Translations under genes and position numbers: made by a program | Assembly: GCA_021731365.1 (NCBI GenBank) | Contig: JAKFXL010000037.1 | Coordinates: forward strand, 126,037 to 190,036 | Reading direction: 5' to 3' | DNA: 64,000 nucleotides | DNA from: Gammaproteobacteria bacterium | Lineage (GTDB): Bacteria; Pseudomonadota; Gammaproteobacteria; Tenderiales; Tenderiaceae | Shown here: piece by piece, positions 1-64,000 of the stretch | Layout: every line of letters starts with the position of its first letter | How positions within the stretch are numbered: the first letter of the stretch is position 1 | Notes under the pieces: generated by a model | The model's input: the letters and a program-made list of their open reading frames with translations, nothing else | Database searches by the model: none | Told to the model about the DNA's origin: nothing

Positions 1-3000
1 CAACACCGACATTGAGTGCGACGGCGACGTCGAGTCTGGCGGTGAGTTTCAGTTCGACCACTACCGGTGTCTGCACCATCACCAGTGGCGGCGCACTGAC
101 CTTTGTCACCACCGGCACCTGTACCATCGATGCCGATCAGGCGGGCAATGGCAGTTATCTGGCCGCGTCGACGGTCAGCCGTTCGTTCAGTGTGGTTCCG
201 GTAGTCCCCGGTGCGCCGACTATCGGCACGGCTACCCCGGCTAACGCTCAGGCGGCGGTGAGCTTCTCCGCGCCTGCGTTCAACGGTGGTAGCGCCATCA
301 CTAGCTATACCGTTACCTCCAGCCCTCATGGGATTACAGGAACAGGGAGTTCCAGCCCCATCACCGTGACCGGTTTGACCAATGGCACGGCCTACACCTT
401 TACGGTGACGGCGACCAACTCAGCTGGCACGGGCAGTGCCTCGTCCGCCTCCAGTAGCGTGACGCCAGCGACGGTGCCGGGTGCGCCTGTGATTGGCGCA
501 CCGACAGCGGGTAATGGTCAGGCGATGGTCAGTTTTAGTGTGCCATCCACGGGTGGTAGCGCCATTACCGGCTATACAGCGACGTCAAGCCCCGGTGGTT
601 TTACGGGCACGGGGGCTTCCAGCCCGGTGACTGTGACGGGGTTGAGCAACGGCACGGCCTATAGCTTCACTGTTACTGCAACGAACGCCATCGGTACCGG
701 TAGTCCGTCGGCCTCTTCCAGCAGTGTGATTCCGGCTACTGTGCCGGGTGCGCCCACTATCGGTATCGCTACTGCGGGTAATACCCAGGCATCCGTATCC
801 TTCTCTGGCCCCGCCTCCGATGGTGGCAGAATTATTACGGGGTATACCGTTACCTCTACTCTCGGTGGCCTCACCGGTACGGGCAGCACCAGTCCCATTG
901 TCGTGACGGGTCTGACCAATGGCACGGCCTATACCTTTATGGTCAGCGCGACCAACAGCGTTGGCAGTGGCAGCAACTCTGCTGCGTCCAATAGTGTGAC
1001 GCCTGCAGCGCTGCCTGGTGCTCCTACTATTGGCAGTGCAACAGCCGGTGATGCAGAGGTGGCAGTTGCATTTACCGCTCCGGCATCAAATGGCGGTAGC
1101 GTTATTACCAGTTATACGGTCACCTCCAGCCCTGGCGCTCATGTCGCAACGGGTGCCTCCAGCCCGATCAGTGTGACGGGATTGAGCAACGGCACGGCCT
1201 ATACCTTTACCGTCAAGGCAACTAACAGTGCCGGGACCGGGATCGATTCGGCCAGCTCTAACAGTGTGACGCCGAAGGGTGTCCAGAGCATCACCTTTAC
1301 CAATCCTGGCGCAAAGAGTTTTGACGCTACACCTACGTTGACGGCAACAGCCTCTTCGGCACTGGCGGTGGCGTTTACCTCAATCACCACCGGCGTCTGC
1401 ACTATTACCAGTGCGGGTGCGCTGACCTTTGTCACGACGGGCAGCTGTACCATAAACGCCAATCAGGCAGGCAATGGCAGCTTCCTGGCGGCAACCCAGG
1501 TGAGCCAGTCGTTTACGGTGATGGCAGTGGTTCCGGGAGCACCCACCATCGGTGCTGCCGTTGCTGACAATGGTCAGGCGACCATCAGCTTCACTGCTCC
1601 GGCATACACCGGCGGTAGTGCAATTACCGGTTATACCGTCACCTCCACTCCGGGTGGTCTCACCGGTACGGGCAGCGCCAGCCCCATCACTGTGACGGGG
1701 TTGACCAATGGCACTGCGTACACATTTACTGTGGTGGCCACCAATTCGGCGGGCAACAGCGCAGCGTCAGCCGCCTCTAACAGTGTTACACCTGCCAGCG
1801 GCCCCGCGATCACTGCGCCGGCAGATGTGACGGTTGATGCAGTGGGGCTGTTCACCCCCGTGGCGATTGGTACGGCGACGGTTGTGGAGAGCGGTATTAC
1901 GCCGCAGGTAACACTGGTGAATGGTGTGGCTGTAACGGCCAAGCCAACTCACTTCCGGCCGGGTGCCAATACTGTTACCTGGAGCGCAACGGATGGTGCG
2001 GGCAAGAGTGGAACGGCGGTTCAGAGGGTGAATGTGACGCCGCTTGTTAACTTCAGCAGGAGTCAGGTCAGTGCAGAGGGGGCAACAGTGAGTTTCAAGG
2101 TGATCCTCAACGGTGCGGCGGTGAGTTATCCAGTCACTGTTCCGTATACCGTGGCGGGCACCGCCTCAACCGACGGCAGTGACCACGATCTGGTGGCTGG
2201 CAACATCATCATCAACAGCCCTGGTCTTGAAACGTCCGTGAATGTTCAGCTGGTGAATGATGGTGCGGGCGAGGGGACGGAGTCCCTGGTGATTGCCATG
2301 GGCACGCCGACCAATGCAGTTGCCGGTTTGGTGAGGACGCACACCATAGAGATCCACGAAGGTAACGTTGCACCTACTGTGGGGTTGAGTGCTGCTCAGG
2401 GGGGGGGCGCAACCCGCATCATCGGCCAGAGCAGCGGCGTGGTGACGGTCACCGCTACGGTTACCGACCCTAATGGAGGCGATATACACAGCTATAGCTG
2501 GAGTGGTACCGATAACGCCCTGGTGGATAGTGATGGTGTGGCCAGTACCTTTACGTTGGATCCAAGTGGGCTGGCACCGGGTATCTACACCTTGAAGGTG
2601 GCGGTGGGTGATGGCACAGCAAGTGGCAACGCCGAACTGTTGATCAAGGTTGAAGCCACACTGCCAGTGCTGACTGCGGTGGATAGTGATGGTGATGGTA
2701 TCAACGATGATGTTGAAGGTTATGGTGACAGCGACGGTGATGGCATCCCCAACTACCTCGACAGCTCCACCGAGGCACGTAATGTGGTGCAGGAGAAACA
2801 GGCAGTAGCCACCCAATATCTGATGGAGACCGAACCGGGACTGTCAATCAGCCTGGGACGGGTTGCCCTGCAGGCGGGGGGCAACAGGATCGGGGTGAGC
2901 GACAGTGATGTGTATAACTACGGTCACGACGGTGCAGGAGCAGTGCAGGATGAAGGGTATACCTACAATAATGGGCTGTTCGACTTTAATGTTGCTGAGT

Positions 3001-4046
3001 TGCCGGTTGCTGGACAGCAGATCAAGGTGGTGTTGGCGCAGTTTGAAGCGATTCCTGCCAATGCGGTCTATCGCAAATTGATGGCGACAGGGTGGCAGGC
3101 GTTTGTTGTCAACGCCAATAACAGCATCGCCTCTGCCCCAGGCAGCGCCGGTTACTGTCCTCCCCCTGGCGACAGCGCCTATACCAGCGGTCTGACCGAG
3201 GGGCACTGGTGTGTACAGTTGACTATCGAGGATGGTGGTCCCAACGATGCTGATGGTGTTGCAGATTTGCGTATTAAAGATCCAGGTGGTGTGGCGCAGC
3301 CAGACTCGCAGCTGGTCACCATTACTATCACCGGCGGTGGTGGTGGCGGTGGTGCGGTCTCCTACTGGTTGCTGTTGCTCCTGGCGGGAGGGGTGTTGAT
3401 GCGTCGTTATGGTCGTTGTCTGCTGATGTTGCCACTGCTGTTGCCACTGCTGTTGATCAGCGCCACTGCCCAGGCAGAGGGTTCGTTGATGCCCGGTTAT
3501 GCAGGGCTGAACTATCTCTCCGTCAGCAGCCGTGAACGAGGCGCTGATTTTGAGCGTGACCTCAGGGCCCTTGGCCTTACCGCCAGCGTGACACAAACCG
3601 ATCTGTCACGCAGTGGCTGGTCGCCCTACATCGGTTATCAGATGAATGATGTGCTGGCGATTGAACTTGGCTATGTTGATCTGGGCAGTGTCACCACGAC
3701 CGTTACAGGAGCTACCACTGATCTGAATGGCTACCTGGACACGGCTTCGGGGGTCTATCCCACCACCGCTTCCGGTTGGACCTTTAATTATGTGATGCGT
3801 AAGCAACTCTCTGAGCGTCTCAATGGGCTGGTACGATTTGGCGCTTTGATATGGAAGGCTGATTACACGTTGCACAGTGCCACTGCCTCAAGAAAGTTTA
3901 GTGATGATGGCATGGATATCAATCTTGGTATTGGAGTGGAGATGAACCTCACGCCACACCTGCCTGTGCGTCTGGGGTGGAATCGTTACCGTTTTACGGA
4001 CATCAATGTTGACGCCGTGGAGCTGGGAGTGGGGTATCGCTTCTGA
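1..4046 (+). CDS. Giant Fn3/Calx-beta surface protein with in-frame C-terminal barrel (5' partial)
   Basis: The frame is open from the first bases of the window, so the gene starts upstream; the first usable start-like codon (TTG at 12) is internal. Visible modules: a beta-rich repeat with TTGVCTI and QAGNGS motifs (to about nt 195), four fibronectin type III repeats each opening with PGAP.IG, a second copy of the first module (about 1280-1520), a fifth Fn3, an HYR-like domain, a Calx-beta-like domain (about 2040-2370), a PKD-like domain and a DSDGDG calcium-binding stretch (about 2680-2760). A run of seven glycines (about 3333), a hydrophobic helix and MRRYGR form a GlyGly-CTERM-like sorting tail. 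The frame then continues without a stop into a second signal peptide and an outer-membrane barrel ending in aromatic F. Role inferred: large surface adhesin or matrix protein. The fusion is unusual and may be a lost stop codon. Confidence 0.85.
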   Translation, partial: TPTLSATATSSLAVSFSSTTTGVCTITSGGALTFVTTGTCTIDADQAGNGSYLAASTVSRSFSVVPVVPGAPTIGTATPANAQAAVSFSAPAFNGGSAITSYTVTSSPHGITGTGSSSPITVTGLTNGTAYTFTVTATNSAGTGSASSASSSVTPATVPGAPVIGAPTAGNGQAMVSFSVPSTGGSAITGYTATSSPGGFTGTGASSPVTVTGLSNGTAYSFTVTATNAIGTGSPSASSSSVIPATVPGAPTIGIATAGNTQASVSFSGPASDGGRIITGYTVTSTLGGLTGTGSTSPIVVTGLTNGTAYTFMVSATNSVGSGSNSAASNSVTPAALPGAPTIGSATAGDAEVAVAFTAPASNGGSVITSYTVTSSPGAHVATGASSPISVTGLSNGTAYTFTVKATNSAGTGIDSASSNSVTPKGVQSITFTNPGAKSFDATPTLTATASSALAVAFTSITTGVCTITSAGALTFVTTGSCTINANQAGNGSFLAATQVSQSFTVMAVVPGAPTIGAAVADNGQATISFTAPAYTGGSAITGYTVTSTPGGLTGTGSASPITVTGLTNGTAYTFTVVATNSAGNSAASAASNSVTPASGPAITAPADVTVDAVGLFTPVAIGTATVVESGITPQVTLVNGVAVTAKPTHFRPGANTVTWSATDGAGKSGTAVQRVNVTPLVNFSRSQVSAEGATVSFKVILNGAAVSYPVTVPYTVAGTASTDGSDHDLVAGNIIINSPGLETSVNVQLVNDGAGEGTESLVIAMGTPTNAVAGLVRTHTIEIHEGNVAPTVGLSAAQGGGATRIIGQSSGVVTVTATVTDPNGGDIHSYSWSGTDNALVDSDGVASTFTLDPSGLAPGIYTLKVAVGDGTASGNAELLIKVEATLPVLTAVDSDGDGINDDVEGYGDSDGDGIPNYLDSSTEARNVVQEKQAVATQYLMETEPGLSISLGRVALQAGGNRIGVSDSDVYNYGHDGAGAVQDEGYTYNNGLFDFNVAELPVAGQQIKVVLAQFEAIPANAVYRKLMATGWQAFVVNANNSIASAPGSAGYCPPPGDSAYTSGLTEGHWCVQLTIEDGGPNDADGVADLRIKDPGGVAQPDSQLVTITITGGGGGGGAVSYWLLLLLAGGVLMRRYGRCLLMLPLLLPLLLISATAQAEGSLMPGYAGLNYLSVSSRERGADFERDLRALGLTASVTQTDLSRSGWSPYIGYQMNDVLAIELGYVDLGSVTTTVTGATTDLNGYLDTASGVYPTTASGWTFNYVMRKQLSERLNGLVRFGALIWKADYTLHSATASRKFSDDGMDINLGIGVEMNLTPHLPVRLGWNRYRFTDINVDAVELGVGYRF
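3399..4046 (+). CDS. Nested OmpA-like outer-membrane barrel protein, probable internal start
   Basis: An ATG at 3399 lies in frame inside the giant surface-protein gene. A strong Shine-Dalgarno-like stretch (GGGAGGGG, about 3386-3393) sits just upstream. Translation from here gives 215 residues beginning with MRRYGRC, a leucine-rich signal peptide with a signal peptidase I site near ATAQA/EG, then about 185 residues of alternating amphipathic strands ending in GVGYRF. That terminal aromatic residue is typical of outer-membrane beta barrels of the OmpA/OmpW-like class. The barrel may be made as a separate protein, as the tail of the giant protein, or both. The frame is certain; the independent start is inferred. 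Confidence 0.6.
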   Translation: MRRYGRCLLMLPLLLPLLLISATAQAEGSLMPGYAGLNYLSVSSRERGADFERDLRALGLTASVTQTDLSRSGWSPYIGYQMNDVLAIELGYVDLGSVTTTVTGATTDLNGYLDTASGVYPTTASGWTFNYVMRKQLSERLNGLVRFGALIWKADYTLHSATASRKFSDDGMDINLGIGVEMNLTPHLPVRLGWNRYRFTDINVDAVELGVGYRF

Positions 4047-4122
4047 TGGTGAATCTCTGACAAGGGCGGGTGGGGGGTGTTAGAATTCCTCCACTTCCAT
4101 AGTGAATGCCCGCTTGATACCT

Positions 4123-6139
<2,017 letters not shown>

Positions 6140-6167
6140 GCGTATCTCGGGCTGCCGGGGGAAACAG

Positions 6168-6205
6168 GCCTGGTTCCTGACGGGGTTCCGGGCTTTTGTT
6201 CTTTT
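6168..6205 (+). terminator. Possible rho-independent terminator after glnB
   Basis: GCCTGG (6168-6173) can pair with CCGGGC (6188-6193), including one G-T pair, around a 14-base loop. The run TTTTGTTCTTTT follows. It lies 28 bases after the glnB stop and would separate glnB from sucA. The stem is short, so this is moderate evidence only. Confidence 0.4.
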
Positions 6206-6347
6206 GAAAGATCGGATTGACCCTTCTGGTGGCGTTGTAAGAGTGGTTTTATGATGGAACGGTATAAACCGTCGTTGCAGGCTTGAGTTTTGGTCTGCAT
6301 TGACGACATAACTCTATACGGAATAACAAGAAACGGGCGTTTGAAGG

Positions 6348-9224
6348 ATGAGCCAGGATAAATCTAAGGATCGTTACCACGCTTTTTTAGAACAGAGCTA
6401 CCTCTTTGGGGGTAATGCGCCGTTTCTTGAAGAGCTTTACCAGCAGTATCTGGATGACCCAGCGCTGGTAGAGCCAACGTGGCAAGCCTACTTTAAGCAG
6501 TTGCAGAGCGCCCCAGGACCGGTGGCGGCAGATGTGGATCACGCTGTTATTCGTGCTGAGTTTATCAAATTGGCCCAACATCAGCGGCTGGCCACGACCA
6601 CCTCCACCAACTGTTCAGTAGCGGTGAGCGAGAGTAAACAGGTGGCGGTATTGCAGCTTGTAAACGCATACCGTGTGCGTGGTCATCAGCAGGCGCGCCT
6701 TGACCCGCTCGGTTTGCAGGAGCCCACTGCACTCTCTGAGCTTGACCCCAGTTACCACGCGCTGACAGAGGCGGATATGTATACCGTCTTCAGCACCGGC
6801 TCGCTGGTGGGGTCGCCGCAGGCAAAGTTGCGCGACATCCTTACCCAGCTGCAGGAGACCTACTGTGGCTCCATAGGTGCTGAGTACATGCACATTACCG
6901 ATACGGTGCAGAAGCGCTGGATTCAACAGCAGCTCGAGAGTACCCGCTGCCAGCCCAAGTTTTCTGCCGAATATCGTTGCCATCTGTTGCGTAAAGTGAT
7001 CGCCGCTGAAGGGCTGGAGCAGTATCTACACACCAGGTATGTGGGGCAGAAACGTTTCTCCCTGGAAGGGGGGGAGAGTCTGATCCCCTTGTTGGATGAG
7101 CTGGCTTGGCGTGGCGGTGGGCAGAAGGTTAAAGAGGTGGTGATCGGCATGGCTCACCGTGGTCGTCTGAATGTGCTGGTCAACATTATGGGTAAAAATC
7201 CTGCCCATCTGTTTCAGGAGTTTGAAGGGGTTTTTGACCTTGAAAATGGCGGTGGTGGTGATGTGAAGTACCACCAGGGTTTTTCATCCGACATGAAGAC
7301 CCCTGGGGGGGTGGTGCATCTGGCGCTGGCGTTTAACCCCTCCCATCTTGAGATTGTCAATCCGGTGGTGGAGGGGTCGGTACGTGCCCGCCAGCACCGT
7401 CGCCGGGATCTGGAGGGTAGCGAAGTATTGCCTATCCTGATTCATGGTGATGCTGCCTTTGCGGGTCAAGGGGTCGTGATGGAGACATTGAACATGTCTC
7501 AGGCACGTGGTTTTACCACGGGTGGCACGGTTCATATCATCATCAATAACCAGATTGGTTTTACCACCAGCAATCCACTGGACGCCCGTTCCACCATGTA
7601 TTGCACGGAGGTGGCGCGGATGATTCAGGCCCCCATCTTCCATGTAAACAGCGATGACCCTGAGGCGGTGGTCTTTGCAACCCAGCTGGCACTTGACTAT
7701 CGTCAGGAGTACAAGCGTGATGTGGTGATCGATCTGGTCTGTTATCGCCGTCATGGCCACAACGAGGCCGATGAACCGGCGGTGACGCAGCCCATTATGT
7801 ATCAGGCGATTCGTAAACATCCGACCACGGTGCAGCTGTATACCCAGCGCCTGATGGCTGAGGGGATTGTCACTCAGGAAGATGCGGATACCATGTTGCG
7901 CGAGTACCGCGCCATGCTCGATGCAGGCAAGCTGGTATCCCGTGAACTGACCAGTGAGATAGAGAAGGAGTTTGTCGTTGATTGGAGTCCGTACAAACGG
8001 ATTCACTGGACACACGCCTGTACCACTAAAATATCTCTGGAGCGTCTGCGTGAGATCAGCGCGGTGCTCACCACCATGCCAGACGAGTTTGAACTTCACT
8101 CCCGTGCTGACAAAATTGTGGCCGAACGTCGCAAAATGGCGGCAGGTGAGGTGCCTCTGGATTGGGGCTTTGCCGAAAACGTCGCCTACGGGGCACTATT
8201 GCTGGAGGGGCATCCTATTCGCCTGACGGGCCAGGACAGCGGTCGTGGCACCTTCTTCCATCGTCATGCGGTTTTTCATAATCAGCTAAAACGTGACTCT
8301 TACGTACCGTTGCAAAACATGGGGCCGGACCAAGCCCATTTTCGTGTGATCGACTCACTGTTATCGGAAGAGGCGGTACTCGGTTTTGAATATGGTTACT
8401 CCACTGCTTCTCCAGAAACATTGGTGATCTGGGAGGCGCAGTTTGGTGATTTTGCCAACGGCGCGCAGGTGGTGATTGACCAGTTCATCAGCGCCGGTGA
8501 GGTGAAGTGGGCGCGACTCTGTGGTCTGGTGATGATGTTGCCCCATGGGTATGACGGCCAGGGACCGGAACACTCATCGGCACGTCTTGAACGTTATCTG
8601 CAACTCTGTGCTGAAGATAATATGCAGGTGGTCTATCCCACCACGCCAGCGCAGATGTTCCACCTGTTGCGGCGTCAGGTGATCCGTCCTTACCGTAAAC
8701 CATTGATCATTATGTCGCCTAAAAGTCTGTTGCGGCACAAGCTCTCTGTTTCCACTTTGGAGGATCTAACCGAAGGGGCGTATGAGGTAGTGATAGATGA
8801 AGTTGATGTTATCAAGCCAGGGCAGGTCAAACGTATTGTTGCCTGCAGTGGTAAGGTCTACTTTGATCTATTGGAAAAGCGGCGTGAGCTGAACCTTAAA
8901 AATGTCGTGATAGTACGTATTGAACAGCTCTTTCCGTTCCCGGAGGAGCGTCTGGCCGCTGTGTTTGACCGTTATACCAAGGTGACAGAGGTTGTCTGGT
9001 GCCAGGAAGAGCCAAAAAACCAGGGGGCCTGGTACTTTATTCATTCACGCCTGCGTGACTTAGCTAACGCCAAACAAGAGGTTTTTTACGCTGGCCGTCC
9101 AGAGTATGCAGCACCTGCCGAGGGGTTGTTACGGTTGCATCAGCTGGCACAGGCGGCGTTGGTAGATGCGGCACTGAATGGTAAGGCTGAAGCCAACCAG
9201 CGCACTTTGCGTCCGACCAATTAA
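6348..9224 (+). CDS. sucA: 2-oxoglutarate dehydrogenase E1 component
   Basis: Thiamine-diphosphate-dependent E1 of the oxoglutarate dehydrogenase complex: it decarboxylates 2-oxoglutarate and passes the succinyl group to the lipoyl arm of SucB. It has 958 residues, close to the usual length of about 930-950. The N-terminal [16 protein letters not shown] segment is the E1 tail that binds E2. Other visible family landmarks are [18 protein letters not shown], the ThDP-region NNQIGFTTS and [13 protein letters not shown], and a C-terminal transketolase-like half with EYGYS and [14 protein letters not shown]. First gene of a sucA-sucB-lpd cluster; sucCD and sdh genes are not adjacent in this window. 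Confidence 0.96.
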
Positions 9225-9286
9225 TTTGCAAACCATATTTTTTGATGCCGCGTGTGGCACAGAGTTGCTTGAAAGGGAGTCCAACA

Positions 9287-10489
9287 ATGCTGATTGAAGT
9301 CAAAGTACCGGTGCTGTCTGAATCGATACCCGATGCCACCTTGGCGCGCTGGCATAAAAAGAGCGGTGATTACGTGCTGCGTGATGAAAATCTGGTGGAT
9401 CTTGAGACCGATAAAGTGATGCTTGAGGTGGTGGCACCACAAGATGGACTATTGACGGAGATCAAAAAAATAAGTGGTGATGTGGTGACCAGCGGTGAGT
9501 TGATCGCGGTCATCGATACCGATGCCAAGGCCCCTGCGGCTGTTGAGAAAGAGGCAGTGGTTGAGGCACCTAAACAGGCATTAGCATCAGAGACTGAGCC
9601 AGCGGCCGCCATGGATCTTAGCCCCGCAGTACGGAAAATGGTGGCAGAGAATAAACTTGATCCTGCCAGTATTGCAGCTACAGGTCGTGATGGACGGCTC
9701 ACCAAGGCTGACGTTATTAAACATATGGAGCAGGGCAGTCAATCTGTTGTCAGCGCCACTGTATCTACCAGTGTGGTTGGTGCCGGTGGCCGTCCCGAAC
9801 AACGCGTGCCAATGACACGTCTGCGTGCCCGTATCGCGGAACGTCTGCTGGAGGCGCAACACACCACGGCGATGCTGACTACCTTTAATGAAATCAATAT
9901 GAAACCGGTAATGGATCTGCGTGCCAAGTATCAGGAGCAGTTTCAGAAAAAGCACGGTATCAAACTTGGCTTTATGTCTTTTTTCATCAAGGCGTGTTGC
10001 GAGGCTCTGAAAGAGTTTCCTGCCGTGAACGCCTCTATTGATGGCAATGACGTCATCTATCACGGCTATTTTGATATGGGGGTGGCGGTGAGCACTGAAC
10101 GTGGTCTGGTGGTGCCGATTATCCGTGATGCCGATCAGCTCAGTCTGGCGGAGCTGGAGCAGGCGGTGAGCGACTTTGCAGGCAAGGCGCGGGATGGAAA
10201 GTTGTCGATGGAGGATCTGAGTGGCGGTACTTTCAGTATTACCAACGGCGGCACCTTCGGCTCGCTGTTATCAACACCTATTTTGAACCCGCCACAGAGT
10301 GCCATTCTTGGTATGCACAAGATCGAACAGCGTGCGGTGGTCGAAGAGGGGCAGATTGTTGCCCGGCCCATGATGTATGTCGCGATCTCTTATGATCACC
10401 GCATTATTGATGGTCGTGAAGCGGTATCGTTTCTGGTCAAGGTGAAAGAGGTGCTGGAAGATCCTGCACGTATGCTGTTGCAGATATAG
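9287..10489 (+). CDS. sucB: Dihydrolipoyl succinyltransferase (E2 of oxoglutarate dehydrogenase)
   Basis: E2 core that transfers the succinyl group from the lipoyl arm to CoA. Domain order in 400 residues: one lipoyl domain (residues 1-76) with the lipoylated Lys43 in [11 protein letters not shown]; an Ala/Pro/Glu linker; a peripheral-subunit-binding domain (about 110-147, [11 protein letters not shown] ... [11 protein letters not shown]); and the acyltransferase domain with the C-terminal [13 protein letters not shown] that carries the catalytic His and Asp. The start at 9287 is set by GAAAGGGAG 7-16 bases upstream and by the conserved MLIEVKVP; a longer reading from 9242 has no such support. 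It follows sucA by 62 bases. Confidence 0.96.
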
Positions 10490-10595
10490 CCCGTTGGGCG
10501 CATTAACATCTGGCCACAGATCCCGGTGTTGAGTGGTGATGAACGTCGATATCTGAGCGCAACTCTATATTGAGCTGCGATTGAGGAGAGTGAAT

Positions 10596-12026
10596 ATGGA
10601 CCGTTATGACGTGGTTGTGGTGGGGGGTGGCCCTGGCGGTTACGTGGCGGCCATCCGTTGCGCACAGTTAGGGTTAAAGACTGCCTGTATTGATATGTGG
10701 CTCGATGGTGATAACAAACCCTCATTGGGGGGGACCTGTCTTAATGTGGGTTGCATTCCCTCCAAGGCACTGCTTGATACCTCGCACCACTACCACCGTT
10801 TGAAACATGAGTTTGCCTACCACGGCATCAAGTCCAAAGGCGCTGCTATTGATGTGGCGCAGATGATGGTACGTAAAGATGACATCGTTAAAAGTCTCAC
10901 AGGGGGTGTTGCTGCACTCTTCATGAAAAACAAAGTTACATGGTTACAAGGCCATGGCAAGCTTTTGAGCAATCAACAAATTGAATTTACGCCCCATAAA
11001 AAAGAGAACAACGAGATTAAATCAGCGACCCTTGAAGCGGAGCACATCATCATTGCTACGGGTTCGGTGTCAGCAATCGTTGATTCCCTGCCGTTGGATG
11101 GCGACCATATTGTTGACTCCACAGGTGCGCTCAGTTTTGACGAAGTACCTAAGACCCTGGCTGTGATAGGTGGTGGTGTGATTGGTCTTGAGCTGGGCAG
11201 TGTCTGGAACCGTCTGGGTAGCAAAGTAACCGTGTTGATCAGACGTGATCAGTTTCTGCCAGCGGTTGATAAACAGCTGGCTGATGCAGCGTTGAAAGAG
11301 CTGCGAGGACAGGGATTAGAGGTACTGCTGAATACTAAAACCAAATCAGCGAAAGTGACTGCACGTCATGTGGTCGTCACCATAGAAGATCAAAAAGGTG
11401 AGAAGGAGCTTAAATTTGACAGAGTACTAGTGGCAACCGGCCGCAAACCCAACACAGCGGGATTAAATGCCGAGGAGATCGGGTTAACATTAGATAAAGG
11501 TGGTTTTATAGCGGTGGATGAGCGCTGTCGTACTAACCTGCCTAATGTGTATGCCATTGGTGATGTTGTGCGTGGCCCAATGCTCGCACATAAAGCATCG
11601 GAGGAGGGGGTTGCCGTCGCTGAACATATTGCCGGTGAAGTGAGCCACATCAACTACAACACCATTCCGTGGGTTATTTATACCTGGCCCGAGATCGCCT
11701 GGGTTGGCAAGACATCACAAGAGTTAACTGAATCGGGCGTCGGTTTTAAACAGGGGGTATTCCCCTTCATGGCCAATGGCCGCGCCCGCGCCATGGGCGA
11801 CATGGTGGGCATGGTGAAGATCCTCAGCGACGCCAAAGACGATACCATCCTCGGTGTACACATCATGGGACCAAACGCCTCGGAGCTGATTGCTGAAGCG
11901 GTGCTGGCCATGGAGTTCTCCGCCAGCAGTGAAGATATCGCCCGCACCATTCACGCCCATCCATCACTGGCGGAGGCGATGCATGAGGCGGCACTGGCAG
12001 TAGATAATCGAGCCGTGCATTTCTGA
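10596..12026 (+). CDS. lpd: Dihydrolipoyl dehydrogenase (E3)
   Basis: FAD flavoenzyme that reoxidises dihydrolipoamide with NAD+. It has 476 residues. The N-terminal FAD Rossmann motif is VVVGGGPGGYVAA, the redox disulfide is GGTCLNVGCIPSK, the NAD motif is VIGGGVIGLELGS, and the C-terminal HAHPSLAEAMHEAAL contains the His-Glu catalytic pair of the interface domain. The ATG at 10596 has GAGGAGAG upstream. The loop with DGDNKPSLGGTC matches the form that works with oxoglutarate dehydrogenase in proteobacteria. It is 106 bases after sucB, probably in the same transcript. Confidence 0.96.
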   Translation: MDRYDVVVVGGGPGGYVAAIRCAQLGLKTACIDMWLDGDNKPSLGGTCLNVGCIPSKALLDTSHHYHRLKHEFAYHGIKSKGAAIDVAQMMVRKDDIVKSLTGGVAALFMKNKVTWLQGHGKLLSNQQIEFTPHKKENNEIKSATLEAEHIIIATGSVSAIVDSLPLDGDHIVDSTGALSFDEVPKTLAVIGGGVIGLELGSVWNRLGSKVTVLIRRDQFLPAVDKQLADAALKELRGQGLEVLLNTKTKSAKVTARHVVVTIEDQKGEKELKFDRVLVATGRKPNTAGLNAEEIGLTLDKGGFIAVDERCRTNLPNVYAIGDVVRGPMLAHKASEEGVAVAEHIAGEVSHINYNTIPWVIYTWPEIAWVGKTSQELTESGVGFKQGVFPFMANGRARAMGDMVGMVKILSDAKDDTILGVHIMGPNASELIAEAVLAMEFSASSEDIARTIHAHPSLAEAMHEAALAVDNRAVHF

Positions 12027-12216
12027 GTTAACTCCGCCTGATAAAAAGGTTATTACCGCTCAACCTATCGGGGAGCGCTGACATGTATCGTTCAGCCCTT
12101 GACTAAAACCATATTATAATCAGCAGATTTTTAGTGATGAGTTAGTGCTCGACTCTGATAAAAAGTTTGTTTACATTCCCCATATGATCCAGGAGTGAGA
12201 AAAAAGGGGCGGAGCA

Positions 12217-15200
12217 ATGACTGATGACAAAGGTGTGGGCGGAAAATATATCGCTATTCCCATGTACGGATTTGACTATGTTCATGCCCCGTATGATGAC
12301 AGCGATAATAGTCCTGTTCATCTCTTTACTGGGCGTGATGAACTCATCAACCGGTTAGTATCACTGCTCGAAAGCAAACGGCGGCGGGGAAGTTACCTGA
12401 TCGCTGGATATAGAGGGGTTGGAAAAACCAGTGTGGTTAACAGGTCAATTGAAAGATTCAGCAATCCCAAAAACTCACGAAGTCGCAGTAATTCCCGAAA
12501 AATGTTGCTGCCCGAACCACCGATTGTTATCAGGATCAATCTTGGTGATAACAGTAGTTTGACACCCTTGGATATCTATTTTTCCATCGCAAGTTTTTTA
12601 AGTAATCAATACCTCAAGGGTGATGGCGAATCCGTAAAAAAGGATATTGATGTTCTGATTGTAAGAATGGGACATGAGATAAGTGAGACAAAGGGGCATG
12701 GATTTGGCGGAAATGGTGGAGTTGAGATCGACTTCAAGGCGGTGAAGGCGAATGTGGGCGGTTCCGGAGAAAAAAACTGGAACTCTAACATGAGACGTTT
12801 GCCGATCTCTCCGCGAGAGGCTGAGGAGCAAATCCTCGACATACTGAAACGGGTCAATAAAAACCGTAAAGTCATATTTATTTTTGACGAGATAGATAAG
12901 CTGTCAAATGCAGAGGAGTTTTTTGGGGTTGATTGCCAGGAACGAAACCCCAGTCTCTCTTTACAAGATAAACATGCCAGAATAAATACGCTTTTGGGTT
13001 CTCTGAAAAACTTTATTACTACCGCAGAAGCGACTTTCTTCTTCATATCGGGGCGTGAAACCCTGGACAGATACTATTCTGAAACAGGCAGCCCAAACTC
13101 GTTATACCAGAGCTTGTTTGACAGTGTATTCGAAGTCCCCAGCCTACTGACTGATGAGAGATACTATTCATCACGTGCCTGGAGAATGGCCTTGCTGATT
13201 GAAGAGTATCTTTGCCGAAGGCTTATCCCCTCCTCTGGAAAAGCTGAAGTAGAAAGAGAGAACTACACGCTTAAAAAGCACCACTCAAATTTTATAAAGG
13301 AAAATTCAGACTGCCACTCTGATGGTCGTCTGTTGGTAAGCACACTGCGTAATTTTGTCTATTATTTAACTTTTCACTCATGGGGAAATCCCAAACGATT
13401 GGCATCCATCCTTGAAAGTTTCATTGTGCCTTGGTCCAGTCTTTCCAATAGGAGAGACGATATCCGAATCATCGGCAAAGATCCCGGAAGAAGTGAAGAT
13501 TGTTTTTGGCTGTTTTTTGATGTCAATCAATTGCGTGCTTTCTCGCTTGCGGCTGAATTGGTATCAATTTTTGAACACCAGTTCAGCCGGGAAATTACTA
13601 AAATTAGCGACAAGCTTACGGTGACGAGTCTGGCATCAATCCAGTTCATATTGAAACACCACTCCAACGGTTTTACCCGTGAATCTCTTCGGCGAATGTC
13701 GGAGGCGATGAATGTACATCGTTCGCCAGCACTAAATGCAATTGTTGATGATCTGTTAACTCAGACCTTCAAACCGTATATACGCAGGGTAAGAAATGGC
13801 CTCTACCGCTATCGTTTCCACAGTGGCTTTGAGCAAGAGCTACGTTACATCAGCCATATTAGTGAGTTGGAATCGGCGGCCTATAATTTTTCTCTGGATG
13901 CCATGAGACACGTCAAGTTTTTCTTTGAGGCAGGACTAAAGAAAGAGATAGATGAACAGGGGCGAGCCGCCGTCTGGAGCGCTCATGTTACGCTTGGTGA
14001 TATTTGTGCGCTTGAACAATCCTACAATGAAGCTTCCATGCACTACTCTTCAGCTATTCGAATCTTAAAGGGAAAGGTAGGTCAGTCAGAGCGTGACTCC
14101 GATATGGAATTCTTGATGCAATATGTCGAAGTCATGGTTAAAAACGGTGATCTTGAAGAGCATAGACAGAACTATCATCATGCTGCTGCCATTTACACTG
14201 AGGCTGAAAGAGCCGTAGAGGCGGTTATTAAAAAAAATAGTGTGATGAGGTCTAAATTGCTGATGGGGGATTCAAAGTGGGATATGTTGAAGCAACCCTA
14301 TTGGGCTGCACGCTATTTGTCGATGAAGCGCAGCCCCTCTGCCAAGAGATGTAACGCTTCACGTCCGGATTGGCTCTACAAAACGTCAGATCTCAGGTTT
14401 GATTTGCGTGCGGCTACGCTCGCGTTCTTTTCTGGCAATATGGAGGCCGCAGAAAAACATTACGCTACTATTTCTAAAAATGTTCCATCCGATGAGCTTC
14501 CCTGTGAGCGAAGCGCCTATGTTGTCGCCAATGGTCTTGTTGGTGGCGCGGAAACAAAACTTGTGAGAATCGCCCATAGGTTAGCCAAAAATCAATACGC
14601 ATCTGACAAAAAACGCAAACAGACAGATCCCGATGGGCCTCTTCATCCGGGGTTTCATGATGAGCTGATCACGATACTTAAACGCCAGTTTGTCGAGGAG
14701 GATGGCAGGTCTCGCCCTTCCGACATCACAGGAGATTTATGGAGAGCGGCCTGCATTTTGGAGGAGAGTCACATCTACATTAGTGCCGCCATTGTGCATA
14801 TGAAGATAATTGCTTACCTCAGTACTATGCTGGATGCGTTTGGAAAAAATAACGTAGTGAGACTTGATGGCGTTCCCGAGAAGTGTAATGAGCAAGTACA
14901 AAAAAGCGGAGAAGCAGCCTTTCGTTGCATCAACTGTGCACGACAGCTTGAATCAACCCAGCCAGGAAAAACCCTCTTGTCTCGTGATTTTGATACCAGT
15001 GCCCAATGCGATAGAGGAAATCTTGGTATTCCCTGGTTATTTGACGCTCTATTGGGCGTTGGTGGTGAATTGACCGAACTACCACTTGAAGAACAGGTTT
15101 ACTGGCAGCAATCATTTTGGGCGCATAAGCTTGCGGCTATTCTCACCTGGGCGCGATTCACCTTTTACAAAATGAATAGGGATGAAACAGGGGGGAACGA

Positions 15201-15993
15201 TACTGGGAAGGAGTACATACATTTGATTCTCCCCTCCGATTTCAGCACACTTTCCGTTAGGCCGACAATTATTATGCGCTGGCTGTACGCAAGGGATATG
15301 AGGCAGCGATGCCATGTTGGTTTTTTTGGGAGGCAAGGCGATGAGTTGAGCAAGGATGGGTTGTCACACGCCAATCTTCTGGCTTTGATTGGACGTGATC
15401 CTGACGATAAATATGAGCGACACATGACGCAATTGAAGGCGTGTGCTCCTCTTATGAATGCTTATAATGGGTGCGAGAGCCTCTATTTTTCCTTGACGGC
15501 AATTCGAGTGATTTCGCGGAGGAATATGGATCTGATTATTCCGCGTACCAGCCAGATCTATTTTGTTCAGTGGGAGATATTGCTCAATCTTTTGCAGGCG
15601 CTACTGAAAAAAGAGAGATGTCATTCGGGTGCCATGATGGATGAGTTGAGATCGGTGAGAGAGATCTCATTTTTCCTGCAACGAACACTTATCAGAATCA
15701 ACAAGATGGTGGGGTCTCATGAGCGAATTCCCCCCACCCATTTTGATTATGAAAGTATCTATTTGAAGCTGTGCGAATCTTTGGATAGAGCTGCCAGTCT
15801 TACCGATCCGACCAATCGTGCACGTACAGGCATATTTCAAAATAAGCATTATTGCCATGACGATTATAGTGATGCCGATTTTTCCATGGATTACACACTG
15901 GCTTATATGAATACACCGTCAGCACTGTTCCTGCGAGAGAAGGTACAAAGAGATCATGAACAGTTTAAAAATGAGCTGAGTAGATCTCAATAG
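12217..15993 (+). CDS. Large P-loop NTPase (AAA/STAND-like) with TPR-like C-terminal region
   Basis: Not recognised as a named gene. In 1258 residues, the N-terminal third is a P-loop NTPase: GRDELINRLVSLL precedes Walker A GYRGVGKTS (residues 64-72) and Walker B VIFIFDEIDKLS (Asp224-Glu225), followed by a sensor-like FFISGRETLDRYY. This order resembles Cdc6/ORC and STAND ATPases. The middle has an HTH-like helical part. From about residue 560 on, helical pairs with TPR character occur (ALEQSYNEASMHYSSAI, NYHHAAAIYTEAERAVE). No transmembrane segment, nuclease or TIR motif is evident. It stands alone between lpd and IS remains, and by eye it is more AT-rich than its neighbours, which suggests acquisition. 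A defence or signalling role is inference. Confidence 0.8.
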   Translation: MTDDKGVGGKYIAIPMYGFDYVHAPYDDSDNSPVHLFTGRDELINRLVSLLESKRRRGSYLIAGYRGVGKTSVVNRSIERFSNPKNSRSRSNSRKMLLPEPPIVIRINLGDNSSLTPLDIYFSIASFLSNQYLKGDGESVKKDIDVLIVRMGHEISETKGHGFGGNGGVEIDFKAVKANVGGSGEKNWNSNMRRLPISPREAEEQILDILKRVNKNRKVIFIFDEIDKLSNAEEFFGVDCQERNPSLSLQDKHARINTLLGSLKNFITTAEATFFFISGRETLDRYYSETGSPNSLYQSLFDSVFEVPSLLTDERYYSSRAWRMALLIEEYLCRRLIPSSGKAEVERENYTLKKHHSNFIKENSDCHSDGRLLVSTLRNFVYYLTFHSWGNPKRLASILESFIVPWSSLSNRRDDIRIIGKDPGRSEDCFWLFFDVNQLRAFSLAAELVSIFEHQFSREITKISDKLTVTSLASIQFILKHHSNGFTRESLRRMSEAMNVHRSPALNAIVDDLLTQTFKPYIRRVRNGLYRYRFHSGFEQELRYISHISELESAAYNFSLDAMRHVKFFFEAGLKKEIDEQGRAAVWSAHVTLGDICALEQSYNEASMHYSSAIRILKGKVGQSERDSDMEFLMQYVEVMVKNGDLEEHRQNYHHAAAIYTEAERAVEAVIKKNSVMRSKLLMGDSKWDMLKQPYWAARYLSMKRSPSAKRCNASRPDWLYKTSDLRFDLRAATLAFFSGNMEAAEKHYATISKNVPSDELPCERSAYVVANGLVGGAETKLVRIAHRLAKNQYASDKKRKQTDPDGPLHPGFHDELITILKRQFVEEDGRSRPSDITGDLWRAACILEESHIYISAAIVHMKIIAYLSTMLDAFGKNNVVRLDGVPEKCNEQVQKSGEAAFRCINCARQLESTQPGKTLLSRDFDTSAQCDRGNLGIPWLFDALLGVGGELTELPLEEQVYWQQSFWAHKLAAILTWARFTFYKMNRDETGGNDTGKEYIHLILPSDFSTLSVRPTIIMRWLYARDMRQRCHVGFFGRQGDELSKDGLSHANLLALIGRDPDDKYERHMTQLKACAPLMNAYNGCESLYFSLTAIRVISRRNMDLIIPRTSQIYFVQWEILLNLLQALLKKERCHSGAMMDELRSVREISFFLQRTLIRINKMVGSHERIPPTHFDYESIYLKLCESLDRAASLTDPTNRARTGIFQNKHYCHDDYSDADFSMDYTLAYMNTPSALFLREKVQRDHEQFKNELSRSQ

Positions 15994-16059
15994 CCGCCTT
16001 GCTTTCAACTCTGAGAATTGGCAATGAATTTTTGAGTGTTTCAGGTTTGACTGATTTAG

Positions 16060-16169
16060 GGAGCCTCTGAATAGCCCAAGAATTTTGCAGATTCAACCCC
16101 GAAGTGCATAACCACCTAAGCTGCAATTGCAGCCATATGTTCTGCCACTAATTGTCCATCATAAGGTTT
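16060..16169 (-). pseudogene. Remnant of an IS transposase C-terminus and its IS end
   Basis: On the minus strand, codons from 16169 down to the TAG at 16118-16116 read KPYDGQLVAEHMAAIAA, the kind of Ala-rich tail seen in DDE transposases. Beyond the stop comes non-coding DNA ending near GGGAGCCTCTGAATAGCC (about 16060-16077), which resembles an IS terminal inverted repeat. The upstream part of the gene is missing: the IS200/IS605 element begins immediately beside it, and I find no continuation on the other side of that element. The family is uncertain; IS5-like is a guess. Confidence 0.45.
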
Positions 16170-16740
16170 AAACCACCGGTTTTAGCCGGTCAGCTTTAGC
16201 TGCGAAAATAGGCTGCACGAAAGGAGGTGCGGCATGGACTACAGGTACGGCAGTCATACGGTGTATCAAATTGAGTACCACTTTGTATGGGTAACGAAGT
16301 ATCGACACAAAGTATTGAGAGCAGAGGTGGCGGAGCGAGTTCGAGATCTGGTGAGGGAGACGTGCGAAGCCTTTGAGATCAGGATAGTAAAAGGTGTGGT
16401 CAGCAAGGATCATGTCCACATTCTGGTCAGTTGCCCGCCGACGATGGCGCCGAGTGAGATCATGAGGCGGATCAAAGGTCGCACATCGAGCAAGCTGTTT
16501 GAAGAGTTTCCGCATGTAAAGAAGAAGTATTGGCGCCGGCATTTCTGGGCAAGAGGATACTTCTGTGCCACGGTAGGCCAAATGACGGAAGAGATGATCA
16601 AGTAATATTTGGAGCATCACTTTGAGCCTAAGTCGAACGATGATTTCAAGATGGAACCCGATTAAGACGCGTCGTTTAGACGACGCGTATCCGGACTTTC
16701 AGTCCGTAATTCAAACCCACCGGCTTTAGCCGGTGGTTGT
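16170..16740 (+). mobile_element. IS200/IS605-type insertion element (tnpA only)
   Basis: The left end carries a hairpin ACCGG-TTTTAG-CCGGT (16175-16190). The right end carries a near-identical hairpin, CCACCGGC-TTTA-GCCGGTGG (16717-16736). Subterminal imperfect palindromes of this kind are what TnpA of this family binds. Two more hairpins lie in the right end: ACGCGTCG/CGACGCGT (16667-16688) and CGGACT/AGTCCG (16692-16706). There is one gene, tnpA, and no tnpB. Exact cleavage points cannot be fixed from one copy, since these elements make no target duplication. Confidence 0.8.
16234..16665 (+). pseudogene. tnpA: IS200/IS605 TnpA transposase, broken by a stop codon before the catalytic Tyr
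   Basis: Y1 HUH single-strand transposase. The reading starts at ATG 16234 behind AGGAGGT. HUH motif: DHVHILVS. C-terminal helix: TEEMIK, then TAA (16603-16605), then in the same frame TAT TTG GAG CAT CAC (Y L E H H ...) up to a natural stop at 16663-16665. In family members this position normally reads K/Q-Y-L/I-E, where the Tyr is the nucleophile (compare Y132 of ISDra2 TnpA in QKYIE). One change, probably CAA to TAA, therefore removes the catalytic tyrosine and the last 20 residues. Unless the stop is read through, the protein is inactive. Confidence 0.88.
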
Positions 16741-17040
16741 TTAGTTTAATTTTAAATTTTAAGGCCTGCTTAATGTTAGGTTTGCAGACTCCTGAAAATA
16801 ATAATTAATAATATTTTTGTCGTTGTTTTTAATTTGTCATTAGTTTTTTGTACCTTATTTTTGGTGGTAGTTATCAGGCGGTATTATCCATAAAATTTTT
16901 ATGGAGTTTTCACTGCTGGTATGGGTGCTGAGTTGTGATTTTAGGGGGTAGTTGTCGTTTTTATAATTGAGTCTTAATTTTGACAGGGAAGGAAGATTTG
17001 ATGCCAATGGTGGCTGAGTCTTTAATGTTTACTATTTAAT
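16741..17040. other. AT-rich intergenic stretch upstream of the multicopper oxidase
   Basis: About 300 bases between the insertion element and the multicopper oxidase gene. It is clearly AT-rich and contains no convincing reading frame. It must hold the promoter of the oxidase, but I cannot pick a -35/-10 pair with confidence. Confidence 0.5.
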
Positions 17041-17051
17041 GGAGGATGGTT

Positions 17052-18788
17052 ATGACAACAAGGCGTAATTTTATCAAGATGGGGGCGGCTGTCGCAGGGG
17101 CGGGGCTTTTTTTGCCGGTCATGAAATGGAATTCTTTGACAGCATATGCGGCATCTCCAGTCCTGACTAAGTATCTGGATCAGTTGCCGATGATTCCGAT
17201 GGTATCTGGGAATGCGTTGACATCATTGACGATGGCACCGAGTACCCATTCGTTTCATAGTACTTTGGCGGCAAGACCGACGTGGGGTTATGGCGGTTTG
17301 AGTTATCTGGGGCCAACGATTGAGACTATGCGTGGTTCTGCCATCAGTTTTAATGCGGTGAATTCGCTAGGTGCTCATCCGTTTGCGTCATCGATTGATA
17401 CCAATGTTCACGGTACTGTGTTGGCGGATAAGACGAATCCTCGTGTGTCGTTGCATTTGCATGGTGGTAATACGGAGCCGAATAGTGATGGTTATCCTGA
17501 GGATACGTTTACACCTGGGCAGCCGCATCAATTTGGTCCATATAACTACAATAATAATCAGGAGGCCGCGACGCTTTGGTACCACGATCATGCGGTTGGG
17601 ACGACGCGATTGAATGTGATGGCAGGGTTGGCAGGTCTCTATCTGATTCGGGACAGTGATGACCCCATTGGTGGTAACGGTCCGCTTGGTTTGCCTGCAG
17701 GTGCCCCTTACGAGGTGCCTATGATAATTCAGGATCGCATGTTGAATCCGGATGGTTCGCTGTTTTATCCGCCAGCTCCGTGGGCACCGGAGTTTTTTGG
17801 TGATGTGTCTACGGTGAATGGTAAGGCCTGGCCTAATTTGAATGTGGATAGGACGCTGTATCGTTTCCGTGTTGTTAACGGTTCTAATGCCCGGTTTTAC
17901 AACCTGAGCCTTTCAAATAAGAAGATGAAGATCATTCAGATTGGTACGGATGGCGGTATGTTAAATGCGCCGGTATCACTTTCTGAGCTTTTGCTTGCAC
18001 CAGGTGAGCGTGCTGATCTGCTGATAGATTTTTCGGGTGTTGCGCCAGGTACCCAGATTGTTCTGCAAAACGATGCAGCTGCGCCATATCCGGCGGGCGG
18101 TTCTGGTATTGCCTTGCCGGAGATTATGCGCTTTACGGTAAAGGCGGGGGCTGCTGTTCCAAAACCGATTCCAACACGGTTACGGGTGAACAATCCTCCC
18201 ATTGTGCCCATTGCGGTGCGGCCGGTTAGGCAGCGCTATTTGACGTTGGTGGAGGTGATGGGGGCGGCGGGGCCGTTGGTGGCGTTGTTGAATTATGTCT
18301 ATTGGCCTGAGCCGCTGGCTAATCCGGCATTAATGGAGCGCCCCGCTGTAGATACGGTTGAACAGTGGAATATTATCAATCTGACGGGCGATGCCCATCC
18401 TATTCACTTGCATCTTGTGCAGTTTCAGATACTCAACCGGCAGCGGTTGAATACGGCTAAATATGTGAGTGCATATAACGCTACGGGACCACGCACGGTG
18501 CTTGATCCAATGGCGGCCGGTGGTCCAACTGTGCCAGCCGGTTATCCGGCCATTGATCCAGCACCGTATCTTAGAGGCAATCCCAAAGCTCCAGACTTGA
18601 ATGAGCAGGGCTGGAAGGATACGGTTCAGGCACCACCAGGGGCAGTGACACGTCTTATTGTGCCGTTTGGTGCCCAGGCGGCCCCTAATCTGCCGTTTGG
18701 TAATTCGTTTAAGGGGCGTTATGTCTGGCACTGTCATATCCTGGAGCATGAGGATAACGAAATGATGCTGCCTTATGAGGTGGTGTAG
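17052..18788 (+). CDS. Multicopper oxidase, Tat-exported
   Basis: Periplasmic copper oxidase of the CueO/CotA/bilirubin-oxidase superfamily, coupling substrate oxidation to reduction of O2 to water. The 578-residue protein starts with a twin-arginine signal (TTRRNFIKMG, then a hydrophobic stretch to about residue 32). All four copper-binding segments are present: HLHGG, LWYHDHAVGTTR, HPIHLHLVQFQIL and HCHILEHEDNEMM, the last with a Met as likely axial T1 ligand. The ATG at 17052 lies 6 bases after GGAGG; an ATG at 17046 directly abuts that site and is less likely. Substrate unknown: copper(I), manganese or phenolics are all possible. There is no copper-resistance neighbour; the gene sits alone, convergent with the next gene. 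Confidence 0.9.
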   Translation: MTTRRNFIKMGAAVAGAGLFLPVMKWNSLTAYAASPVLTKYLDQLPMIPMVSGNALTSLTMAPSTHSFHSTLAARPTWGYGGLSYLGPTIETMRGSAISFNAVNSLGAHPFASSIDTNVHGTVLADKTNPRVSLHLHGGNTEPNSDGYPEDTFTPGQPHQFGPYNYNNNQEAATLWYHDHAVGTTRLNVMAGLAGLYLIRDSDDPIGGNGPLGLPAGAPYEVPMIIQDRMLNPDGSLFYPPAPWAPEFFGDVSTVNGKAWPNLNVDRTLYRFRVVNGSNARFYNLSLSNKKMKIIQIGTDGGMLNAPVSLSELLLAPGERADLLIDFSGVAPGTQIVLQNDAAAPYPAGGSGIALPEIMRFTVKAGAAVPKPIPTRLRVNNPPIVPIAVRPVRQRYLTLVEVMGAAGPLVALLNYVYWPEPLANPALMERPAVDTVEQWNIINLTGDAHPIHLHLVQFQILNRQRLNTAKYVSAYNATGPRTVLDPMAAGGPTVPAGYPAIDPAPYLRGNPKAPDLNEQGWKDTVQAPPGAVTRLIVPFGAQAAPNLPFGNSFKGRYVWHCHILEHEDNEMMLPYEVV

Positions 18789-18835
18789 GTAACGGTGATC
18801 TGATGTTTAGTTTCAGATAACCTTCCTTTTGGATT

Positions 18836-18867
18836 AACCCACCCTTCATCAGGGTGGGTTTTTTTAT
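18836..18867. terminator. Bidirectional rho-independent terminator
   Basis: A perfect 10-bp stem, AACCCACCCT (18836-18845) and AGGGTGGGTT (18851-18860), loop TCATC, followed by T residues on the plus strand. On the minus strand the A-rich left flank is weaker. It ends the multicopper oxidase transcript and lies just beyond the stop of the convergent gene at 18864. Confidence 0.85.
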
Positions 18868-20402
18868 GGTGCTGGTGTAGGTGCCGGTGTAGGTACAGTA
18901 GGTACAGGCAGATGGGCTACGGTTGAGAAAGGGTCGAAGGGGTTGATGATGTCTTTATCTTTACCTATTTCGATTTTAAATTGGTCGCCTACTCTTGGGT
19001 CATATATACGTGGTTCCTTGATTAGTTTGTATACATCGGTGGTGGCAAACTCATAACGGACCTCAGCACCACACTTTGTCCGTTCATCAGAATCAAATTT
19101 TGTTTCATCATCACATGTATCTGGCGTTACCTGTTCATGCCCCTGTTGTTGAAAACCCATGTCTTGATTGGTGCCGTAGGCATTTACTTTTTGTCCATCA
19201 GACCAACTGGCAACGATTGTATTACCCTTGTATTTTTTCTCGTATTCGATATTGCCTGCCTTAACCATCGCACCCACCATTTCAGATTGGAACATCTCAT
19301 ACCTGGCCAACCCAGCGTTGGGCGTGTGCCAACCTTCCTGTGTAATGGCCCTGTATTGAATGTAGTTTTGAATATAGTCGCGGGCCTTTATCAATCCGTC
19401 CCGGCCACTGCCAAAACTGCTGCTAAAGTTGTTCCGGAGTTTTTCTGCCTCTGAGAGGAGGTAGACCTTGGCGTTTTCCTTGGGGTCTGGGCCTATGTCG
19501 ATTGTTTCCCGTTGGGCGATTTCAAGATCGCGGTCGTCGTAGTCGAAACGCATTTCGGCAGTGACAACGATGTAGCTGTAGAGTGGATCGATATCCAATG
19601 ATTTAATGACGGTGTTGACGAAGTCCCCCAGTTCCACCCCTTTGTAGTCGTAAGAGCCTCTCCATATGTCGGTATAGAAGGTGGTGCCGGTGGTATTTCT
19701 GCTGGAGTCAGCCCATTTGAGGGGATCATCTGTTTCGTAGATTAACTGTTTGAGGCGTACTTTTTCTTTGGGGTCTTCAAATGCCCCTGTGCGGATCTTG
19801 TTTAAAAACTCAATGGAGGTGGCAGCTTGTCCGTTCATGTAAACACCTTCATCCGGTGCCAGACATTTTCCATTGTGTTTGCCGCAATTCATGCCTTGCA
19901 GGACTGAAACGCCACTGTTCTGGCCATTTGTTTTGACGTAACTTTCAGAGAACATGCCGACCTTGCTAAAGGTCTCACCAGCAACGGCAGCATCCGTTAC
20001 TATCTGCTGTATGTAACGCTCGCCCGTGGTGGGGTCTTCGATATTGCGCTGATAAAAACCGACATCCTGAAGTGCGTTGCTGCCGGTTAATCCGCTGGGC
20101 AGCGCCTGGGCTACCGGTCTTCCATTTGCACTGATCTCCCATTTTCCAAAATAGAAATTTTGCTGGCTGTTGGGGTTGACCAGATATTTGCTGGTATTGG
20201 GGAGAATGCCGGGTATTGCAATATCGCTGGCGGCATCAATAGGTGAAAACCCTTGTGATCCGGTTGGTCTGATAGGCGTAGGCGGCGTTTGTTGGGCAAG
20301 TACAGTATTAATACCTAATATACTAATGAATGCGGTGATGACGATAGCGGTTTGATGGCTAAAGTTCAGGTACGTCGATGGATCTTCTCTCTTTAAAAAC
20401 AT
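18864..20402 (-). CDS. Unrecognised secreted protein with a Pro-Thr tail
   Basis: 512 residues from the ATG at 20402, which follows GGGGGG on the minus strand; a longer frame to 20462 lacks support. After a short charged N-terminus there is a hydrophobic export signal ending near VLAQQ. The body is hydrophilic, with Asp/Glu-rich stretches, and contains a paired-Cys segment (MNCGKHNGKC) and a second one (DTCDDE...TKCGAE), which could form disulfides in the periplasm. The C-terminus is a low-complexity Pro/Thr/Ala tail (VPTPAPTPAP). I do not recognise a family. It is monocistronic, with AT-rich DNA upstream and a shared terminator downstream. Placement in the periplasm or at the surface is inferred from the signal only. 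Confidence 0.75.
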   Translation of the reverse strand: MFLKREDPSTYLNFSHQTAIVITAFISILGINTVLAQQTPPTPIRPTGSQGFSPIDAASDIAIPGILPNTSKYLVNPNSQQNFYFGKWEISANGRPVAQALPSGLTGSNALQDVGFYQRNIEDPTTGERYIQQIVTDAAVAGETFSKVGMFSESYVKTNGQNSGVSVLQGMNCGKHNGKCLAPDEGVYMNGQAATSIEFLNKIRTGAFEDPKEKVRLKQLIYETDDPLKWADSSRNTTGTTFYTDIWRGSYDYKGVELGDFVNTVIKSLDIDPLYSYIVVTAEMRFDYDDRDLEIAQRETIDIGPDPKENAKVYLLSEAEKLRNNFSSSFGSGRDGLIKARDYIQNYIQYRAITQEGWHTPNAGLARYEMFQSEMVGAMVKAGNIEYEKKYKGNTIVASWSDGQKVNAYGTNQDMGFQQQGHEQVTPDTCDDETKFDSDERTKCGAEVRYEFATTDVYKLIKEPRIYDPRVGDQFKIEIGKDKDIINPFDPFSTVAHLPVPTVPTPAPTPAP

Positions 20403-20462
20403 AGTGCCCCCCAATGCTTTTATGTTGCGCTGTCGTTTAATTGCGACGACAACAAGGCGCAT

Positions 20463-20856
20463 AAACGCATTTCTAAAGGGTCATGTCAAATACTGTTTTT
20501 GACTAATAGATTAAATGTTTATTATATGTAAATTATTAAATATTTTATTCAATAAGTTACAGTTAATAATCCTTGAAAAGATGTGGATGCATTTAGACTT
20601 TGTCAAGACGGAGTGAGGTATGTTTCTATGTTCTATAAATGGGGGATTGTGACAGTTACAAAGTGTGATAGTCGCTACTTGATATTTGGTTGTTTGGTTT
20701 TTCTCCCCTTTTCCCCTCTCTTTTCGGTTCCACTAGTGCGTTGAATTTACCTAATACCTTAAAAATAGTGTCTTAAATTTTATGTAGTAGTCGTGACTTG
20801 ATCTGACAGTTACCGGTTTTGCCGTGCGGGATGGATTGCGACCATTTGACTTCATG
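20463..20856. other. AT-rich intergenic region, no gene seen
   Basis: About 390 bases without a convincing frame on either strand. On the minus strand, TTGACA (20489-20484) with GTTTAT 17 bases later (20466-20461) is a weak promoter candidate for the secreted protein downstream. Nothing else stands out. Confidence 0.4.
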
Positions 20857-22569
20857 TCATCGCTGGCGTTTGGCAAACCAGCGCCAGATATGGCCATCAG
20901 GGCGATTTTGGCCAGTGATGATGTAACGCAGGGCGTTGTAGTTCTGCTGGGTCCATGCCATTAGACGTGAACACTTTTCACGGCCACAGAAGAGTATTTG
21001 ATCGCCATTTTCGATACGGTCTTCTACCTGTGGCAGGAGTAACAGTGTATCGCCACGTTTGAGCAGCAGTGGTAGACAGTTGAGCTGTTTGTTTTTATTG
21101 CGTGGATCGCTGGTGAGATGCCCAAGTCGCATATCTTCATTCTGGTTGATGGCTTCAACAAGTGTCGGGGAGGTCTGTTCATCGATACAGACGGTCCAGA
21201 TGCTGGGCACGGTATTGTCGGCCAGGGTGCGTAGTTTATCGGTGACTGCCTTGGCCCAGCTGTTGTCGTTGCGGCGGGCCAGTCGTAAGAAGTCGCTCAG
21301 CAGTGGTGAGGTGAGCAGTGCCTGAATTTTAAGGCTGAGGATGATGCTGTACTGCATGACCAGATTGACGTCAGCGGCATCAAAGATAATGCTGTTGCTG
21401 CGGCGGTTCTGTCTGACAACGGTATAAATGTTGGGGTTGAGATCCCTGGCAGTCATGAGGATGGAGAGGTTGTTGGCGTCGTCGTCGGTGCCCGCGATGA
21501 TCCCTACGGCTTTATCAATGTCAGCGGCGCGTAGCGTGACGGCTTCGGTGCCCCGTCCTCTAATGCATCGCCCCTCGCAGCCGGTTTTTTCTGGGTCAGC
21601 CTCGATAATGGTGGTGGGGATGCCCTCAAATTGCAGATATTTTTCCACCGCTTTACCAAAACGGCCATAACCACAGATGATCCAGGGGCCGTGGGGTGGT
21701 TCTGTGCAGTTAAACAGTGCTTCGTGTGTATGTTGTGTCAGCCATTCAAAGATCAGATGCATGGCGGGTGAGTGCAGGGCGATGGCGAGCTGTTCGGCAA
21801 AGGCGTCGTAGGGGTTGATGATGTGGTCGGTGCCAAAAGAGGCCATGTTGGCCTGGGTATCTTTACTTTCGGCGCGGCAGATGATCGGTAGGTTGGGGTT
21901 GAGTAGTTTGCTGGTGATGGCAATCTCAAGGTTGCTGTGGTCGTCATCGGTGAGGGCTAACAGACCGATGCAGTAGGGGGAGTTGAGTCCGGCGGCACGC
22001 AGGATGTTGGGTTCACCGGCATCGGCACATAGCCCCGGTATGTAGATGCGGAGTTCATCGAGTAGCAGCATGTCGATCCGTTCCGGTCGGATGTCGATGA
22101 CAACTGCCGGGGTTTCGCGCTGGGTCAGGGCTTTGACGACTTGAGTGCCGGTATCGCCATAACCACAGACGATGTAGAACGGTTGCCGCATGTTTCTGAC
22201 GTGGTTGGCAAAACGGTTCTCAGTGAGTGTCCGTTTGAGGGCGGGGTCCTGGATGAGTGTGAGTATGGTACCAATGGCGTAGAGCCAGGAGATCACAGTG
22301 ATATAGATAGTGGCCAGTGCCCAGAAGCGTTGGCCATTGGTAAAGGCGAAGGGGAGCTCGCCAAAGCCGATGGTGGTGGCGGTATAGCTGACCACATAAA
22401 AGGCGTGAAAAAAGCCCATTCTCCAGGGTTGGCCCTGATCATCCATGCCGGGAATGAGTACAAACCCCAGGATTGAGATGGCGTAGGCGATAATGAGCAC
22501 AATCAGTGGTGCCCGCATCCGTCTTAAAATCAGCGAGAAGGCCCTGCTTTGGGCGTAATGGCGTGCCAT
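20857..22569 (-). CDS. Two-TM potassium channel with two RCK/TrkA-N domains
   Basis: 570 residues. Residues about 20-120 form a pore module: one membrane helix, a pore loop with SYTATTIGFGELPF in place of the classic TVGYGD filter, and a second helix. Two Rossmann-type RCK domains follow, opening with IVCGYGDTGTQV and WIICGYGRFGKAV, with a TrkA-C-like domain between or after. This architecture is typical of ligand-gated K+ channels or K+ efflux proteins. It overlaps the upstream small membrane protein gene by one base (TAATG), so the two are translationally coupled. The filter variant leaves ion selectivity open. Confidence 0.85.
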   Translation of the reverse strand: MARHYAQSRAFSLILRRMRAPLIVLIIAYAISILGFVLIPGMDDQGQPWRMGFFHAFYVVSYTATTIGFGELPFAFTNGQRFWALATIYITVISWLYAIGTILTLIQDPALKRTLTENRFANHVRNMRQPFYIVCGYGDTGTQVVKALTQRETPAVVIDIRPERIDMLLLDELRIYIPGLCADAGEPNILRAAGLNSPYCIGLLALTDDDHSNLEIAITSKLLNPNLPIICRAESKDTQANMASFGTDHIINPYDAFAEQLAIALHSPAMHLIFEWLTQHTHEALFNCTEPPHGPWIICGYGRFGKAVEKYLQFEGIPTTIIEADPEKTGCEGRCIRGRGTEAVTLRAADIDKAVGIIAGTDDDANNLSILMTARDLNPNIYTVVRQNRRSNSIIFDAADVNLVMQYSIILSLKIQALLTSPLLSDFLRLARRNDNSWAKAVTDKLRTLADNTVPSIWTVCIDEQTSPTLVEAINQNEDMRLGHLTSDPRNKNKQLNCLPLLLKRGDTLLLLPQVEDRIENGDQILFCGREKCSRLMAWTQQNYNALRYIITGQNRPDGHIWRWFAKRQR

Positions 22570-22952
22570 TAGCGACGCAGCGTGACGGTTTCGATAATCA
22601 GCAGGATGACCGACGTGAGATTGGCCAGCAGTGCACCAGCGGCGAGGGAGACGATGGAGCTCATCACATGGCTGGTGAGCCCAACCTCGGTGATGTATAC
22701 CGCAGTGCCCCAGATGATGGCAGCGATGATCAGCTGCAGGTCAGCCACCAGGCTTGTGGCCAGCAATATCGCCCCCATCTGGGTCCGTTCACCAAACTTG
22801 AGGATGGTGGCAATCAGGCTGATGACAAGGGCAGCAAAGAGTTCGTACACATTGTGGTGCATGGGGTTGTCGATATCGCCAAGCACAAAACCGAAGTTCA
22901 CAGTGAGTGCAAGCACTATGAAAAAACCAAAAACTACTTTTTCAAAATTCAT
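22569..22952 (-). CDS. Small integral membrane protein, DUF6394-like
   Basis: 127 residues, nearly all hydrophobic, with four predicted membrane helices (about residues 5-25, 35-53, 60-82 and 95-123). The stop codon TAA shares its last base with the start of the K+ channel gene, a coupling that suggests a joint function, perhaps an accessory subunit. The family assignment is from memory and tentative; no function is known to me. Confidence 0.65.
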   Translation of the reverse strand: MNFEKVVFGFFIVLALTVNFGFVLGDIDNPMHHNVYELFAALVISLIATILKFGERTQMGAILLATSLVADLQLIIAAIIWGTAVYITEVGLTSHVMSSIVSLAAGALLANLTSVILLIIETVTLRR

Positions 22953-23004
22953 CGGTTGGCTCCCGGGGGCTGGGTGGAATGCTGTGTGGGCAGAGAATAT
23001 CAGA

Positions 23005-23030
23005 AATAAAAAAGCCCCGCAGTGCGGGGC
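23005..23030 (-). terminator. Rho-independent terminator of pstS
   Basis: On the minus strand, GCCCCGC-ACT-GCGGGGC followed by TTTTTT lies about 28 bases beyond the pstS stop. It separates pstS from the membrane protein and channel genes downstream. Confidence 0.85.
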
Positions 23031-23057
23031 CCTTAACTATAGCGTTGATACTGTTGG

Positions 23058-24026
23058 TTATTCGATGCTCTTGAGTGCTTTTGTGGCTACTTTTGCGGGC
23101 ACCGGGATGTAACCATCTTTGATAACAACATTCTGGCCAGTCTTGGAAAGTATCATCTTCACAAACTCTTTTTCCAGGGGAGCCAAGGGCTTGTTGGGGT
23201 GTTTGTTGACGTAGACGTAGAGGAAGCGTGCCATTGGGTATTCACCCGAAACGGTGTTTTCATCCGTGGCCTCCACAAAGGGTTCGCCCGCTTTTTTGGC
23301 CAGTGGCAGTGCCTTGACGCCTGAGGTTTTGTAGCCGATGCCGGAGTAGCCGATGCTGTTGAGTGATGAGGAGACTGACTGAACCACAGAGGCAGAGCCG
23401 GGCTGCTCGTTGACGGTATTTTTGAAGTCACCTTTGCAGAGGGCGTGGTCTTTGAAGAAGCCGTAGGTACCGGAGACGGAGTTACGGCCAAAGAGCTGCA
23501 TGTCACGGTTGGTCCAGCTGCCACTCAACCCCAGGTCACCCCAGTTGTTGATGGCCGCTTTGTTACCGCATTTACGGGTGCTGGAGAAAATGGCATCCAC
23601 TTCGGCGATGGTCAGACCTTTGAGTGGGTTATCTTTGTGCACATAGACAGCCAAGGCATCGATGGCCACCGGAATAGCGGTGGGTTTGTAACCGTGTTTA
23701 TCTTCGAAGGCCTTGATCTCGTTGCCTTTCATTGTGCGACTCATGGGGCCGACATTAGCGGTACCTTCAGTCAGTGCGGGTGGCGCGGTGGATGAACCGG
23801 CGGCCTGCACCTGTATATTGATATTGGGATACTCACGTTTGAACTCTTCGGTCCAGAGTGTCATCAGGTTGGCCAGGGTGTCCGAGCCAACACTGGACAG
23901 ATTGCCGGAGATGGCGCTGGCACGGGTATAGTCCGGTAGCTTTGGATCCAGTTTTACTTCGGCGTAAGCGGCGGAAACCAGATTGAAGCTTACTGCTGTT
24001 GCTAACAGGGTAGTACGTAATTTCAT
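23058..24026 (-). CDS. pstS: Periplasmic phosphate-binding protein
   Basis: Substrate-binding protein of a phosphate ABC transporter. It has 322 residues with a cleavable signal (to about residue 23, AYAEVK). Family landmarks: [24 protein letters not shown] and the [18 protein letters not shown]-type loops that ligate phosphate. The start at 24026 follows AGGAG by 7 bases; a TTG directly upstream is not needed. It lies downstream of phoB-phoR with a Pho box of its own. No pstC, pstA, pstB or phoU is adjacent, so the permease must be encoded elsewhere or PstS serves another role, such as phosphate sensing. Confidence 0.92.
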
Positions 24027-24108
24027 CAAGTAACTCCTAAGGTTGTAGATGAACTCTGGTGATTGAATATCAGTGTCTGGCAGTGTGCCGTTGAGTGATG
24101 AAGAGTGT

Positions 24109-24137
24109 GTGACACTACTGTTAAGGTTTTATGACAG
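24109..24137 (-). promoter_or_regulatory. Pho box upstream of pstS
   Basis: On the minus strand: CTGTCAT AAAA CCTTAAC AGTA GTGTCAC. The heptamers start 11 bases apart, the spacing of PhoB-binding direct repeats; the first and third are near-perfect and the middle is degenerate. It sits between the phoR stop and the pstS start, about 95 bases before the start codon. Confidence 0.7.
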
Positions 24138-24152
24138 GTGCGAGCCTGCCGT

Positions 24153-25475
24153 TTAGCTGGCTACGTTGGTTAGTGCTTGTCGTTGTATGGTCTGCTTCAG
24201 CGGGAAGTCGCAGGTGAAGGTGCTGCCACGATTGACCTGGCTGAAGATACGCATCTGGCCCTGATGGCGTTGCAATACATGTTTGACGATGGCCAGCCCC
24301 AGGCCGGTGCCGCCGGTCTCGCGGGAGCGTCCGGTATCCACGCGATAAAAGCGCTCGGTGATGCGGCTGATATGTTGGGGGGCGATGCCAATGCCGGTGT
24401 CCAGTACGCTGAGATGGGCACCGCTGTCGTCACGGTACCAGCGGATGGTGATGATGCCTTCGTTGGGGGTGTAGTGCACGGCATTAAAGACCAGGTTGGA
24501 GAAGGCGCTGTAGAGCTCTGTGCGGTTGCCACGGAGCTGGAGCCGTTCATCGGCCTCGATGATGATCTTCTGCTGCTTCTCGTGCCCCTTTTCGCCCAGG
24601 GCCAGGGCGGCGCTCTGGATGGTTTGCAGCATCTCTGCGATGTTGATCTCCTCCTGCTTGGTGGGGCGCTGTTCGGTCTCCATGCGCGACAACATCAGCA
24701 GATCATCGACAATGTTCTGCATGCGCCGGGTCTGCTGGTTCATGACGTCGATGGATTTTTGCCAATGGACTGTCTGTTGCAGCTCATCATCGTTCTGCAT
24801 GGTCTCCAGGTAGCCGCGCAGCACGGTGAGGGGGGTGCGGAGTTCATGGGAGATGTTGGAGATAAAGTCACGGCGCATCTGCTCCAGCCGTTTGAGCGGG
24901 GTGATGTCGCGGGCAATCAACAGGCGCTGGTTGTTGCCGTAGGGGATGATACGAACCGAAATATGCTCTTGGTCGTTGAGGGGGGGGTGGGTCTCCAGCG
25001 GTTCGTCAAAGTTGCCTTTGGCGATGTAGGCAAAAAATTCGGGGGTGCGTAATAAGTTGCTGATGTGTTGACCAATATCTTTGGATGGTAGTAACCCGAG
25101 ATGTTTTTGCGCGGCCTTGTTAATCCATTCGATCTGACCAAACTCGTTTAATACCACTGTGGAGTCGGGCATGGCGGAGGTGGACTCTTTGAAACGGCTG
25201 AGGTAGTCGGTGAGCCGTTTTTTACGGCTGCGGCTCTGCTTTTGCAGATGGTAGAGGCGGTCAAAGATCTCCATCCAGATACCGGTACCCTGAGGTGGCT
25301 GTCCCGACTGTTGTAGCCACTGTTCAAGGCGGTAGACGTTAACCAGATGCCAGGTCAGATAGAGGGTGACGATGAAGAGCAGTACCCGGATGGGGTGGCC
25401 GATAATCAGACCAATAATGAGTCCGATAATCAAGTAGGTACTGAGACGCCAGAGTTCACGCGGCCATGGATTCAT
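24153..25475 (-). CDS. phoR: Phosphate-regulon sensor histidine kinase
   Basis: Membrane sensor that phosphorylates PhoB under phosphate limitation. In 440 residues: two close N-terminal membrane helices (about 10-45) with almost no periplasmic domain, as in E. coli PhoR; a PAS domain (about 90-190, VLNEFGQIEWINKAAQKHLGLL); HisKA with His210 in SNISHELRTPLTVL; and a HATPase domain with NLVFNAVHYTPNEG, LDTGIGI and GGTGLGLAIVKHVL. The gene starts 7 bases after phoB ends, so they form one operon. Confidence 0.95.
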   Translation of the reverse strand: MNPWPRELWRLSTYLIIGLIIGLIIGHPIRVLLFIVTLYLTWHLVNVYRLEQWLQQSGQPPQGTGIWMEIFDRLYHLQKQSRSRKKRLTDYLSRFKESTSAMPDSTVVLNEFGQIEWINKAAQKHLGLLPSKDIGQHISNLLRTPEFFAYIAKGNFDEPLETHPPLNDQEHISVRIIPYGNNQRLLIARDITPLKRLEQMRRDFISNISHELRTPLTVLRGYLETMQNDDELQQTVHWQKSIDVMNQQTRRMQNIVDDLLMLSRMETEQRPTKQEEINIAEMLQTIQSAALALGEKGHEKQQKIIIEADERLQLRGNRTELYSAFSNLVFNAVHYTPNEGIITIRWYRDDSGAHLSVLDTGIGIAPQHISRITERFYRVDTGRSRETGGTGLGLAIVKHVLQRHQGQMRIFSQVNRGSTFTCDFPLKQTIQRQALTNVAS

Positions 25476-25481
25476 GTGTAA

Positions 25482-26171
25482 TTATTCTTTTGTCGAAAAA
25501 CGGTAGCCGGAGCCACGGACGGTCTGGATATGGCGCTCCAGCCCAGACGGTTCCAACGCCTTGCGCAGGCGGCGGATATGGACATCGACGGTACGGTCAC
25601 CGATGTAAACATTGTTACCCCAGACCTGATCAAGCACCTGTGAGCGGCTGTAGACCCGTTCGGTATGGCTCATAAAAAACTGTAACAGGCGGAATTCGGT
25701 AGGGCCAAGCTCCACGGCCTCACCGTTGGCGGTGACGCGGTGGCCCTGTAGATCAATCTCCAACCCACCCTCTTTCAGCCGTTCATCGCCGTGGGCTGGG
25801 CCGGTACGGCGTAAAACGGCCTTGATTCTAGCGACAAGTTCGCCGGGTGAGAAGGGTTTGGTCATGTAATCGTCAGCGCCGGACTCCAGGCCGCGGATTT
25901 TATCCTCATCCTCTCCCCGGGCGGTGAGCATGATAATGGGGATGTCGTGGTAGTTCTCCTCGCGGCGTAGCCGTCGTGCCAGATCAACACCACTCATGTC
26001 GGGTAACATCCAGTCGAGCAGGATGAGGTCCGGGCGTATTTCAGCCATGTTAAGCAGGGCTGCATGGCAATCTTCTGCGCTCTGAACGGCGAACTCCTGG
26101 CGTTCCAGGGCAAATGTGACCATGTCACGGATCGCAACTTCATCATCAATAATCAGGATTTTTGGGATCAT
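25482..26171 (-). CDS. phoB: Phosphate-regulon response regulator
   Basis: OmpR-family regulator that binds Pho boxes when phosphorylated. It has 229 residues: receiver domain with the phosphorylated Asp53 ([13 protein letters not shown]) and Lys in YMTKPFSP, then a winged-helix DNA-binding domain ([13 protein letters not shown] ... [14 protein letters not shown] ... VRGSGYRFS). First gene of phoB-phoR, preceded by its own Pho box, which implies autoregulation. Confidence 0.96.
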
Positions 26172-26210
26172 AGTCTCTTTGTGTCATTGAGTTTGCAGTA
26201 CCCGCATTAG

Positions 26211-26239
26211 AAGTCAGTCGTGTTACACCATTATGACAA
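26211..26239 (-). promoter_or_regulatory. Pho box upstream of phoB
   Basis: On the minus strand: TTGTCAT AATG GTGTAAC ACGA CTGACTT. Three heptamers resembling CTGTCAY start 11 bases apart. It lies 40-68 bases before the phoB start codon, consistent with autoactivation by PhoB. Confidence 0.7.
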
Positions 26240-26244
26240 TCTTT

Positions 26245-27099
26245 TTATGGTACCCGCACGGTCTGTTCTGAGCGCGAGAATATCCAGGTGAGTGTTACTC
26301 CAATGAGATGGTAGTTGCGACTCTCTACCAACGGGCTGTCGCTGAAGGTGGCCCCCTTCAGGGTATCAAAGCGGGCAAAGGCGGATAGCCATAGCTGATT
26401 AAAGTTTTTACCCGCCATCAGTGTCAGGCGGCTGCCGCTGTAGCCGCTACTGGCCTCATAACCGGGGCGCTCGGTTGTACTGTACTGTGGTGCTACGCCG
26501 TAAAAGTAGTTGTGATAGCGATCGTCGCTAAACAGTGGGCCGATGGCGATGCTGTTGGTCCAGCCGCTGCGCCCAAAGTCGTAGCGTTGCCACTCCAGGT
26601 AGGGGGCAAAAACCCAGCCTTGATGGGTGGCAGGGTTGGCGACGACAAATGCACTGCGCAGTGGCAGGTGTAGCCATGCGTTTTGGCGTCGATCCTGGGA
26701 ACGCCAGAGGCGGTACTCCAGTGATGGCCCGATCTCAACCGTAGGGTCGAGTTTATTCATGCCGCTGCGGGGACCATTCTGGCCATTGGGCACAGGTAGA
26801 CCGGCGGCCAGGCTTAGATCCAGATTGAGTTGGTCACTGCGGTAGAGCCAGCCACGTATCCCTTCTCTATCCACATTCAGATATTCACCTCGGTAGGTGA
26901 TATAGGGGTAGGGGATGGCGTAACTCCGGCTTGAACTGCTGCCCCGGTAGTAGGGGGCGTTCAACGTAACAACACCGACCCCCAGCTCCCATAGCGGGCG
27001 CTCCCGTGCTGCGCTGCTGGTGGAGAGCAGCAGCCCGATGAGCAGCAGGGGTAGCAGCAGGTTAAAGGCGCTGGGTGAGGATGGCATGAAGTTCATCAT
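26245..27099 (-). CDS. MipA/OmpV family outer-membrane protein
   Basis: 284 residues with a Leu-rich signal peptide (cleavage near SSAARERP). MipA/OmpV landmarks: WELGVGVVTLNAPYYRGS, a PYPYITYRGEYLNVD segment and alternating beta strands throughout. In E. coli MipA links MltA and PBP1B; OmpV-type members are porin-like. The first of several ATGs (27099, 27096, 27087) lies inside the end of the upstream alcohol dehydrogenase gene, a 38-base overlap, so they are co-transcribed. Why an outer-membrane protein sits behind an oxidoreductase is unclear. Confidence 0.85.
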   Translation of the reverse strand: MMNFMPSSPSAFNLLLPLLLIGLLLSTSSAARERPLWELGVGVVTLNAPYYRGSSSSRSYAIPYPYITYRGEYLNVDREGIRGWLYRSDQLNLDLSLAAGLPVPNGQNGPRSGMNKLDPTVEIGPSLEYRLWRSQDRRQNAWLHLPLRSAFVVANPATHQGWVFAPYLEWQRYDFGRSGWTNSIAIGPLFSDDRYHNYFYGVAPQYSTTERPGYEASSGYSGSRLTLMAGKNFNQLWLSAFARFDTLKGATFSDSPLVESRNYHLIGVTLTWIFSRSEQTVRVP

Positions 27100-28255
27100 C
27101 GGTTAGGCAGATGGGGTTGGTCTGCATGCTGCTGCCACGGCTATTGGCAATAATGTGCGGGAAATCTGCAGCAGTGATGCCATAGCCGCCCAAGCGCGGC
27201 AGCTGCAGGCGGTAGTTCCATTCCGCCAGTTGGGTGATAAGTAACATACGGGCGGTTGCATCATCCAGGTCGGGTTGATCACTTAACATGCGCCCCACCT
27301 GTGCATATTTGGCGAGGGCCGGGTTGTTAGGTTCGCGTGTCAACATGGCGTTGATATTTATCTCGGTCGCCACCGCCACCAGGGTGCCGCAGACCACGCC
27401 ATGAGGAATGGGGAAAAAGGCACCCAGTGGCGAGGCGAGGCCATGGACGGAACCGAGCCCCACCTGCGCCAGGGTGATGCCGGAGAGCAGGGCGGCGTAG
27501 GCCATGGCACCGCGCCCCTGTTCAGCAATGGGGTCGCGCCCGTTCCAGGCGGCAAAAAAGCCCTGTTTGACCGCCTGCATACCGCTCCAGGCCAGTGCAT
27601 CGATCATGGGGTTGGCTTTGAGTGAGACGTATGATTCGAGCAGCTGTGTAAATGCGTCCATACCATCGGCAGCAATGAGTTCTGCTGGACAGCTCTCTAA
27701 TAGGGAGGGGTCGATGAGGGCATATTCAGGTACCAGGCACTCATGGCGAAATGACTTCTTAAAACCATCCGCCCCTTGTTGACTCAATACGGCGTTTTTG
27801 GTCGCCTCACTGCCCGTTCCCGCTGTGGTGGGTATCGCAATAAAGGGGGTGCTGGGGCCGTGGTAGGGCAGGTTGTAGCCCACCCCTTCAAGATGGTCCA
27901 TCACTGAGTTGCCATGGGGCAACAGCCCGGCGATGGCCTTGGCGGCATCCAGGACACTACCGCCGCCGATGGCGATAACGCAGCGGATCTTTTCCGGGCG
28001 ATAGCGGTTCACGGCCTCATCGACCAAGGCTGGTGAAGGTTCGCCATGCACAGTCATGTGGTGCCACGTTAGCCCTTCTGCGGTGAATGCCTGGGTGAGT
28101 CGTGACCAGCGGGGTGTTGAGCAGAAGGAGTTCTGGCCGGTGACGACCAGCACAGTCTGGCCGTAGCTGGCCACTAGCTTGGGTAGCTCGCTGATGCGTC
28201 CGGCGCCATAGATAATGCGCGGTAGTCGTGAGATAACAAAAGGGGCAAATATCAT
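27062..28255 (-). CDS. Iron-containing (group III) alcohol dehydrogenase-like protein
   Basis: 397 residues. NAD(P) site: GGGSVLDAAKAIA; family motif IPTTAGTGSEAT. Metal-site positions read D-A-F-T-Q (where the first His usually stands four residues after the Asp), then GSVHGLASPLG and PIPHGVVCG. One of the usual ligands (D, H, H, H) is therefore Gln. It keeps the overall fold of lactaldehyde/butanol dehydrogenases; substrate unknown. It lies 6 bases behind a putative quinol monooxygenase-like gene and overlaps MipA, forming a three-gene operon. Confidence 0.9.
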   Translation of the reverse strand: MIFAPFVISRLPRIIYGAGRISELPKLVASYGQTVLVVTGQNSFCSTPRWSRLTQAFTAEGLTWHHMTVHGEPSPALVDEAVNRYRPEKIRCVIAIGGGSVLDAAKAIAGLLPHGNSVMDHLEGVGYNLPYHGPSTPFIAIPTTAGTGSEATKNAVLSQQGADGFKKSFRHECLVPEYALIDPSLLESCPAELIAADGMDAFTQLLESYVSLKANPMIDALAWSGMQAVKQGFFAAWNGRDPIAEQGRGAMAYAALLSGITLAQVGLGSVHGLASPLGAFFPIPHGVVCGTLVAVATEININAMLTREPNNPALAKYAQVGRMLSDQPDLDDATARMLLITQLAEWNYRLQLPRLGGYGITAADFPHIIANSRGSSMQTNPICLTDDELHAILTQRL

Positions 28256-28261
28256 GCGGGG

Positions 28262-28558
28262 TTATTCCTTTGGAAACAGGCCAGTGTAACGGACGCCCTG
28301 GCGTGGTTCGGCCATCCAGGGGGCTACGCTGTCGCGCCAGGTGAGGTAGTGGGCGGTTTTTTTATGAGCCGCCGCCGCGTCTGCCGATAGGTAGGCCTCA
28401 TAGAGTGTAAAGTGGCCGGGGATGTCGGTGGATTGCAGCAGGTCGAAACGGCGGTTGCCCGGTTCCTGGATAGAGGCTTCATGGTTGAGTTGTGTGGCGG
28501 CGATAAAGTCATCAATGTATTCAGGTTTTACCCGCACGTGAACCAGTGTGGTATGCAT
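28262..28558 (-). CDS. ABM-domain protein (putative monooxygenase, LsrG-like)
   Basis: 98 residues forming one antibiotic-biosynthesis-monooxygenase dimeric ferredoxin-like fold: TLVHVRVKPEYIDDFI at the start, the central GNRRFDLLQS and FTLYEAYLSADAAAAHKKT, and a helix ending in W. Such small proteins act on quinols or, as LsrG, on phosphorylated AI-2. First gene of the operon with the Fe-ADH and MipA genes, suggesting breakdown of a small carbonyl or quinol compound; the compound is unknown. Confidence 0.85.
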   Translation of the reverse strand: MHTTLVHVRVKPEYIDDFIAATQLNHEASIQEPGNRRFDLLQSTDIPGHFTLYEAYLSADAAAAHKKTAHYLTWRDSVAPWMAEPRQGVRYTGLFPKE

Positions 28559-28636
28559 GTGGTGCCCCCTTTGGTTATCAAGTTGGGTATATTACCGTAA
28601 TAGTATCGATAAAAATCACTGAGTTAAGGAGCGTGT

Positions 28637-28981
28637 ATGTCTGATTGCCTGTTTTGCAAGATGGTGGCCGGAGAGATCAAGCCTGATGTGGTCTACGAAG
28701 ATGATGCAGTGCTGGCCTTTCGTGATATCAATCCTCAAGCACCTGTCCATGTGCTGGTTATTCCGAAACAGCATATTTCAACCATTAACGATATTCAGGA
28801 TGAGCAGGCTGAGCTGATTGGGCGTCTCTACCTGGGTGCAAAGAGCGTGGCAGAGCAGGAGGGCATTGCGGCGCATGGTTACCGCACAGTGATGAACTGT
28901 AATGCGGCGGCGGGGCAGACGGTGTTTCATATCCACCTGCACCTGCTGGGGGGGCGGAACTTGAGTTGGCCACCGGGCTGA
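28637..28981 (+). CDS. hinT: HIT-family purine nucleoside phosphoramidase
   Basis: Cytoplasmic nucleotide hydrolase that cleaves AMP-lysine-type phosphoramidates. It has 114 residues, the typical HinT length. Motifs: N-terminal CLFCKMVAGEI, PVHVLVIPKQHI, and the histidine triad HIHLHLLGG near the C-terminus. The start at 28637 has AAGGAG upstream. Divergent from the ABM gene by 78 bases, which must carry both promoters. Confidence 0.93.
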   Translation: MSDCLFCKMVAGEIKPDVVYEDDAVLAFRDINPQAPVHVLVIPKQHISTINDIQDEQAELIGRLYLGAKSVAEQEGIAAHGYRTVMNCNAAAGQTVFHIHLHLLGGRNLSWPPG

Positions 28982-29007
28982 GTTTGTGTGTGGCTCAGGA
29001 AAAATAG

Positions 29008-29033
29008 AAGAGGCGGTTATGCCGCCTCTTTAT
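29008..29033. terminator. Terminator between hinT and the small membrane protein gene
   Basis: AAGAGGCGG (29008-29016) pairs with CCGCCTCTT (29022-29030), loop TTATG. It follows the hinT stop by 26 bases and has T residues on the plus side; the minus strand has CTATTTTT. It could serve both convergent genes. Confidence 0.75.
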
Positions 29034-29079
29034 ACTGATGACACACTGCCTGGGCAGCGTGGTACAGAGGGCTTGTTGT

Positions 29080-29190
29080 TTATTTGCCGTCGTTTGTTTT
29101 GTATACCTGGAACAGCAGCACGATCATCATAATGCCCACTACAGTTGCAACGCCAATAACCATGTTGGTAATAAGTGCTTCAGTAATCAT
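29080..29190 (-). CDS. 36-residue single-pass membrane protein
   Basis: The ATG at 29190 has a strong Shine-Dalgarno site (GGGGAGG) 7 bases upstream on the minus strand. The protein is 36 residues: MITEALITN, one hydrophobic helix (about 10-29), then a polar tail ending in YKTNDGK. A longer frame from 29262 has no such site, and its extra residues do not resemble a signal. No named family is recognised; the size is like accessory subunits of respiratory complexes, but nothing of that kind is adjacent. Confidence 0.6.
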   Translation of the reverse strand: MITEALITNMVIGVATVVGIMMIVLLFQVYKTNDGK

Positions 29191-29265
29191 CCAAAAACCT
29201 CCCCTTTCATAAGTAAAAACCGTCCTAATCTTACCACTGGATTGGGACCCGCTGGCAAGCAAAAA

Positions 29266-30273
29266 TTAATAGTGCTGTTTAAGCGCTATGTTCAGTAAAA
29301 AATCGGGGGTTGTATCGGTAAACAGATTTTCACCCACCCCGATGTCAAGTTGTGTAGTGGAGGTGAGGTGAATTACTCCGCCCACGGTCAATTGCAGTGT
29401 ATTGTTGCTGAGTTGATCAAGGGCGCTGCGGTAAAATCCTGCGTGACTATCAAGTTGGGCAATAATATCAATGTTTGATGTGGCATTCCAGATAACGCCA
29501 GCGCTGCCAAAAAGGACTGAACGGCGCTGGATGTTGGCAAATTTATCGCTGTCGCCTAGCAGTAGTACCCCGCCATTGAAAAATGCGTTGTATTGCCAGC
29601 GACTGAGTTGGTACTGGTGAGAATAGGCGGCGGAGATAGCCAGGTCGGTTGCGCCGCTGCCGTTGAGCCGATTAGCATCGCCTGTGGGTAGCTTGAGGCT
29701 GACATGTAGGCTCAGTGCGCTGCGATCATCGTTATGGAGCTGTCGGGCCCCAAACAGGCGGATGTCGCCCAGCCCATTTTCAGGGCTTTGTATGTTTAAT
29801 ACGGTGGCACCATCACGTGTGTAGGCGTAGTTCAGGACATTGCTAGGGCTCTGGTTGCGTTCGGTATTGGAGAGCCCGAGCATTTTGTGCCATCCCTCAA
29901 TGAAGTTGTCCAATATACCGTTGTGGTGCCCAACCAGTGGCAGTTCTGCGCCAATCTCGGTGTGGTTGCCGATGGCACGTCGCAGGGTGAAGGAGAGACG
30001 GATGCTCTCTCCATCCAGGGTGATGACTTCGTTTCCTACCACTTTGTTTATAATAGAGTTATTGGCGGTGTCAAAAGCTATGTCAAGGGCTGTTCTATTT
30101 GTTGATAACAGTATTGCTGGTTGTGTGGTGGGCAATCCGAATATCTGAATGAACGGGTTTTGGTTTTTGATGGATAAGGGCTGAGGGGGAAGCTCCCTGG
30201 CGGGGGTAGCTTGGCTAATAAAGGTTAACGTTGTTAAAACCAAGAGCAGGATTGGTTTTATCGCGGGCAACAT
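29266..30273 (-). CDS. DUF3187 family protein, probable outer-membrane barrel
   Basis: 335 residues with a signal peptide (to about residue 25, QATPAREL). The body shows alternating strands with family phrases such as NQNPFIQIFGLP, ALDIAFDTANNS and LKLPTGD, and it ends in an alternating strand with a terminal aromatic residue (NIALKQHY), as in outer-membrane barrels. Known only as DUF3187; no function is established. It follows the DUF3943 gene by 3 bases, so they form an operon. Confidence 0.75.
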   Translation of the reverse strand: MLPAIKPILLLVLTTLTFISQATPARELPPQPLSIKNQNPFIQIFGLPTTQPAILLSTNRTALDIAFDTANNSIINKVVGNEVITLDGESIRLSFTLRRAIGNHTEIGAELPLVGHHNGILDNFIEGWHKMLGLSNTERNQSPSNVLNYAYTRDGATVLNIQSPENGLGDIRLFGARQLHNDDRSALSLHVSLKLPTGDANRLNGSGATDLAISAAYSHQYQLSRWQYNAFFNGGVLLLGDSDKFANIQRRSVLFGSAGVIWNATSNIDIIAQLDSHAGFYRSALDQLSNNTLQLTVGGVIHLTSTTQLDIGVGENLFTDTTPDFLLNIALKQHY

Positions 30274-30276
30274 TTA

Positions 30277-31104
30277 TTACCAACTGAGATGTGCTTGTAA
30301 ACCCACGAGTGTGGGCAGGGAGTGGTTATCGTCGTGGGTGCGACTCAAGAGTGGCACAATCTCTATACTGGCCTCTTTGTACCCAAACGCCTTGTCAACC
30401 CGCTTATTAATAACGCCGAGCGGGTCAGTGAAAAAGAGCTTAATGTTGTCGCCAGTGGTGGCATAACCACGCTGGTTGATGCCACGGAGGATGTTTTCAC
30501 GTGCAATCATAAAATATTCGCCAACAACAGCCCCCCCCACTGGGGTAAATATCAGATCCTGTATTGAGGCGGGTTCAAAAAGCGCTTCAATCCCGTATTC
30601 ATAAATGGTCGACATAACTGTGCCGTAGAGTAGGGCCCCCTGTCTGTCAAAGCCACGTTGACGTGCACGCACGTAATAAACAGAGCCAAAGTAGGGATGG
30701 CCTATATAGTTGACCTCCCAATTATCCTTATCTTTACGTAGGTTGTGAACGTTGTCATCCCATTTGCGAAAGATATTGCCCCGTTTCTGGTCGTCCCCCC
30801 ATTGCGATACACTTTGTGGCATTAGGTAAAGCACACCAACCACACCCACTTGATAGAGCATGAATAGTTTGCTGTCGTGCAGCAGGCCATCCCAGTCAGG
30901 TGTGGCTGGCAGGTTCAGATGAGGGAACTCCAGCTGATCTGGGGTGGTTTGGTTGGGGATAGAAGGTGATATTGCCAGATTGTTATTGTTACTTTCTGTT
31001 GGTGTGTCCAGATAGCGGATATCGCCATCGGGTGGCGGAGTGCCAAAACAGAACCCTGACAAGGTTAATAAACTGACAAACAGCACTATAGTTTTGAAAA
31101 TCAT
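30277..31104 (-). CDS. DUF3943 family protein
   Basis: 275 residues with a signal peptide ending near FCFGTPP. The conserved part contains NYIGHPYFGSVYYVRARQRGF, YEYGIEALFEPASIQDLIFTPVGGAVVGEY and NPL-like motifs that mark DUF3943, a family suggested to sit in the outer membrane or its periplasmic face. Function unknown. Paired with DUF3187, whose start lies 3 bases past this stop; together they suggest an envelope role. Confidence 0.75.
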   Translation of the reverse strand: MIFKTIVLFVSLLTLSGFCFGTPPPDGDIRYLDTPTESNNNNLAISPSIPNQTTPDQLEFPHLNLPATPDWDGLLHDSKLFMLYQVGVVGVLYLMPQSVSQWGDDQKRGNIFRKWDDNVHNLRKDKDNWEVNYIGHPYFGSVYYVRARQRGFDRQGALLYGTVMSTIYEYGIEALFEPASIQDLIFTPVGGAVVGEYFMIARENILRGINQRGYATTGDNIKLFFTDPLGVINKRVDKAFGYKEASIEIVPLLSRTHDDNHSLPTLVGLQAHLSW

Positions 31105-31795
31105 TAAAGTAAGTCGTTAAATCCGAAAAATATAATACCGCCCCGGCATTAAGGGGCAATTAGATAGAAAACAGGCTGCAGAGGATAGCGGGTTTTGGCG
31201 GCTATTACCATTTTACTAGTGTCTTTGGCTGTTTAATGGGGGGTGTGCTGTCCGGTGGCTGGGTTTTTGTTGTTCGATGAGGGGCGGTTGAGATAGCACG
31301 GTTATTGGAATAGTGTAAAAAGCAAAGTTAACTGATTGATTTCTGGTAAATGTGGCGCTTATCCACAATAGCTGTGGATAAGTATGTGGACAAACCTTGG
31401 AAATGGCCGTTTAGCCCCGGTGATATCAGGGGCTGTAATAAAATGGTCATTTTTTGACCGGATTGTAACTCATTGAAAAATAAGAGAGATGGCAAAGGTT
31501 TTTGTGGGTATTGAGAAAAGTAGCAGAGATTGACATGCTCGCATGTGCTGATATGAGAGACTGTTAGTAAGTGTTGACATTGGGGCGTGTTAGGGTTGCA
31601 AAAATAGTTGATATGTGAAGATTATGAAGCGGCTTGAGTCAAAGTGGTGGATGTGGGGGTTGGCCACTGGCACATATAGTTGCGTACAGAGTGGCTAGAT
31701 TTCTGTAGCATCAACTGCAGTTGTATTGGCTGGAGAGGTGTCCGCCGGTTGACCTGGATCGTGGTTTGGACAGATGAGAAAAAGGATCTAATACG
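31105..31795. other. Long intergenic region, no gene seen
   Basis: About 690 bases separate two divergent genes. Short frames here lack ribosome sites and do not look like proteins. The outstanding signal is the DnaA-box cluster at 31359-31393, listed separately. The promoters for DUF3943 (minus) and the ChaN-like gene (plus) must lie at the two ends. Confidence 0.5.
31359..31393. promoter_or_regulatory. Cluster of three DnaA boxes
   Basis: TTATCCACA (31359-31367) is a perfect DnaA box on the plus strand. TGTGGATAA (31373-31381) is a perfect box in the opposite orientation, and TGTGGACAA (31385-31393) is a third with one change from consensus. Three boxes within 35 bases are unlikely by chance. 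There is no dnaA, dnaN or mnmG near, so this is probably not oriC. Confidence 0.65.
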
Positions 31796-33007
31796 ATGAA
31801 TTTCGTTTTTAAGGTGATGATGTTTTTTGCAGCCATTCATCTGAGTTCATGGGTACAGGCCGAAGAGCAGTTGAACGAGCCTGATTGTGTACCAGAAGGC
31901 AAGGTGTTGTTGCCAGCATCGAATCTCTGGACATCAACCCTTGGACTGATTGAGCAGGTCAAAGATCAGGACATCGTGCTTCTTGGGGAGCATCACGATA
32001 ACGTTGAACATCATCGCTGGCAGTTGCAGATGATTACGGGATTGCATGTATTGAAACCAGATCTGGTGCTTGGTTTCGAGATGTTCCCTCGCCAAGTCCA
32101 ACCGGTACTGGACCGTTGGGTCGCGGGGGAGTTGACTGAGGAGGAGTTTTTAAAACAGGTGAAGTGGGCTGAGTATTGGAATTTTGATGCGGCTCTCTAC
32201 TTGCCACTATTTCATTATGCACGGATGAATAAAGTCCCCATGTATGCATTGAACGTCAACCGCACATTGATACATAAGGTTGGGGCTGGTGGATGGGATA
32301 GTGTGCCAGTCGCTGAACGAGAGGGGATTTCCAAACCGGCCCCTGTTGGCGAGGATTATAAAAAGATGCTGGCATCGGTTTTTATGAGCCACGGTACGGC
32401 ACATAATGCGGGTGCCGGTGTAGATGATCAGCTTGGATCCGTTTTGGGAAACCCGGCGTTTGGCCGTTTTGCTGAGAGCCAGTCTGTTTGGGATCGCGCC
32501 ATGGCTGAAGGGATTGTTACAGGGCGTCAACAGCATCATGGGGCAATGATGGTGGCAATTATGGGAAGTGGCCATATGATGTACCACTTTGGCGTCCCCG
32601 AGCAGCTGAAGGCGCTGGGTGAAGGGGAACCGGTTGCACTGATCCCATGGGATACAGAGTTTGACTGTAGTTATATAGATAAAAAATTTGCTGATGCCGT
32701 CATAGGTCTGCGTATTTCTCGGTCTTCACAAAAAAATGAGCAACAAGAGCGCCCGCGCCTAGGGGTCTATCTGGAAAAGGGAGAGACCGGGGTAGTGATT
32801 AAACGTGTTGTGCCAGGTAGTTTGGCAGAGCAAAACAGCTTAAAAGAGGCGGACGTTATTGTCGAAATGGCATCCCGGTCAGTGACTGAGGTGGAGCAGG
32901 TTGTTGACAGCGTGAAGTCTATGCAGCTAGGTACATGGTTACCTATGAAAATAAAACGCGGTAAAGATCAGGTACTCGATATTGTTGTGAAATTCCCCAA
33001 CAAGTAA
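31796..33007 (+). CDS. ChaN-like haem-binding/erythromycin-esterase-like protein with C-terminal PDZ domain
   Basis: 403 residues: a signal peptide (to about residue 22, WVQAEEQ), a ChaN domain (about 45-285) with VLLGEHHDNVEHHRWQ, FEMFPRQVQ and IMGSGHMMYHFGVP, and a C-terminal PDZ domain (about 315-400; LGVYLEKGETGVVIKRVVPGS.A). ChaN of Campylobacter is a haem-binding lipoprotein; here the lipobox is missing, so a soluble periplasmic form is likely. The PDZ suggests it binds C-termini of partner proteins or docks to a protease. Monocistronic; the next gene, a sensor kinase, starts 94 bases later. Confidence 0.82.
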   Translation: MNFVFKVMMFFAAIHLSSWVQAEEQLNEPDCVPEGKVLLPASNLWTSTLGLIEQVKDQDIVLLGEHHDNVEHHRWQLQMITGLHVLKPDLVLGFEMFPRQVQPVLDRWVAGELTEEEFLKQVKWAEYWNFDAALYLPLFHYARMNKVPMYALNVNRTLIHKVGAGGWDSVPVAEREGISKPAPVGEDYKKMLASVFMSHGTAHNAGAGVDDQLGSVLGNPAFGRFAESQSVWDRAMAEGIVTGRQQHHGAMMVAIMGSGHMMYHFGVPEQLKALGEGEPVALIPWDTEFDCSYIDKKFADAVIGLRISRSSQKNEQQERPRLGVYLEKGETGVVIKRVVPGSLAEQNSLKEADVIVEMASRSVTEVEQVVDSVKSMQLGTWLPMKIKRGKDQVLDIVVKFPNK

Positions 33008-33101
33008 ACAATCATAAATTGATGTATGTTGAACAACAGGTGCTCCTTGTTGGGAGTCTTGTTTTATGTCAACTATTAACAGATACGGACAAGCTGTCTA
33101 G

Positions 33102-36100
33102 ATGCGTGACATAAGAGGAAAGGCTGTCAGATTGGGGTTCAGGAGGCAGATTATCGCCTTAAGCCTGTTTGGTATGTTCGCCTTGACATTGACAGGCAGC
33201 ATAGCGGCTGCTTTTTTGGTTAATCAAAAACTATCCGATAACGCCCTGAATCAAGGGCATCAAATTGCATCAGCATTGGCCCACCAAAGTATTTTATCGT
33301 TAATGTCAGATCTTGTGGACAATGCCAGTGACGGCATTAGCGCTACGTTACGGTATTCAAATATACGTGGCGTAGCAATTTTTGATAAACATGGAAATCT
33401 GCTTGTTAATGCAGGTGAGAGAAAGATTGCTATATTCAGCGGTTATTCCCATGCTTTTTTACCCTTTGAAGCACTATTAACAGACGAAAGTGATGAGATG
33501 TGGGAGTTGACTGCTGCGGTTTATGATACTGATGTGCATGAACCAGCAATTGACAGTAGTATCGACCATCTTTATGAAAACCAGCCTAAATTGCTGGGGT
33601 ACGTCAGTGTCCTTGTAGATAAAACCAGTCTTTATAAAATCCAGGCTGAACTCCTTAAGGACAGCTTGTTGGTTTTTGTCGGCATGGCATTAGCGCTGAT
33701 GTTGGTTTCCGTTGTAGTTAGCCGTCAGATGACGATGCCATTGCACCATCTGGCAAGCCTTATGAAACGAGCCAAAAATGGCGAGGATGGGATTCGTTCA
33801 GATATGGATGGGCCGCTTGAGGTTTATGAGATGGCGAATGCCTTTAACTCAATGATGGATGCACTTGAGCAGCGTAAAAAACATTCGGATGAGCAACATC
33901 TATCGCTTCTTCATGAGATTGATGAGCGGCAATTGGTAGAGTGTAATCTGCGCGAGAGTGAACATCGTTTGTCGACCATTTTTAATAATGTGGTTGATGG
34001 AATGTTGATACTTGATGAATCGGGGGTGATTGAGTCAGCCAACCCAGCGGCTGAATTAATGCTTGAAACAGCAATGCCACTTATTGATTGTCACTATGGT
34101 GAAGTCATCCGAAAACTGCTGGTGGATAGGGGGCCTCCAATCCCCATGGATATAGATAAACTGTTAAAACATTGCACGGGTGGTTGTCATTTCGCCATTA
34201 AAAAAGGCGACGGATTTGTTGATATAGACTCCAAGTTCAGTGTAATGCAGATTAACGGTATTGATAAATACATCGTCATTATTCGTGACATTACTGAAAC
34301 ACAGAAGCAGAAAAATAGAATTGAGTTGCTGTTGTCGCAGCACAAAGCGGTGGTATCCAGTGTGCCGGGCATTATGATGGAGTTGGATAAAAAAGGGCTG
34401 GTTCGCTGGTTTAACAAACATGCTGAGAATGTTTTTGGTCATCTTTTAACAGGCCACGAGGAGATGGTTAGCATTTCCCGGTTTGTTGCGGTGTCTGAGT
34501 TTGATAATGTTGAAAAATGTATGGAGGCCACTTTCAGACTTGGAAAGTCAGAAATTCACATTGATTTACTGACGTTGCATGGCGCAGTTCCTTACCAGTT
34601 TAATATGGCAAGTTTGAAGGGGCACGGTGACGAAGAGACGCTATTGTTGATTGGTTTGGATGATAGTCAATCCATAATGGCGCAAAAGGCATTGCAAAAG
34701 GCCAGAGATGTGGCGTTGGAATCGGCAAAATTGAAGAGTGAGTTTCTTGCCAATATGAGCCATGAGATTCGAACGCCGATGAATGGTATGTTTGGAATGT
34801 TACAGTTAATATTGGGAGGTGACCTGGGTAGTGAGCAGAAGCGTTATGCTGAAATTGCTTTACGATCAGCGGATCAACTTCTCCATATTATTAACGATAT
34901 TCTGGACTTCTCGAAAATTGAGGCCGGAAAGCTGGAGATGCTTCAGGTTGAGGTTTCGCCCCGAACCTTGATTGAAGATCTGGCGGAGCTTTTTTCGCAA
35001 CGTGCGGATGCTAAAGGGGTGAAGTTTTATTCCAAGGTAGAAACGAATGTGCCGGACATTATTTATGGTGATCCTATTCGGTTGAATCAGATTATTTCTA
35101 ATTTGATTAGCAATGCAATTAAGTTTACAGATGAAGGCTATATCTTGATCTGTTGTGTGGTAGAGGAGGTGATGTTAGAACAGAGTAGGCATCGGGTACT
35201 CCGTATTTGTGTTAGAGACACGGGTGTTGGTATAGACGCTGGGTTACAGGAACATATTTTTGAATCCTTTGTGCAGGGTGATGGCTCATCGACGCGGCGT
35301 CATTCCGGTACAGGTTTGGGGTTGGCAATTGTTAAACAGCTGGTGGGATTGATGGGCGGGGAGATCTCGTTGACATCAGGATTGCAACAGGGCAGCAAAT
35401 TTACTGTGAAATTGCCGCTGACTGTTCCTGACAGCACGTTTGTGGGTGCTGTTAACCAGGTGGTGCCGATAAAGTTTTCTGCGTGTTATGTCGGAGACGA
35501 TGAGATGGCGGCATCCATACTGCATGATTATCTAAAACCGTCCGGGTACGGTTTGGATGTGGTGAGTATAGATCATATTCGAAATGGCAGGATTGATCTG
35601 CAACAGTATGCACTCTATTTTGTGGATTATGACCTGTGTGACTATGAGTCTGTTATCGCACAGTTGGCAGGTAGGCCTGTCAAAGTGGTGGTGATGATAA
35701 ATCAGATTCAGAAAGCAGATGGGTTGACCTATCCTGCTGAGGTGGAATTATATAAGTTGGTTAAGCCCATTCGTTATCATGCGTTGAATACATGCCTGCG
35801 AGATATGAGCGGAGCAGGGATGACCGACTCTCCATTGGCCGTGACAGTTGTTGAGACTGAGGTCATTGCCCCTAAGCAACGGTTACGACTTCTAGTGGTG
35901 GAAGATAATGAGGTCAACTTAAGGGTGATAGAGGCAATGTTGCATAAGCTGGGTTATGCCTCGATGAGTGTGCGCAATGGTCGGGAGGCTGTCGAGCAGG
36001 TAGGTCAGCAGCGGTTTGATATTATATTAATGGATTGCCAAATGCCGATAATGGACGGCTATCAGGCAACTGTTGAAATCAGGAAAGGGGCTGGCAGAGG

Positions 36101-36272
36101 GGCTGTCATCATTGCCATGACGGGGAATGCCATGGAGGGAGACAGGCAGCGCTGTCTGGCGGCTGGCATGAATGATTACATATCCAAACCCATCAGGCTT
36201 ACAGCGCTGGCCGAGGTCTTGTTAAAGTGGTCGCCGGAGCCCTTGCATCAAACACTGGAGTTGCACTCATGA
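33102..36272 (+). CDS. Hybrid sensor histidine kinase
   Basis: 1056 residues. Order: TM1 (about 18-40), an extracytoplasmic sensor region (about 41-190), TM2 (about 190-212), HAMP (about 213-266), two PAS domains (about 285-400 and 410-520), HisKA with His554 (ANMSHEIRTPMNGM), HATPase (ending GTGLGLAIVKQLVG), a degenerate receiver (about 790-890, CYVGDDEMAASILHDYL, no Asp in the usual place) and a full receiver with Asp978 (IILMDCQMPIMDGY) plus Lys in YISKP. There is no C-terminal Hpt, so phosphotransfer must pass to a separate protein. The tail overlaps spoVR by 25 bases, converging. BarA-like layout; signal unknown. Confidence 0.9.
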   Translation: MRDIRGKAVRLGFRRQIIALSLFGMFALTLTGSIAAAFLVNQKLSDNALNQGHQIASALAHQSILSLMSDLVDNASDGISATLRYSNIRGVAIFDKHGNLLVNAGERKIAIFSGYSHAFLPFEALLTDESDEMWELTAAVYDTDVHEPAIDSSIDHLYENQPKLLGYVSVLVDKTSLYKIQAELLKDSLLVFVGMALALMLVSVVVSRQMTMPLHHLASLMKRAKNGEDGIRSDMDGPLEVYEMANAFNSMMDALEQRKKHSDEQHLSLLHEIDERQLVECNLRESEHRLSTIFNNVVDGMLILDESGVIESANPAAELMLETAMPLIDCHYGEVIRKLLVDRGPPIPMDIDKLLKHCTGGCHFAIKKGDGFVDIDSKFSVMQINGIDKYIVIIRDITETQKQKNRIELLLSQHKAVVSSVPGIMMELDKKGLVRWFNKHAENVFGHLLTGHEEMVSISRFVAVSEFDNVEKCMEATFRLGKSEIHIDLLTLHGAVPYQFNMASLKGHGDEETLLLIGLDDSQSIMAQKALQKARDVALESAKLKSEFLANMSHEIRTPMNGMFGMLQLILGGDLGSEQKRYAEIALRSADQLLHIINDILDFSKIEAGKLEMLQVEVSPRTLIEDLAELFSQRADAKGVKFYSKVETNVPDIIYGDPIRLNQIISNLISNAIKFTDEGYILICCVVEEVMLEQSRHRVLRICVRDTGVGIDAGLQEHIFESFVQGDGSSTRRHSGTGLGLAIVKQLVGLMGGEISLTSGLQQGSKFTVKLPLTVPDSTFVGAVNQVVPIKFSACYVGDDEMAASILHDYLKPSGYGLDVVSIDHIRNGRIDLQQYALYFVDYDLCDYESVIAQLAGRPVKVVVMINQIQKADGLTYPAEVELYKLVKPIRYHALNTCLRDMSGAGMTDSPLAVTVVETEVIAPKQRLRLLVVEDNEVNLRVIEAMLHKLGYASMSVRNGREAVEQVGQQRFDIILMDCQMPIMDGYQATVEIRKGAGRGAVIIAMTGNAMEGDRQRCLAAGMNDYISKPIRLTALAEVLLKWSPEPLHQTLELHS

Positions 36273-37771
36273 GTGAGTTCATACTGCCCCCCTTCGTTTA
36301 GGCTCTCTATACGTACTGAGAATCCCCACAGCCTGACTAAATGTTTGAGTACATCATTGGTCTCTTGGTTTAACGGGCGCTGTTGATGGGCATCATAGCG
36401 GAGTGTCATGGAGCGATCGCCGCGCCTATTGATTTTATAAACCTGCATGTTGGGTTCTCGTGAACCAAGGTTGTACTGCTCTGACAAGGCGTTGCGGATA
36501 TGTTTGTAACCACGTTCATTGTGGATGGCAGAGACCTCTAATGAGTTGCGTTGATCATCATCAAGAATAGTGAATAGTTTCATATCACGTATCACTTTGG
36601 GTGATAGGTACTGTGATATAAAACTCTCATCCTTGAAGTTACGCATGGCAAAATCAATTACGGTAAACCAGTCGCCACCTGCAATATCGGGGAACCACTC
36701 TCTATCTTCATCGGTGGGTGATTCACACATCCGTTTCAGATCCTGGTAGATGTTTAATCCCAGGGTATAGGGGTTCAGGCCGCTGTAGTAACGGCTGTTA
36801 AAGGGGGGCTGATAGATGACGCTGGTATGTGATTGCAGGAACTCCAGCATAAAACCATCGGTTACCAGCCCTTCGTCATACAGGCGGTTAATAATGGTGT
36901 AGTGCCAAAAGGTGGCCCAGCCTTCGTTCATCACCTGTGTTTGGCGTTGTGGATAAAAGTATTGGGCAATCTTACGTACGATGCGCACAATTTCACGCTG
37001 CCAGTTTTCCAGTATGGGTGAGTTTTTTTCAATGAAATAGAGGATATTCTCCTGTGGCTCAGACGGCCAGATAGGATCCTCTGTCTCTGACTTTGATTTC
37101 TGCTGATCAGTGGGTAGTGTACGCCAGAGATCATTCACTTGAGATTGCAGGTACTCTTCGCGCTCTTCCTGGCGTTTCTCTTCGTTATCCAGAGATACTT
37201 TTTTCGGACGTTTGTAACGGTCCACACCATAATTCATCAGGGCGTGACATGAGTCGAGCAGCATCTCCACTTCAGCAACACCGTAACGCTCTTCACACTT
37301 GGTGACGTAGTTACGGGCAAATAACAGATAGTCGATAATCGAATCGGCGTTGGTCCAGGTTTTGAACAGGTAGTTATTTTTGAAAAATGAGTTGTGACCA
37401 TAGGAGGCGTGGGCGATGACCAGTGCCTGCATGGTCATGCTGTTCTCTTCCATCAGGTAAGCGATACAGGGGTTGGAGTTGATAACAATCTCATAGGCCA
37501 GTCCCATAAAGCCACGTTTATAACGCTGCTCCACACTTAAAAACTGTTTGCCAAAAGACCAGTGGTGGTAGCCAACAGGCATGCCTACAGTGGAGTAGGC
37601 GTCCATCATCTGCTCGGCAGAAATTACTTCGATCTGATTCGGATAGGTATCAAGTCCAAAGTCGGCTGCGATACGGGCTATCTCGCGGTGATAGGTGTCG
37701 AGCAGCTCAAAGGTCCACTCGGATGTCTCAGAGAGACGTTTTTTTGTGACTGCTTCTGTTGAGCTATTCAT
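36248..37771 (-). CDS. SpoVR family protein (YcgB-like)
   Basis: 507 residues, close to E. coli YcgB (about 510). Family phrases: SEWTFELLDTYHREIARIA, MPVGYHHWSFGKQF, AYEIVINSNPCIAYLMEEN and MNEGWATFWHYTI. Despite the sporulation name, in gammaproteobacteria it is a stress-linked protein of unclear biochemistry that travels with PrkA and YeaH. Start at 37771 overlaps yeaH by 8 bases; a frame to 37816 would run deeper into that gene. Confidence 0.93.
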   Translation of the reverse strand: MNSSTEAVTKKRLSETSEWTFELLDTYHREIARIAADFGLDTYPNQIEVISAEQMMDAYSTVGMPVGYHHWSFGKQFLSVEQRYKRGFMGLAYEIVINSNPCIAYLMEENSMTMQALVIAHASYGHNSFFKNNYLFKTWTNADSIIDYLLFARNYVTKCEERYGVAEVEMLLDSCHALMNYGVDRYKRPKKVSLDNEEKRQEEREEYLQSQVNDLWRTLPTDQQKSKSETEDPIWPSEPQENILYFIEKNSPILENWQREIVRIVRKIAQYFYPQRQTQVMNEGWATFWHYTIINRLYDEGLVTDGFMLEFLQSHTSVIYQPPFNSRYYSGLNPYTLGLNIYQDLKRMCESPTDEDREWFPDIAGGDWFTVIDFAMRNFKDESFISQYLSPKVIRDMKLFTILDDDQRNSLEVSAIHNERGYKHIRNALSEQYNLGSREPNMQVYKINRRGDRSMTLRYDAHQQRPLNQETNDVLKHLVRLWGFSVRIESLNEGGQYELTHECNSSV

Positions 37772-39032
37772 GCCATTGCTTCTCGAAAAGTTTTCTGAAG
37801 ACAGGGTATATCTCATCAGGTGTGGCGAGTTTTTGCATCACAAAACGGGGTGATGCTTGTGATACTTTCATGTATTCACGCCAGAGGCTACCGGCTGGCG
37901 AATTATCTTCGGCAATCTCAATGTATGCGTAATACTGTATTTGTGGCAGTAGTGTATTGATTAACAGGTCACGACAAGCGGGGGAGTCATCGGTCCAGTT
38001 GTCACCGTCAGAGGCCTGTGCTGCATAGATATTCCAGTCGCTGGTGGGGTAGCGTTTTTTGATGATGTCAGCGGTCAGTTTAAGCGCGCTTGAAACGACG
38101 GTACCTCCGGTCTCACGTGAATAGAAGAACTCCTGCTCATTCACCTCTTTGGCAACGGTGTGGTGGCGAATGAAGACCAGTTCAATGCGTTCATAGGAGC
38201 GGGTCAGAAAAAGATAGAGTAGTGTGAAGAACCGTTTGCCAATATCTTTTTCATATTGCCCCATGGAGCCGGAGACATCCATCAGGCAGAACATAACGGC
38301 CTGGGTGGTGGGTACGGGCTGGTCGATGCGGTTGTTATAGCGGATATCAAAGGTATCGATGTAGGGCACGCGGCGGATGCGCTGTTTCAACAGCTCTATC
38401 TCCTCCCGTAGCGTGATGACACGGTCGTCGCCCTCATCCACCGTTTCAAGCAATGTTTGCAACGCTGCCTCCGCTTCGTGCAGGGTCCGTTTATGCGGGC
38501 CGGCCAAGGCAATACGGCGGGCCAATGCCCCTTTCATTGAGCGAATAACATTGATGTTGGAGGGGGAGCCATAGCTGGTATAGCCGGCCCGGATTTTTTT
38601 GTATTGGGCCTCTTTGGCGAGTTGGGTCTTGATCATGTTGGGCAGTTCAAGATCCTCGAAAAAGAGCTCCATGAACTCTTCACGTGAGAGCGCAAAGGTG
38701 AACTCATCTTCACCCTCCCCAGAGTCGCTGACTGACTTGCCTTGACCACTGCCCTGTTGTGGCCTGTCGATGGTATCGCCAGTGGTGAACTCTTCGTTGC
38801 CGGGATAGATGGTGTCACGAATCCCCCCCTGGCCAATTCCAAAGGTCGGCTCAGAGATATCTTTGCTTGGGATGTTGACCTTCTCACCCCTTTCCATGTC
38901 GGTGATGCTGCGCTCGGCAATGGCACCTTCGACCGCTTTTTTTAGATGGGTTTTGTAGCGGCGAATAAATTTCTGGCGATTGACGGCGCTTTTATTTTTT
39001 CCGTTGATACGACGATCAATGATTTGGGTCAT
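37764..39032 (-). CDS. yeaH: YeaH/YhbH family protein (VWA-like, DUF444)
   Basis: 422 residues, near the E. coli YeaH length. The N-terminal DRRINGKNKSAVNRQKFIRRYK is the family signature. The C-terminal half contains a von Willebrand A-like metal site, FCLMDVSGSMGQYEKDIGKRFF (DxSxS), and GGTVVSSALK. It lies between prkA and spoVR in the well-known three-gene stress operon; the protein is thought to act together with PrkA, but the mechanism is not known. Confidence 0.93.
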   Translation of the reverse strand: MTQIIDRRINGKNKSAVNRQKFIRRYKTHLKKAVEGAIAERSITDMERGEKVNIPSKDISEPTFGIGQGGIRDTIYPGNEEFTTGDTIDRPQQGSGQGKSVSDSGEGEDEFTFALSREEFMELFFEDLELPNMIKTQLAKEAQYKKIRAGYTSYGSPSNINVIRSMKGALARRIALAGPHKRTLHEAEAALQTLLETVDEGDDRVITLREEIELLKQRIRRVPYIDTFDIRYNNRIDQPVPTTQAVMFCLMDVSGSMGQYEKDIGKRFFTLLYLFLTRSYERIELVFIRHHTVAKEVNEQEFFYSRETGGTVVSSALKLTADIIKKRYPTSDWNIYAAQASDGDNWTDDSPACRDLLINTLLPQIQYYAYIEIAEDNSPAGSLWREYMKVSQASPRFVMQKLATPDEIYPVFRKLFEKQWHE

Positions 39033-39075
39033 AATTCATCATCCCTTTCATTGGGCCATCCTTGGCCTTCTCTCT

Positions 39076-40998
39076 TTAGGTGGACTTGCGGGTACGCAGA
39101 TGCCATTCGCAGAGCAGACGCACCTGTTTGGGTGTATAGCCCTTAGCGACCATTCGATTGACAAACTCCTGGTGTTTTTTGTGATCGTCGGTGGATGCCT
39201 TGGTATTGAAAGAGATGACGGGCAGGATCTCCTCGGTGTTGGAAAACATCTTCTTTTCGATCACGCCACGCATCTTTTCGTAACTGGTCCAGGCGGGATT
39301 TTTGCCAGCATTGTTGGCACGGGCGCGCAGGGTGAAGTTGACCACCTCATTGCGGAAGTCTTTGGGATTGCTGATGCCAGCGGGTTTTTCAATCTTCTCC
39401 AGTTCGTTGTTGAGCGAGGCGCGGTCGAGCATCTCGCCGGTATCAGGGTCGCGGTATTCTGAATCCTGAATCCAGTAGTCGGCATAGGTGACGTAGCGGT
39501 CGAAGATGTTCTGGCCAAATTCGGAGTAGGACTCCAGATAAGCGGTCTGAATCTCCTTGGAGATAAATTCGGCATAGTTAGGTGCTAAATACCCCTTCAG
39601 GTAAGAGATATAACGATCTTTCAGTTCGGGCGCGTATTGTTCCTGCTCGATCTGTTGTTCCAGGATGTAGAGTAGATGCACAGGGTTAGCAGCGATCTCT
39701 TCATGGTCATAGTTGAAGACCCTGGAGAGAATCTTGAAGGCAAAACGTGTTGATAGCCCGGTCATGCCCTCATCAGGTCCGGCATTGTCCTTGTACTCTT
39801 GCAGTGACTTGGCCTTGGGGTCGATATCTTTCAGGTTCTCGCCATCGTAGATACGCATCTTGGAAAAGATGCTCGAATTCTCTGGCTCTTTGAGGCGCGT
39901 GAGTACCGCAAATTGCGCCATCATCTCCAGTGTATCCGGCGCACAGGGCGACTTCACCAGTGAGCTGTGGAGCAGCAGTTTTTCGTAGATCTTCACCTCG
40001 TCAGAGACACGCAGGCAGTAAGGGACCTTGACGATGTAGATGCGGTCAAGAAACGCCTCGTTGTTTTTGTTGTTCTTGAATGTCTGCCACTCAGACTCGT
40101 TGGAGTGGGCCAGGATCACACCGTTAAAGGGCATCGCCGGGAACCCTTCGGTCCCTTTGTAATTACCCTCTTGGGTCGCTGTCAGCAGTGGATGCAGGAC
40201 CTTGATAGGCGCCTTAAACATCTCCACAAACTCCAGCATGCCCTGGTTCGCCAGGCAGAGGCCGCCGGAGTAGCTGTAGGCATCGGGGTCATCTTGTGAA
40301 AACTGTTCCAGCTTGCGGATATCAACCTTACCAACCAGTGCCGAGATATCCTGGTTGTTCTCATCACCCGGCTCGGTCTTGGCAATGGCCTTCTGTTGAA
40401 GCACGGAGGGGCGCACACGCACCACTTTGAACTGGGTGATGTCGCCATTGAATTCATGTAGACGTTTGATGGCCCAAGGGGACATCAGCCCTGGCAGGTA
40501 GCGTGAGGCGATGCCGTACTCTTCAAGCAGGATGTGGGCATCCTCGTCACGGGAGAATAGCCCCAGCGGTGATTCATTGACCGGTGATCCCTTGATGGCA
40601 TAGAAGGGCATCTTCTCCATCATCGATTTGAGTTTTTCGGCCAGGGAGGACTTACCGCCACCGACAGGGCCGAGCAGATAGAGGATCTGTTTCTTCTCCT
40701 CCAGCCCCTGCGCAGCATGTTTGAAGAAGGAGACGATCTGTTCGATGGTCTCCTCCATGCCGTAAAACTCCTTAAAAGCAGGGTAGATCTTGATCATTTT
40801 GTTGGAGAAAATGCGGCTCTGGCGCTGATCCTTGCGGGTATCCAGCAGTGCCGGTTCACCAATTGCCAGCAACATTCGTTCGGCAGCAGAGGCGTAAGTG
40901 GATGGATCTTTTTTACAGAGATCCAGATACTCATGAATTGTTAGCTCTTCATCTTTAGACTCTTCGTAACGAGCCTGATAAGTTTTGAAAATGCTCAT
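39076..40998 (-). CDS. prkA: PrkA-type serine protein kinase / AAA protein
   Basis: 640 residues; E. coli YeaG has 644. The N-terminal AAA domain carries Walker A LLGPVGGGKSSLAEKL; LKHAAQGLEEKK-type sequence precedes it, here as FFKHAAQGLEEKKQILYL. The C-terminal PrkA domain follows. The family is a Ser/Thr kinase or AAA protease-like ATPase used in nitrogen-starvation and stationary-phase responses. I chose the ATG at 40998 (MSIFKTYQARYE) because it aligns with YeaG and has GAGGTGAG upstream; a GTG at 41007 is possible. First gene of the prkA-yeaH-spoVR operon. Confidence 0.94.
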   Translation of the reverse strand: MSIFKTYQARYEESKDEELTIHEYLDLCKKDPSTYASAAERMLLAIGEPALLDTRKDQRQSRIFSNKMIKIYPAFKEFYGMEETIEQIVSFFKHAAQGLEEKKQILYLLGPVGGGKSSLAEKLKSMMEKMPFYAIKGSPVNESPLGLFSRDEDAHILLEEYGIASRYLPGLMSPWAIKRLHEFNGDITQFKVVRVRPSVLQQKAIAKTEPGDENNQDISALVGKVDIRKLEQFSQDDPDAYSYSGGLCLANQGMLEFVEMFKAPIKVLHPLLTATQEGNYKGTEGFPAMPFNGVILAHSNESEWQTFKNNKNNEAFLDRIYIVKVPYCLRVSDEVKIYEKLLLHSSLVKSPCAPDTLEMMAQFAVLTRLKEPENSSIFSKMRIYDGENLKDIDPKAKSLQEYKDNAGPDEGMTGLSTRFAFKILSRVFNYDHEEIAANPVHLLYILEQQIEQEQYAPELKDRYISYLKGYLAPNYAEFISKEIQTAYLESYSEFGQNIFDRYVTYADYWIQDSEYRDPDTGEMLDRASLNNELEKIEKPAGISNPKDFRNEVVNFTLRARANNAGKNPAWTSYEKMRGVIEKKMFSNTEEILPVISFNTKASTDDHKKHQEFVNRMVAKGYTPKQVRLLCEWHLRTRKST

Positions 40999-41007
40999 AG
41001 TGCTCAC

Positions 41008-41256
41008 CTCTCTGCGTTCACAAGTCCCTAGTTGATATAGCTGCCACTTGGGCAGATTCCTTTAATCATACAACCAGCAAAAAGCAGGCCACGGTCACTT
41101 TTTTCATCTTAACGGCATTTTTCCCGTTGTGGTGGTGATTTTGCTATTTTGAGGGGGATATGCGTGTTAAATGTTCAAATGTGCTGGCATTTTGACAACG
41201 TAGAGCTGGCGATGTTCGCCGAAAAGTGTCAATGAAATGGTGGGACGAGGGGGTGG
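41008..41256. other. Intergenic region with the prkA operon promoter
   Basis: About 250 bases between prkA and the yffB stop, both on the minus strand. No frame is convincing. The prkA promoter should lie here; stress genes of this type often use alternative sigma factors, but I could not identify a clear -24/-12 or sigma-S element. Confidence 0.35.
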
Positions 41257-41601
41257 TTAGTCAAATAGCTGTTCGTATTCGGCGGCGTTGAAACCGATGT
41301 GCAGGGTGTCGTTCTGCTCCAGCACAGGGCGTTTTATCAGACTCAGATTGTTTAACATCAGGGTAATCGCTTTAGCTTCGTCGACATTGTCCCGTTCAGC
41401 CTCTGAAAGCTTGCGCCAGGTGGTACCGCGGGTATTGAGCAGCGGTTGCCAGCCAACCTGTTTTACCCAGTGTGTGAGTTGGGTCTTATCCAGCCCGGCC
41501 TTTTTATAGTCGTGAAACTGATAGTCAACCGCGTGTTCATCCAGCCATTTCATGGCCTTTTTCATGGTGTCACAGTTTCTGATGCCGTAGATTGTAGTCA
41601 T
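41257..41601 (-). CDS. yffB: ArsC/Spx-like reductase (YffB family)
   Basis: 114 residues with the thioredoxin-fold ArsC family start YGIRNCDTMKKAMKWLDEH: a single N-terminal Cys10 is present, and the RxxT and R(P/S)-type ends (IKRPVLEQ) are kept. E. coli YffB is glutathione-dependent and lies beside dapE; here the neighbour is dapD, consistent with the old association to diaminopimelate genes. Role in arsenate reduction is not implied. Confidence 0.85.
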   Translation of the reverse strand: MTTIYGIRNCDTMKKAMKWLDEHAVDYQFHDYKKAGLDKTQLTHWVKQVGWQPLLNTRGTTWRKLSEAERDNVDEAKAITLMLNNLSLIKRPVLEQNDTLHIGFNAAEYEQLFD

Positions 41602-41626
41602 GGTGTTATTTCTCGTGATGGGGATA

Positions 41627-41656
41627 CTAAGGGGAGAATCGCGACTCTCCCCTTAG
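41627..41656. repeat. 11-bp perfect inverted repeat between dapD and yffB
   Basis: CTAAGGGGAGA (41627-41637) and TCTCCCCTTAG (41646-41656) form an 11-bp perfect stem with loop ATCGCGAC. There is no T-run on the minus strand, so termination is uncertain; it may partially block or stabilise the dapD transcript. Confidence 0.7.
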
Positions 41657-41665
41657 GTTTATATA

Positions 41666-42487
41666 TCAGATATCGCGCAGTAGTTCGTTGATACCGACCT
41701 TGCTGCGGGTTTTGGCATCTACCTGCTTAACAATGACGGCGCAGTAGAGGCTGTAGGTGCCATCTTTTGATGGCAGGTTGCCGGAGACAACCACAGAGCC
41801 GGCCGGGATGCGGCCGTAGCTGATCTCGCCGGTCATGCGGTTGAAGATGCGGGTGCTCTGGCCAATGTAGACACCCATGGAGATAACCGAACCCTCTTCA
41901 ACGATCACCCCTTCCACAACCTCAGAACGGGCACCGATGAAGCAGTTGTCTTCAATGATGGTGGGGTTGGCCTGGAGTGGCTCCAGTACACCACCGATAC
42001 CAACACCGCCTGACAGATGCACGTTTTTGCCGATCTGGGCGCAGGAGCCAACGGTGGCCCAGGTATCAACCATGGTGCCGCTATCCACATAAGCGCCGAT
42101 GTTGACGTATGACGGCATCAGCACCACGCCGGAGGCGATGTAGGCACCCTTACGCACGGTGGCAGGTGGCACCACACGCACACCGGCCTCGCGGAATTCA
42201 CGGGAGTTGTAGTCGGCAAACTTGGAGTCAACCTTGTCGAAGTAGTTGGTGAAACCACCCTTCATGAAGTAATTGTCCTGAATGCGGAAGGAGAGCAGTA
42301 CCGCCTTCTTCAACCACTGGTTTACAACCCAGTCGCCCTCTTTTTTCTCGGCCACGCGCATGGCACCGGAGTCGAGCTGGTTGATGACTTCCAGTACCGC
42401 CTCTTTGACATGGGTATCCACATTGCGTGGGTTGATGTCGGCGCGGCGTTCAAACGCCTCTTCGATAATGGTTTGCAGGTTGGACAT
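41666..42487 (-). CDS. dapD: Tetrahydrodipicolinate N-succinyltransferase
   Basis: Lysine and peptidoglycan pathway enzyme: adds succinyl from succinyl-CoA to tetrahydrodipicolinate. 273 residues, standard. Left-handed beta-helix hexapeptide repeats are evident in the middle ([22 protein letters not shown]). Active-site region [10 protein letters not shown], and [14 protein letters not shown] is the family signature. Start at 42487 after GGGAGTAG. Follows dapC by 28 bases; likely one operon. Confidence 0.96.
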
Positions 42488-42515
42488 GGATAACTACTCC
42501 CTTGGTTTGATGGTA

Positions 42516-43712
42516 TTAAAGTGATTTGATTAGTGTGCGGATACGTGTTGCCGCTTCGACACACTCTGCCAATGGTGCCACCAGCGCCAGGCGGATATGG
42601 TTCTCCCCCGGATTGATGCCGTGGGCCTGGCGTGACAGATAGCTGCCGGGCAGTACCGTGACGTTCTGTTCGGCAAAGAGGCGGCGGGCAAACTCGGTGT
42701 CAGCAATCGGAGTGCGGGACCAGAGGTAAAAGCTGGCATCGGGCTGTTTCACTTCCATCACACCCTCCAGAATATCCAACACTGCCTTGAACTTGGCGCG
42801 ATAGAGATCGCGGTTGAGCAGTACATGGGCCTCATCTTCCCAGGCGCTGATGCTGGCGGCCTGATGGTAGGGGGTCATGGCGCAGCCGTGATAGGTACGG
42901 TAGAGCAGAAACTGTTTCAACACCGCGCCGTCGCCTGCCACAAAACCGGAACGCATGCCCGGCAGGTTGGAGCGTTTGGAGAGGCTATGGAAGGCTACAC
43001 ACTGTTTGTAGTCATCGATACCCATCTCTGCCGCTACCTGTAACAGGCCAACGGGTGGGCTGTTTTCGTCCGGGTAGAGTTCGGAATAACACTCGTCGGA
43101 GGCGATGATGAAGTCATGTTCATGGGCCAGGAGGATCAGCTTTCTGAGGGTTTTGTTATCGATCACCCTGCCGGTGGGGTTTCCCGGTGTACATATATAG
43201 AGTAGCTGGCAGCGCTGCCAGACATCGACAGGTACGTTATCAAAATCCGGCAGATAGCCGTTCTCGGCGCTGGTATTTAAAAAGTAGGGTTCGGCACCGG
43301 CCAGATAGGCGGCCCCCTCATAGATCTGATAGAAGGGGTTGGGCATCACCACCAGCGGCTGACTGCTACGGTCCACCACGGTCTGGGCAAAGGCAAACAG
43401 CGCCTCACGGGTGCCGTTAACTGGCAAGATGTGGCGCTCGGCGTCGATGCTGCTGGCTGGCAGCTGAAAACGGTTGACCAGCCAGCGGCCAATGGTCTGA
43501 CGCAGCGCCAGGCTCCCTTTGGTGGTGGGGTAGTTTGATATCCCCTGCAGGTGGCTGAGGAGGGTCTCCGTGACAAAGTGCGGGGCCGCATGTTTGGGTT
43601 CGCCAATGGATAGGGCTATGTGGGACAGCTCCGCAGGCGGCGTTGCCCCTGCCTTAAGCGCGGCAAGTTTCTCAAACGGGTACGGCTGTAGTCTGTTTAG
43701 GTCTGGATTCAT
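42516..43712 (-). CDS. dapC: Succinyldiaminopimelate transaminase
   Basis: PLP aminotransferase (fold type I) of the succinylase branch of lysine synthesis: converts succinyl-amino-oxopimelate using glutamate. 398 residues from the ATG at 43712 (MNPDLNRLQPYPFEKL is the conserved start); a frame to 43838 reaches back toward the divergent gene and is less likely. Motifs: GEPKHAAPHFV, YPTTKGSLALRQTI, TPGNPTG, SDECYSELYPD and the PLP lysine in HSLSKRSNLPGMR. Operon dapC-dapD(-yffB). Confidence 0.93.
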   Translation of the reverse strand: MNPDLNRLQPYPFEKLAALKAGATPPAELSHIALSIGEPKHAAPHFVTETLLSHLQGISNYPTTKGSLALRQTIGRWLVNRFQLPASSIDAERHILPVNGTREALFAFAQTVVDRSSQPLVVMPNPFYQIYEGAAYLAGAEPYFLNTSAENGYLPDFDNVPVDVWQRCQLLYICTPGNPTGRVIDNKTLRKLILLAHEHDFIIASDECYSELYPDENSPPVGLLQVAAEMGIDDYKQCVAFHSLSKRSNLPGMRSGFVAGDGAVLKQFLLYRTYHGCAMTPYHQAASISAWEDEAHVLLNRDLYRAKFKAVLDILEGVMEVKQPDASFYLWSRTPIADTEFARRLFAEQNVTVLPGSYLSRQAHGINPGENHIRLALVAPLAECVEAATRIRTLIKSL

Positions 43713-43864
43713 AAGGTTGTTCACTCTGCCGTGGCGCTGGAACTCTGTAACGTTTTCTGTCAGGAAAGCGGCAATCTCATTGAACTGGGTGACAGGAATG
43801 TGGCCATCTGCCAGAAAAGCCGGTATAAGGTCCGTCAATCAATGGCCGAGCATTATACATAAAA

Positions 43865-44743
43865 ATGAGAATCAACCGCTTACATGAGCTGCTGCCGGTC
43901 GGTAGCCTATTATTGGCAGTCACCTTTTGGGGCACGATGTGGTACCCGTTACGGCTCCTGGATCAGGCCGGGCTGAACGGTATCTGGACCAGTCTGATCG
44001 CCTATGGTGCGGTGATGTTGCTGGCCCTGCCGCTGCTGTGGCGGCAACGTGATGAGTGCCGTGATAATTTCTGGACCCTGCTAGGCATTGGCCTTGCCAG
44101 CGGCTGGTGTAACCTCGCGTTTATCATCGCTGTGCTGGATGGCACGGTAGTACGGGTACTGCTGCTCTTCTATCTCTCACCACTCTGGGCGGTACTGCTG
44201 GGGCGGTTGCTGCTCAACGAACATATGAGCCGTTATTCGCAGATTGTATTGGGGCTGGCGATGGTCGGGGCGTTGATTATGCTCTGGTCGCCAACGCTGG
44301 GATTCCCCTGGCCAGAAAGCAGCTCAGACTGGTTTGCCATCTCCGCCGGTTTTGCCTTTGCGCTCTCCAACGTACTGGTACGTAAGGCACAGCATATCTC
44401 CTTGACCAATAAGGCCATCTCTTCCTGGTGGGGCGCGCTGCTCATCTGTGGTGGCTGGCTGCTAATGACCAGTAGTGCTACGCCTCAGGTGGAGGTGGGT
44501 GCGATCTATGGCGCGATACTGCTCGGCGTCTTTGGTCTCGGCATCACCACCGTGGCAGTACAGTACGGCGTGACCCACATGCCGGTTCACCGCTCGGCAG
44601 TGATACTGTTGTTTGAACTGATTGTGGGGGCGGTGGCCGCCTGGCTCTTAACCGATGAGGTGGTGCGGTTGGTGGAGTGGATTGGCGGCGGTTTGATTCT
44701 CTTGGCGGCGTTTTTAACGGCGCGGCGGCAGGTTGAAGGTTAG
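43865..44743 (+). CDS. EamA/DMT family transporter
   Basis: 292 residues with about ten membrane helices in two EamA repeats; FWGTMWYPLRLLDQ opens the first, and LSPLWAVLLGRLLLNEH closes it. The second half (ISAGFAFALSNVLVRKAQ, ELIVGAVAAWLLTDE) has the same pattern. Family members export amino acids, nucleotide sugars or metabolites; substrate unknown. Divergent from dapC; the dapC start and this start are 153 bases apart. Confidence 0.9.
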   Translation: MRINRLHELLPVGSLLLAVTFWGTMWYPLRLLDQAGLNGIWTSLIAYGAVMLLALPLLWRQRDECRDNFWTLLGIGLASGWCNLAFIIAVLDGTVVRVLLLFYLSPLWAVLLGRLLLNEHMSRYSQIVLGLAMVGALIMLWSPTLGFPWPESSSDWFAISAGFAFALSNVLVRKAQHISLTNKAISSWWGALLICGGWLLMTSSATPQVEVGAIYGAILLGVFGLGITTVAVQYGVTHMPVHRSAVILLFELIVGAVAAWLLTDEVVRLVEWIGGGLILLAAFLTARRQVEG

Positions 44744-44757
44744 CCTAAAGGGGTAGA

Positions 44758-44774
44758 GGTGGTGCATTACCACC
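44758..44774. promoter_or_regulatory. Palindrome, possible enhancer site of the sigma-54 regulator
   Basis: GGTGGT-GCATT-ACCACC is a perfect 6-5-6 palindrome about 67 bases upstream of the -24 element at 44841. Upstream activator sites of sigma-54 regulators are usually imperfect palindromes 80-150 bases before the start of transcription, which this would satisfy. No second copy is seen nearby, so this is weak. Confidence 0.4.
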
Positions 44775-44776
44775 AC

Positions 44777-44806
44777 CAGTGCTGCCTGGATAATGCACTG
44801 TTTTTA
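44777..44806 (+). terminator. Terminator of the EamA transporter gene
   Basis: CAGTGC (44777-44782) pairs with GCACTG (44795-44800), followed by TTTTTATTT. It lies 34 bases after the stop of the transporter gene. Confidence 0.55.
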
Positions 44807-44839
44807 TTTAACTTATTGTTTTGTAACTGTTTATATAGT

Positions 44840-44855
44840 TGGCTCGCCAATTGCT
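44840..44855 (+). promoter_or_regulatory. Sigma-54 (-24/-12) promoter
   Basis: TGGCTCGCCAATTGCT matches the consensus TGGCACGNNNNTTGCW at every fixed position except one (T for A at position 5), with exact spacing: GG at 44841-44842, GC at 44853-44854. Start of transcription predicted about 12 bases later (near 44866), leaving a 45-50 base leader before the ATG at 44913. Two genes further on, a sigma-54 activator is encoded. Confidence 0.75.
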
Positions 44856-44912
44856 TTGTGATGGAAGCTGAGGTGTCATTAGACATCCCTTTCCCCCATT
44901 AGGAGTTTTGTT

Positions 44913-45182
44913 ATGAACATTGCGGTTGTTAAAGTTGCCCTTGCCACACTGTCGTTAGTACTGGTTTCCAGCGCCGGTTTTGCTGCCCAAAAGGGCGATG
45001 CTGTTGGACAGCAGCCGGATCAGCAGCGGGTCAGTTATGAAGTGGTAAAGGGGAAAGCGGTTCATCAAGGTGCGCGTAAGGAGTGCTGTAAATCGAACTC
45101 ACTGAGTCGTGATGACGATCTGGATGAATCGATAGTTTCCTGGCGCTCATTTAAAGAGTTACAACAGCGTTACCAAGAGTAG
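44913..45182 (+). CDS. Small exported protein with a Cys-Cys pair, sigma-54-driven
   Basis: 89 residues. An AGGAG lies before the ATG. Signal peptide to about residue 25 (AGFAAQ), then a hydrophilic mature part of about 64 residues with Cys58-Cys59 in RKECCKSN and an Asp/Glu-rich helix-like tail ending WRSFKELQQRYQE. No family recognised. A sigma-54 promoter sits just upstream, and a sensor kinase and a sigma-54 activator follow; the layout resembles zraP-zraSR, where the small periplasmic protein is a target and feedback partner of the kinase. Sequence similarity to ZraP is not apparent. The vicinal cysteines could bind metal or act in redox sensing. Confidence 0.7.
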   Translation: MNIAVVKVALATLSLVLVSSAGFAAQKGDAVGQQPDQQRVSYEVVKGKAVHQGARKECCKSNSLSRDDDLDESIVSWRSFKELQQRYQE

Positions 45183-45333
45183 TGCTGCCATTGGCTTAAG
45201 TAGTGGTCGTGCAGTACCATCATGGGCGGTGGGTATAGTAGTCATCCATACTAACTGTCCATGATTTACGCGGCACAGCAGGCGGCATGTGGTGTGTATG
45301 TCGATCCTGATCTAAAGCCCGCGACTATCGTCC

Positions 45334-46779
45334 ATGTTTAAAACCCTTCTCTACCGCCCGGTCTGGTTGCCGGTAGCCATCACGGTTTCACTCTTTATCT
45401 TTGCCTTGTTGCTGATGAACAATACCGCCCAGCGTGGCCTGGAACGGTTTGCCCCGATTCAGACCCACCTCGACGGGTTTACCGATGTACAGGCGGTACT
45501 GCTGCAGGTGCAGAAGGCGCTGCTTAACTACATTGGTGAAGGTAGGGATATCTCTGTTGAGGAGATAGCGGGGATTCGCCATGAGATAGGTGAGGCGCTG
45601 GTTGCCTATCGGAATGACCATACCTCCATCGCGGCCAGTGCCTTACAGCGGGCCTATGACATTCTGGGCGAGGAAGGCGTCATGCCAGCACCGGTTCTGA
45701 TGCAGGTGCTGACAGAGTTGAATATGGTGGTGAAGCGTGAGACGGCCGCCCACAACACGCTGATTGCCGAGGCGCGCACGGCGGCACGGCAGGAGCTTGA
45801 GATAGCAACTGTTACCCTCATCATGTTGCCGTTACTGGGGGTGGCGCTGCTCTTTTTTGTGCGTAAACGGATACTCTCACCACTCAATGAGCTGGGGTGG
45901 CTGATGTCGCAACTGGCGCGTCGTGACTACGCACCGGCCCCCAGCAGTAACGTTGACCCACTGTTAAAACCCCTGATTGGCAACTACAACGCGATGGTTG
46001 GGCGCTTGGCCGAACTGGAGCAGGCACACGCTACACGCCACGCCTCCCTGGAGTCACAGGTGCAAAGTGCTGCTGGCCATCTGCTTGATCAGCAACGCAC
46101 CTTAGCCAATGCCCAGCGCCTGGCTGCCGCGGGGGAGTTGGCGGCGCAACTGGCCCACGAGCTGCGTAATCCATTGGCGGGCATTCAGCTGGCGCTGTTA
46201 AATCTGCGTGAAGAGATCAGCAATCCAGATCAGGTTGAGCGTATCGAACTGGTCTCAGGTGAGTTAGTGCGGATGACCACACTGCTCAACAGCCTGCTGG
46301 ATCAGTCACGCCACCAACCCGAGTCCCTTACTGATGTGACGCTAGCGCAGGTGACCGATGAGATCTTTACCCTGGCGCGTTACCAGCTGCCTGAAGGGAT
46401 CACACTAAGTCATGAGATCGCGGCTGATCTGCACTGGCCACTGCCCGAAAATGAACTGCGGCGCACCCTGTTAAACCTGATCTTGAACAGCTATCACGCC
46501 ATTGGCGAGGCAACGGGCACCATCTACATCACGGCATATCAGCAACACGACCATCTATTGATAGAGGTGTGTGACGATGGCCCGGGCTTTCCTGAATCGC
46601 TGCTCACCACCGGTATTCGTACCTTCAAGACCAGCCGTCCCGCCGGGACAGGATTGGGATTAGTGGCGGTACAGCGTTTTGTTAACGAGTTGCAGGGCAG
46701 ATTACAATTACGCAACGTCACACCTCAGGGTGCGTGTGTGACGCTTCTCATCCCCGCGCCAGGAGTCACCCATGCCTAA
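45334..46779 (+). CDS. Sensor histidine kinase of a sigma-54 regulatory pair
   Basis: 481 residues: TM1 (about 10-30), an extracytoplasmic region of about 130 residues that is mostly helical, TM2 (about 155-175), a HAMP-like linker, HisKA with His275 in QLAHELRNPLAGI, and HATPase (NLILNSYHAIGEAT, CDDGPGFPE, GTGLGLVAVQRFV). The Leu-Arg-Asn-Pro form of the H-box is typical of NtrB/ZraS/AtoS kinases that pair with sigma-54 activators. The gene overlaps the regulator by 8 bases, so the two are translated together. Confidence 0.92.
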   Translation: MFKTLLYRPVWLPVAITVSLFIFALLLMNNTAQRGLERFAPIQTHLDGFTDVQAVLLQVQKALLNYIGEGRDISVEEIAGIRHEIGEALVAYRNDHTSIAASALQRAYDILGEEGVMPAPVLMQVLTELNMVVKRETAAHNTLIAEARTAARQELEIATVTLIMLPLLGVALLFFVRKRILSPLNELGWLMSQLARRDYAPAPSSNVDPLLKPLIGNYNAMVGRLAELEQAHATRHASLESQVQSAAGHLLDQQRTLANAQRLAAAGELAAQLAHELRNPLAGIQLALLNLREEISNPDQVERIELVSGELVRMTTLLNSLLDQSRHQPESLTDVTLAQVTDEIFTLARYQLPEGITLSHEIAADLHWPLPENELRRTLLNLILNSYHAIGEATGTIYITAYQQHDHLLIEVCDDGPGFPESLLTTGIRTFKTSRPAGTGLGLVAVQRFVNELQGRLQLRNVTPQGACVTLLIPAPGVTHA

Positions 46780-48169
46780 TCTGATGTTGATCATCGAAGA
46801 TGAACCCCTCTTTGGTAGTGAACTGCAACGCCACTATCGCCGCCAGGGGTGGGAGGTGGTCTGGGTTAAAACGTTGGCTAGCGCGGAGGAGGAGTTAAAT
46901 AACAAGTCGCTCGATCCACTTATTATCCTGAGTGATATGAACCTGCCCGATGGCAATGGGCTTGATCTGCTGGAAAAACTGCGACAGCTCCAGAGCGATG
47001 GCGAATGGATCTTCCTCACCGGTTACGGCAGCGTGCCGGACTCCGTGCGTGCGCTGCGGTTGGGGGCGTATGACTTCCTTACCAAACCGTGTGATCAGGG
47101 ACGCCTCGATGTGGTGGTCGCCGGTGCTGCCCGTAGCGCCCGCGCCCAGCGCCGTTTGCAGGAGGAGAGCCACAACCGCGCCACACAATTCTCATGGGAC
47201 GCCTTTGTCGGCCGCAGCCAGAGCGCCCGCCAGGTGCGCGAAATGTTATCTAAGTTGACAGCAGTCCCCTTCAGCGCCCTCATTATCACCGGTGAAACCG
47301 GCACCGGCAAAGGGCTATCGGCACGCATCCTTCACCATGGTGGCAGTCGCAGTAGCGGCCCACTGATTGAGATCAACTGCGCCGCACTGCCACACGACTT
47401 GCTGGAGTCGGAACTTTTCGGTCACGAGGCCGGCGCCTTCACCGGTGCCAAAGGGCGCCGTCGCGGCCTGATGGAGCAGGCCGATGGTGGCACACTCTTT
47501 CTCGATGAAATCGGCGAGATGAATCTGGAGCTACAAGCCAAACTGCTCAAAGCAATTGAAGAGCGAAAATTGCGCCGTCTTGGTGGAGACCGCGAAATCA
47601 GCGTCGATATCCAGGTGGTTGCCGCCACCAATCAGAACCTCAAACGTGACGTCGAGAAGGGCCGTTTTCGTGCCGACCTCTATCATCGTCTCAGTGTCTT
47701 TCATCTCGACTTACCCCCCTTGCGTAACAGTAAAGAGGATCTCTATGACTTGGTGCCGCAGTTCATCGCCGAGTACAACATCAAGGCAGTAAAACATGTC
47801 AAAGAGATCCCAGAGGAGGCGTGGCAAAGACTCACCGCCCACCACTGGCCCGGCAACGTGCGAGAGTTGCGCAACGTCATTGAACGTTGTGTACTCTTCT
47901 CCAATGGTGAACAACTGCCGGTGCAATGGCTGCAACTCGGACCAATAGAGGCCACTAGTGCACAAGTAGAAGGGGATAGAATTTGCCTGCCGCTGAATGG
48001 CAGCATGGCGCTTGATGACATGGATCGCCACATCATCGAAACCGCACTAGCGCGTAACAAATACAATGTTACAGCCACTGCCCGTGCTCTGGGGACAACA
48101 CGCGAAACGTTACGGTATCGCATCAATAAATATGGATTGGAACAGCGTGTATCGCAGGGGCGGGAGTAG
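46772..48169 (+). CDS. Sigma-54-dependent response regulator (NtrC family)
   Basis: 465 residues: receiver with Asp55 ([15 protein letters not shown]) and Lys in FLTKP, AAA+ central domain with Walker A GETGTGKG, the GAFTGA loop ([15 protein letters not shown]) that contacts sigma-54, Walker B-like [12 protein letters not shown], and a C-terminal Fis-type HTH ([22 protein letters not shown]). It is thus a complete enhancer-binding protein. AGGAG lies before the ATG at 46772. Target inferred from context: the promoter at 44840, two genes upstream. Confidence 0.94.
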
Positions 48170-48731
48170 GCGGAGCGGTCTCACTCAAGTTGCCCTGATT
48201 AAGCGCACTTGGTAAAAAATTGATTGATTCGGTATTGCCCCGCAAGAGATGTTCACTATTTTTTAGCTGTTATCAAACAAGAGACTCACTTCCTTTTCCC
48301 CTGGAATAGTTAAATTTCTGGCTAAATGAAAATATTGGTCTACTATTCTACAGGGGTTCATGGAGGAGGCGTAATGGATACACGGAATGTACGCCACATT
48401 TGTTCACATTTAACATTCTTCTATTTCCACTGTTTTTGATTGGGCTCAATGCGTATGGGCATGTGGGGTCGATCGTGTATAAATAGTCCTGACACTTAAC
48501 TAATTGGTGCAGGTAAGAAGAAGAGCGAGAAGTGGTGACAGGAAAGATAAAGAAATACTCTGCTTCAAAGGGCCGAGCCGTATCATGGGCAGCGAATAAA
48601 TTTTAGTCTGCCCCCTCACTACTTTATACCTGTTCATATCCACCGGTTCGTAAATAATGAAATTTCGGGTATGCGTGTGTTCCAGCGACACTGCGACCCA
48701 CCGATAATAATTTACCGTGAGGAGAATAGAG
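48170..48731. other. Intergenic region, no clear gene
   Basis: About 560 bases. One very short frame stands out: ATG 48374 to TGA 48439 (21 codons, MDTRNVRHICSHLTFFYFHCF) with GGAGGAGG 5 bases upstream. No -24/-12 element is found here. The remainder holds the presumed promoter of the MBL-fold gene. Confidence 0.4.
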
Positions 48732-50297
48732 TTGAGATATAAACTGACAACAATCGTAATGATAGGATTGCTCTGGATGCCGGGGAGTGTTCTGGCAGAC
48801 AGGCTTGACGATGTGCTGAAACGCGCAGCGGATTTTCTGGGCGGCGAACAGAGTGTGAGAGACCTGCAGCAGATCGAAATCTCATCTGCGGGCACACGCT
48901 GGGTTTTAGATGAAGGCCTGGAACCTGGCCCGAGCCGACAAGGTACTTTCAAAATGGACTTGCAGTGGGATGTGCGTAAGCAGCAGCTTCGGCTTGACTA
49001 TGATGTTGAGACACCCTCTTTTGGCATCGTGCGAAGTGTTATCGAAACTGTAGATGGGGCTGACGGTTTTACTGAGGGTCAGGATAGAAACTTCAGCCCG
49101 CCCGGGGTTTCATTGATGAGATCGGATCGTGTAGCGTCGATTAAGCGCCATCAGCGGCTGCTCAATCCCCAGGTGATTCTGCGTGAGCTACTGCGTGACG
49201 ATGGTGAGGCGCGGCTGCAACGTCAACACAATAATCATCATGGATGGCGTGGTGAATTGCATGATCAGGTCAAAATCGAAGACGATGTTGCGGAGATCAC
49301 TCTGTTCATTCGCTCGGAAACGGGTGAGATCTCTCACCTCAAAACGGTGACGAGTGATTTGCTGCGGCGTGATGTGCCTCTGATGGTCAAATATAAGGGA
49401 TGGGAATCCTTCGGTAACGGCGTCAAGTTCCCTACACAACTTGAAATCTACCTGGATGGTGAACTCGTGCATCGTGAGCAGCGTAGCGCGGTACGCGCCG
49501 GCACTGACCTGTTCCTCAGTGATCTCTTTCGCATTCCTGATGGTCTTGACGTAGAGCGTGATCGGCAGCTAAGCAAACGTGGCAACGGCCATCATCAATC
49601 TTTTCAGTCGCTGGCAGGATTTGGCTTTCCTCCCGATGGACTGCAGCTCAACGTCGTAAGCACGGAGATCACCCCTGGGGTATGGTTCCTGAGTGGCGCG
49701 AGCCACAACTCCCTAGCCGTGAAGCAGAAAGATGGGGTGGTCATTGTCGACGCCCCGCTTGGACCTGAGCGCTCCCGTGCGATCCTCGATTGGGTGAAGG
49801 AAAACCTCAATGAAGAGGTGACCAACGTTGTAGTCAGCCACCATCACGTCGACCACACCGCAGGTGTTCGGGAGATGGCAGGGCATGGTGCCCGGGTGGT
49901 CGTTCACACGTCTGCCAAGGATCTCTGGAAGGATGTCCTCAGGAGTCGTTCCAATATCCTTCGAGACAGTCTGGCCAGATCAAATCTCGACAAGAAGAAG
50001 CGGCGACCACATGTACACATTAAGGACTATAACGAGCTTGTGGTACTCGAAGATAACAACGTTCCCGTACGTGCATTCCCTTACGAGCAGAGTCACTCTG
50101 CCGACTCCGTCATAGTCGCGGCGGGGGGTGTTATCTTTGTCGTCGACACCTATAGTCCAGGCCCCGGTCCTGTTCCAGCGGCTGTGGGACTTGCCATTGT
50201 TAAGGCAGTAGAAGCACAAGGACTTACGCCGCTGTTTATTGCCGGCGGACACGGTAGCTTTATTCCGTGGGCAGATTTTCTGGCAAGGCTGCCCTAG
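48732..50297 (+). CDS. MBL-fold metallohydrolase with an N-terminal lipoprotein-sorting-like domain, exported
   Basis: 521 residues from a TTG at 48732, placed 6 bases after AGGAGA; a GTG at 48717 directly upstream would add five residues. Signal peptide to about residue 22 (SVLADRL). An N-terminal half of about 280 residues of beta-strand type without recognised motif; then a metallo-beta-lactamase domain with NSLAVKQKDGVVIVDAPLG and VVSHHHVDHTAGVREM (HxHxDH) and a later HS/D motif (YEQSHSADSVIV). The two-metal site looks complete except for the last ligands, which I could not verify. Substrate unknown; exported MBL proteins of this layout include quinoprotein-relay- and lactonase-like enzymes. 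Confidence 0.85.
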   Translation: MRYKLTTIVMIGLLWMPGSVLADRLDDVLKRAADFLGGEQSVRDLQQIEISSAGTRWVLDEGLEPGPSRQGTFKMDLQWDVRKQQLRLDYDVETPSFGIVRSVIETVDGADGFTEGQDRNFSPPGVSLMRSDRVASIKRHQRLLNPQVILRELLRDDGEARLQRQHNNHHGWRGELHDQVKIEDDVAEITLFIRSETGEISHLKTVTSDLLRRDVPLMVKYKGWESFGNGVKFPTQLEIYLDGELVHREQRSAVRAGTDLFLSDLFRIPDGLDVERDRQLSKRGNGHHQSFQSLAGFGFPPDGLQLNVVSTEITPGVWFLSGASHNSLAVKQKDGVVIVDAPLGPERSRAILDWVKENLNEEVTNVVVSHHHVDHTAGVREMAGHGARVVVHTSAKDLWKDVLRSRSNILRDSLARSNLDKKKRRPHVHIKDYNELVVLEDNNVPVRAFPYEQSHSADSVIVAAGGVIFVVDTYSPGPGPVPAAVGLAIVKAVEAQGLTPLFIAGGHGSFIPWADFLARLP

Positions 50298-50400
50298 CCA
50301 GTGTTGAAATAATGGTCGAGTGCAGTTTACGAAGCCGCGGTGGCCGGACTTGCCCCTGCTTTTTTACCATCCAGCCAGCAGAGGCCCGGCCCGAATCACC

Positions 50401-51441
50401 TCACACTGGCTCTGGCACTTCCGTAACCCGAACGCTGGTACGATTGGCGGTGTCTTTGGTTATCTTGCGGTAAAACTGCAAGAGTCCGTCGGTCTGTTTT
50501 GCCATGGTGGCCAAGTCAGTATGGAGCTGGGCCGCCAGCTCTGCGTCGGTCACCTTTGCAAACCGTTTTTGCAGTCGGCGCTGTGACACCTGCAACTCGG
50601 CAATGCGGTGTATGACCTGATCTATCAGCGCACTACGAGGTACCGGCGCGGGTGCCTGGCGCATTTTTTTGATACTGCGAAGCACAAATTCGATTGTAGT
50701 CCAACGCAGATCGTCGAAGATGCCCCGCGGCTCAACGCCGGCATAATGATTGTTTACGGTGACAATCACGTAAGCGATGTCGCCCGCCCAGCTCGATACC
50801 ATCAGTTCACCACCATAAGGCGCCTCGTCCTGATGTAATAGATTGCCGCCCGAGTCATAGGCAAACATCTGCGGCCAATTCCAGATTGGCTTGCCTTGGT
50901 CTTTGTGGCTAATCCGGTAATCACTGGCCATCTGTACAGTGCAAACAGGTGAGTCGAAATTGATGCGAATGGCGTTGTCGTTGCTTAACAATTGGGTGGG
51001 ACCACCAAAGGCATCATCACCAACATTAACCGCTCTGGGCTTGGAGATGGAGTAGTTGTCGACCACGTTGTTGCGATCAGCCACCGCGTAGACATGAGGC
51101 TCATACCAGACCGGCTGGTCATAACCCACATAGCGTCCCTGAGCTGGCTCGAAGCCAGAAATCGCCGTCGCCCAGTCATACGTGTGTCGGTAGGGCAAAA
51201 ATTCAATGCCTTGGATCACTTTATAAGCCGAGTCAATAATGGCGCAATGTGCACCACTGGGCATAATGCTGGGTTCGTCGAAATTGATGTTGTGCACCGT
51301 CTTGCGCGGCATTGGAATATGCCCCTTACGCCATCGATCAAGCGCCTCAGTAAGAGTCGTTCCTAACACTGAGTGAAAATCGATAGGTCCACTGGGGGGA
51401 ACGCCCAGCTCTTCACGAAGCGACTTGATTGCTGTTGTCAT
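50401..51441 (-). CDS. Unrecognised protein with a jelly-roll-like core and a helical C-terminus
   Basis: 346 residues, no signal peptide, no membrane helix. The N-terminal part (IDFHSVLGTTLTEALDRWRKGH) is helical. The middle (about 60-265) is beta-rich, with INFDEPSIMPSG, INFDSPVCTVQMASDY and SSWAGDIAYVIVTVNNHY, ending in FDDLRW; that pattern recalls carbohydrate-binding jelly rolls. The last 80 residues are helical with heptads (RIAELQVSQRRLQKRFAKVTDAELAAQL). I do not know a family. Monocistronic, minus strand, facing the MBL gene. Confidence 0.7.
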   Translation of the reverse strand: MTTAIKSLREELGVPPSGPIDFHSVLGTTLTEALDRWRKGHIPMPRKTVHNINFDEPSIMPSGAHCAIIDSAYKVIQGIEFLPYRHTYDWATAISGFEPAQGRYVGYDQPVWYEPHVYAVADRNNVVDNYSISKPRAVNVGDDAFGGPTQLLSNDNAIRINFDSPVCTVQMASDYRISHKDQGKPIWNWPQMFAYDSGGNLLHQDEAPYGGELMVSSWAGDIAYVIVTVNNHYAGVEPRGIFDDLRWTTIEFVLRSIKKMRQAPAPVPRSALIDQVIHRIAELQVSQRRLQKRFAKVTDAELAAQLHTDLATMAKQTDGLLQFYRKITKDTANRTSVRVTEVPEPV

Positions 51442-51789
51442 GATGATGGCTCCTACATATACGAAAAAAATAAATCACCCTTTTGCCCAAAATCCGCAGC
51501 CGTTACCCCGTCCTTAAAATGCAAACCTGCAACCGGCCTTTGGGCTATTTAATTGTAGCGAGTAGCCGGGATACAGTGATAGAGGCTGTGAAAGTATTTT
51601 CATGGAGGTTATGCTTACTGACAAACTAGCCGGGCTGTTTCCAGTGCGGTTAAACGATTATGTGGATGAGCAGCGAGTAACCCAATGGGATGGGCTCCTC
51701 CTATTGGGCTATCTTTCTTTCTCTATCCCGGCACATGCAACATCGGCAGCACTGTATAATGGCGCAAATTTTCTCAGCCGGAATCAACC
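51442..51789. other. Intergenic region with a copy of a 22-bp repeat
   Basis: About 350 bases before cnoX. A short frame (51602-51793) is not convincing. The region holds one copy of the repeat AGTAGCCGGGATACAGTGATAG (51561-51582), which recurs at 56963. Confidence 0.4.
51561..51582 (+). repeat. 22-bp direct repeat, copy 1
   Basis: AGTAGCCGGGATACAGTGAT-AG. It matches copy 2 (56963-56984) at 20 of 22 positions, same orientation, 5.4 kb apart. Both lie beside gene starts or ends and look like members of the GTAGCCCGGAT-type intergenic repeats seen in many gammaproteobacteria. Confidence 0.7.
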
Positions 51790-52662
51790 ATGAGCCAAGA
51801 CACCTACATTTTTGAAATCACCGAAAAGAGCTTTCCTTCCGTCGTGGTAGAAAACTCCTATAAGCTACCGGTGGTGGTGGCGTTTATATTGGTCTCGTCC
51901 GAACACTGTTTTGCACTCGACCAGCTCTTCAGCGGCCTGGCGCGCGAGTTTGCCGGCCGTTTTATCTTTGCCAAGGTGGACGTGGCCGAGGAACAGGGGC
52001 TACGCCAGCAATACAATATCGAGAATGTGCCGACAGTGATGGTCTTCCACAACGGCGCTGTGGCGCGTGTTGAGCTGGGGCAATTGCAAGAGATAGAGGC
52101 GCGGGCGCTGCTGCGTGAATTCGGCATCTTTTACGAGTCGGACGAATTGCGTGAACAGGGGCGGGCGCTGCACGTCGCCGGTGACACGGTAGGTGCCATC
52201 AAACTATTAACCCAGGCGATTCAGATGCATCCCGCCAATACCCGCGTAGCGATGGACATGGTGCAGGTTTTTGTTGATATCGGTGAAATAGAAAACGCCA
52301 AAGGGCTGTTTAACCGCCTGCCCGAACGTGAGCGCGAGAGTGATACCGGCAAGTCGCTCAAGGGGCAGATCAACGTCGCCGAGTACGCCGCCAAGACCGA
52401 GGGGCTGGAGACATTACAACAGCGCGTTGCTGCGAATGATGCCGATACTCAGGCCCGCTTCGACCTGGTAGTCTGCCTGATTGCGCAGCATAGATACCAA
52501 GAGGGCATGGATCATCTGCTCTACATCATCAAACATGATCCGGACTTCAAGAATGGCGCAGCGCGTGAATTGATGATCACAGCCATTCGCACCATCACCC
52601 CCGGCAATGCCGAACTGGCAAACCAGTATCAGCGTAAGTTGGCGAATCTATTGGCGGGTTAG
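51790..52662 (+). CDS. cnoX: Thioredoxin-domain chaperone-redox protein CnoX
   Basis: 290 residues, like E. coli CnoX/YbbN. N-terminal thioredoxin fold (1-110) with SEHC (Ser37-Glu-His-Cys40) in place of CxxC, the SxxC form expected for this protein; then a TPR domain (about 125-290; GRALHVAGDTVGAIKLLTQAI, NTRVAMDMVQVFVDIGEIENAKGLFNRLP). In E. coli it protects proteins under oxidising stress, transferring them to GroEL and DnaK. The start (ATG 51790) is the conserved MSQDTYIFEIT region. Confidence 0.92.
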   Translation: MSQDTYIFEITEKSFPSVVVENSYKLPVVVAFILVSSEHCFALDQLFSGLAREFAGRFIFAKVDVAEEQGLRQQYNIENVPTVMVFHNGAVARVELGQLQEIEARALLREFGIFYESDELREQGRALHVAGDTVGAIKLLTQAIQMHPANTRVAMDMVQVFVDIGEIENAKGLFNRLPERERESDTGKSLKGQINVAEYAAKTEGLETLQQRVAANDADTQARFDLVVCLIAQHRYQEGMDHLLYIIKHDPDFKNGAARELMITAIRTITPGNAELANQYQRKLANLLAG

Positions 52663-53080
52663 TAAGGTAGCCCAATTGGTTATCTTACTGGCGGCCATGG
52701 AACGTGAAGCGATGACCGCTAGCCCCCTTGTCAATTATTACTATTTTATGTGTTCTTAAGGAGAAAAAGCCTGGGGGATATACTTTAGGTATGATGTGGT
52801 TGTTCAAGTTGTTTTTAGCCGAAAGTTGATGGGGCCGGTATCGACTCATTGCAGCATTTTTTGGTTGGTGTGACCAATGTCAATCGCGGAGTAAATGACA
52901 GTAATGTTGCGTTTACGGCTAGTGTGAAACTCACAGATAATATTCAATATTTCATTTTTGAGGTCACGGACCGGGAATGGTGTGAGTTTTCTAGTTATCA
53001 GACACGGTATTATACAAAGGTTGATTTTTACTCAATTTTCTCGTATTTTCTCGTATTTAGTGCTTCCCGAGAGAATTCAG
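52663..53080. other. Intergenic region before the HTH-AAA-S8 operon
   Basis: About 420 bases without a good frame. It is AT-rich near its right end and has a 10-bp tandem repeat (ATTTTCTCGT twice, 53035-53054) just before the HTH gene, a possible operator. Confidence 0.45.
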
Positions 53081-53296
53081 ATGAACACTGACATTATTAC
53101 CATTAAAGAGGTCGCTGAATATTTGAAGCTGACTGAAAAGACGGCATATCGCCTCGTGGCGGAAGGAAAAATCCCCGGTTTCAAAGTAGGTGGTTCTTGG
53201 CGATTCACGCGTAGGGAGATTGACGCTTGGATTGCAAAGCAATTGAAACAACAAGAACACGATAAACAGCACCAAGGTCAGCGAGGTAAGTACTAA
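53081..53296 (+). CDS. Excisionase-type helix-turn-helix protein
   Basis: 71 residues. MerR-like winged HTH of the excisionase family: ITIKEVAEYLKLTEKTAYRLVAEGKIPGFKVGGSWRF is the classic pattern (residues 5-41, quoted in part here: TIKEVAEYLKLTEKTAYRL). Start at 53081 follows GAGAGAATTC. The last base of its stop codon is the first base of the AAA gene start, so the two are translated as a unit. It may repress its own operon through the repeat upstream. Confidence 0.85.
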   Translation: MNTDIITIKEVAEYLKLTEKTAYRLVAEGKIPGFKVGGSWRFTRREIDAWIAKQLKQQEHDKQHQGQRGKY

Positions 53297-54297
53297 TGGC
53301 TCAAGCCGACACATTAGTCGAGCTGGTGAAGGCTGCCAGCAGTGGAGACCAACAGTTATTTCGCCGAGTCGCTGAATCTTTGATTCAGGAGGAACGAAAC
53401 AAAGGACACCGTATTCTGGCGGATCGTTTGGTTAAGTCACTTCAATCCAGCCCTTCCTTTCAGCAGCGTGCAGCGGAGAGCAAAGCGGCGAGTAATGGCG
53501 GGGCGGCAACCAATGACCTGATTTTCGAAATTACCCCACAACGAACCCTGGATAGTTTGGTGTTAGCGGACAAAATACGTGCGCAGTTAGACGAGATGAT
53601 TGAGGAGCAGCACCGCGTGGAATTGCTGCATGCTCATAATTTAAGTCCTCGTCATCGTGTATTACTTGCGGGTCCGCCTGGTAATGGCAAGACAACACTG
53701 GCTGAGGCTTTGGCCACTGAGCTTATGGTGCCACTGATTGTGGTGCGTTATGAAACCTTAATCGGGAGCTATTTGGGCGAAACGTCAGCGCGATTGAAAA
53801 AACTAATCGACTACGCCAAAACTCGGCGATGTGTGTTGTTTTTTGATGAGTTTGAAACCTTGGGTAAAGAGCGTGGAGATACACATGAAACCGGTGAAAT
53901 AAAGCGGGTGGTCAGTTCGCTACTGTTACTAATGGATGAGTTACCTGATTACGTGGTGGTGGTGGCCGCAAGTAATCACCCTGAATTGCTGGATCGTGCT
54001 GTATGGAGGCGCTTTCAGTTGCGTATAGAACTGCCAACTCCAACTCGCGCACAATTATCGCAATTTATTGATTCGATTGGTGTGCACAGCCAAGTGAGTT
54101 TTGGTTTGGCCGCAGAAAGTATCGCCAAATGCTTACTGGGATTGAATTTTTCAGAGGTGGAGGAGTTCTGTCTGTCTGTTGTGCGCCGCGCTGTATTAGA
54201 TCATAAGGTGGATGACGCTAGGGCCATTACCAAACTTAAACTGGAGCAGTGGCGTAATCGATTAATGCCTGTTTCCACAGGAAGTCAGGATAGTTAA
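53296..54297 (+). CDS. ietA: AAA+ ATPase of an IetAS-like pair
   Basis: 333 residues. An N-terminal helical part (DTLVELVKAASSGDQQLF) precedes one AAA domain: Walker A GPPGNGKT (126-133), Walker B LFFDEFETLG (Asp184-Glu185), sensor-1 VVAASNHPEL and arginine finger in VWRRFQLRI. Close to classic AAA (FtsH/katanin-type) ATPases. An S8-family protease gene follows after 20 bases; ATPase plus subtilisin-like protease is the composition of IetA-IetS, a plasmid-borne toxin-antitoxin and anti-phage system. I know of this association from the literature; homology cannot be scored here. Confidence 0.78.
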   Translation: MAQADTLVELVKAASSGDQQLFRRVAESLIQEERNKGHRILADRLVKSLQSSPSFQQRAAESKAASNGGAATNDLIFEITPQRTLDSLVLADKIRAQLDEMIEEQHRVELLHAHNLSPRHRVLLAGPPGNGKTTLAEALATELMVPLIVVRYETLIGSYLGETSARLKKLIDYAKTRRCVLFFDEFETLGKERGDTHETGEIKRVVSSLLLLMDELPDYVVVVAASNHPELLDRAVWRRFQLRIELPTPTRAQLSQFIDSIGVHSQVSFGLAAESIAKCLLGLNFSEVEEFCLSVVRRAVLDHKVDDARAITKLKLEQWRNRLMPVSTGSQDS

Positions 54298-54317
54298 TTC
54301 ACAAGGAATAGTGGCTC

Positions 54318-56930
54318 ATGGCTGATCAATTACCGTTACTGGTATTTCCACAAAAACGGACTGTGCTTCCAGATGCGGGTCGTGGCTTTCCTGCAGGCAA
54401 GCCACATCTTCCGAGTCGTGACAAACAAATTCCCCGTGTTGGTCACCAGCTGGCTACCTTACAGCAGTCCTTTACTCAATATCAGGCTAGCCTAGCGGGT
54501 GTAGTAGCGGGTATGGAGCCGGAAACCGTGCTGGTAATGGAAATTGTGGGTAGCGTTAACGATTTCAAACAAGCAGTGGAGGCGGCTGGCTTAGAATGGT
54601 TAGGCGAGTGGGATCTTGAGGATATTGAGGCCGATGATGAGTTTTATGAGCTTAACAGTAAGGGACAGCGCACAAACAAGCCGATCCAAGGCAGGCTATT
54701 TCTGTCGATGGGCAATCAAGCAGGGTTGCAAGAGTTGCTGTCACTATGGGGTCAATGGTCTCAGAACAAGCCACTGCCTTACGGTAAAGGTAAGTGGGCT
54801 GATGTGTTTGCGCAGTTGCGCATGATTCGGCGTTGGAGTATTGAGGAGACCCTGCACGAGACAGGCATGATTGAACGCTGGCAGGATTTTATAGACCCAA
54901 TCATTCCCGATCAGCCAGTTACCTTTCAAATTGAACTGTTCTATCGTCGAGCGCTGGCAAAACGCCAACAAAATGAGGGCGCTATCCGCCAGCTTTTGGA
55001 GAATTCTGGTGGCCGTGTGCTGGGTAATTTTATCGATATGGGGGAAATTGCGTTTCACGCTGCCAAAGCGCAATTGCCTGCGCGTTGCATTCAGCAATTA
55101 CTGGCTGAGATAGACCGACCTGAATTTGGGATCGACATTCAGCTCTTTAATTTCTCCGGAATTATGTATTTTCGCCCAACCGGACAGAGCCTGTCCGCTG
55201 CCGATGAAAATGAAGGTGAACCAGTTGAATTTATTGTGGGTCAACCCGACTTGCCGCCTGTTGCTGCCTTGTTGGATGGCGCACCGCTCCTGATGCACGA
55301 CGCATTGAAAGACAGGCTACTTTTTGATGACCCCTTTGAACTAGAGCGGCTGTACCAACCGGGAGAGCGTAAGCACGGTACCAGCATGGCTTCGCTGATT
55401 GTGCATGGTGATCTGAGTCAAGGGCAGGATGAACCGTTGCGTAGAAAGGTTTATTGCACCCCCATTATGCAACCCGATCCCAATTCCCGTGACAAGGGTG
55501 AACACATGCCGGATGAGGTGTTTTTTGAAGACCGGATTCATCTTGCTGTGCGCAGAATGTTTGAAGGTGCGGGTAATATACCCGCTCAGGCACCCACTGT
55601 TAGGGTGATAAATCTTTCAGTTTGTGACCCTGAACGCCCCTTTATTCATACTCCCAGTCCATGGGCTAGGCTGTTAGATTGGTTGGCCTGGAAATACCGG
55701 GTATTGTTTTGTGTCAGTGCTGGGAATTTTCTGGATCCGGTCACTATGGGAATAAACCATGCTGAGTTTTCCGCGCTGCCTGATGCTGAAAAGGTACAAC
55801 AGACGATTAAAGCGATGGCAGCAGCGCTTTCCTCGCGTCGGCTATTATCTCCCGCTGAATCGCTTAACGCCATTACAGTGGGTGCATTGCACAACGATGA
55901 GTCGGGCAATTTTCAGCTACGCAACCGCCTCGATCTAATGCCAGAAGAAAATGGGTTCAGTCCGGCAATGCGCGTTGGTCATGGTTTTAGACGTTCAATC
56001 AAGCCAGAGGTATTGTTTCCGGGTGGCCGCCAACTTTATCAAACACCGATTGCCAATCGTTCAACCAAATATGTATTAGATGGCTCCAAAGTGCCACCCG
56101 GCCAACATGTTGCCTGCGACAGTGTACGGCAAGGTGATCTGTCTAACGCTTTGTACACGAGAGGCACGAGTAACGCCACTGCTCTGGCAACCCGAAGTGC
56201 CGCCCGTATTTATGACATGCTGACTGAGCTACGAGATCAAGGCGGTGAAGATTTGCCAGAATCATTGATGTCTGTGTTGATGAAGGCGCTGCTTATTCAC
56301 GGAGCAAGGCAACCCGAAAATATTAAACAACAACTGGGTCTAGCATTAAAGAATGAGGGTAATGCACGTACATTCAAACGAGTCATCTCGCGTTATATTG
56401 GTTATGGTGTGGCTGACATAGAGCGAGTTCTAGCTTGTACCGAGCAGCGTGCCACAGTACTTGGATGTGGTGAAATTCGGGAAAACGAGGTGCATGAGTA
56501 CGCTTTTCCGTTGCCTACTGGCTTGTCTGCACAAAAACTGTGGCGACGACTTGTGGTTACTCTTGCATGGTTCTCACCTATTAACCCCGATCATCGTAAC
56601 CTACGTGAAGCTAAGTTGTCGCTGGAGCCGGGTGGAAGCAATTGGGGGGAGGGATCATTAAAGCTAAATCGCCAGGATGGTGATCATACACAGGTGCTAC
56701 GAGGAACGATCCAGCACGAAGTTCTTGAAGGTACAAAGACTATTGCCGCTTATCAGGATGGTGAAATGTTGCGAATCCGAGTGGTCTGCAAAAAAGATGC
56801 AACTGCTTCACTTGACGAACTTATTCCATATGGGCTAGCAGTAACGCTTGAGGTGAAAGAAGATATTAACATCCCCATATACCAGCAGATTCGTGAAAGG
56901 ATCAAACCGCAGGTTGTTGTTGGTCGGTAG
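54318..56930 (+). CDS. ietS: Subtilisin-like (S8) protease of an IetAS-like pair
   Basis: 870 residues, no signal peptide, so cytoplasmic. An N-terminal region of about 290 residues without known motif; then an S8 domain with Asp320 (AALLDGAPLL), His353 (KHGTSMASLIVHGD) and Ser618 (TRGTSNATALATRSA), and an Asn in CVSAGNF for the oxyanion hole. The C-terminal region is a beta-rich domain of about 200 residues. Catalytic triad intact. Its partner ATPase is adjacent. A toxin or effector protease that is held in check by the ATPase is the model for such pairs; here inference. Confidence 0.8.
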   Translation: MADQLPLLVFPQKRTVLPDAGRGFPAGKPHLPSRDKQIPRVGHQLATLQQSFTQYQASLAGVVAGMEPETVLVMEIVGSVNDFKQAVEAAGLEWLGEWDLEDIEADDEFYELNSKGQRTNKPIQGRLFLSMGNQAGLQELLSLWGQWSQNKPLPYGKGKWADVFAQLRMIRRWSIEETLHETGMIERWQDFIDPIIPDQPVTFQIELFYRRALAKRQQNEGAIRQLLENSGGRVLGNFIDMGEIAFHAAKAQLPARCIQQLLAEIDRPEFGIDIQLFNFSGIMYFRPTGQSLSAADENEGEPVEFIVGQPDLPPVAALLDGAPLLMHDALKDRLLFDDPFELERLYQPGERKHGTSMASLIVHGDLSQGQDEPLRRKVYCTPIMQPDPNSRDKGEHMPDEVFFEDRIHLAVRRMFEGAGNIPAQAPTVRVINLSVCDPERPFIHTPSPWARLLDWLAWKYRVLFCVSAGNFLDPVTMGINHAEFSALPDAEKVQQTIKAMAAALSSRRLLSPAESLNAITVGALHNDESGNFQLRNRLDLMPEENGFSPAMRVGHGFRRSIKPEVLFPGGRQLYQTPIANRSTKYVLDGSKVPPGQHVACDSVRQGDLSNALYTRGTSNATALATRSAARIYDMLTELRDQGGEDLPESLMSVLMKALLIHGARQPENIKQQLGLALKNEGNARTFKRVISRYIGYGVADIERVLACTEQRATVLGCGEIRENEVHEYAFPLPTGLSAQKLWRRLVVTLAWFSPINPDHRNLREAKLSLEPGGSNWGEGSLKLNRQDGDHTQVLRGTIQHEVLEGTKTIAAYQDGEMLRIRVVCKKDATASLDELIPYGLAVTLEVKEDINIPIYQQIRERIKPQVVVGR

Positions 56931-56962
56931 GTAGGTAACGTTTTTGTTAAAAGAGTTTAGCA

Positions 56963-56984
56963 AGTAGCCTGGATGCAGTGATAG
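56963..56984 (+). repeat. 22-bp direct repeat, copy 2
   Basis: AGTAGCCTGGATGCAGTGAT-AG, followed by CGTAATCCGGGG, so that CCTGGAT and ATCCGGG can pair. Same orientation as copy 1 at 51561. It lies 30 bases after the S8 protease gene. Confidence 0.7.
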
Positions 56985-57060
56985 CGTAATCCGGGGTTAT
57001 GCTCTGTTCTGGATGCCACTCTGCTCCATTTAGACTACAACATCAATTGGAGGATAAATA

Positions 57061-57567
57061 ATGACACAGGAACGCGCTGTTTTGGCGGGGGGTTGTTTTT
57101 GGGGTATGCAGGATCTACTTCGTAAACAGCCGGGGATTGAGGCGACCCGAGTGGGTTATACCGGTGGTGATGTTGCTAATGCCACCTATCGTAACCACGG
57201 CACACATGCTGAGGGGATAGAGATTCTGTTTGATCCGGAGAGGATTTCATACCGCCGTATCCTGGAGTTTTTTTTCCAGATTCACGATCCTACGACTATC
57301 AACCGGCAGGGCAATGATCTGGGGTTGTCCTACCGTTCGGCAATCTATTATGTTGATGAGGTGCAGAAGCAGGTTGCGCTAGAGACTATCGCCGATGTAA
57401 ACGCCTCGGGTTTATGGCCGGGCAAGGTTGTGACGGAACTTGAGCCTGTGGGTGATTTTTGGGCGGCGGAGCCAGAGCATCAGGATTATCTGGAGCATTT
57501 TCCAACCGGTTACACTTGCCACTATGTGCGTCCGAACTGGGTGCTGCCATCGCGTACAACTGGGTAG
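57061..57567 (+). CDS. msrA: Peptide methionine-S-sulfoxide reductase
   Basis: Repairs methionine (S)-sulfoxide in proteins. 168 residues. Catalytic GGCFWGMQ at residues 10-17, [19 protein letters not shown] and [19 protein letters not shown] typical of MsrA. GGAGG before the ATG sets the start. A single catalytic Cys is obvious; recycling cysteines would be few (a Cys lies in YTCHYV near the C-terminus). Cytoplasmic form; no signal peptide. Confidence 0.95.
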
Positions 57568-57716
57568 CTGTGTGGAGTACTCAGGTATACCTTGGTGTCT
57601 TTGTTAATCGTTGTTTGATTATCAACAGTGTTTAATCTTTCTCCTATGAGTAGAATTACGGCTGCTTTGTGTGGTGATATTGGCGTTGGCGTATTTATTG
57701 TGGGGAATAGATTTAG

Positions 57717-58271
57717 ATGATCACTATTAATCGCCAATCGGGCTGGCTGGAGGGGGAGGTGCGCTGTCTGCCCTCGCCAAATTGTGATGCCCGTGCACTC
57801 GGTGAGGTGGTGGATCTGCTGGTCGTGCATAACATCAGCCTGCCACCGGGGGTGTTTGGTGGCCCCTATATCGATGCACTGTTTACCAATACGCTGGATG
57901 AGAACGGCCACCCCTATTTCAAACAGATTGCTGGAGTGAAGGTCTCGGCCCATCTGTTGATTCGTCGTGATGGTGAGCTGGTCCAGTATGTGCCGTTTAC
58001 CCAGCGGGCCTGGCACGCCGGTGTCTCCTGTTTTGATGGGCGTGACCGTTGTAACGATTTTTCTATCGGTATTGAGCTGGAGGGGGATGATCTGCAGGGG
58101 TATGAGCCGGTGCAGTACCGGCGTCTGGCTGAGGTGACGCGGCTGTTGATGGAGGCGTTTCCCGGCATAACCCAACAACGTATTGCCGGCCACTGCGATA
58201 TTGCGCCGCAACGCAAGAGCGACCCTGGCCCCCATTTTGACTGGCCCTATTTCCACTCACTGTTGGCGTAA
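57717..58271 (+). CDS. ampD: 1,6-anhydro-N-acetylmuramyl-L-alanine amidase
   Basis: Cytosolic cell-wall recycling amidase; in enterics its loss raises AmpC beta-lactamase. 184 residues. Amidase-2 fold with zinc-ligand His in LVVHNISLP, the KVSAHLLIRRDG strand, HAGVSCFDGR, NDFSIGIELEG and the second metal His plus Asp in GHCDIAPQRKSDPGPHFDW. Start 57717 is the ATG of MITINRQSGW. Next gene starts 9 bases after the stop, in the same operon as the ROK kinase. Confidence 0.94.
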   Translation: MITINRQSGWLEGEVRCLPSPNCDARALGEVVDLLVVHNISLPPGVFGGPYIDALFTNTLDENGHPYFKQIAGVKVSAHLLIRRDGELVQYVPFTQRAWHAGVSCFDGRDRCNDFSIGIELEGDDLQGYEPVQYRRLAEVTRLLMEAFPGITQQRIAGHCDIAPQRKSDPGPHFDWPYFHSLLA

Positions 58272-58280
58272 GGAGGCGGT

Positions 58281-59183
58281 ATGCGTATTGGTATCGATCT
58301 GGGCGGTTCTAAAATAGAGGCGATTGCCCTGGCTGACGGTGGGCAGGAGCTGTTGCGTGAACGTATTGCGAGTCCCCGTGGCTGTTACGATGCAACGTTG
58401 CAGGCGTTGGTGGGGTTGATTGCTGAGGTTGAGCGTAAGATTGGGGCGGTGGGCAGTATCGGCATCGGAACGCCGGGTGCGATCTCACCCGCTACCGGGC
58501 TGATAAAAAACTCCAACTCAGTCTGGCTCAACGGCAAGCCGCTGCAGCGGGATCTGGAGGCGCTGCTGGGGCGACCGATCCACATTGCCAACGATGCCGA
58601 CTGTTTTGCACTGTCAGAGGCGGTTGATGGCGCGGCGGCGGGGGCAGCCTCAGTTTTTGGGGTGATTCTGGGTACCGGTGTGGGCGGGGGCATTGTGATT
58701 AATGGCCAGCTGTTGCGTGGCCCGAATGCCATTGCCGGGGAGTGGGGACACAATCCGATGCCCTGGCCGCGCTGGGACGAAACCCCTGGGCCACTCTGTT
58801 ACTGTGGCAAGCAGGGGTGTATTGAGACATTTCTTAGCGGCCCGGGCCTGAGCCGTGACCATTATGATCTGACCCGCAAACGTCTGCCCGCCAATGAGCT
58901 GGCGGCACAGTGTGACGGTGCCCACCACCTGGCAGAGGAGACTCTGGCGCGCTATGAAGAGCGACTGGCACGGGCATTGGCAAGTGTGATCAATGTGATT
59001 GATCCTGAAGTGATTGTCTTGGGCGGCGGGGTGTCGAATATTCGCAGCCTGTATCAGCGGGTGCCCAGGCTGTGGGGTCAATATGTCTTCTCCGATGTGG
59101 TGAATACACACCTGTTGCCCGCCAGACATGGCGACTCCAGTGGTGTGCGTGGCGCGGCCTGGTTATGGCCTGTGAATCGCTGA
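58281..59183 (+). CDS. ROK-family sugar kinase (fructokinase/N-acetylglucosamine kinase type)
   Basis: 300 residues. GIDLGGSKIEAIAL is the N-terminal ATP motif; GTGVGGGIVING the second phosphate site; the zinc site is in CYCGKQGCIETFLSGPG. The Mak (fructokinase) subgroup has this last motif, and the location next to ampD may mean N-acetyl sugar recycling instead; the sequence does not settle the substrate. GGAGG at 58270-58274 sets the start. Stop codon overlaps the next gene's ATG (TGATG). Confidence 0.88.
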   Translation: MRIGIDLGGSKIEAIALADGGQELLRERIASPRGCYDATLQALVGLIAEVERKIGAVGSIGIGTPGAISPATGLIKNSNSVWLNGKPLQRDLEALLGRPIHIANDADCFALSEAVDGAAAGAASVFGVILGTGVGGGIVINGQLLRGPNAIAGEWGHNPMPWPRWDETPGPLCYCGKQGCIETFLSGPGLSRDHYDLTRKRLPANELAAQCDGAHHLAEETLARYEERLARALASVINVIDPEVIVLGGGVSNIRSLYQRVPRLWGQYVFSDVVNTHLLPARHGDSSGVRGAAWLWPVNR

Positions 59184-59593
59184 TGGCGGCGGTCCTGTCG
59201 GTGCGCCAGCCGTTGCGCTGGTTTGGTCTTTGGTCTGCATTGGGCTGGATGTTGGTGCTGTGGGTGGTCTATGAGTCGTTAACACCCAATCCAATTCAAA
59301 CCCCTGATATTGAATATGGCGACAAGATAGGCCACTTCATGGCCTACTTTTTAATGATGGGGTGGTTTGTACAGCTCTACCAGCGTGGGTGGCAGCGGTG
59401 GCTGTTGCTGCTGTTTATCACCCTTGGCGTGGCGATAGAGTTTATACAGGGGCAGAGCCCCTATCGGCTGTTTGAGTACGCCGATATGGCGGCCAACAGC
59501 CTGGGTGCATTCACTGCATGGCTTTTGGCACGCGGGCCATTTTCTGCCCAGCTGTTGCGTATTGAGCAGCGCCTGCTCTCTAAACCGCGTTGA
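59183..59593 (+). CDS. VanZ-like membrane protein
   Basis: 136 residues from the ATG at 59183 that overlaps the previous stop (TGATG); an ATG at 59165 in the same frame would lie within the kinase gene. Four membrane helices; EYGDKIGHFMAYFLMM is the conserved VanZ motif and EFIQGQSPYRLFEYADMAANSLG is the second. Family function is unclear; VanZ proteins are linked to envelope sugar and teicoplanin response. The stop overlaps the convergent surface-protein gene by 14 bases. Confidence 0.85.
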   Translation: MAAVLSVRQPLRWFGLWSALGWMLVLWVVYESLTPNPIQTPDIEYGDKIGHFMAYFLMMGWFVQLYQRGWQRWLLLLFITLGVAIEFIQGQSPYRLFEYADMAANSLGAFTAWLLARGPFSAQLLRIEQRLLSKPR

Positions 59594-62500
59594 GTGCTGC
59601 CCCCTTCTGGCGACGGTAGAGCAGGGTTGCAGCTATTGCTGTGACCAGTAGCAGAATGGTGGTGAGCGGATAGAGGATGCCGTAGACCAGCGGGGCCAGC
59701 AGTAACCGGGTTATGCCACGCAGTATGGTGCTGTCACCGATGATGGCGGCGAGGGGGGGGGAGTAGTGGTAGTAGAGTGCCACAAATTCGCGCCCTGCCT
59801 GATGGGTGAGCAGAAACTCATCCCGGAATGTACGCAGGGCGGTGACGTGTGGATCGAGGAAAGATCCATAGGCTGCGGTGGCAATAAAACAGCGGTCGAC
59901 AGTGACGTTGCTGCTGGCCGAGATGGTATTGTTTTCAATGTTGCTGTCGCGCTCGTTACCTGTAACACGGGCGATGTTGCTGATCTGGATATCCCGGAAG
60001 GGGGATTCCATGGCGATGTTGACGTAGACCGCATTGTTATCTTCAGGGCGGAGATTGGGATGGATACTGCCCAGTTCACAGCGGATGATGTTTTCAGGCT
60101 GTTTCAGGCACGAACCCTGGCTGCTTGATACTACCCTGAAGGTGATGTCTGGTGGCAGCCAGTCGATCATTTTGACATTGGTTTCGCTCTGGGGGCCAAG
60201 GTTGGTGATGGTGATGTGGTAGTTGAAGGGGATCCCCTGTTTGACGGTAGTGGGCTGTGTTGTCTGGGTGATTTTCAGGTCAACCGTTGAGGTGCCATTC
60301 ACAGGGGTCAGCAGGTAACCGTATTTGCCCTGGTTGACACCAGCGTCATCAAAATAGTAGCCCCAGCCAACAATGTGCCCATTGTTATTGATATCCAGCG
60401 CGTCTTGCAGGTCCCAGTTTTTGCGGATGGTGGTGGGTTGCAGCAGGGTATTCAGGTTTTCCATACGCGCGTTGGTGGTGGTAATGCCCTCATTTCTGGC
60501 TTGCCAGCTGTTGCCAAGATTGCTGCTGACCAGGATGCCGTTGCCTTCGGTGCCGGCATAGATGTGGTTGGCGTTGTTGGGGTCAAACCGTACGGCGGTG
60601 ACGGTATTGCCTGACAGCAGGGGTGCGCTGTTCCAGGTGCAGAGGGTGGTGCAGGTGAGTCTGTATAGCCCTTTGTCAGTGGCGGCGAGCAGGTTGTCAG
60701 GGGTGAAAGGGTCTTCGTCCAGATCAAAGATGGGCAGTATGGTGGGGCCGTAGCTGTCACTCCAGCTTTGTCCGTTGTTTACGCTGGTAAACAGCCCGCC
60801 GGAGATACTGCCCGCCAGTAACATGCCGTTTTGGGCCTGCCGCAGTGTGACAATTTCACTGTCCTTGAGCCTGCCGTTACTGTTGCTGATGGAGACCCAG
60901 AACCGGCCATAGTCACTGCTGCGGTAGACGCCGTTTTTGGTTCCGGCATAGAGCAGAGCCGGTGTGACCGAGGTATCAAGCAGCAGGGCGTAGACCGGGG
61001 AGTTGCCGAGACCGGCGCTGGCGCTGATCCAGCGGCGACCGCCATCCTCGCTGCGGTAGACCCCGCCCATGGTGGCAGCAAACAGGGTGGCAACGGTCGG
61101 GGTGGTGTCGATGGCCACGGCAGCGATGTTTCTGTTATCCAGCCCCTCGTTGCTGAAGACCCAGTTATTGCCATTGTCGGTAGAGATGAGCATCCCCTGG
61201 TCTGATGAGCCAGCCCAGAGGGTATAGGGTGTTGTGCGGCTATCATGGACGACGCTGGTCAGTTTCATGCCGCTGGCACCGGTGCTGGGGGCTGTCCAGT
61301 TGATTGTATCGCCAGGACTGCGGTAGCTGAGTCTGAAAAACCCGTTGTTGGCCCCTGCCAGGATGTGGGTCTGGCTGTTGGCATCGCCACTATCTCTGCT
61401 GATGGTGGTCAGTGCGTAGATCTCGGCCAGGGAGACGCCGCTGGTAATGGCCTTCCAGTTACTTGCCAGCACCAGATTGTTGCTGGGTTCTGATATGGAG
61501 CGGAAGACGTCGCCATCAAAGGTGCTGGCGTAGAGTGTTGTGCCACTGCCGTCTCTGCCTAGCGCCAGTGTGTAGGTACCCCGGTTGTCACCAAAATTAC
61601 TGGCGCTGGTCCAGCTGCTGCTGGCCGCTTCACGCTGAAAGAGTCCGCCGGTGGAGCCGGAAAAGAGCATGCTGACGCCGTTGTTGTTGTAAAACAGCAG
61701 GGTGTAGACGTTGAGGTTGCTGAGTCCCTCGTTAAAGGGTTTCCACTGTAGCGACCCGGCGGCAATGTCGGCACTGAAGATCCCGCCGCCGATGGTGGCG
61801 GCGTATAGATTGTCGCTGTTTATCGGATCAACCACCAAGGCTGATACACGCTGGCTCAGTAGCTGGGTAGTCCCCTGGCCATTCTGACGGCTCCAGTTCT
61901 CGCCGCGATTGGCTGAGGAGTAGACCCCGCGACTGGTGGCGGCATAAATAATGTTGGGTCTGGTGACGTGGTGGGCAAAATTGTAGGTGCTGTAACCCGT
62001 CGAGCCGTTGGCAAGGGTCCAGTTTTCACCTTTGTCATCAGAATAGTAGACGCCACCGTTGGTGCCGGCATAGAGACGTTCGCCGCCACCATCGGAGTTG
62101 TAACTGATATCCATGGCGTTGACCGATACTCCATTGAGCTTGCCGGAGAGGAACCGCCAGTTAATACCACCATCGGTACTGGTGAATAGCCCCCCCTTGC
62201 CAACCGACTCTCCGATTGTGGTGGCGTACAACACCTGACTGTTTTTGGGATTGATCAGCAGTGCGTTGACCTTCAGCTCAGTAAGACCCTTGTTGGCGCT
62301 TTGCCAGTGGTCGCCGCGATCAGTACTTTTTAAAACCCCACCGCCGGTATTGCTGTAGCTGTAGACCGTGTTGGAGTTGGTGGGGTCGGCGATTACCACA
62401 ACGATATCAGTGCTGGCGGTGCTAAAGACAAAGGGGTGGCCATTGTTGTCAGCACGGATAGACTGGCCGATGATGACGTTCTGGTTATTGAGTGAACGGG

Positions 62501-63299
62501 CCATGCTATCGGTATCTCTGCCCAGTGTGCCCAGATTGGTGACGCTACCGGTGGCCCGGTTGTAAAAGGCCCGTTTGCCGGCCTGGTTGAGGGTGTCGTT
62601 GTAGGCCCAGCCCACCACACTCTCATCATCGTTGATCCTGATCCCTTCACTGTGTTTGTACCCCTCCATCGGGCTGATCGCAGTGAGTTTGGCGTCCTGG
62701 CTGCTGTAACGAAAGGCGCGGCTATTGCCGTTTTTGTCGACAGAGCTGCCTACCATGTAGCCATTATCGTTAACATCATTTGCCCACGCCTCGGCCCCAC
62801 CAAGTGTTCCAAGGGTGGTCAGCCGCCCGCTAAAAATATCGTAATGAAATGGCCGGCGGTAGCTGCTGGAGCTGTCCAGGCGGGTCCCCACAATCTCGTT
62901 AAAGCCGTTAATGGCGGTGGCTTTAATGAGGTTGCTGAAGCGGGTCAGCTCCAGTGACGGCAGACTGTTCTCCCAGAGGGTGGCAATGGTGGGTGTTGTT
63001 TTTGCGTAGCCTGTCACAATGCCGCTGTCGTTGATGCGAGAGGCTTCGTTTCCTGTGCCAAGATTGCTAACGATATTGCCGGGATTGGCGGTGGTCTGGG
63101 TTGTAATTGCACCACTGACAGCATTCTTCCCAACAATCAAACCGGAGTTACTGATGCTGATGGGAATAAAATCCTTACCAAGACTCTGGATAGTGTAGTC
63201 GTCGGCAGAGGAGACGGAGAGCAGTAAATAGCCAACTGTGATCAGTGTGAGCAACAACTGCCTGCAAAGGGATACGCCGGAATGGTGAAGCACCTGCAT
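59580..63299 (-). CDS. Giant exported HAF/Asp-box protein with DUF11 and CFI-box C-terminal anchor
   Basis: 1239 residues. A signal peptide (to about 32) is followed by HAF-type repeats (about 35-310; LGTLGGAEAWANDVNDNGYMVG, RAF/PFVF), then a long beta-propeller-like stretch (about 310-970) with at least nine Asp-box or Ycf48-like turns (STDRGDHW, STDGGINW, SDDKGENW, STDNGNNW, SEDGGRRW, SSDYGRFW, SVNNGQSW, SSNLGNSW), another HAF piece, a DUF11 domain (about 1030-1150, LKITQTTQPTTVKQGIPFNYHITITNLGP), and a CFI-box segment (CFIATAAYGSFLDPHV) followed by a membrane helix and a basic end. The CFI-box is a C-terminal sorting signal family. Likely surface-anchored or processed. Function unknown. 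Confidence 0.85.
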   Translation of the reverse strand: MQVLHHSGVSLCRQLLLTLITVGYLLLSVSSADDYTIQSLGKDFIPISISNSGLIVGKNAVSGAITTQTTANPGNIVSNLGTGNEASRINDSGIVTGYAKTTPTIATLWENSLPSLELTRFSNLIKATAINGFNEIVGTRLDSSSSYRRPFHYDIFSGRLTTLGTLGGAEAWANDVNDNGYMVGSSVDKNGNSRAFRYSSQDAKLTAISPMEGYKHSEGIRINDDESVVGWAYNDTLNQAGKRAFYNRATGSVTNLGTLGRDTDSMARSLNNQNVIIGQSIRADNNGHPFVFSTASTDIVVVIADPTNSNTVYSYSNTGGGVLKSTDRGDHWQSANKGLTELKVNALLINPKNSQVLYATTIGESVGKGGLFTSTDGGINWRFLSGKLNGVSVNAMDISYNSDGGGERLYAGTNGGVYYSDDKGENWTLANGSTGYSTYNFAHHVTRPNIIYAATSRGVYSSANRGENWSRQNGQGTTQLLSQRVSALVVDPINSDNLYAATIGGGIFSADIAAGSLQWKPFNEGLSNLNVYTLLFYNNNGVSMLFSGSTGGLFQREAASSSWTSASNFGDNRGTYTLALGRDGSGTTLYASTFDGDVFRSISEPSNNLVLASNWKAITSGVSLAEIYALTTISRDSGDANSQTHILAGANNGFFRLSYRSPGDTINWTAPSTGASGMKLTSVVHDSRTTPYTLWAGSSDQGMLISTDNGNNWVFSNEGLDNRNIAAVAIDTTPTVATLFAATMGGVYRSEDGGRRWISASAGLGNSPVYALLLDTSVTPALLYAGTKNGVYRSSDYGRFWVSISNSNGRLKDSEIVTLRQAQNGMLLAGSISGGLFTSVNNGQSWSDSYGPTILPIFDLDEDPFTPDNLLAATDKGLYRLTCTTLCTWNSAPLLSGNTVTAVRFDPNNANHIYAGTEGNGILVSSNLGNSWQARNEGITTTNARMENLNTLLQPTTIRKNWDLQDALDINNNGHIVGWGYYFDDAGVNQGKYGYLLTPVNGTSTVDLKITQTTQPTTVKQGIPFNYHITITNLGPQSETNVKMIDWLPPDITFRVVSSSQGSCLKQPENIIRCELGSIHPNLRPEDNNAVYVNIAMESPFRDIQISNIARVTGNERDSNIENNTISASSNVTVDRCFIATAAYGSFLDPHVTALRTFRDEFLLTHQAGREFVALYYHYSPPLAAIIGDSTILRGITRLLLAPLVYGILYPLTTILLLVTAIAATLLYRRQKGAALNAV

Positions 63300-63389
63300 T
63301 AACGAATTCTCTCTACTGGGTATAGGGCGTCATGTTACGCAATGTTAGATACGAGCGCCAATGGCGGCCTGTTGTTGATTGTACGGTCT

Positions 63390-64000
63390 CTAGCGGATGC
63401 TGGCGGCAACTTTTTTCAGCGTCGGCACATTCAGGTTGGCTGTGGCTGCCTGATGAATGGCGCGTTCCAGCCTGGCAGGGGCCGAACGCCCCATGCAACG
63501 GTGGTCGGGATCGCCCGCAAATGCCTTCAGCATCCCGTCGATGAGGGGTTCTCGGGGCAACTCGGATTGGGTCAGCCATTGCTGGATAGCCAGGGCTTCA
63601 TCGGCAATATCCCGTGTCAGCTGTTCGTGCTGACTCCATAACTCGGAAACAGTGCCGCCCACCACCAGTCCGGCAATGTTGGTGGTGACGATATAGAGGT
63701 TTTTACATACCAGCTCAAAGAGCATCTCTTGTGCGCTGGACACCGTGTGGTTGGGGATACCAAGGCTCTGTAGTGCAGTGGACAGACAGTGGGCCAGCGG
63801 GCCGTGAATAGGTGAGGAGATCAGCACCTTGACATCCTGCCCCCGCTTTTTTTCAAACCAGACCGAGATGACGGTGGGTTCGTCGATACCATGGCGTTGC
63901 CATGCTGGAGGCAGCAGTTCGTTCTGGAGCAGGGCCAGCCGGGTGCTCCACACTGGCGGGATCTGGGATAGAGTCAGATCAAGGTCGCTCTCACCTACGG
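63390..64000 (-). CDS. Incomplete gene, possibly a ketopantoate-reductase-like protein (5' end outside)
   Basis: The frame stays open from 63390 to the window edge on the minus strand, so the N-terminus is missing. About 203 residues are visible. Motifs such as KNLYIVTTNIAGLVVGG, a helical core and SAPARLERAI...NVPTLKKV look like the C-terminal helical domain of ketopantoate reductase or 6-phosphogluconate dehydrogenase-type proteins. The NAD(P) Rossmann motif, if any, is outside. The likeness is weak. Confidence 0.45.
   Translation of the reverse strand, partial: VGESDLDLTLSQIPPVWSTRLALLQNELLPPAWQRHGIDEPTVISVWFEKKRGQDVKVLISSPIHGPLAHCLSTALQSLGIPNHTVSSAQEMLFELVCKNLYIVTTNIAGLVVGGTVSELWSQHEQLTRDIADEALAIQQWLTQSELPREPLIDGMLKAFAGDPDHRCMGRSAPARLERAIHQAATANLNVPTLKKVAASIR

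Follow-up and report, generated by a model that had tools for sequence, protein, structure and literature searches.

A rare STAND-like NTPase family with predicted membrane segments inside the ATPase domain of most relatives of a gammaproteobacterial member

Avs and bNACHT are large single-gene anti-phage STAND proteins with a C-terminal sensor half, and the KAP NTPases (Kidins220/ARMS) form a family implicated in phage exclusion. In ARMS/Kidins220 the transmembrane segments are located between Walker A and Walker B (PMC10707181). STAND NTPases as a class (Apaf-1, CED-4, NLR/NACHT, MalT) possess a P-loop, a Walker B motif, a sensor-1 arginine, a GxP motif, a winged-helix motif and superstructure-forming repeats; motif definitions for STAND/NLR ATPases, including sensor-1 arginine and GxP, are given in PMC2323615. 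Prokaryotic Orc/Cdc6-like conflict ATPases have been described in the neighbourhood of KAP, REase, TIR and NACHT genes (PMC10853773). These ATPases and BrxC of BREX both represent Orc/Cdc6-like ATPases in mobile settings.

The window, i.e. the whole stretch of 64,000 nucleotides of gammaproteobacterial DNA analysed here, contains a gene whose product has the P-loop, Walker B, sensor-1 arginine and GxP motif in common with the STAND class, together with a putative winged-helix motif and putative C-terminal repeats. The protein differs from this class in the lack of an effector domain (common, though not universal, in the class), in a Walker B of the DExD kind as in Orc/Cdc6, and in the predicted membrane helices that most of its relatives possess inside the ATPase domain. 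With Avs and bNACHT it has in common the organisation as one large STAND protein with a putative C-terminal sensor half, but it lacks a PADLOC match and an N-terminal nuclease or other effector. Like KAP NTPases, its relatives place predicted transmembrane segments between Walker A and B; the window copy, in contrast, possesses neither a transmembrane segment nor a KAP_NTPase match, and displays GxP, a winged-helix-like region and a TPR-like half. Structurally, the ATPase core comes closest to Orc1/Cdc6 initiators and TnsC-type AAA+ proteins, from which the window protein differs by a score far under the initiator cut-off, by its long helical half and by the absence of a replication or transposition partner. 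BrxC is likewise among the structural matches; unlike BrxC and the Orc/Cdc6-like conflict ATPases, the window family is single-gene, with no partner genes adjoining.

The gene, its motifs and its predicted structure

The STAND-like NTPase gene (Table 1) is a frame of 1258 codons without internal stop, and its position is exactly that given in the first-pass annotation, which was made from the window sequence alone. A chance reading frame is excluded, since homologues align over the full length with 38-43% identity. Upstream neighbours, named by reading their translations, are glnB/PII, sucA, sucB and lpdA. Downstream follows an IS200-type Y1 transposase ORF (16234-16605, Pfam 1.3e-43) with an in-frame stop near its end; the corresponding IS200-type element (16171-16736) is bounded by matching short palindromic ends and lies outside the ATPase gene. 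The isolated position between housekeeping genes and an IS remnant, reported in the first pass, is therefore borne out. The composition had also been described as unlike that of the neighbours, which holds for GC (~45% compared to 52-55% upstream) but not for codon usage, where the gene is outside the 12 most deviant of 32 long ORFs of the window. Consequently, composition is a weak sign of foreign origin. The most deviant codon usage among the 32 ORFs is found in a multicopper-oxidase-like gene (17046-18788), and the interval 18864-20462 encodes a 532-aa protein without Pfam or PADLOC match.

Table 1. Features of the STAND-like NTPase gene, with nucleotide positions in the window
Feature	Position	Strand	Evidence
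STAND-like NTPase gene with helical C-terminal half (P0001)	12217..15993	+	intact ATG-started frame, full-length homologues
Walker A/P-loop GYRGVGKTS, residues 64-72	12406..12432	+	nearly unchanged in relatives
Site of the predicted membrane pair of relatives, residues 132-143, no hydrophobic segment here	12610..12645	+	alignments, hydropathy
Walker B VIFIFDEIDKL, residues 219-229	12871..12903	+	FDExDKL invariant in 7/7 aligned members
Sensor-1 strand and arginine (R280), residues 273-281	13033..13059	+	Arg in 6/7 members, Lys in L005
GxP motif GNP, residues 390-392	13384..13392	+	G and P invariant in 7/7 members
Winged-helix-like region with FTRESL, residues ~465-545	13609..13851	+	alignment; low AF2 confidence
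All-helical TPR-like putative sensor half, residues ~545-1258	13849..15990	+	low-confidence model, weak TPR matches
Conserved C-terminal block xKxYxHDDxSDxxFxMDxTL, residues 1199-1231	15811..15909	+	alignments of homologues

Both Walker motifs are intact, as had been read from the sequence, and Pfam AAA_16 matches residues 37-232 above its cut-off (E=3.9e-8). Weaker Pfam matches comprise AAA_22, ATPase_2, AAA and nSTAND1, and TPR models match marginally (E ~0.1-0.2). All NCBIfam matches remain sub-threshold; the Orc1/Cdc6 initiator model TIGR02928 reaches 17.8 bits against a cut-off of 181.3. A sequence search detected no significant relative among PDB sequences. The Pfam and NCBIfam scans revealed no effector or signalling domain at either end, in agreement with the earlier statement that neither an effector nor a named family is recognisable. 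No hidden C-terminal effector was found either, the C-terminal model being helical and too poor for naming a fold.

The motif alignment comprises seven members, whose identity to the window copy falls to 20%, and runs from Walker B up to where the helical half begins. FTRESL of the window protein is comparable to the NOD1 winged-helix consensus FTQEEV (PMC2323615 Table 2); together with a conserved block in the alignment it marks the putative winged-helix region, for which AF2 confidence is <50. The AlphaFold model was built from three sequences and is moderately confident in the ATPase core (most blocks ~60-85) and low elsewhere. For the region from residue ~545 onwards, helices are predicted throughout, at a low mean pLDDT of 46. 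The best solved Foldseek neighbours of the ATPase-core model are Orc4, Orc1/Cdc6, TnsC, CED-4 and BrxC; because the TM-scores are low, these matches indicate a class of fold rather than a family. The Cdc6/STAND-like NTPase with TPR-like sensor half proposed in the first pass is thus supported by the motifs, by the family searches and by Foldseek, and the reading as a STAND-like switch, the firmest part of the functional assignment, is very probable.

A decayed or non-functional gene might be suspected from the GC below that of the neighbours, the missing effector and the broken transposase next to it. Decay is nevertheless extremely improbable, as the frame is intact over all 1258 codons, all catalytic motifs are kept and conservation extends to near the C-terminus.

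Relatives and predicted membrane segments inside the ATPase domain

Seven homologues were recovered, four gammaproteobacterial ones with ~38-43% identity and three distant ones. A scan covering the genomes of 84,980 species, which can miss members because only six short peptide patterns were used, yielded L003 (1372 aa) and L004 (1431 aa), both homologous over the full length, and the distant L005 (1752 aa). Sampling at class level added G085 (L006, split over two contigs), G087 (L007, 1316 aa) and a short distant match in G183, and sampling at phylum level added G480 (2336 aa; L046 244-7254). Further genome sampling with the family profile yielded no more members. The family is real, and rare in the collections searched. 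The term "orphan", used for the gene in the first pass, accordingly applies to its solitary gene context but not to its sequence, which has homologues.

Pfam recognises the family as generic AAA_16 only. PADLOC contains no defence model matching the window protein at E up to 10, nor one matching L003 or L004, and membership in a known defence family (Avs, bNACHT or others) was rejected for lack of a PADLOC match. A literature search by architecture, covering part of the literature, found no description of the family.

The gap between Walker A and Walker B varies within the family. It spans 156 residues in the window protein and 155 in L005, in both cases with no hydrophobic segment by hydropathy. 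In L003, L004, L006 (G085) and L007 (G087) it spans 186-244 residues with two hydrophobic segments, the second one of L004 being borderline at 1.41. A new point is that in all four close homologues two predicted transmembrane helices lie between the Walker motifs, a feature that could not be seen in the first pass from the window sequence alone. The four pairs occupy one common site, flanked by the helix that follows strand 2 and by a conserved helix preceding Walker B. G480 has a gap of ~840 residues with about nine or ten hydrophobic segments: approximately nine before strand 2 and one more at the common site, where by alignment a loop of ~200 residues separates it from a second stretch. All transmembrane segments are hydropathy predictions, and topology is likewise predicted only.

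In predicted layout the family is KAP-like, but we do not file it as KAP. According to one alternative, the family is a divergent KAP-type, membrane-associated branch whose window member secondarily lost its membrane segments. The predicted segments that four relatives and G480 have between the two Walker motifs, arranged as in ARMS/Kidins220 (PMC10707181), would fit, and the ATPase of the distant relative G183 reaches the KAP_NTPase cut-off (20.6 vs 20 bits). However, KAP_NTPase has no match to the window protein at E up to 10 and does not appear in the family lists of the close relatives at E up to 1, and GxP, winged helix and TPR-like half indicate STAND. The seven-row tree does not separate loss of the pair in the window lineage from its never having been gained, and a KAP branch of this kind appears quite improbable.

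G183 (L047 7092-10401) encodes an ATPase of this type and, after it in a different, overlapping frame, a winged-helix-like region together with Ser/Thr kinase and FHA domains; the change of frame may be a sequencing error or real. This linkage suggests that the wider family is used in signalling. It also bears on a second alternative, a STAND ATPase of the MalT kind that acts in signalling or transcriptional regulation, adjusts host gene expression to a metabolite and has no role in conflict. The core architecture of NTPase, winged helix and TPR-like solenoid is shared with MalT, and kinase and FHA as in G183 are typical of host signalling. On the other hand, no DNA-binding domain is found at either end of the window protein (the Pfam and NCBIfam scans contain no MalT-like C-terminal HTH), no conserved target gene adjoins the homologues, and near relatives are without the gene. 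We regard regulation of the MalT kind as unlikely.

Distribution and loci

All 10 family-mates of the window genome lack the gene; one of them possesses only a different ATPase, of 399 aa, with a match around the P-loop. The two order-mates of G085, the three order-mates of G087 and those classmates of G480 that were sampled, four of them congeneric with G480, lack the gene as well. Every copy occupies a different locus. The window copy follows lpdA, L003 lies near rpoS among transposases, and L004 adjoins a gene for a very large, repeat-rich protein of secreted type. The G087 copy is located between hflD/PIN and rlmB-rnr; the PIN-domain gene (L048 9306-9788, weak PIN_3 match) is directly upstream of it. 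At ~6 kb from the distant homologue L005, an ATPase with sub-threshold AAA_16 match adjoins a TPR-repeat protein (L005 731-3542), which looks like a separate STAND-type pair.

The G085 copy is located between kdsA and eno in reverse orientation. In its order-mate G314, pyrG-kdsA-eno is continuous, with a kdsA-eno gap of ~220 bases. The comparison is consistent with a single-gene insertion and falls short of proof, because the gene order in G085 has been reconstructed from two contigs and the two genomes diverge in their genes past eno as well. In the family of the window genome the empty-site comparison is uninformative, because the genes after lpd vary among relatives.

Patchy presence at different loci fits horizontal transfer; it speaks for one gene spreading on its own and against a housekeeping role or core function. 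A housekeeping context conserved in all relatives, raised in the first pass as evidence against a sensor, was examined: all contexts differ and close relatives lack the gene. A housekeeping role was rejected on these grounds. No copy was found in phage, plasmid and viral-contig collections, and transport on known phages or plasmids was rejected for those searched.

A further alternative is a TnsC- or Orc-like accessory ATPase that belongs to a mobile element and travels with insertion sequences, or a remnant of such an ATPase. TnsC and Orc among the Foldseek matches point in this direction, as do the IS200-type transposase adjoining the window copy and the transposases flanking L003. However, the other homologue loci contain different transposases or none, a transposition partner is missing, and the IS200-type element of the window is located outside the gene, with palindromic ends of its own. 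A helical half of 700 residues would be unexpected in such an ATPase as well. This origin is highly improbable.

Possible role, and an anti-phage pair in the same window

The best explanation as a whole, to which we assign an even chance, is a solitary STAND-type switch acting most likely in conflict. It would comprise an Orc/Cdc6-like ATPase core, a GxP helical subdomain, a winged helix and a TPR-like alpha-solenoid of ~700 residues. The solenoid would most likely keep the ATPase as an ADP-bound monomer until a ligand is bound, and ATP binding would then lead to ring assembly of the kind known from Apaf-1, CED-4 and NLR proteins. In relatives with the predicted membrane pair, assembly would take place at the inner membrane, possibly disrupting it, since the pair lies inside the ATPase domain. 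The window copy, without the pair, would form a soluble platform acting through a partner or a surface; its output might come from a trans-acting partner or from the helical half itself.

The most likely role of such a switch is in conflict inside the cell, directed against phages or mobile elements. This role is suggested by the patchy distribution, by mobility as a single gene and by the usual company of such ATPases, with a probability somewhat short of even. The neighbours do not support it, as no homologue is seen in a defence island: genes next to the homologues are mostly housekeeping genes, and among the loci examined none of the homologues sought beside defence genes, as the first pass had proposed, was seen there. 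The anti-phage sensor suggested by the first-pass annotation is plausible but unproven: the window copy has no adjoining defence genes and its homologues are not seen among such genes, neither an effector nor a PADLOC match was found, and the phage, plasmid and viral-contig collections lack the gene.

If the proposed role is right, the family would represent a very rare single-gene immune ATPase with its membrane part built into the ATPase fold and not at an end; KAP NTPases are the other group known for this layout. It would then link STAND and KAP NTPases, each separately implicated in anti-phage immunity. A more specific proposal, which we consider unlikely, is that a membrane module inside the P-loop fold, whose size differs among members (no helix, two helices or about ten), is the built-in effector of an undescribed STAND/Orc-like branch. 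On sensing an invader, an ATP-driven ring would perforate or depolarise the membrane, and the window member would be a natural soluble variant, showing what the switch does without the membrane module. The occurrence of soluble and (by prediction) membrane-bearing members in one family would allow a direct test of the insert as effector.

Independently of the STAND-like gene, the window contains a complete IetAS-type anti-phage pair at 53296-56930. It was rejected as a partner of the STAND-like ATPase because of the distance of ~37 kb, and there is no evidence of a functional link. Its IetA ATPase matches PADLOC at E=6e-146 and its IetS subtilase reaches 1064 bits. A small HTH DNA-binding gene (weak mad1 match, 4.3e-11) is located just before IetA, and the whole group spans 52958-56930.

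Follow-up and report, generated by a model that had tools for sequence, protein, structure and literature searches.

The cluster of three DnaA boxes in the window (the whole 64,000-nucleotide stretch of DNA analyzed here) is very probably the core of a DARS (DnaA-reactivating sequence), a site where ADP-DnaA would be recharged to ATP-DnaA (estimated probability of about 0.85, judged from sequence). We read the cluster in this way because the orientations and offsets of its boxes equal those of Escherichia coli DARS1. The best explanation of the comparisons as a whole is that the element represents one among several DARS-type loci per genome in the host lineage, and that it has a distinct architecture, in which a predicted IHF site is inverted. 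A preliminary description of this DNA had suspected a locus with control over DnaA. Its picture of a compact, non-coding DnaA-box locus that probably serves DnaA control stands, whereas its specific suggestions (titration of DnaA, regulation of the flanking genes, the relic of a mobile replicon's origin) fit less well than a DARS, which it did not name.

Box I (31359..31367, plus strand) and box II (31373..31381, minus strand) are exact copies of TTATCCACA in head-to-head orientation, and box III (31385..31393, minus strand; TTGTCCACA) has one mismatch and lies 3 bp from box II. Measured from the start of box I, the offsets are 0, +14, and +26. The compact cluster of two perfect opposite boxes and a near-perfect third is therefore present at the positions first reported. 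All three boxes fall within the 691-base gap between the flanking genes (31105-31795), and no open reading frame of at least 80 amino acids covers them, in agreement with the earlier account of a non-coding region of about 690 bases. The number of DnaA boxes in the window is unremarkable (4, compared to a shuffle mean of 2.02; 4 or more in 14 of 100 shuffles). It is the arrangement of the boxes, rather than their number, that stands out. The exact pair TTATCCACA-N5-TGTGGATAA, a palindromic pattern that is listed on both strands, occurs a single time in the 3.41 Mb assembly. The composition-based expectation for the pair is approximately 1e−6 per 64 kb, but this estimate is post hoc, and independent support for the arrangement therefore has to come from its recurrence in relatives.

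Such recurrence is observed throughout the host family, to which the genomes drawn for the order turned out to be confined. Ten of the 11 family genomes carry the core pattern, at 15 sites in total, and there is no match in the reversed-pattern controls. If up to three mismatches are allowed, the core is found in all 11 genomes, at 30 sites (a count that includes two near-copies on different contigs of genome G002), while the 22 reversed-pattern control cells contain 0 matches. The boxes are thus kept in close relatives, and their absence from relatives, which the preliminary description had named as a refutation, is not borne out. Given the single exact pair in the assembly, the recurrence of the core in the family, and the empty controls, we rejected the possibility that the boxes arose by chance.

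Across the class, 225 of 370 genomes carry the core with at most one mismatch. A scan of named genomes with the strict core returned at least 117 stretches, of which 80 were examined. Among these 80 matches, three (L051, L097, and L116) have titles that point outside the gamma- and betaproteobacteria, and several titles read merely "Proteobacteria." A plus-strand IHF consensus with at most one mismatch is located at +117 to +123 in 54 of the 76 listed sites with enough flanking sequence, compared to a background of 0.0008 per position. Smaller, unexplained IHF-like peaks on the minus strand were seen at +52 (9 of 79) and +170 (6 of 76) among the listed named sites. Two DARS-core sites with similar flanks (L068 and L114) lie on one Granulosicoccus contig (CANMQI010000023.1), perhaps as a result of local duplication. 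Since boxes I and II together form a 23-base inverted repeat, the cluster could also be viewed as the palindromic operator of an unrelated regulator, with only a chance likeness to DnaA boxes. The joint conservation of box III, the three-box spacing, and the IHF position across the class makes such an operator highly improbable, and we retain the assignment as a DARS core.

The boxes are embedded in a conserved element of about 180 bp (31319..31498, plus strand; about −40 to +139 from box I). In addition to the boxes, the element contains an IHF-like site at −30 (31329..31341, minus strand), which matches WATCARNNNNTTR perfectly; a Fis-like palindrome, GGTCATTTTTTGACC, at +86 (31445..31459), which matches the Fis consensus; and an IHF-like site with one mismatch at +107 (31466..31478, minus strand), which is inverted relative to that of E. 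coli DARS2. Seven of the 11 family genomes (G000, G003, G004, G005, G008, G009, and G010) have one site of this type (class B) each, and the type is conserved over three genera. A single match to the IHF or Fis consensus has little predictive value by itself; in all seven class-B sites, the −30 match has an identical position and 0 to 1 mismatch, the Fis-consensus match is present at +86, and the +107 match keeps its position and strand, again with 0 to 1 mismatch. When the seven sites were compared in one ungapped register and in 20-base bins, mean pairwise identity was 0.40 to 0.90 within −40 to +139 and 0.22 to 0.34 in the bins outside it (range, −200 to +339; shifted-register background, 0.27). 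Six of the sites can be aligned without gaps over 176 columns. This sharp conservation boundary at −40/+139 is the best evidence that the element represents a self-contained functional unit. Beyond the +107 IHF-like site, we identified no equivalent of the essential E. coli Fis sites; the weaker Fis-like matches at 31607 and 31620 have one mismatch each. A known RNA family was rejected as an identity for the region, as the window has no Rfam match.

The class-B pattern was detected in 15 of the 370 class genomes; the draw included four members of the host family, of which three matched, and the remaining 12 matches fall outside the family. In 8 of these 12, an inverted IHF consensus without mismatch lies at +106 to +109, while approximately 0.75 would be expected by chance (our own estimate, given the letters fixed by the pattern). 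As exceptions among the 12, L189, one of the eight, has no box I, and L200 has no inverted IHF match. Because of this excess over chance, the inverted form probably extends beyond the host family, yet it appears to be uncommon. As a sequence, the inverted-IHF form is well supported as a distinct class.

The sites of the family fall into types by their flanks. Type A sites have a plus-strand IHF consensus near +120, like E. coli DARS2 (+119), and were grouped by eye into A1 and A2 from their flanks and neighbors, with L039 and L043 left unclassed and L045, L030, L018, L034, L040, and L044 as uncertain members. In type A1, a PriA gene lies on one side in nine sites and HemJ-type genes on the opposite side in seven, with the gene names Pfam-checked for the copy in the window's own genome (L033) alone. 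The Pfam name of the HemJ-type gene is UPF0093, which we take to be HemJ. In six genomes, the type A2 site is flanked by a polA/LOG-type region on one side and by gspC-gspD on the other (Pfam-checked for L036 and L041). Both subtypes resemble the window element in the core and, in many cases, in an upstream IHF-like motif at −30, but they differ from it in their neighbors and in the downstream IHF-like site, which is located near +120 in the orientation of E. coli DARS2. The window's own genome has five candidates: the window element, one on C47 (priA-hemJ), one on C22 (M48 peptidase-SelO), one on C50 (squalene-synthase-type gene and a DnaJ/TerB protein gene), and a weak one on C14. In the last of these (L043), IHF and Fis matches are both absent, and we did not count it as a DARS.

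In the named genomes, the strict core adjoins the start of priA (within about 250 bases of the match start) in 18 of the 80 listed loci, e.g., L047, L058, L061, L088, and L100, a count that leaves out four PriA matches farther off (L055, L069, L075, and L090). The presence of the core beside priA from Cycloclasticus to Luteibacter suggests that this is an old and stable DARS position. The strict core was also found in 12 IMG/VR viral contigs, nine of which (L206, L207, L209, L210, and L212 to L216) resemble one phage family. In the phage-like contigs, the core has a constant place in or beside a small open reading frame, directly 5′ of two large ones, and the flank examined differs from that of the bacterial sites.

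The genes next to the window element lie outside it and provide its context: a DUF3943 protein gene upstream (30277..31104, minus strand) and a gene encoding a ChaN/Tiki-family protein with a PDZ domain downstream (31796..33007, plus strand). The chaN gene is 3′ of the core in five of the seven class-B sites (the window, L019, L020, L024, and L027), with the gene start 392 to 437 bases from the core start. In G008, the contig breaks off some 390 bases 3′ of the core start; the G010 site has an M1-peptidase-like gene on its 3′ side, a family that is found on the 5′ side in G003. The recurrence of chaN would fit a role of the boxes as a DnaA-bound operator of chaN or the DUF3943 gene, as would the preference of E. 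coli DnaA, described in the accessible part of PMC11317965, for a double box such as boxes II and III, which are 3 bp apart. We nevertheless regard an operator as very unlikely. The core and the chaN start are separated by some 400 bases, conservation ends at +139, well before the gene, and no strong promoter match is present in the region (4 weak matches versus 1.6 expected). Moreover, near-identical cores adjoin unrelated genes elsewhere (priA/hemJ, type II secretion genes, SelO, and a squalene-synthase-type gene), and for this reason the proposed regulation of the flanking genes is disfavored relative to a DARS.

Given the compactness of the DnaA-box cluster, we also considered whether it could be the remnant of a replication origin from a plasmid or prophage, or the chromosomal oriC itself. 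No match to dnaA or dnaN was found in the window's own 3.41 Mb assembly (G000, 98.8% complete), so the true oriC of this genome is unplaced. Because 8 of the 11 family genomes have a dnaA match, the missing genes are most simply, and probably, explained by an assembly gap at oriC. The GC skew, which had been proposed, for the whole chromosome, as a means to see whether the cluster lies at the origin, is positive in all 16 of the window's 4-kb bins, and a sign change at 31 kb is absent. With this skew and no replication genes among the neighbors tested, we rejected a local origin. In the two-contig genome G003, the dnaA match is located at 3.175 Mb and the DARS-type sites at 1.91 Mb (class B), 3.06 Mb (A1), and 3.26 Mb (A2), which places the equivalent of the window element about 1.26 Mb from dnaA. 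The relic of a mobile replicon is disfavored by the conservation of the type across three genera and by ordinary chromosomal neighbors (the phosphate regulon, ChaN, SpoVR, and PrkA). An origin, past or present, is thus scarcely probable as an explanation of the cluster, and a DARS remains our preferred reading.

The proteins with which a DARS would be expected to work can be partly traced in these genomes. All 11 family genomes encode a Fis homologue (51% identity for the copy in the window's own genome), and the window's own genome has four IHF/HU-family genes, a count in which IHF and HU are not told apart. A 251-amino-acid frame has a weak Bac_DnaA match, from which we infer an Hda-like protein. 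According to the available portions of PMC5742627 and PMC8682772, ADP is released from ADP-DnaA at E. coli DARS cores via head-to-head contacts at boxes I and II. By analogy with the E. coli work, ADP-DnaA protomers would bind head to head at boxes I and II of the predicted core, with box III assisting assembly. Bending by IHF, together with Fis, would shape the complex such that DnaA gives up its ADP; the apo-DnaA, once released, would then bind ATP. Nucleotide exchange, and hence recharging of DnaA, is what we infer for this site.

More tentatively, and at somewhat less than even odds, we propose that the element belongs to a third DARS class, marked by a double IHF arrangement with an inverted IHF site and conserved in the host family at a separate locus that usually adjoins chaN. 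This class would coexist with the DARS2-like priA-hemJ loci and, in most genera, with polA-gspC loci, such that the number of dispersed sites that recharge DnaA would be at least three instead of two, and its geometry would lead to different timing. In full-text searches of an open-licence library, neither a DARS class with an inverted IHF site nor a family characterized by at least three DARS loci was found described.

The window element can be compared with three E. coli loci, of which datA has the opposite effect on ATP-DnaA. The box layout of datA probably differs from that of DARS cores, and the layout of the window element equals the DARS1 core. The titration first suggested therefore fits less well than a DARS, and the three boxes would form only a small sink compared to the 102 matches to TTATNCACA in the assembly. 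The element does resemble datA as a non-coding DnaA-box locus, in its case probably away from oriC, and its boxes have IHF-like sites nearby, while datA likewise works with IHF (PMC10950094 and PMC13036160, as far as their accessible text goes). We consider it quite unlikely, however, that the element is a site of the datA kind, at which the boxes titrate DnaA or promote ATP hydrolysis with IHF. Loss of datA in E. coli raises ATP-DnaA, according to the part of PMC4245941 available to us.

In the literature consulted, DARS have been characterized in E. coli, where two sites are described and a third, "DARS3," was merely speculated upon (excerpts of PMC4585315). Conservation of the DARS2 core among E. 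coli relatives is already on record in the accessible parts of PMC4245941, PMC5742627, and PMC8682772 (seven species). In MG1655, we located DARS1 in the gap that separates bioD from uvrB, with boxes at 0, +14, and +26. It shares with the window element three boxes in identical orientations and offsets, an identical box II, and an intergenic position, but it has other neighbors and no IHF-consensus match with at most one mismatch from −80 to +205. DARS2 (rppH-mutH) resembles the window element in the layout of boxes I and II, in an IHF site 3′ of the core, and in the involvement of Fis and IHF (the latter from the consulted part of PMC4245941). Its box I is degenerate in our own reading of the motif matches, and the boxes of the window element are nearer to the consensus. 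The third box of DARS2 lies 2 bp, rather than 3, from box II (accessible portion of PMC11317965). On the plus strand of DARS2, the IHF consensus is matched perfectly at +119. The window element has no IHF site in this position and orientation; its own match, at +107 on the minus strand, is 12 bp nearer to the core. In E. coli, DARS2 activity requires the IHF sites, the Fis sites (FBS2-3), and their positions, and the essential Fis sites are beyond the IHF sites (PMC4245941, in the sections available), whereas the Fis-like site of the window element is between the core and the IHF site. DARS-type cores are apparently general in the class, often with several per genome, and repeatedly lie beside genes such as priA. 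Their comparison bears on whether the number and position of such loci set initiation timing, and the opposite IHF orientations of the DARS forms offer a natural test of how bending by IHF drives the release of nucleotide from DnaA.
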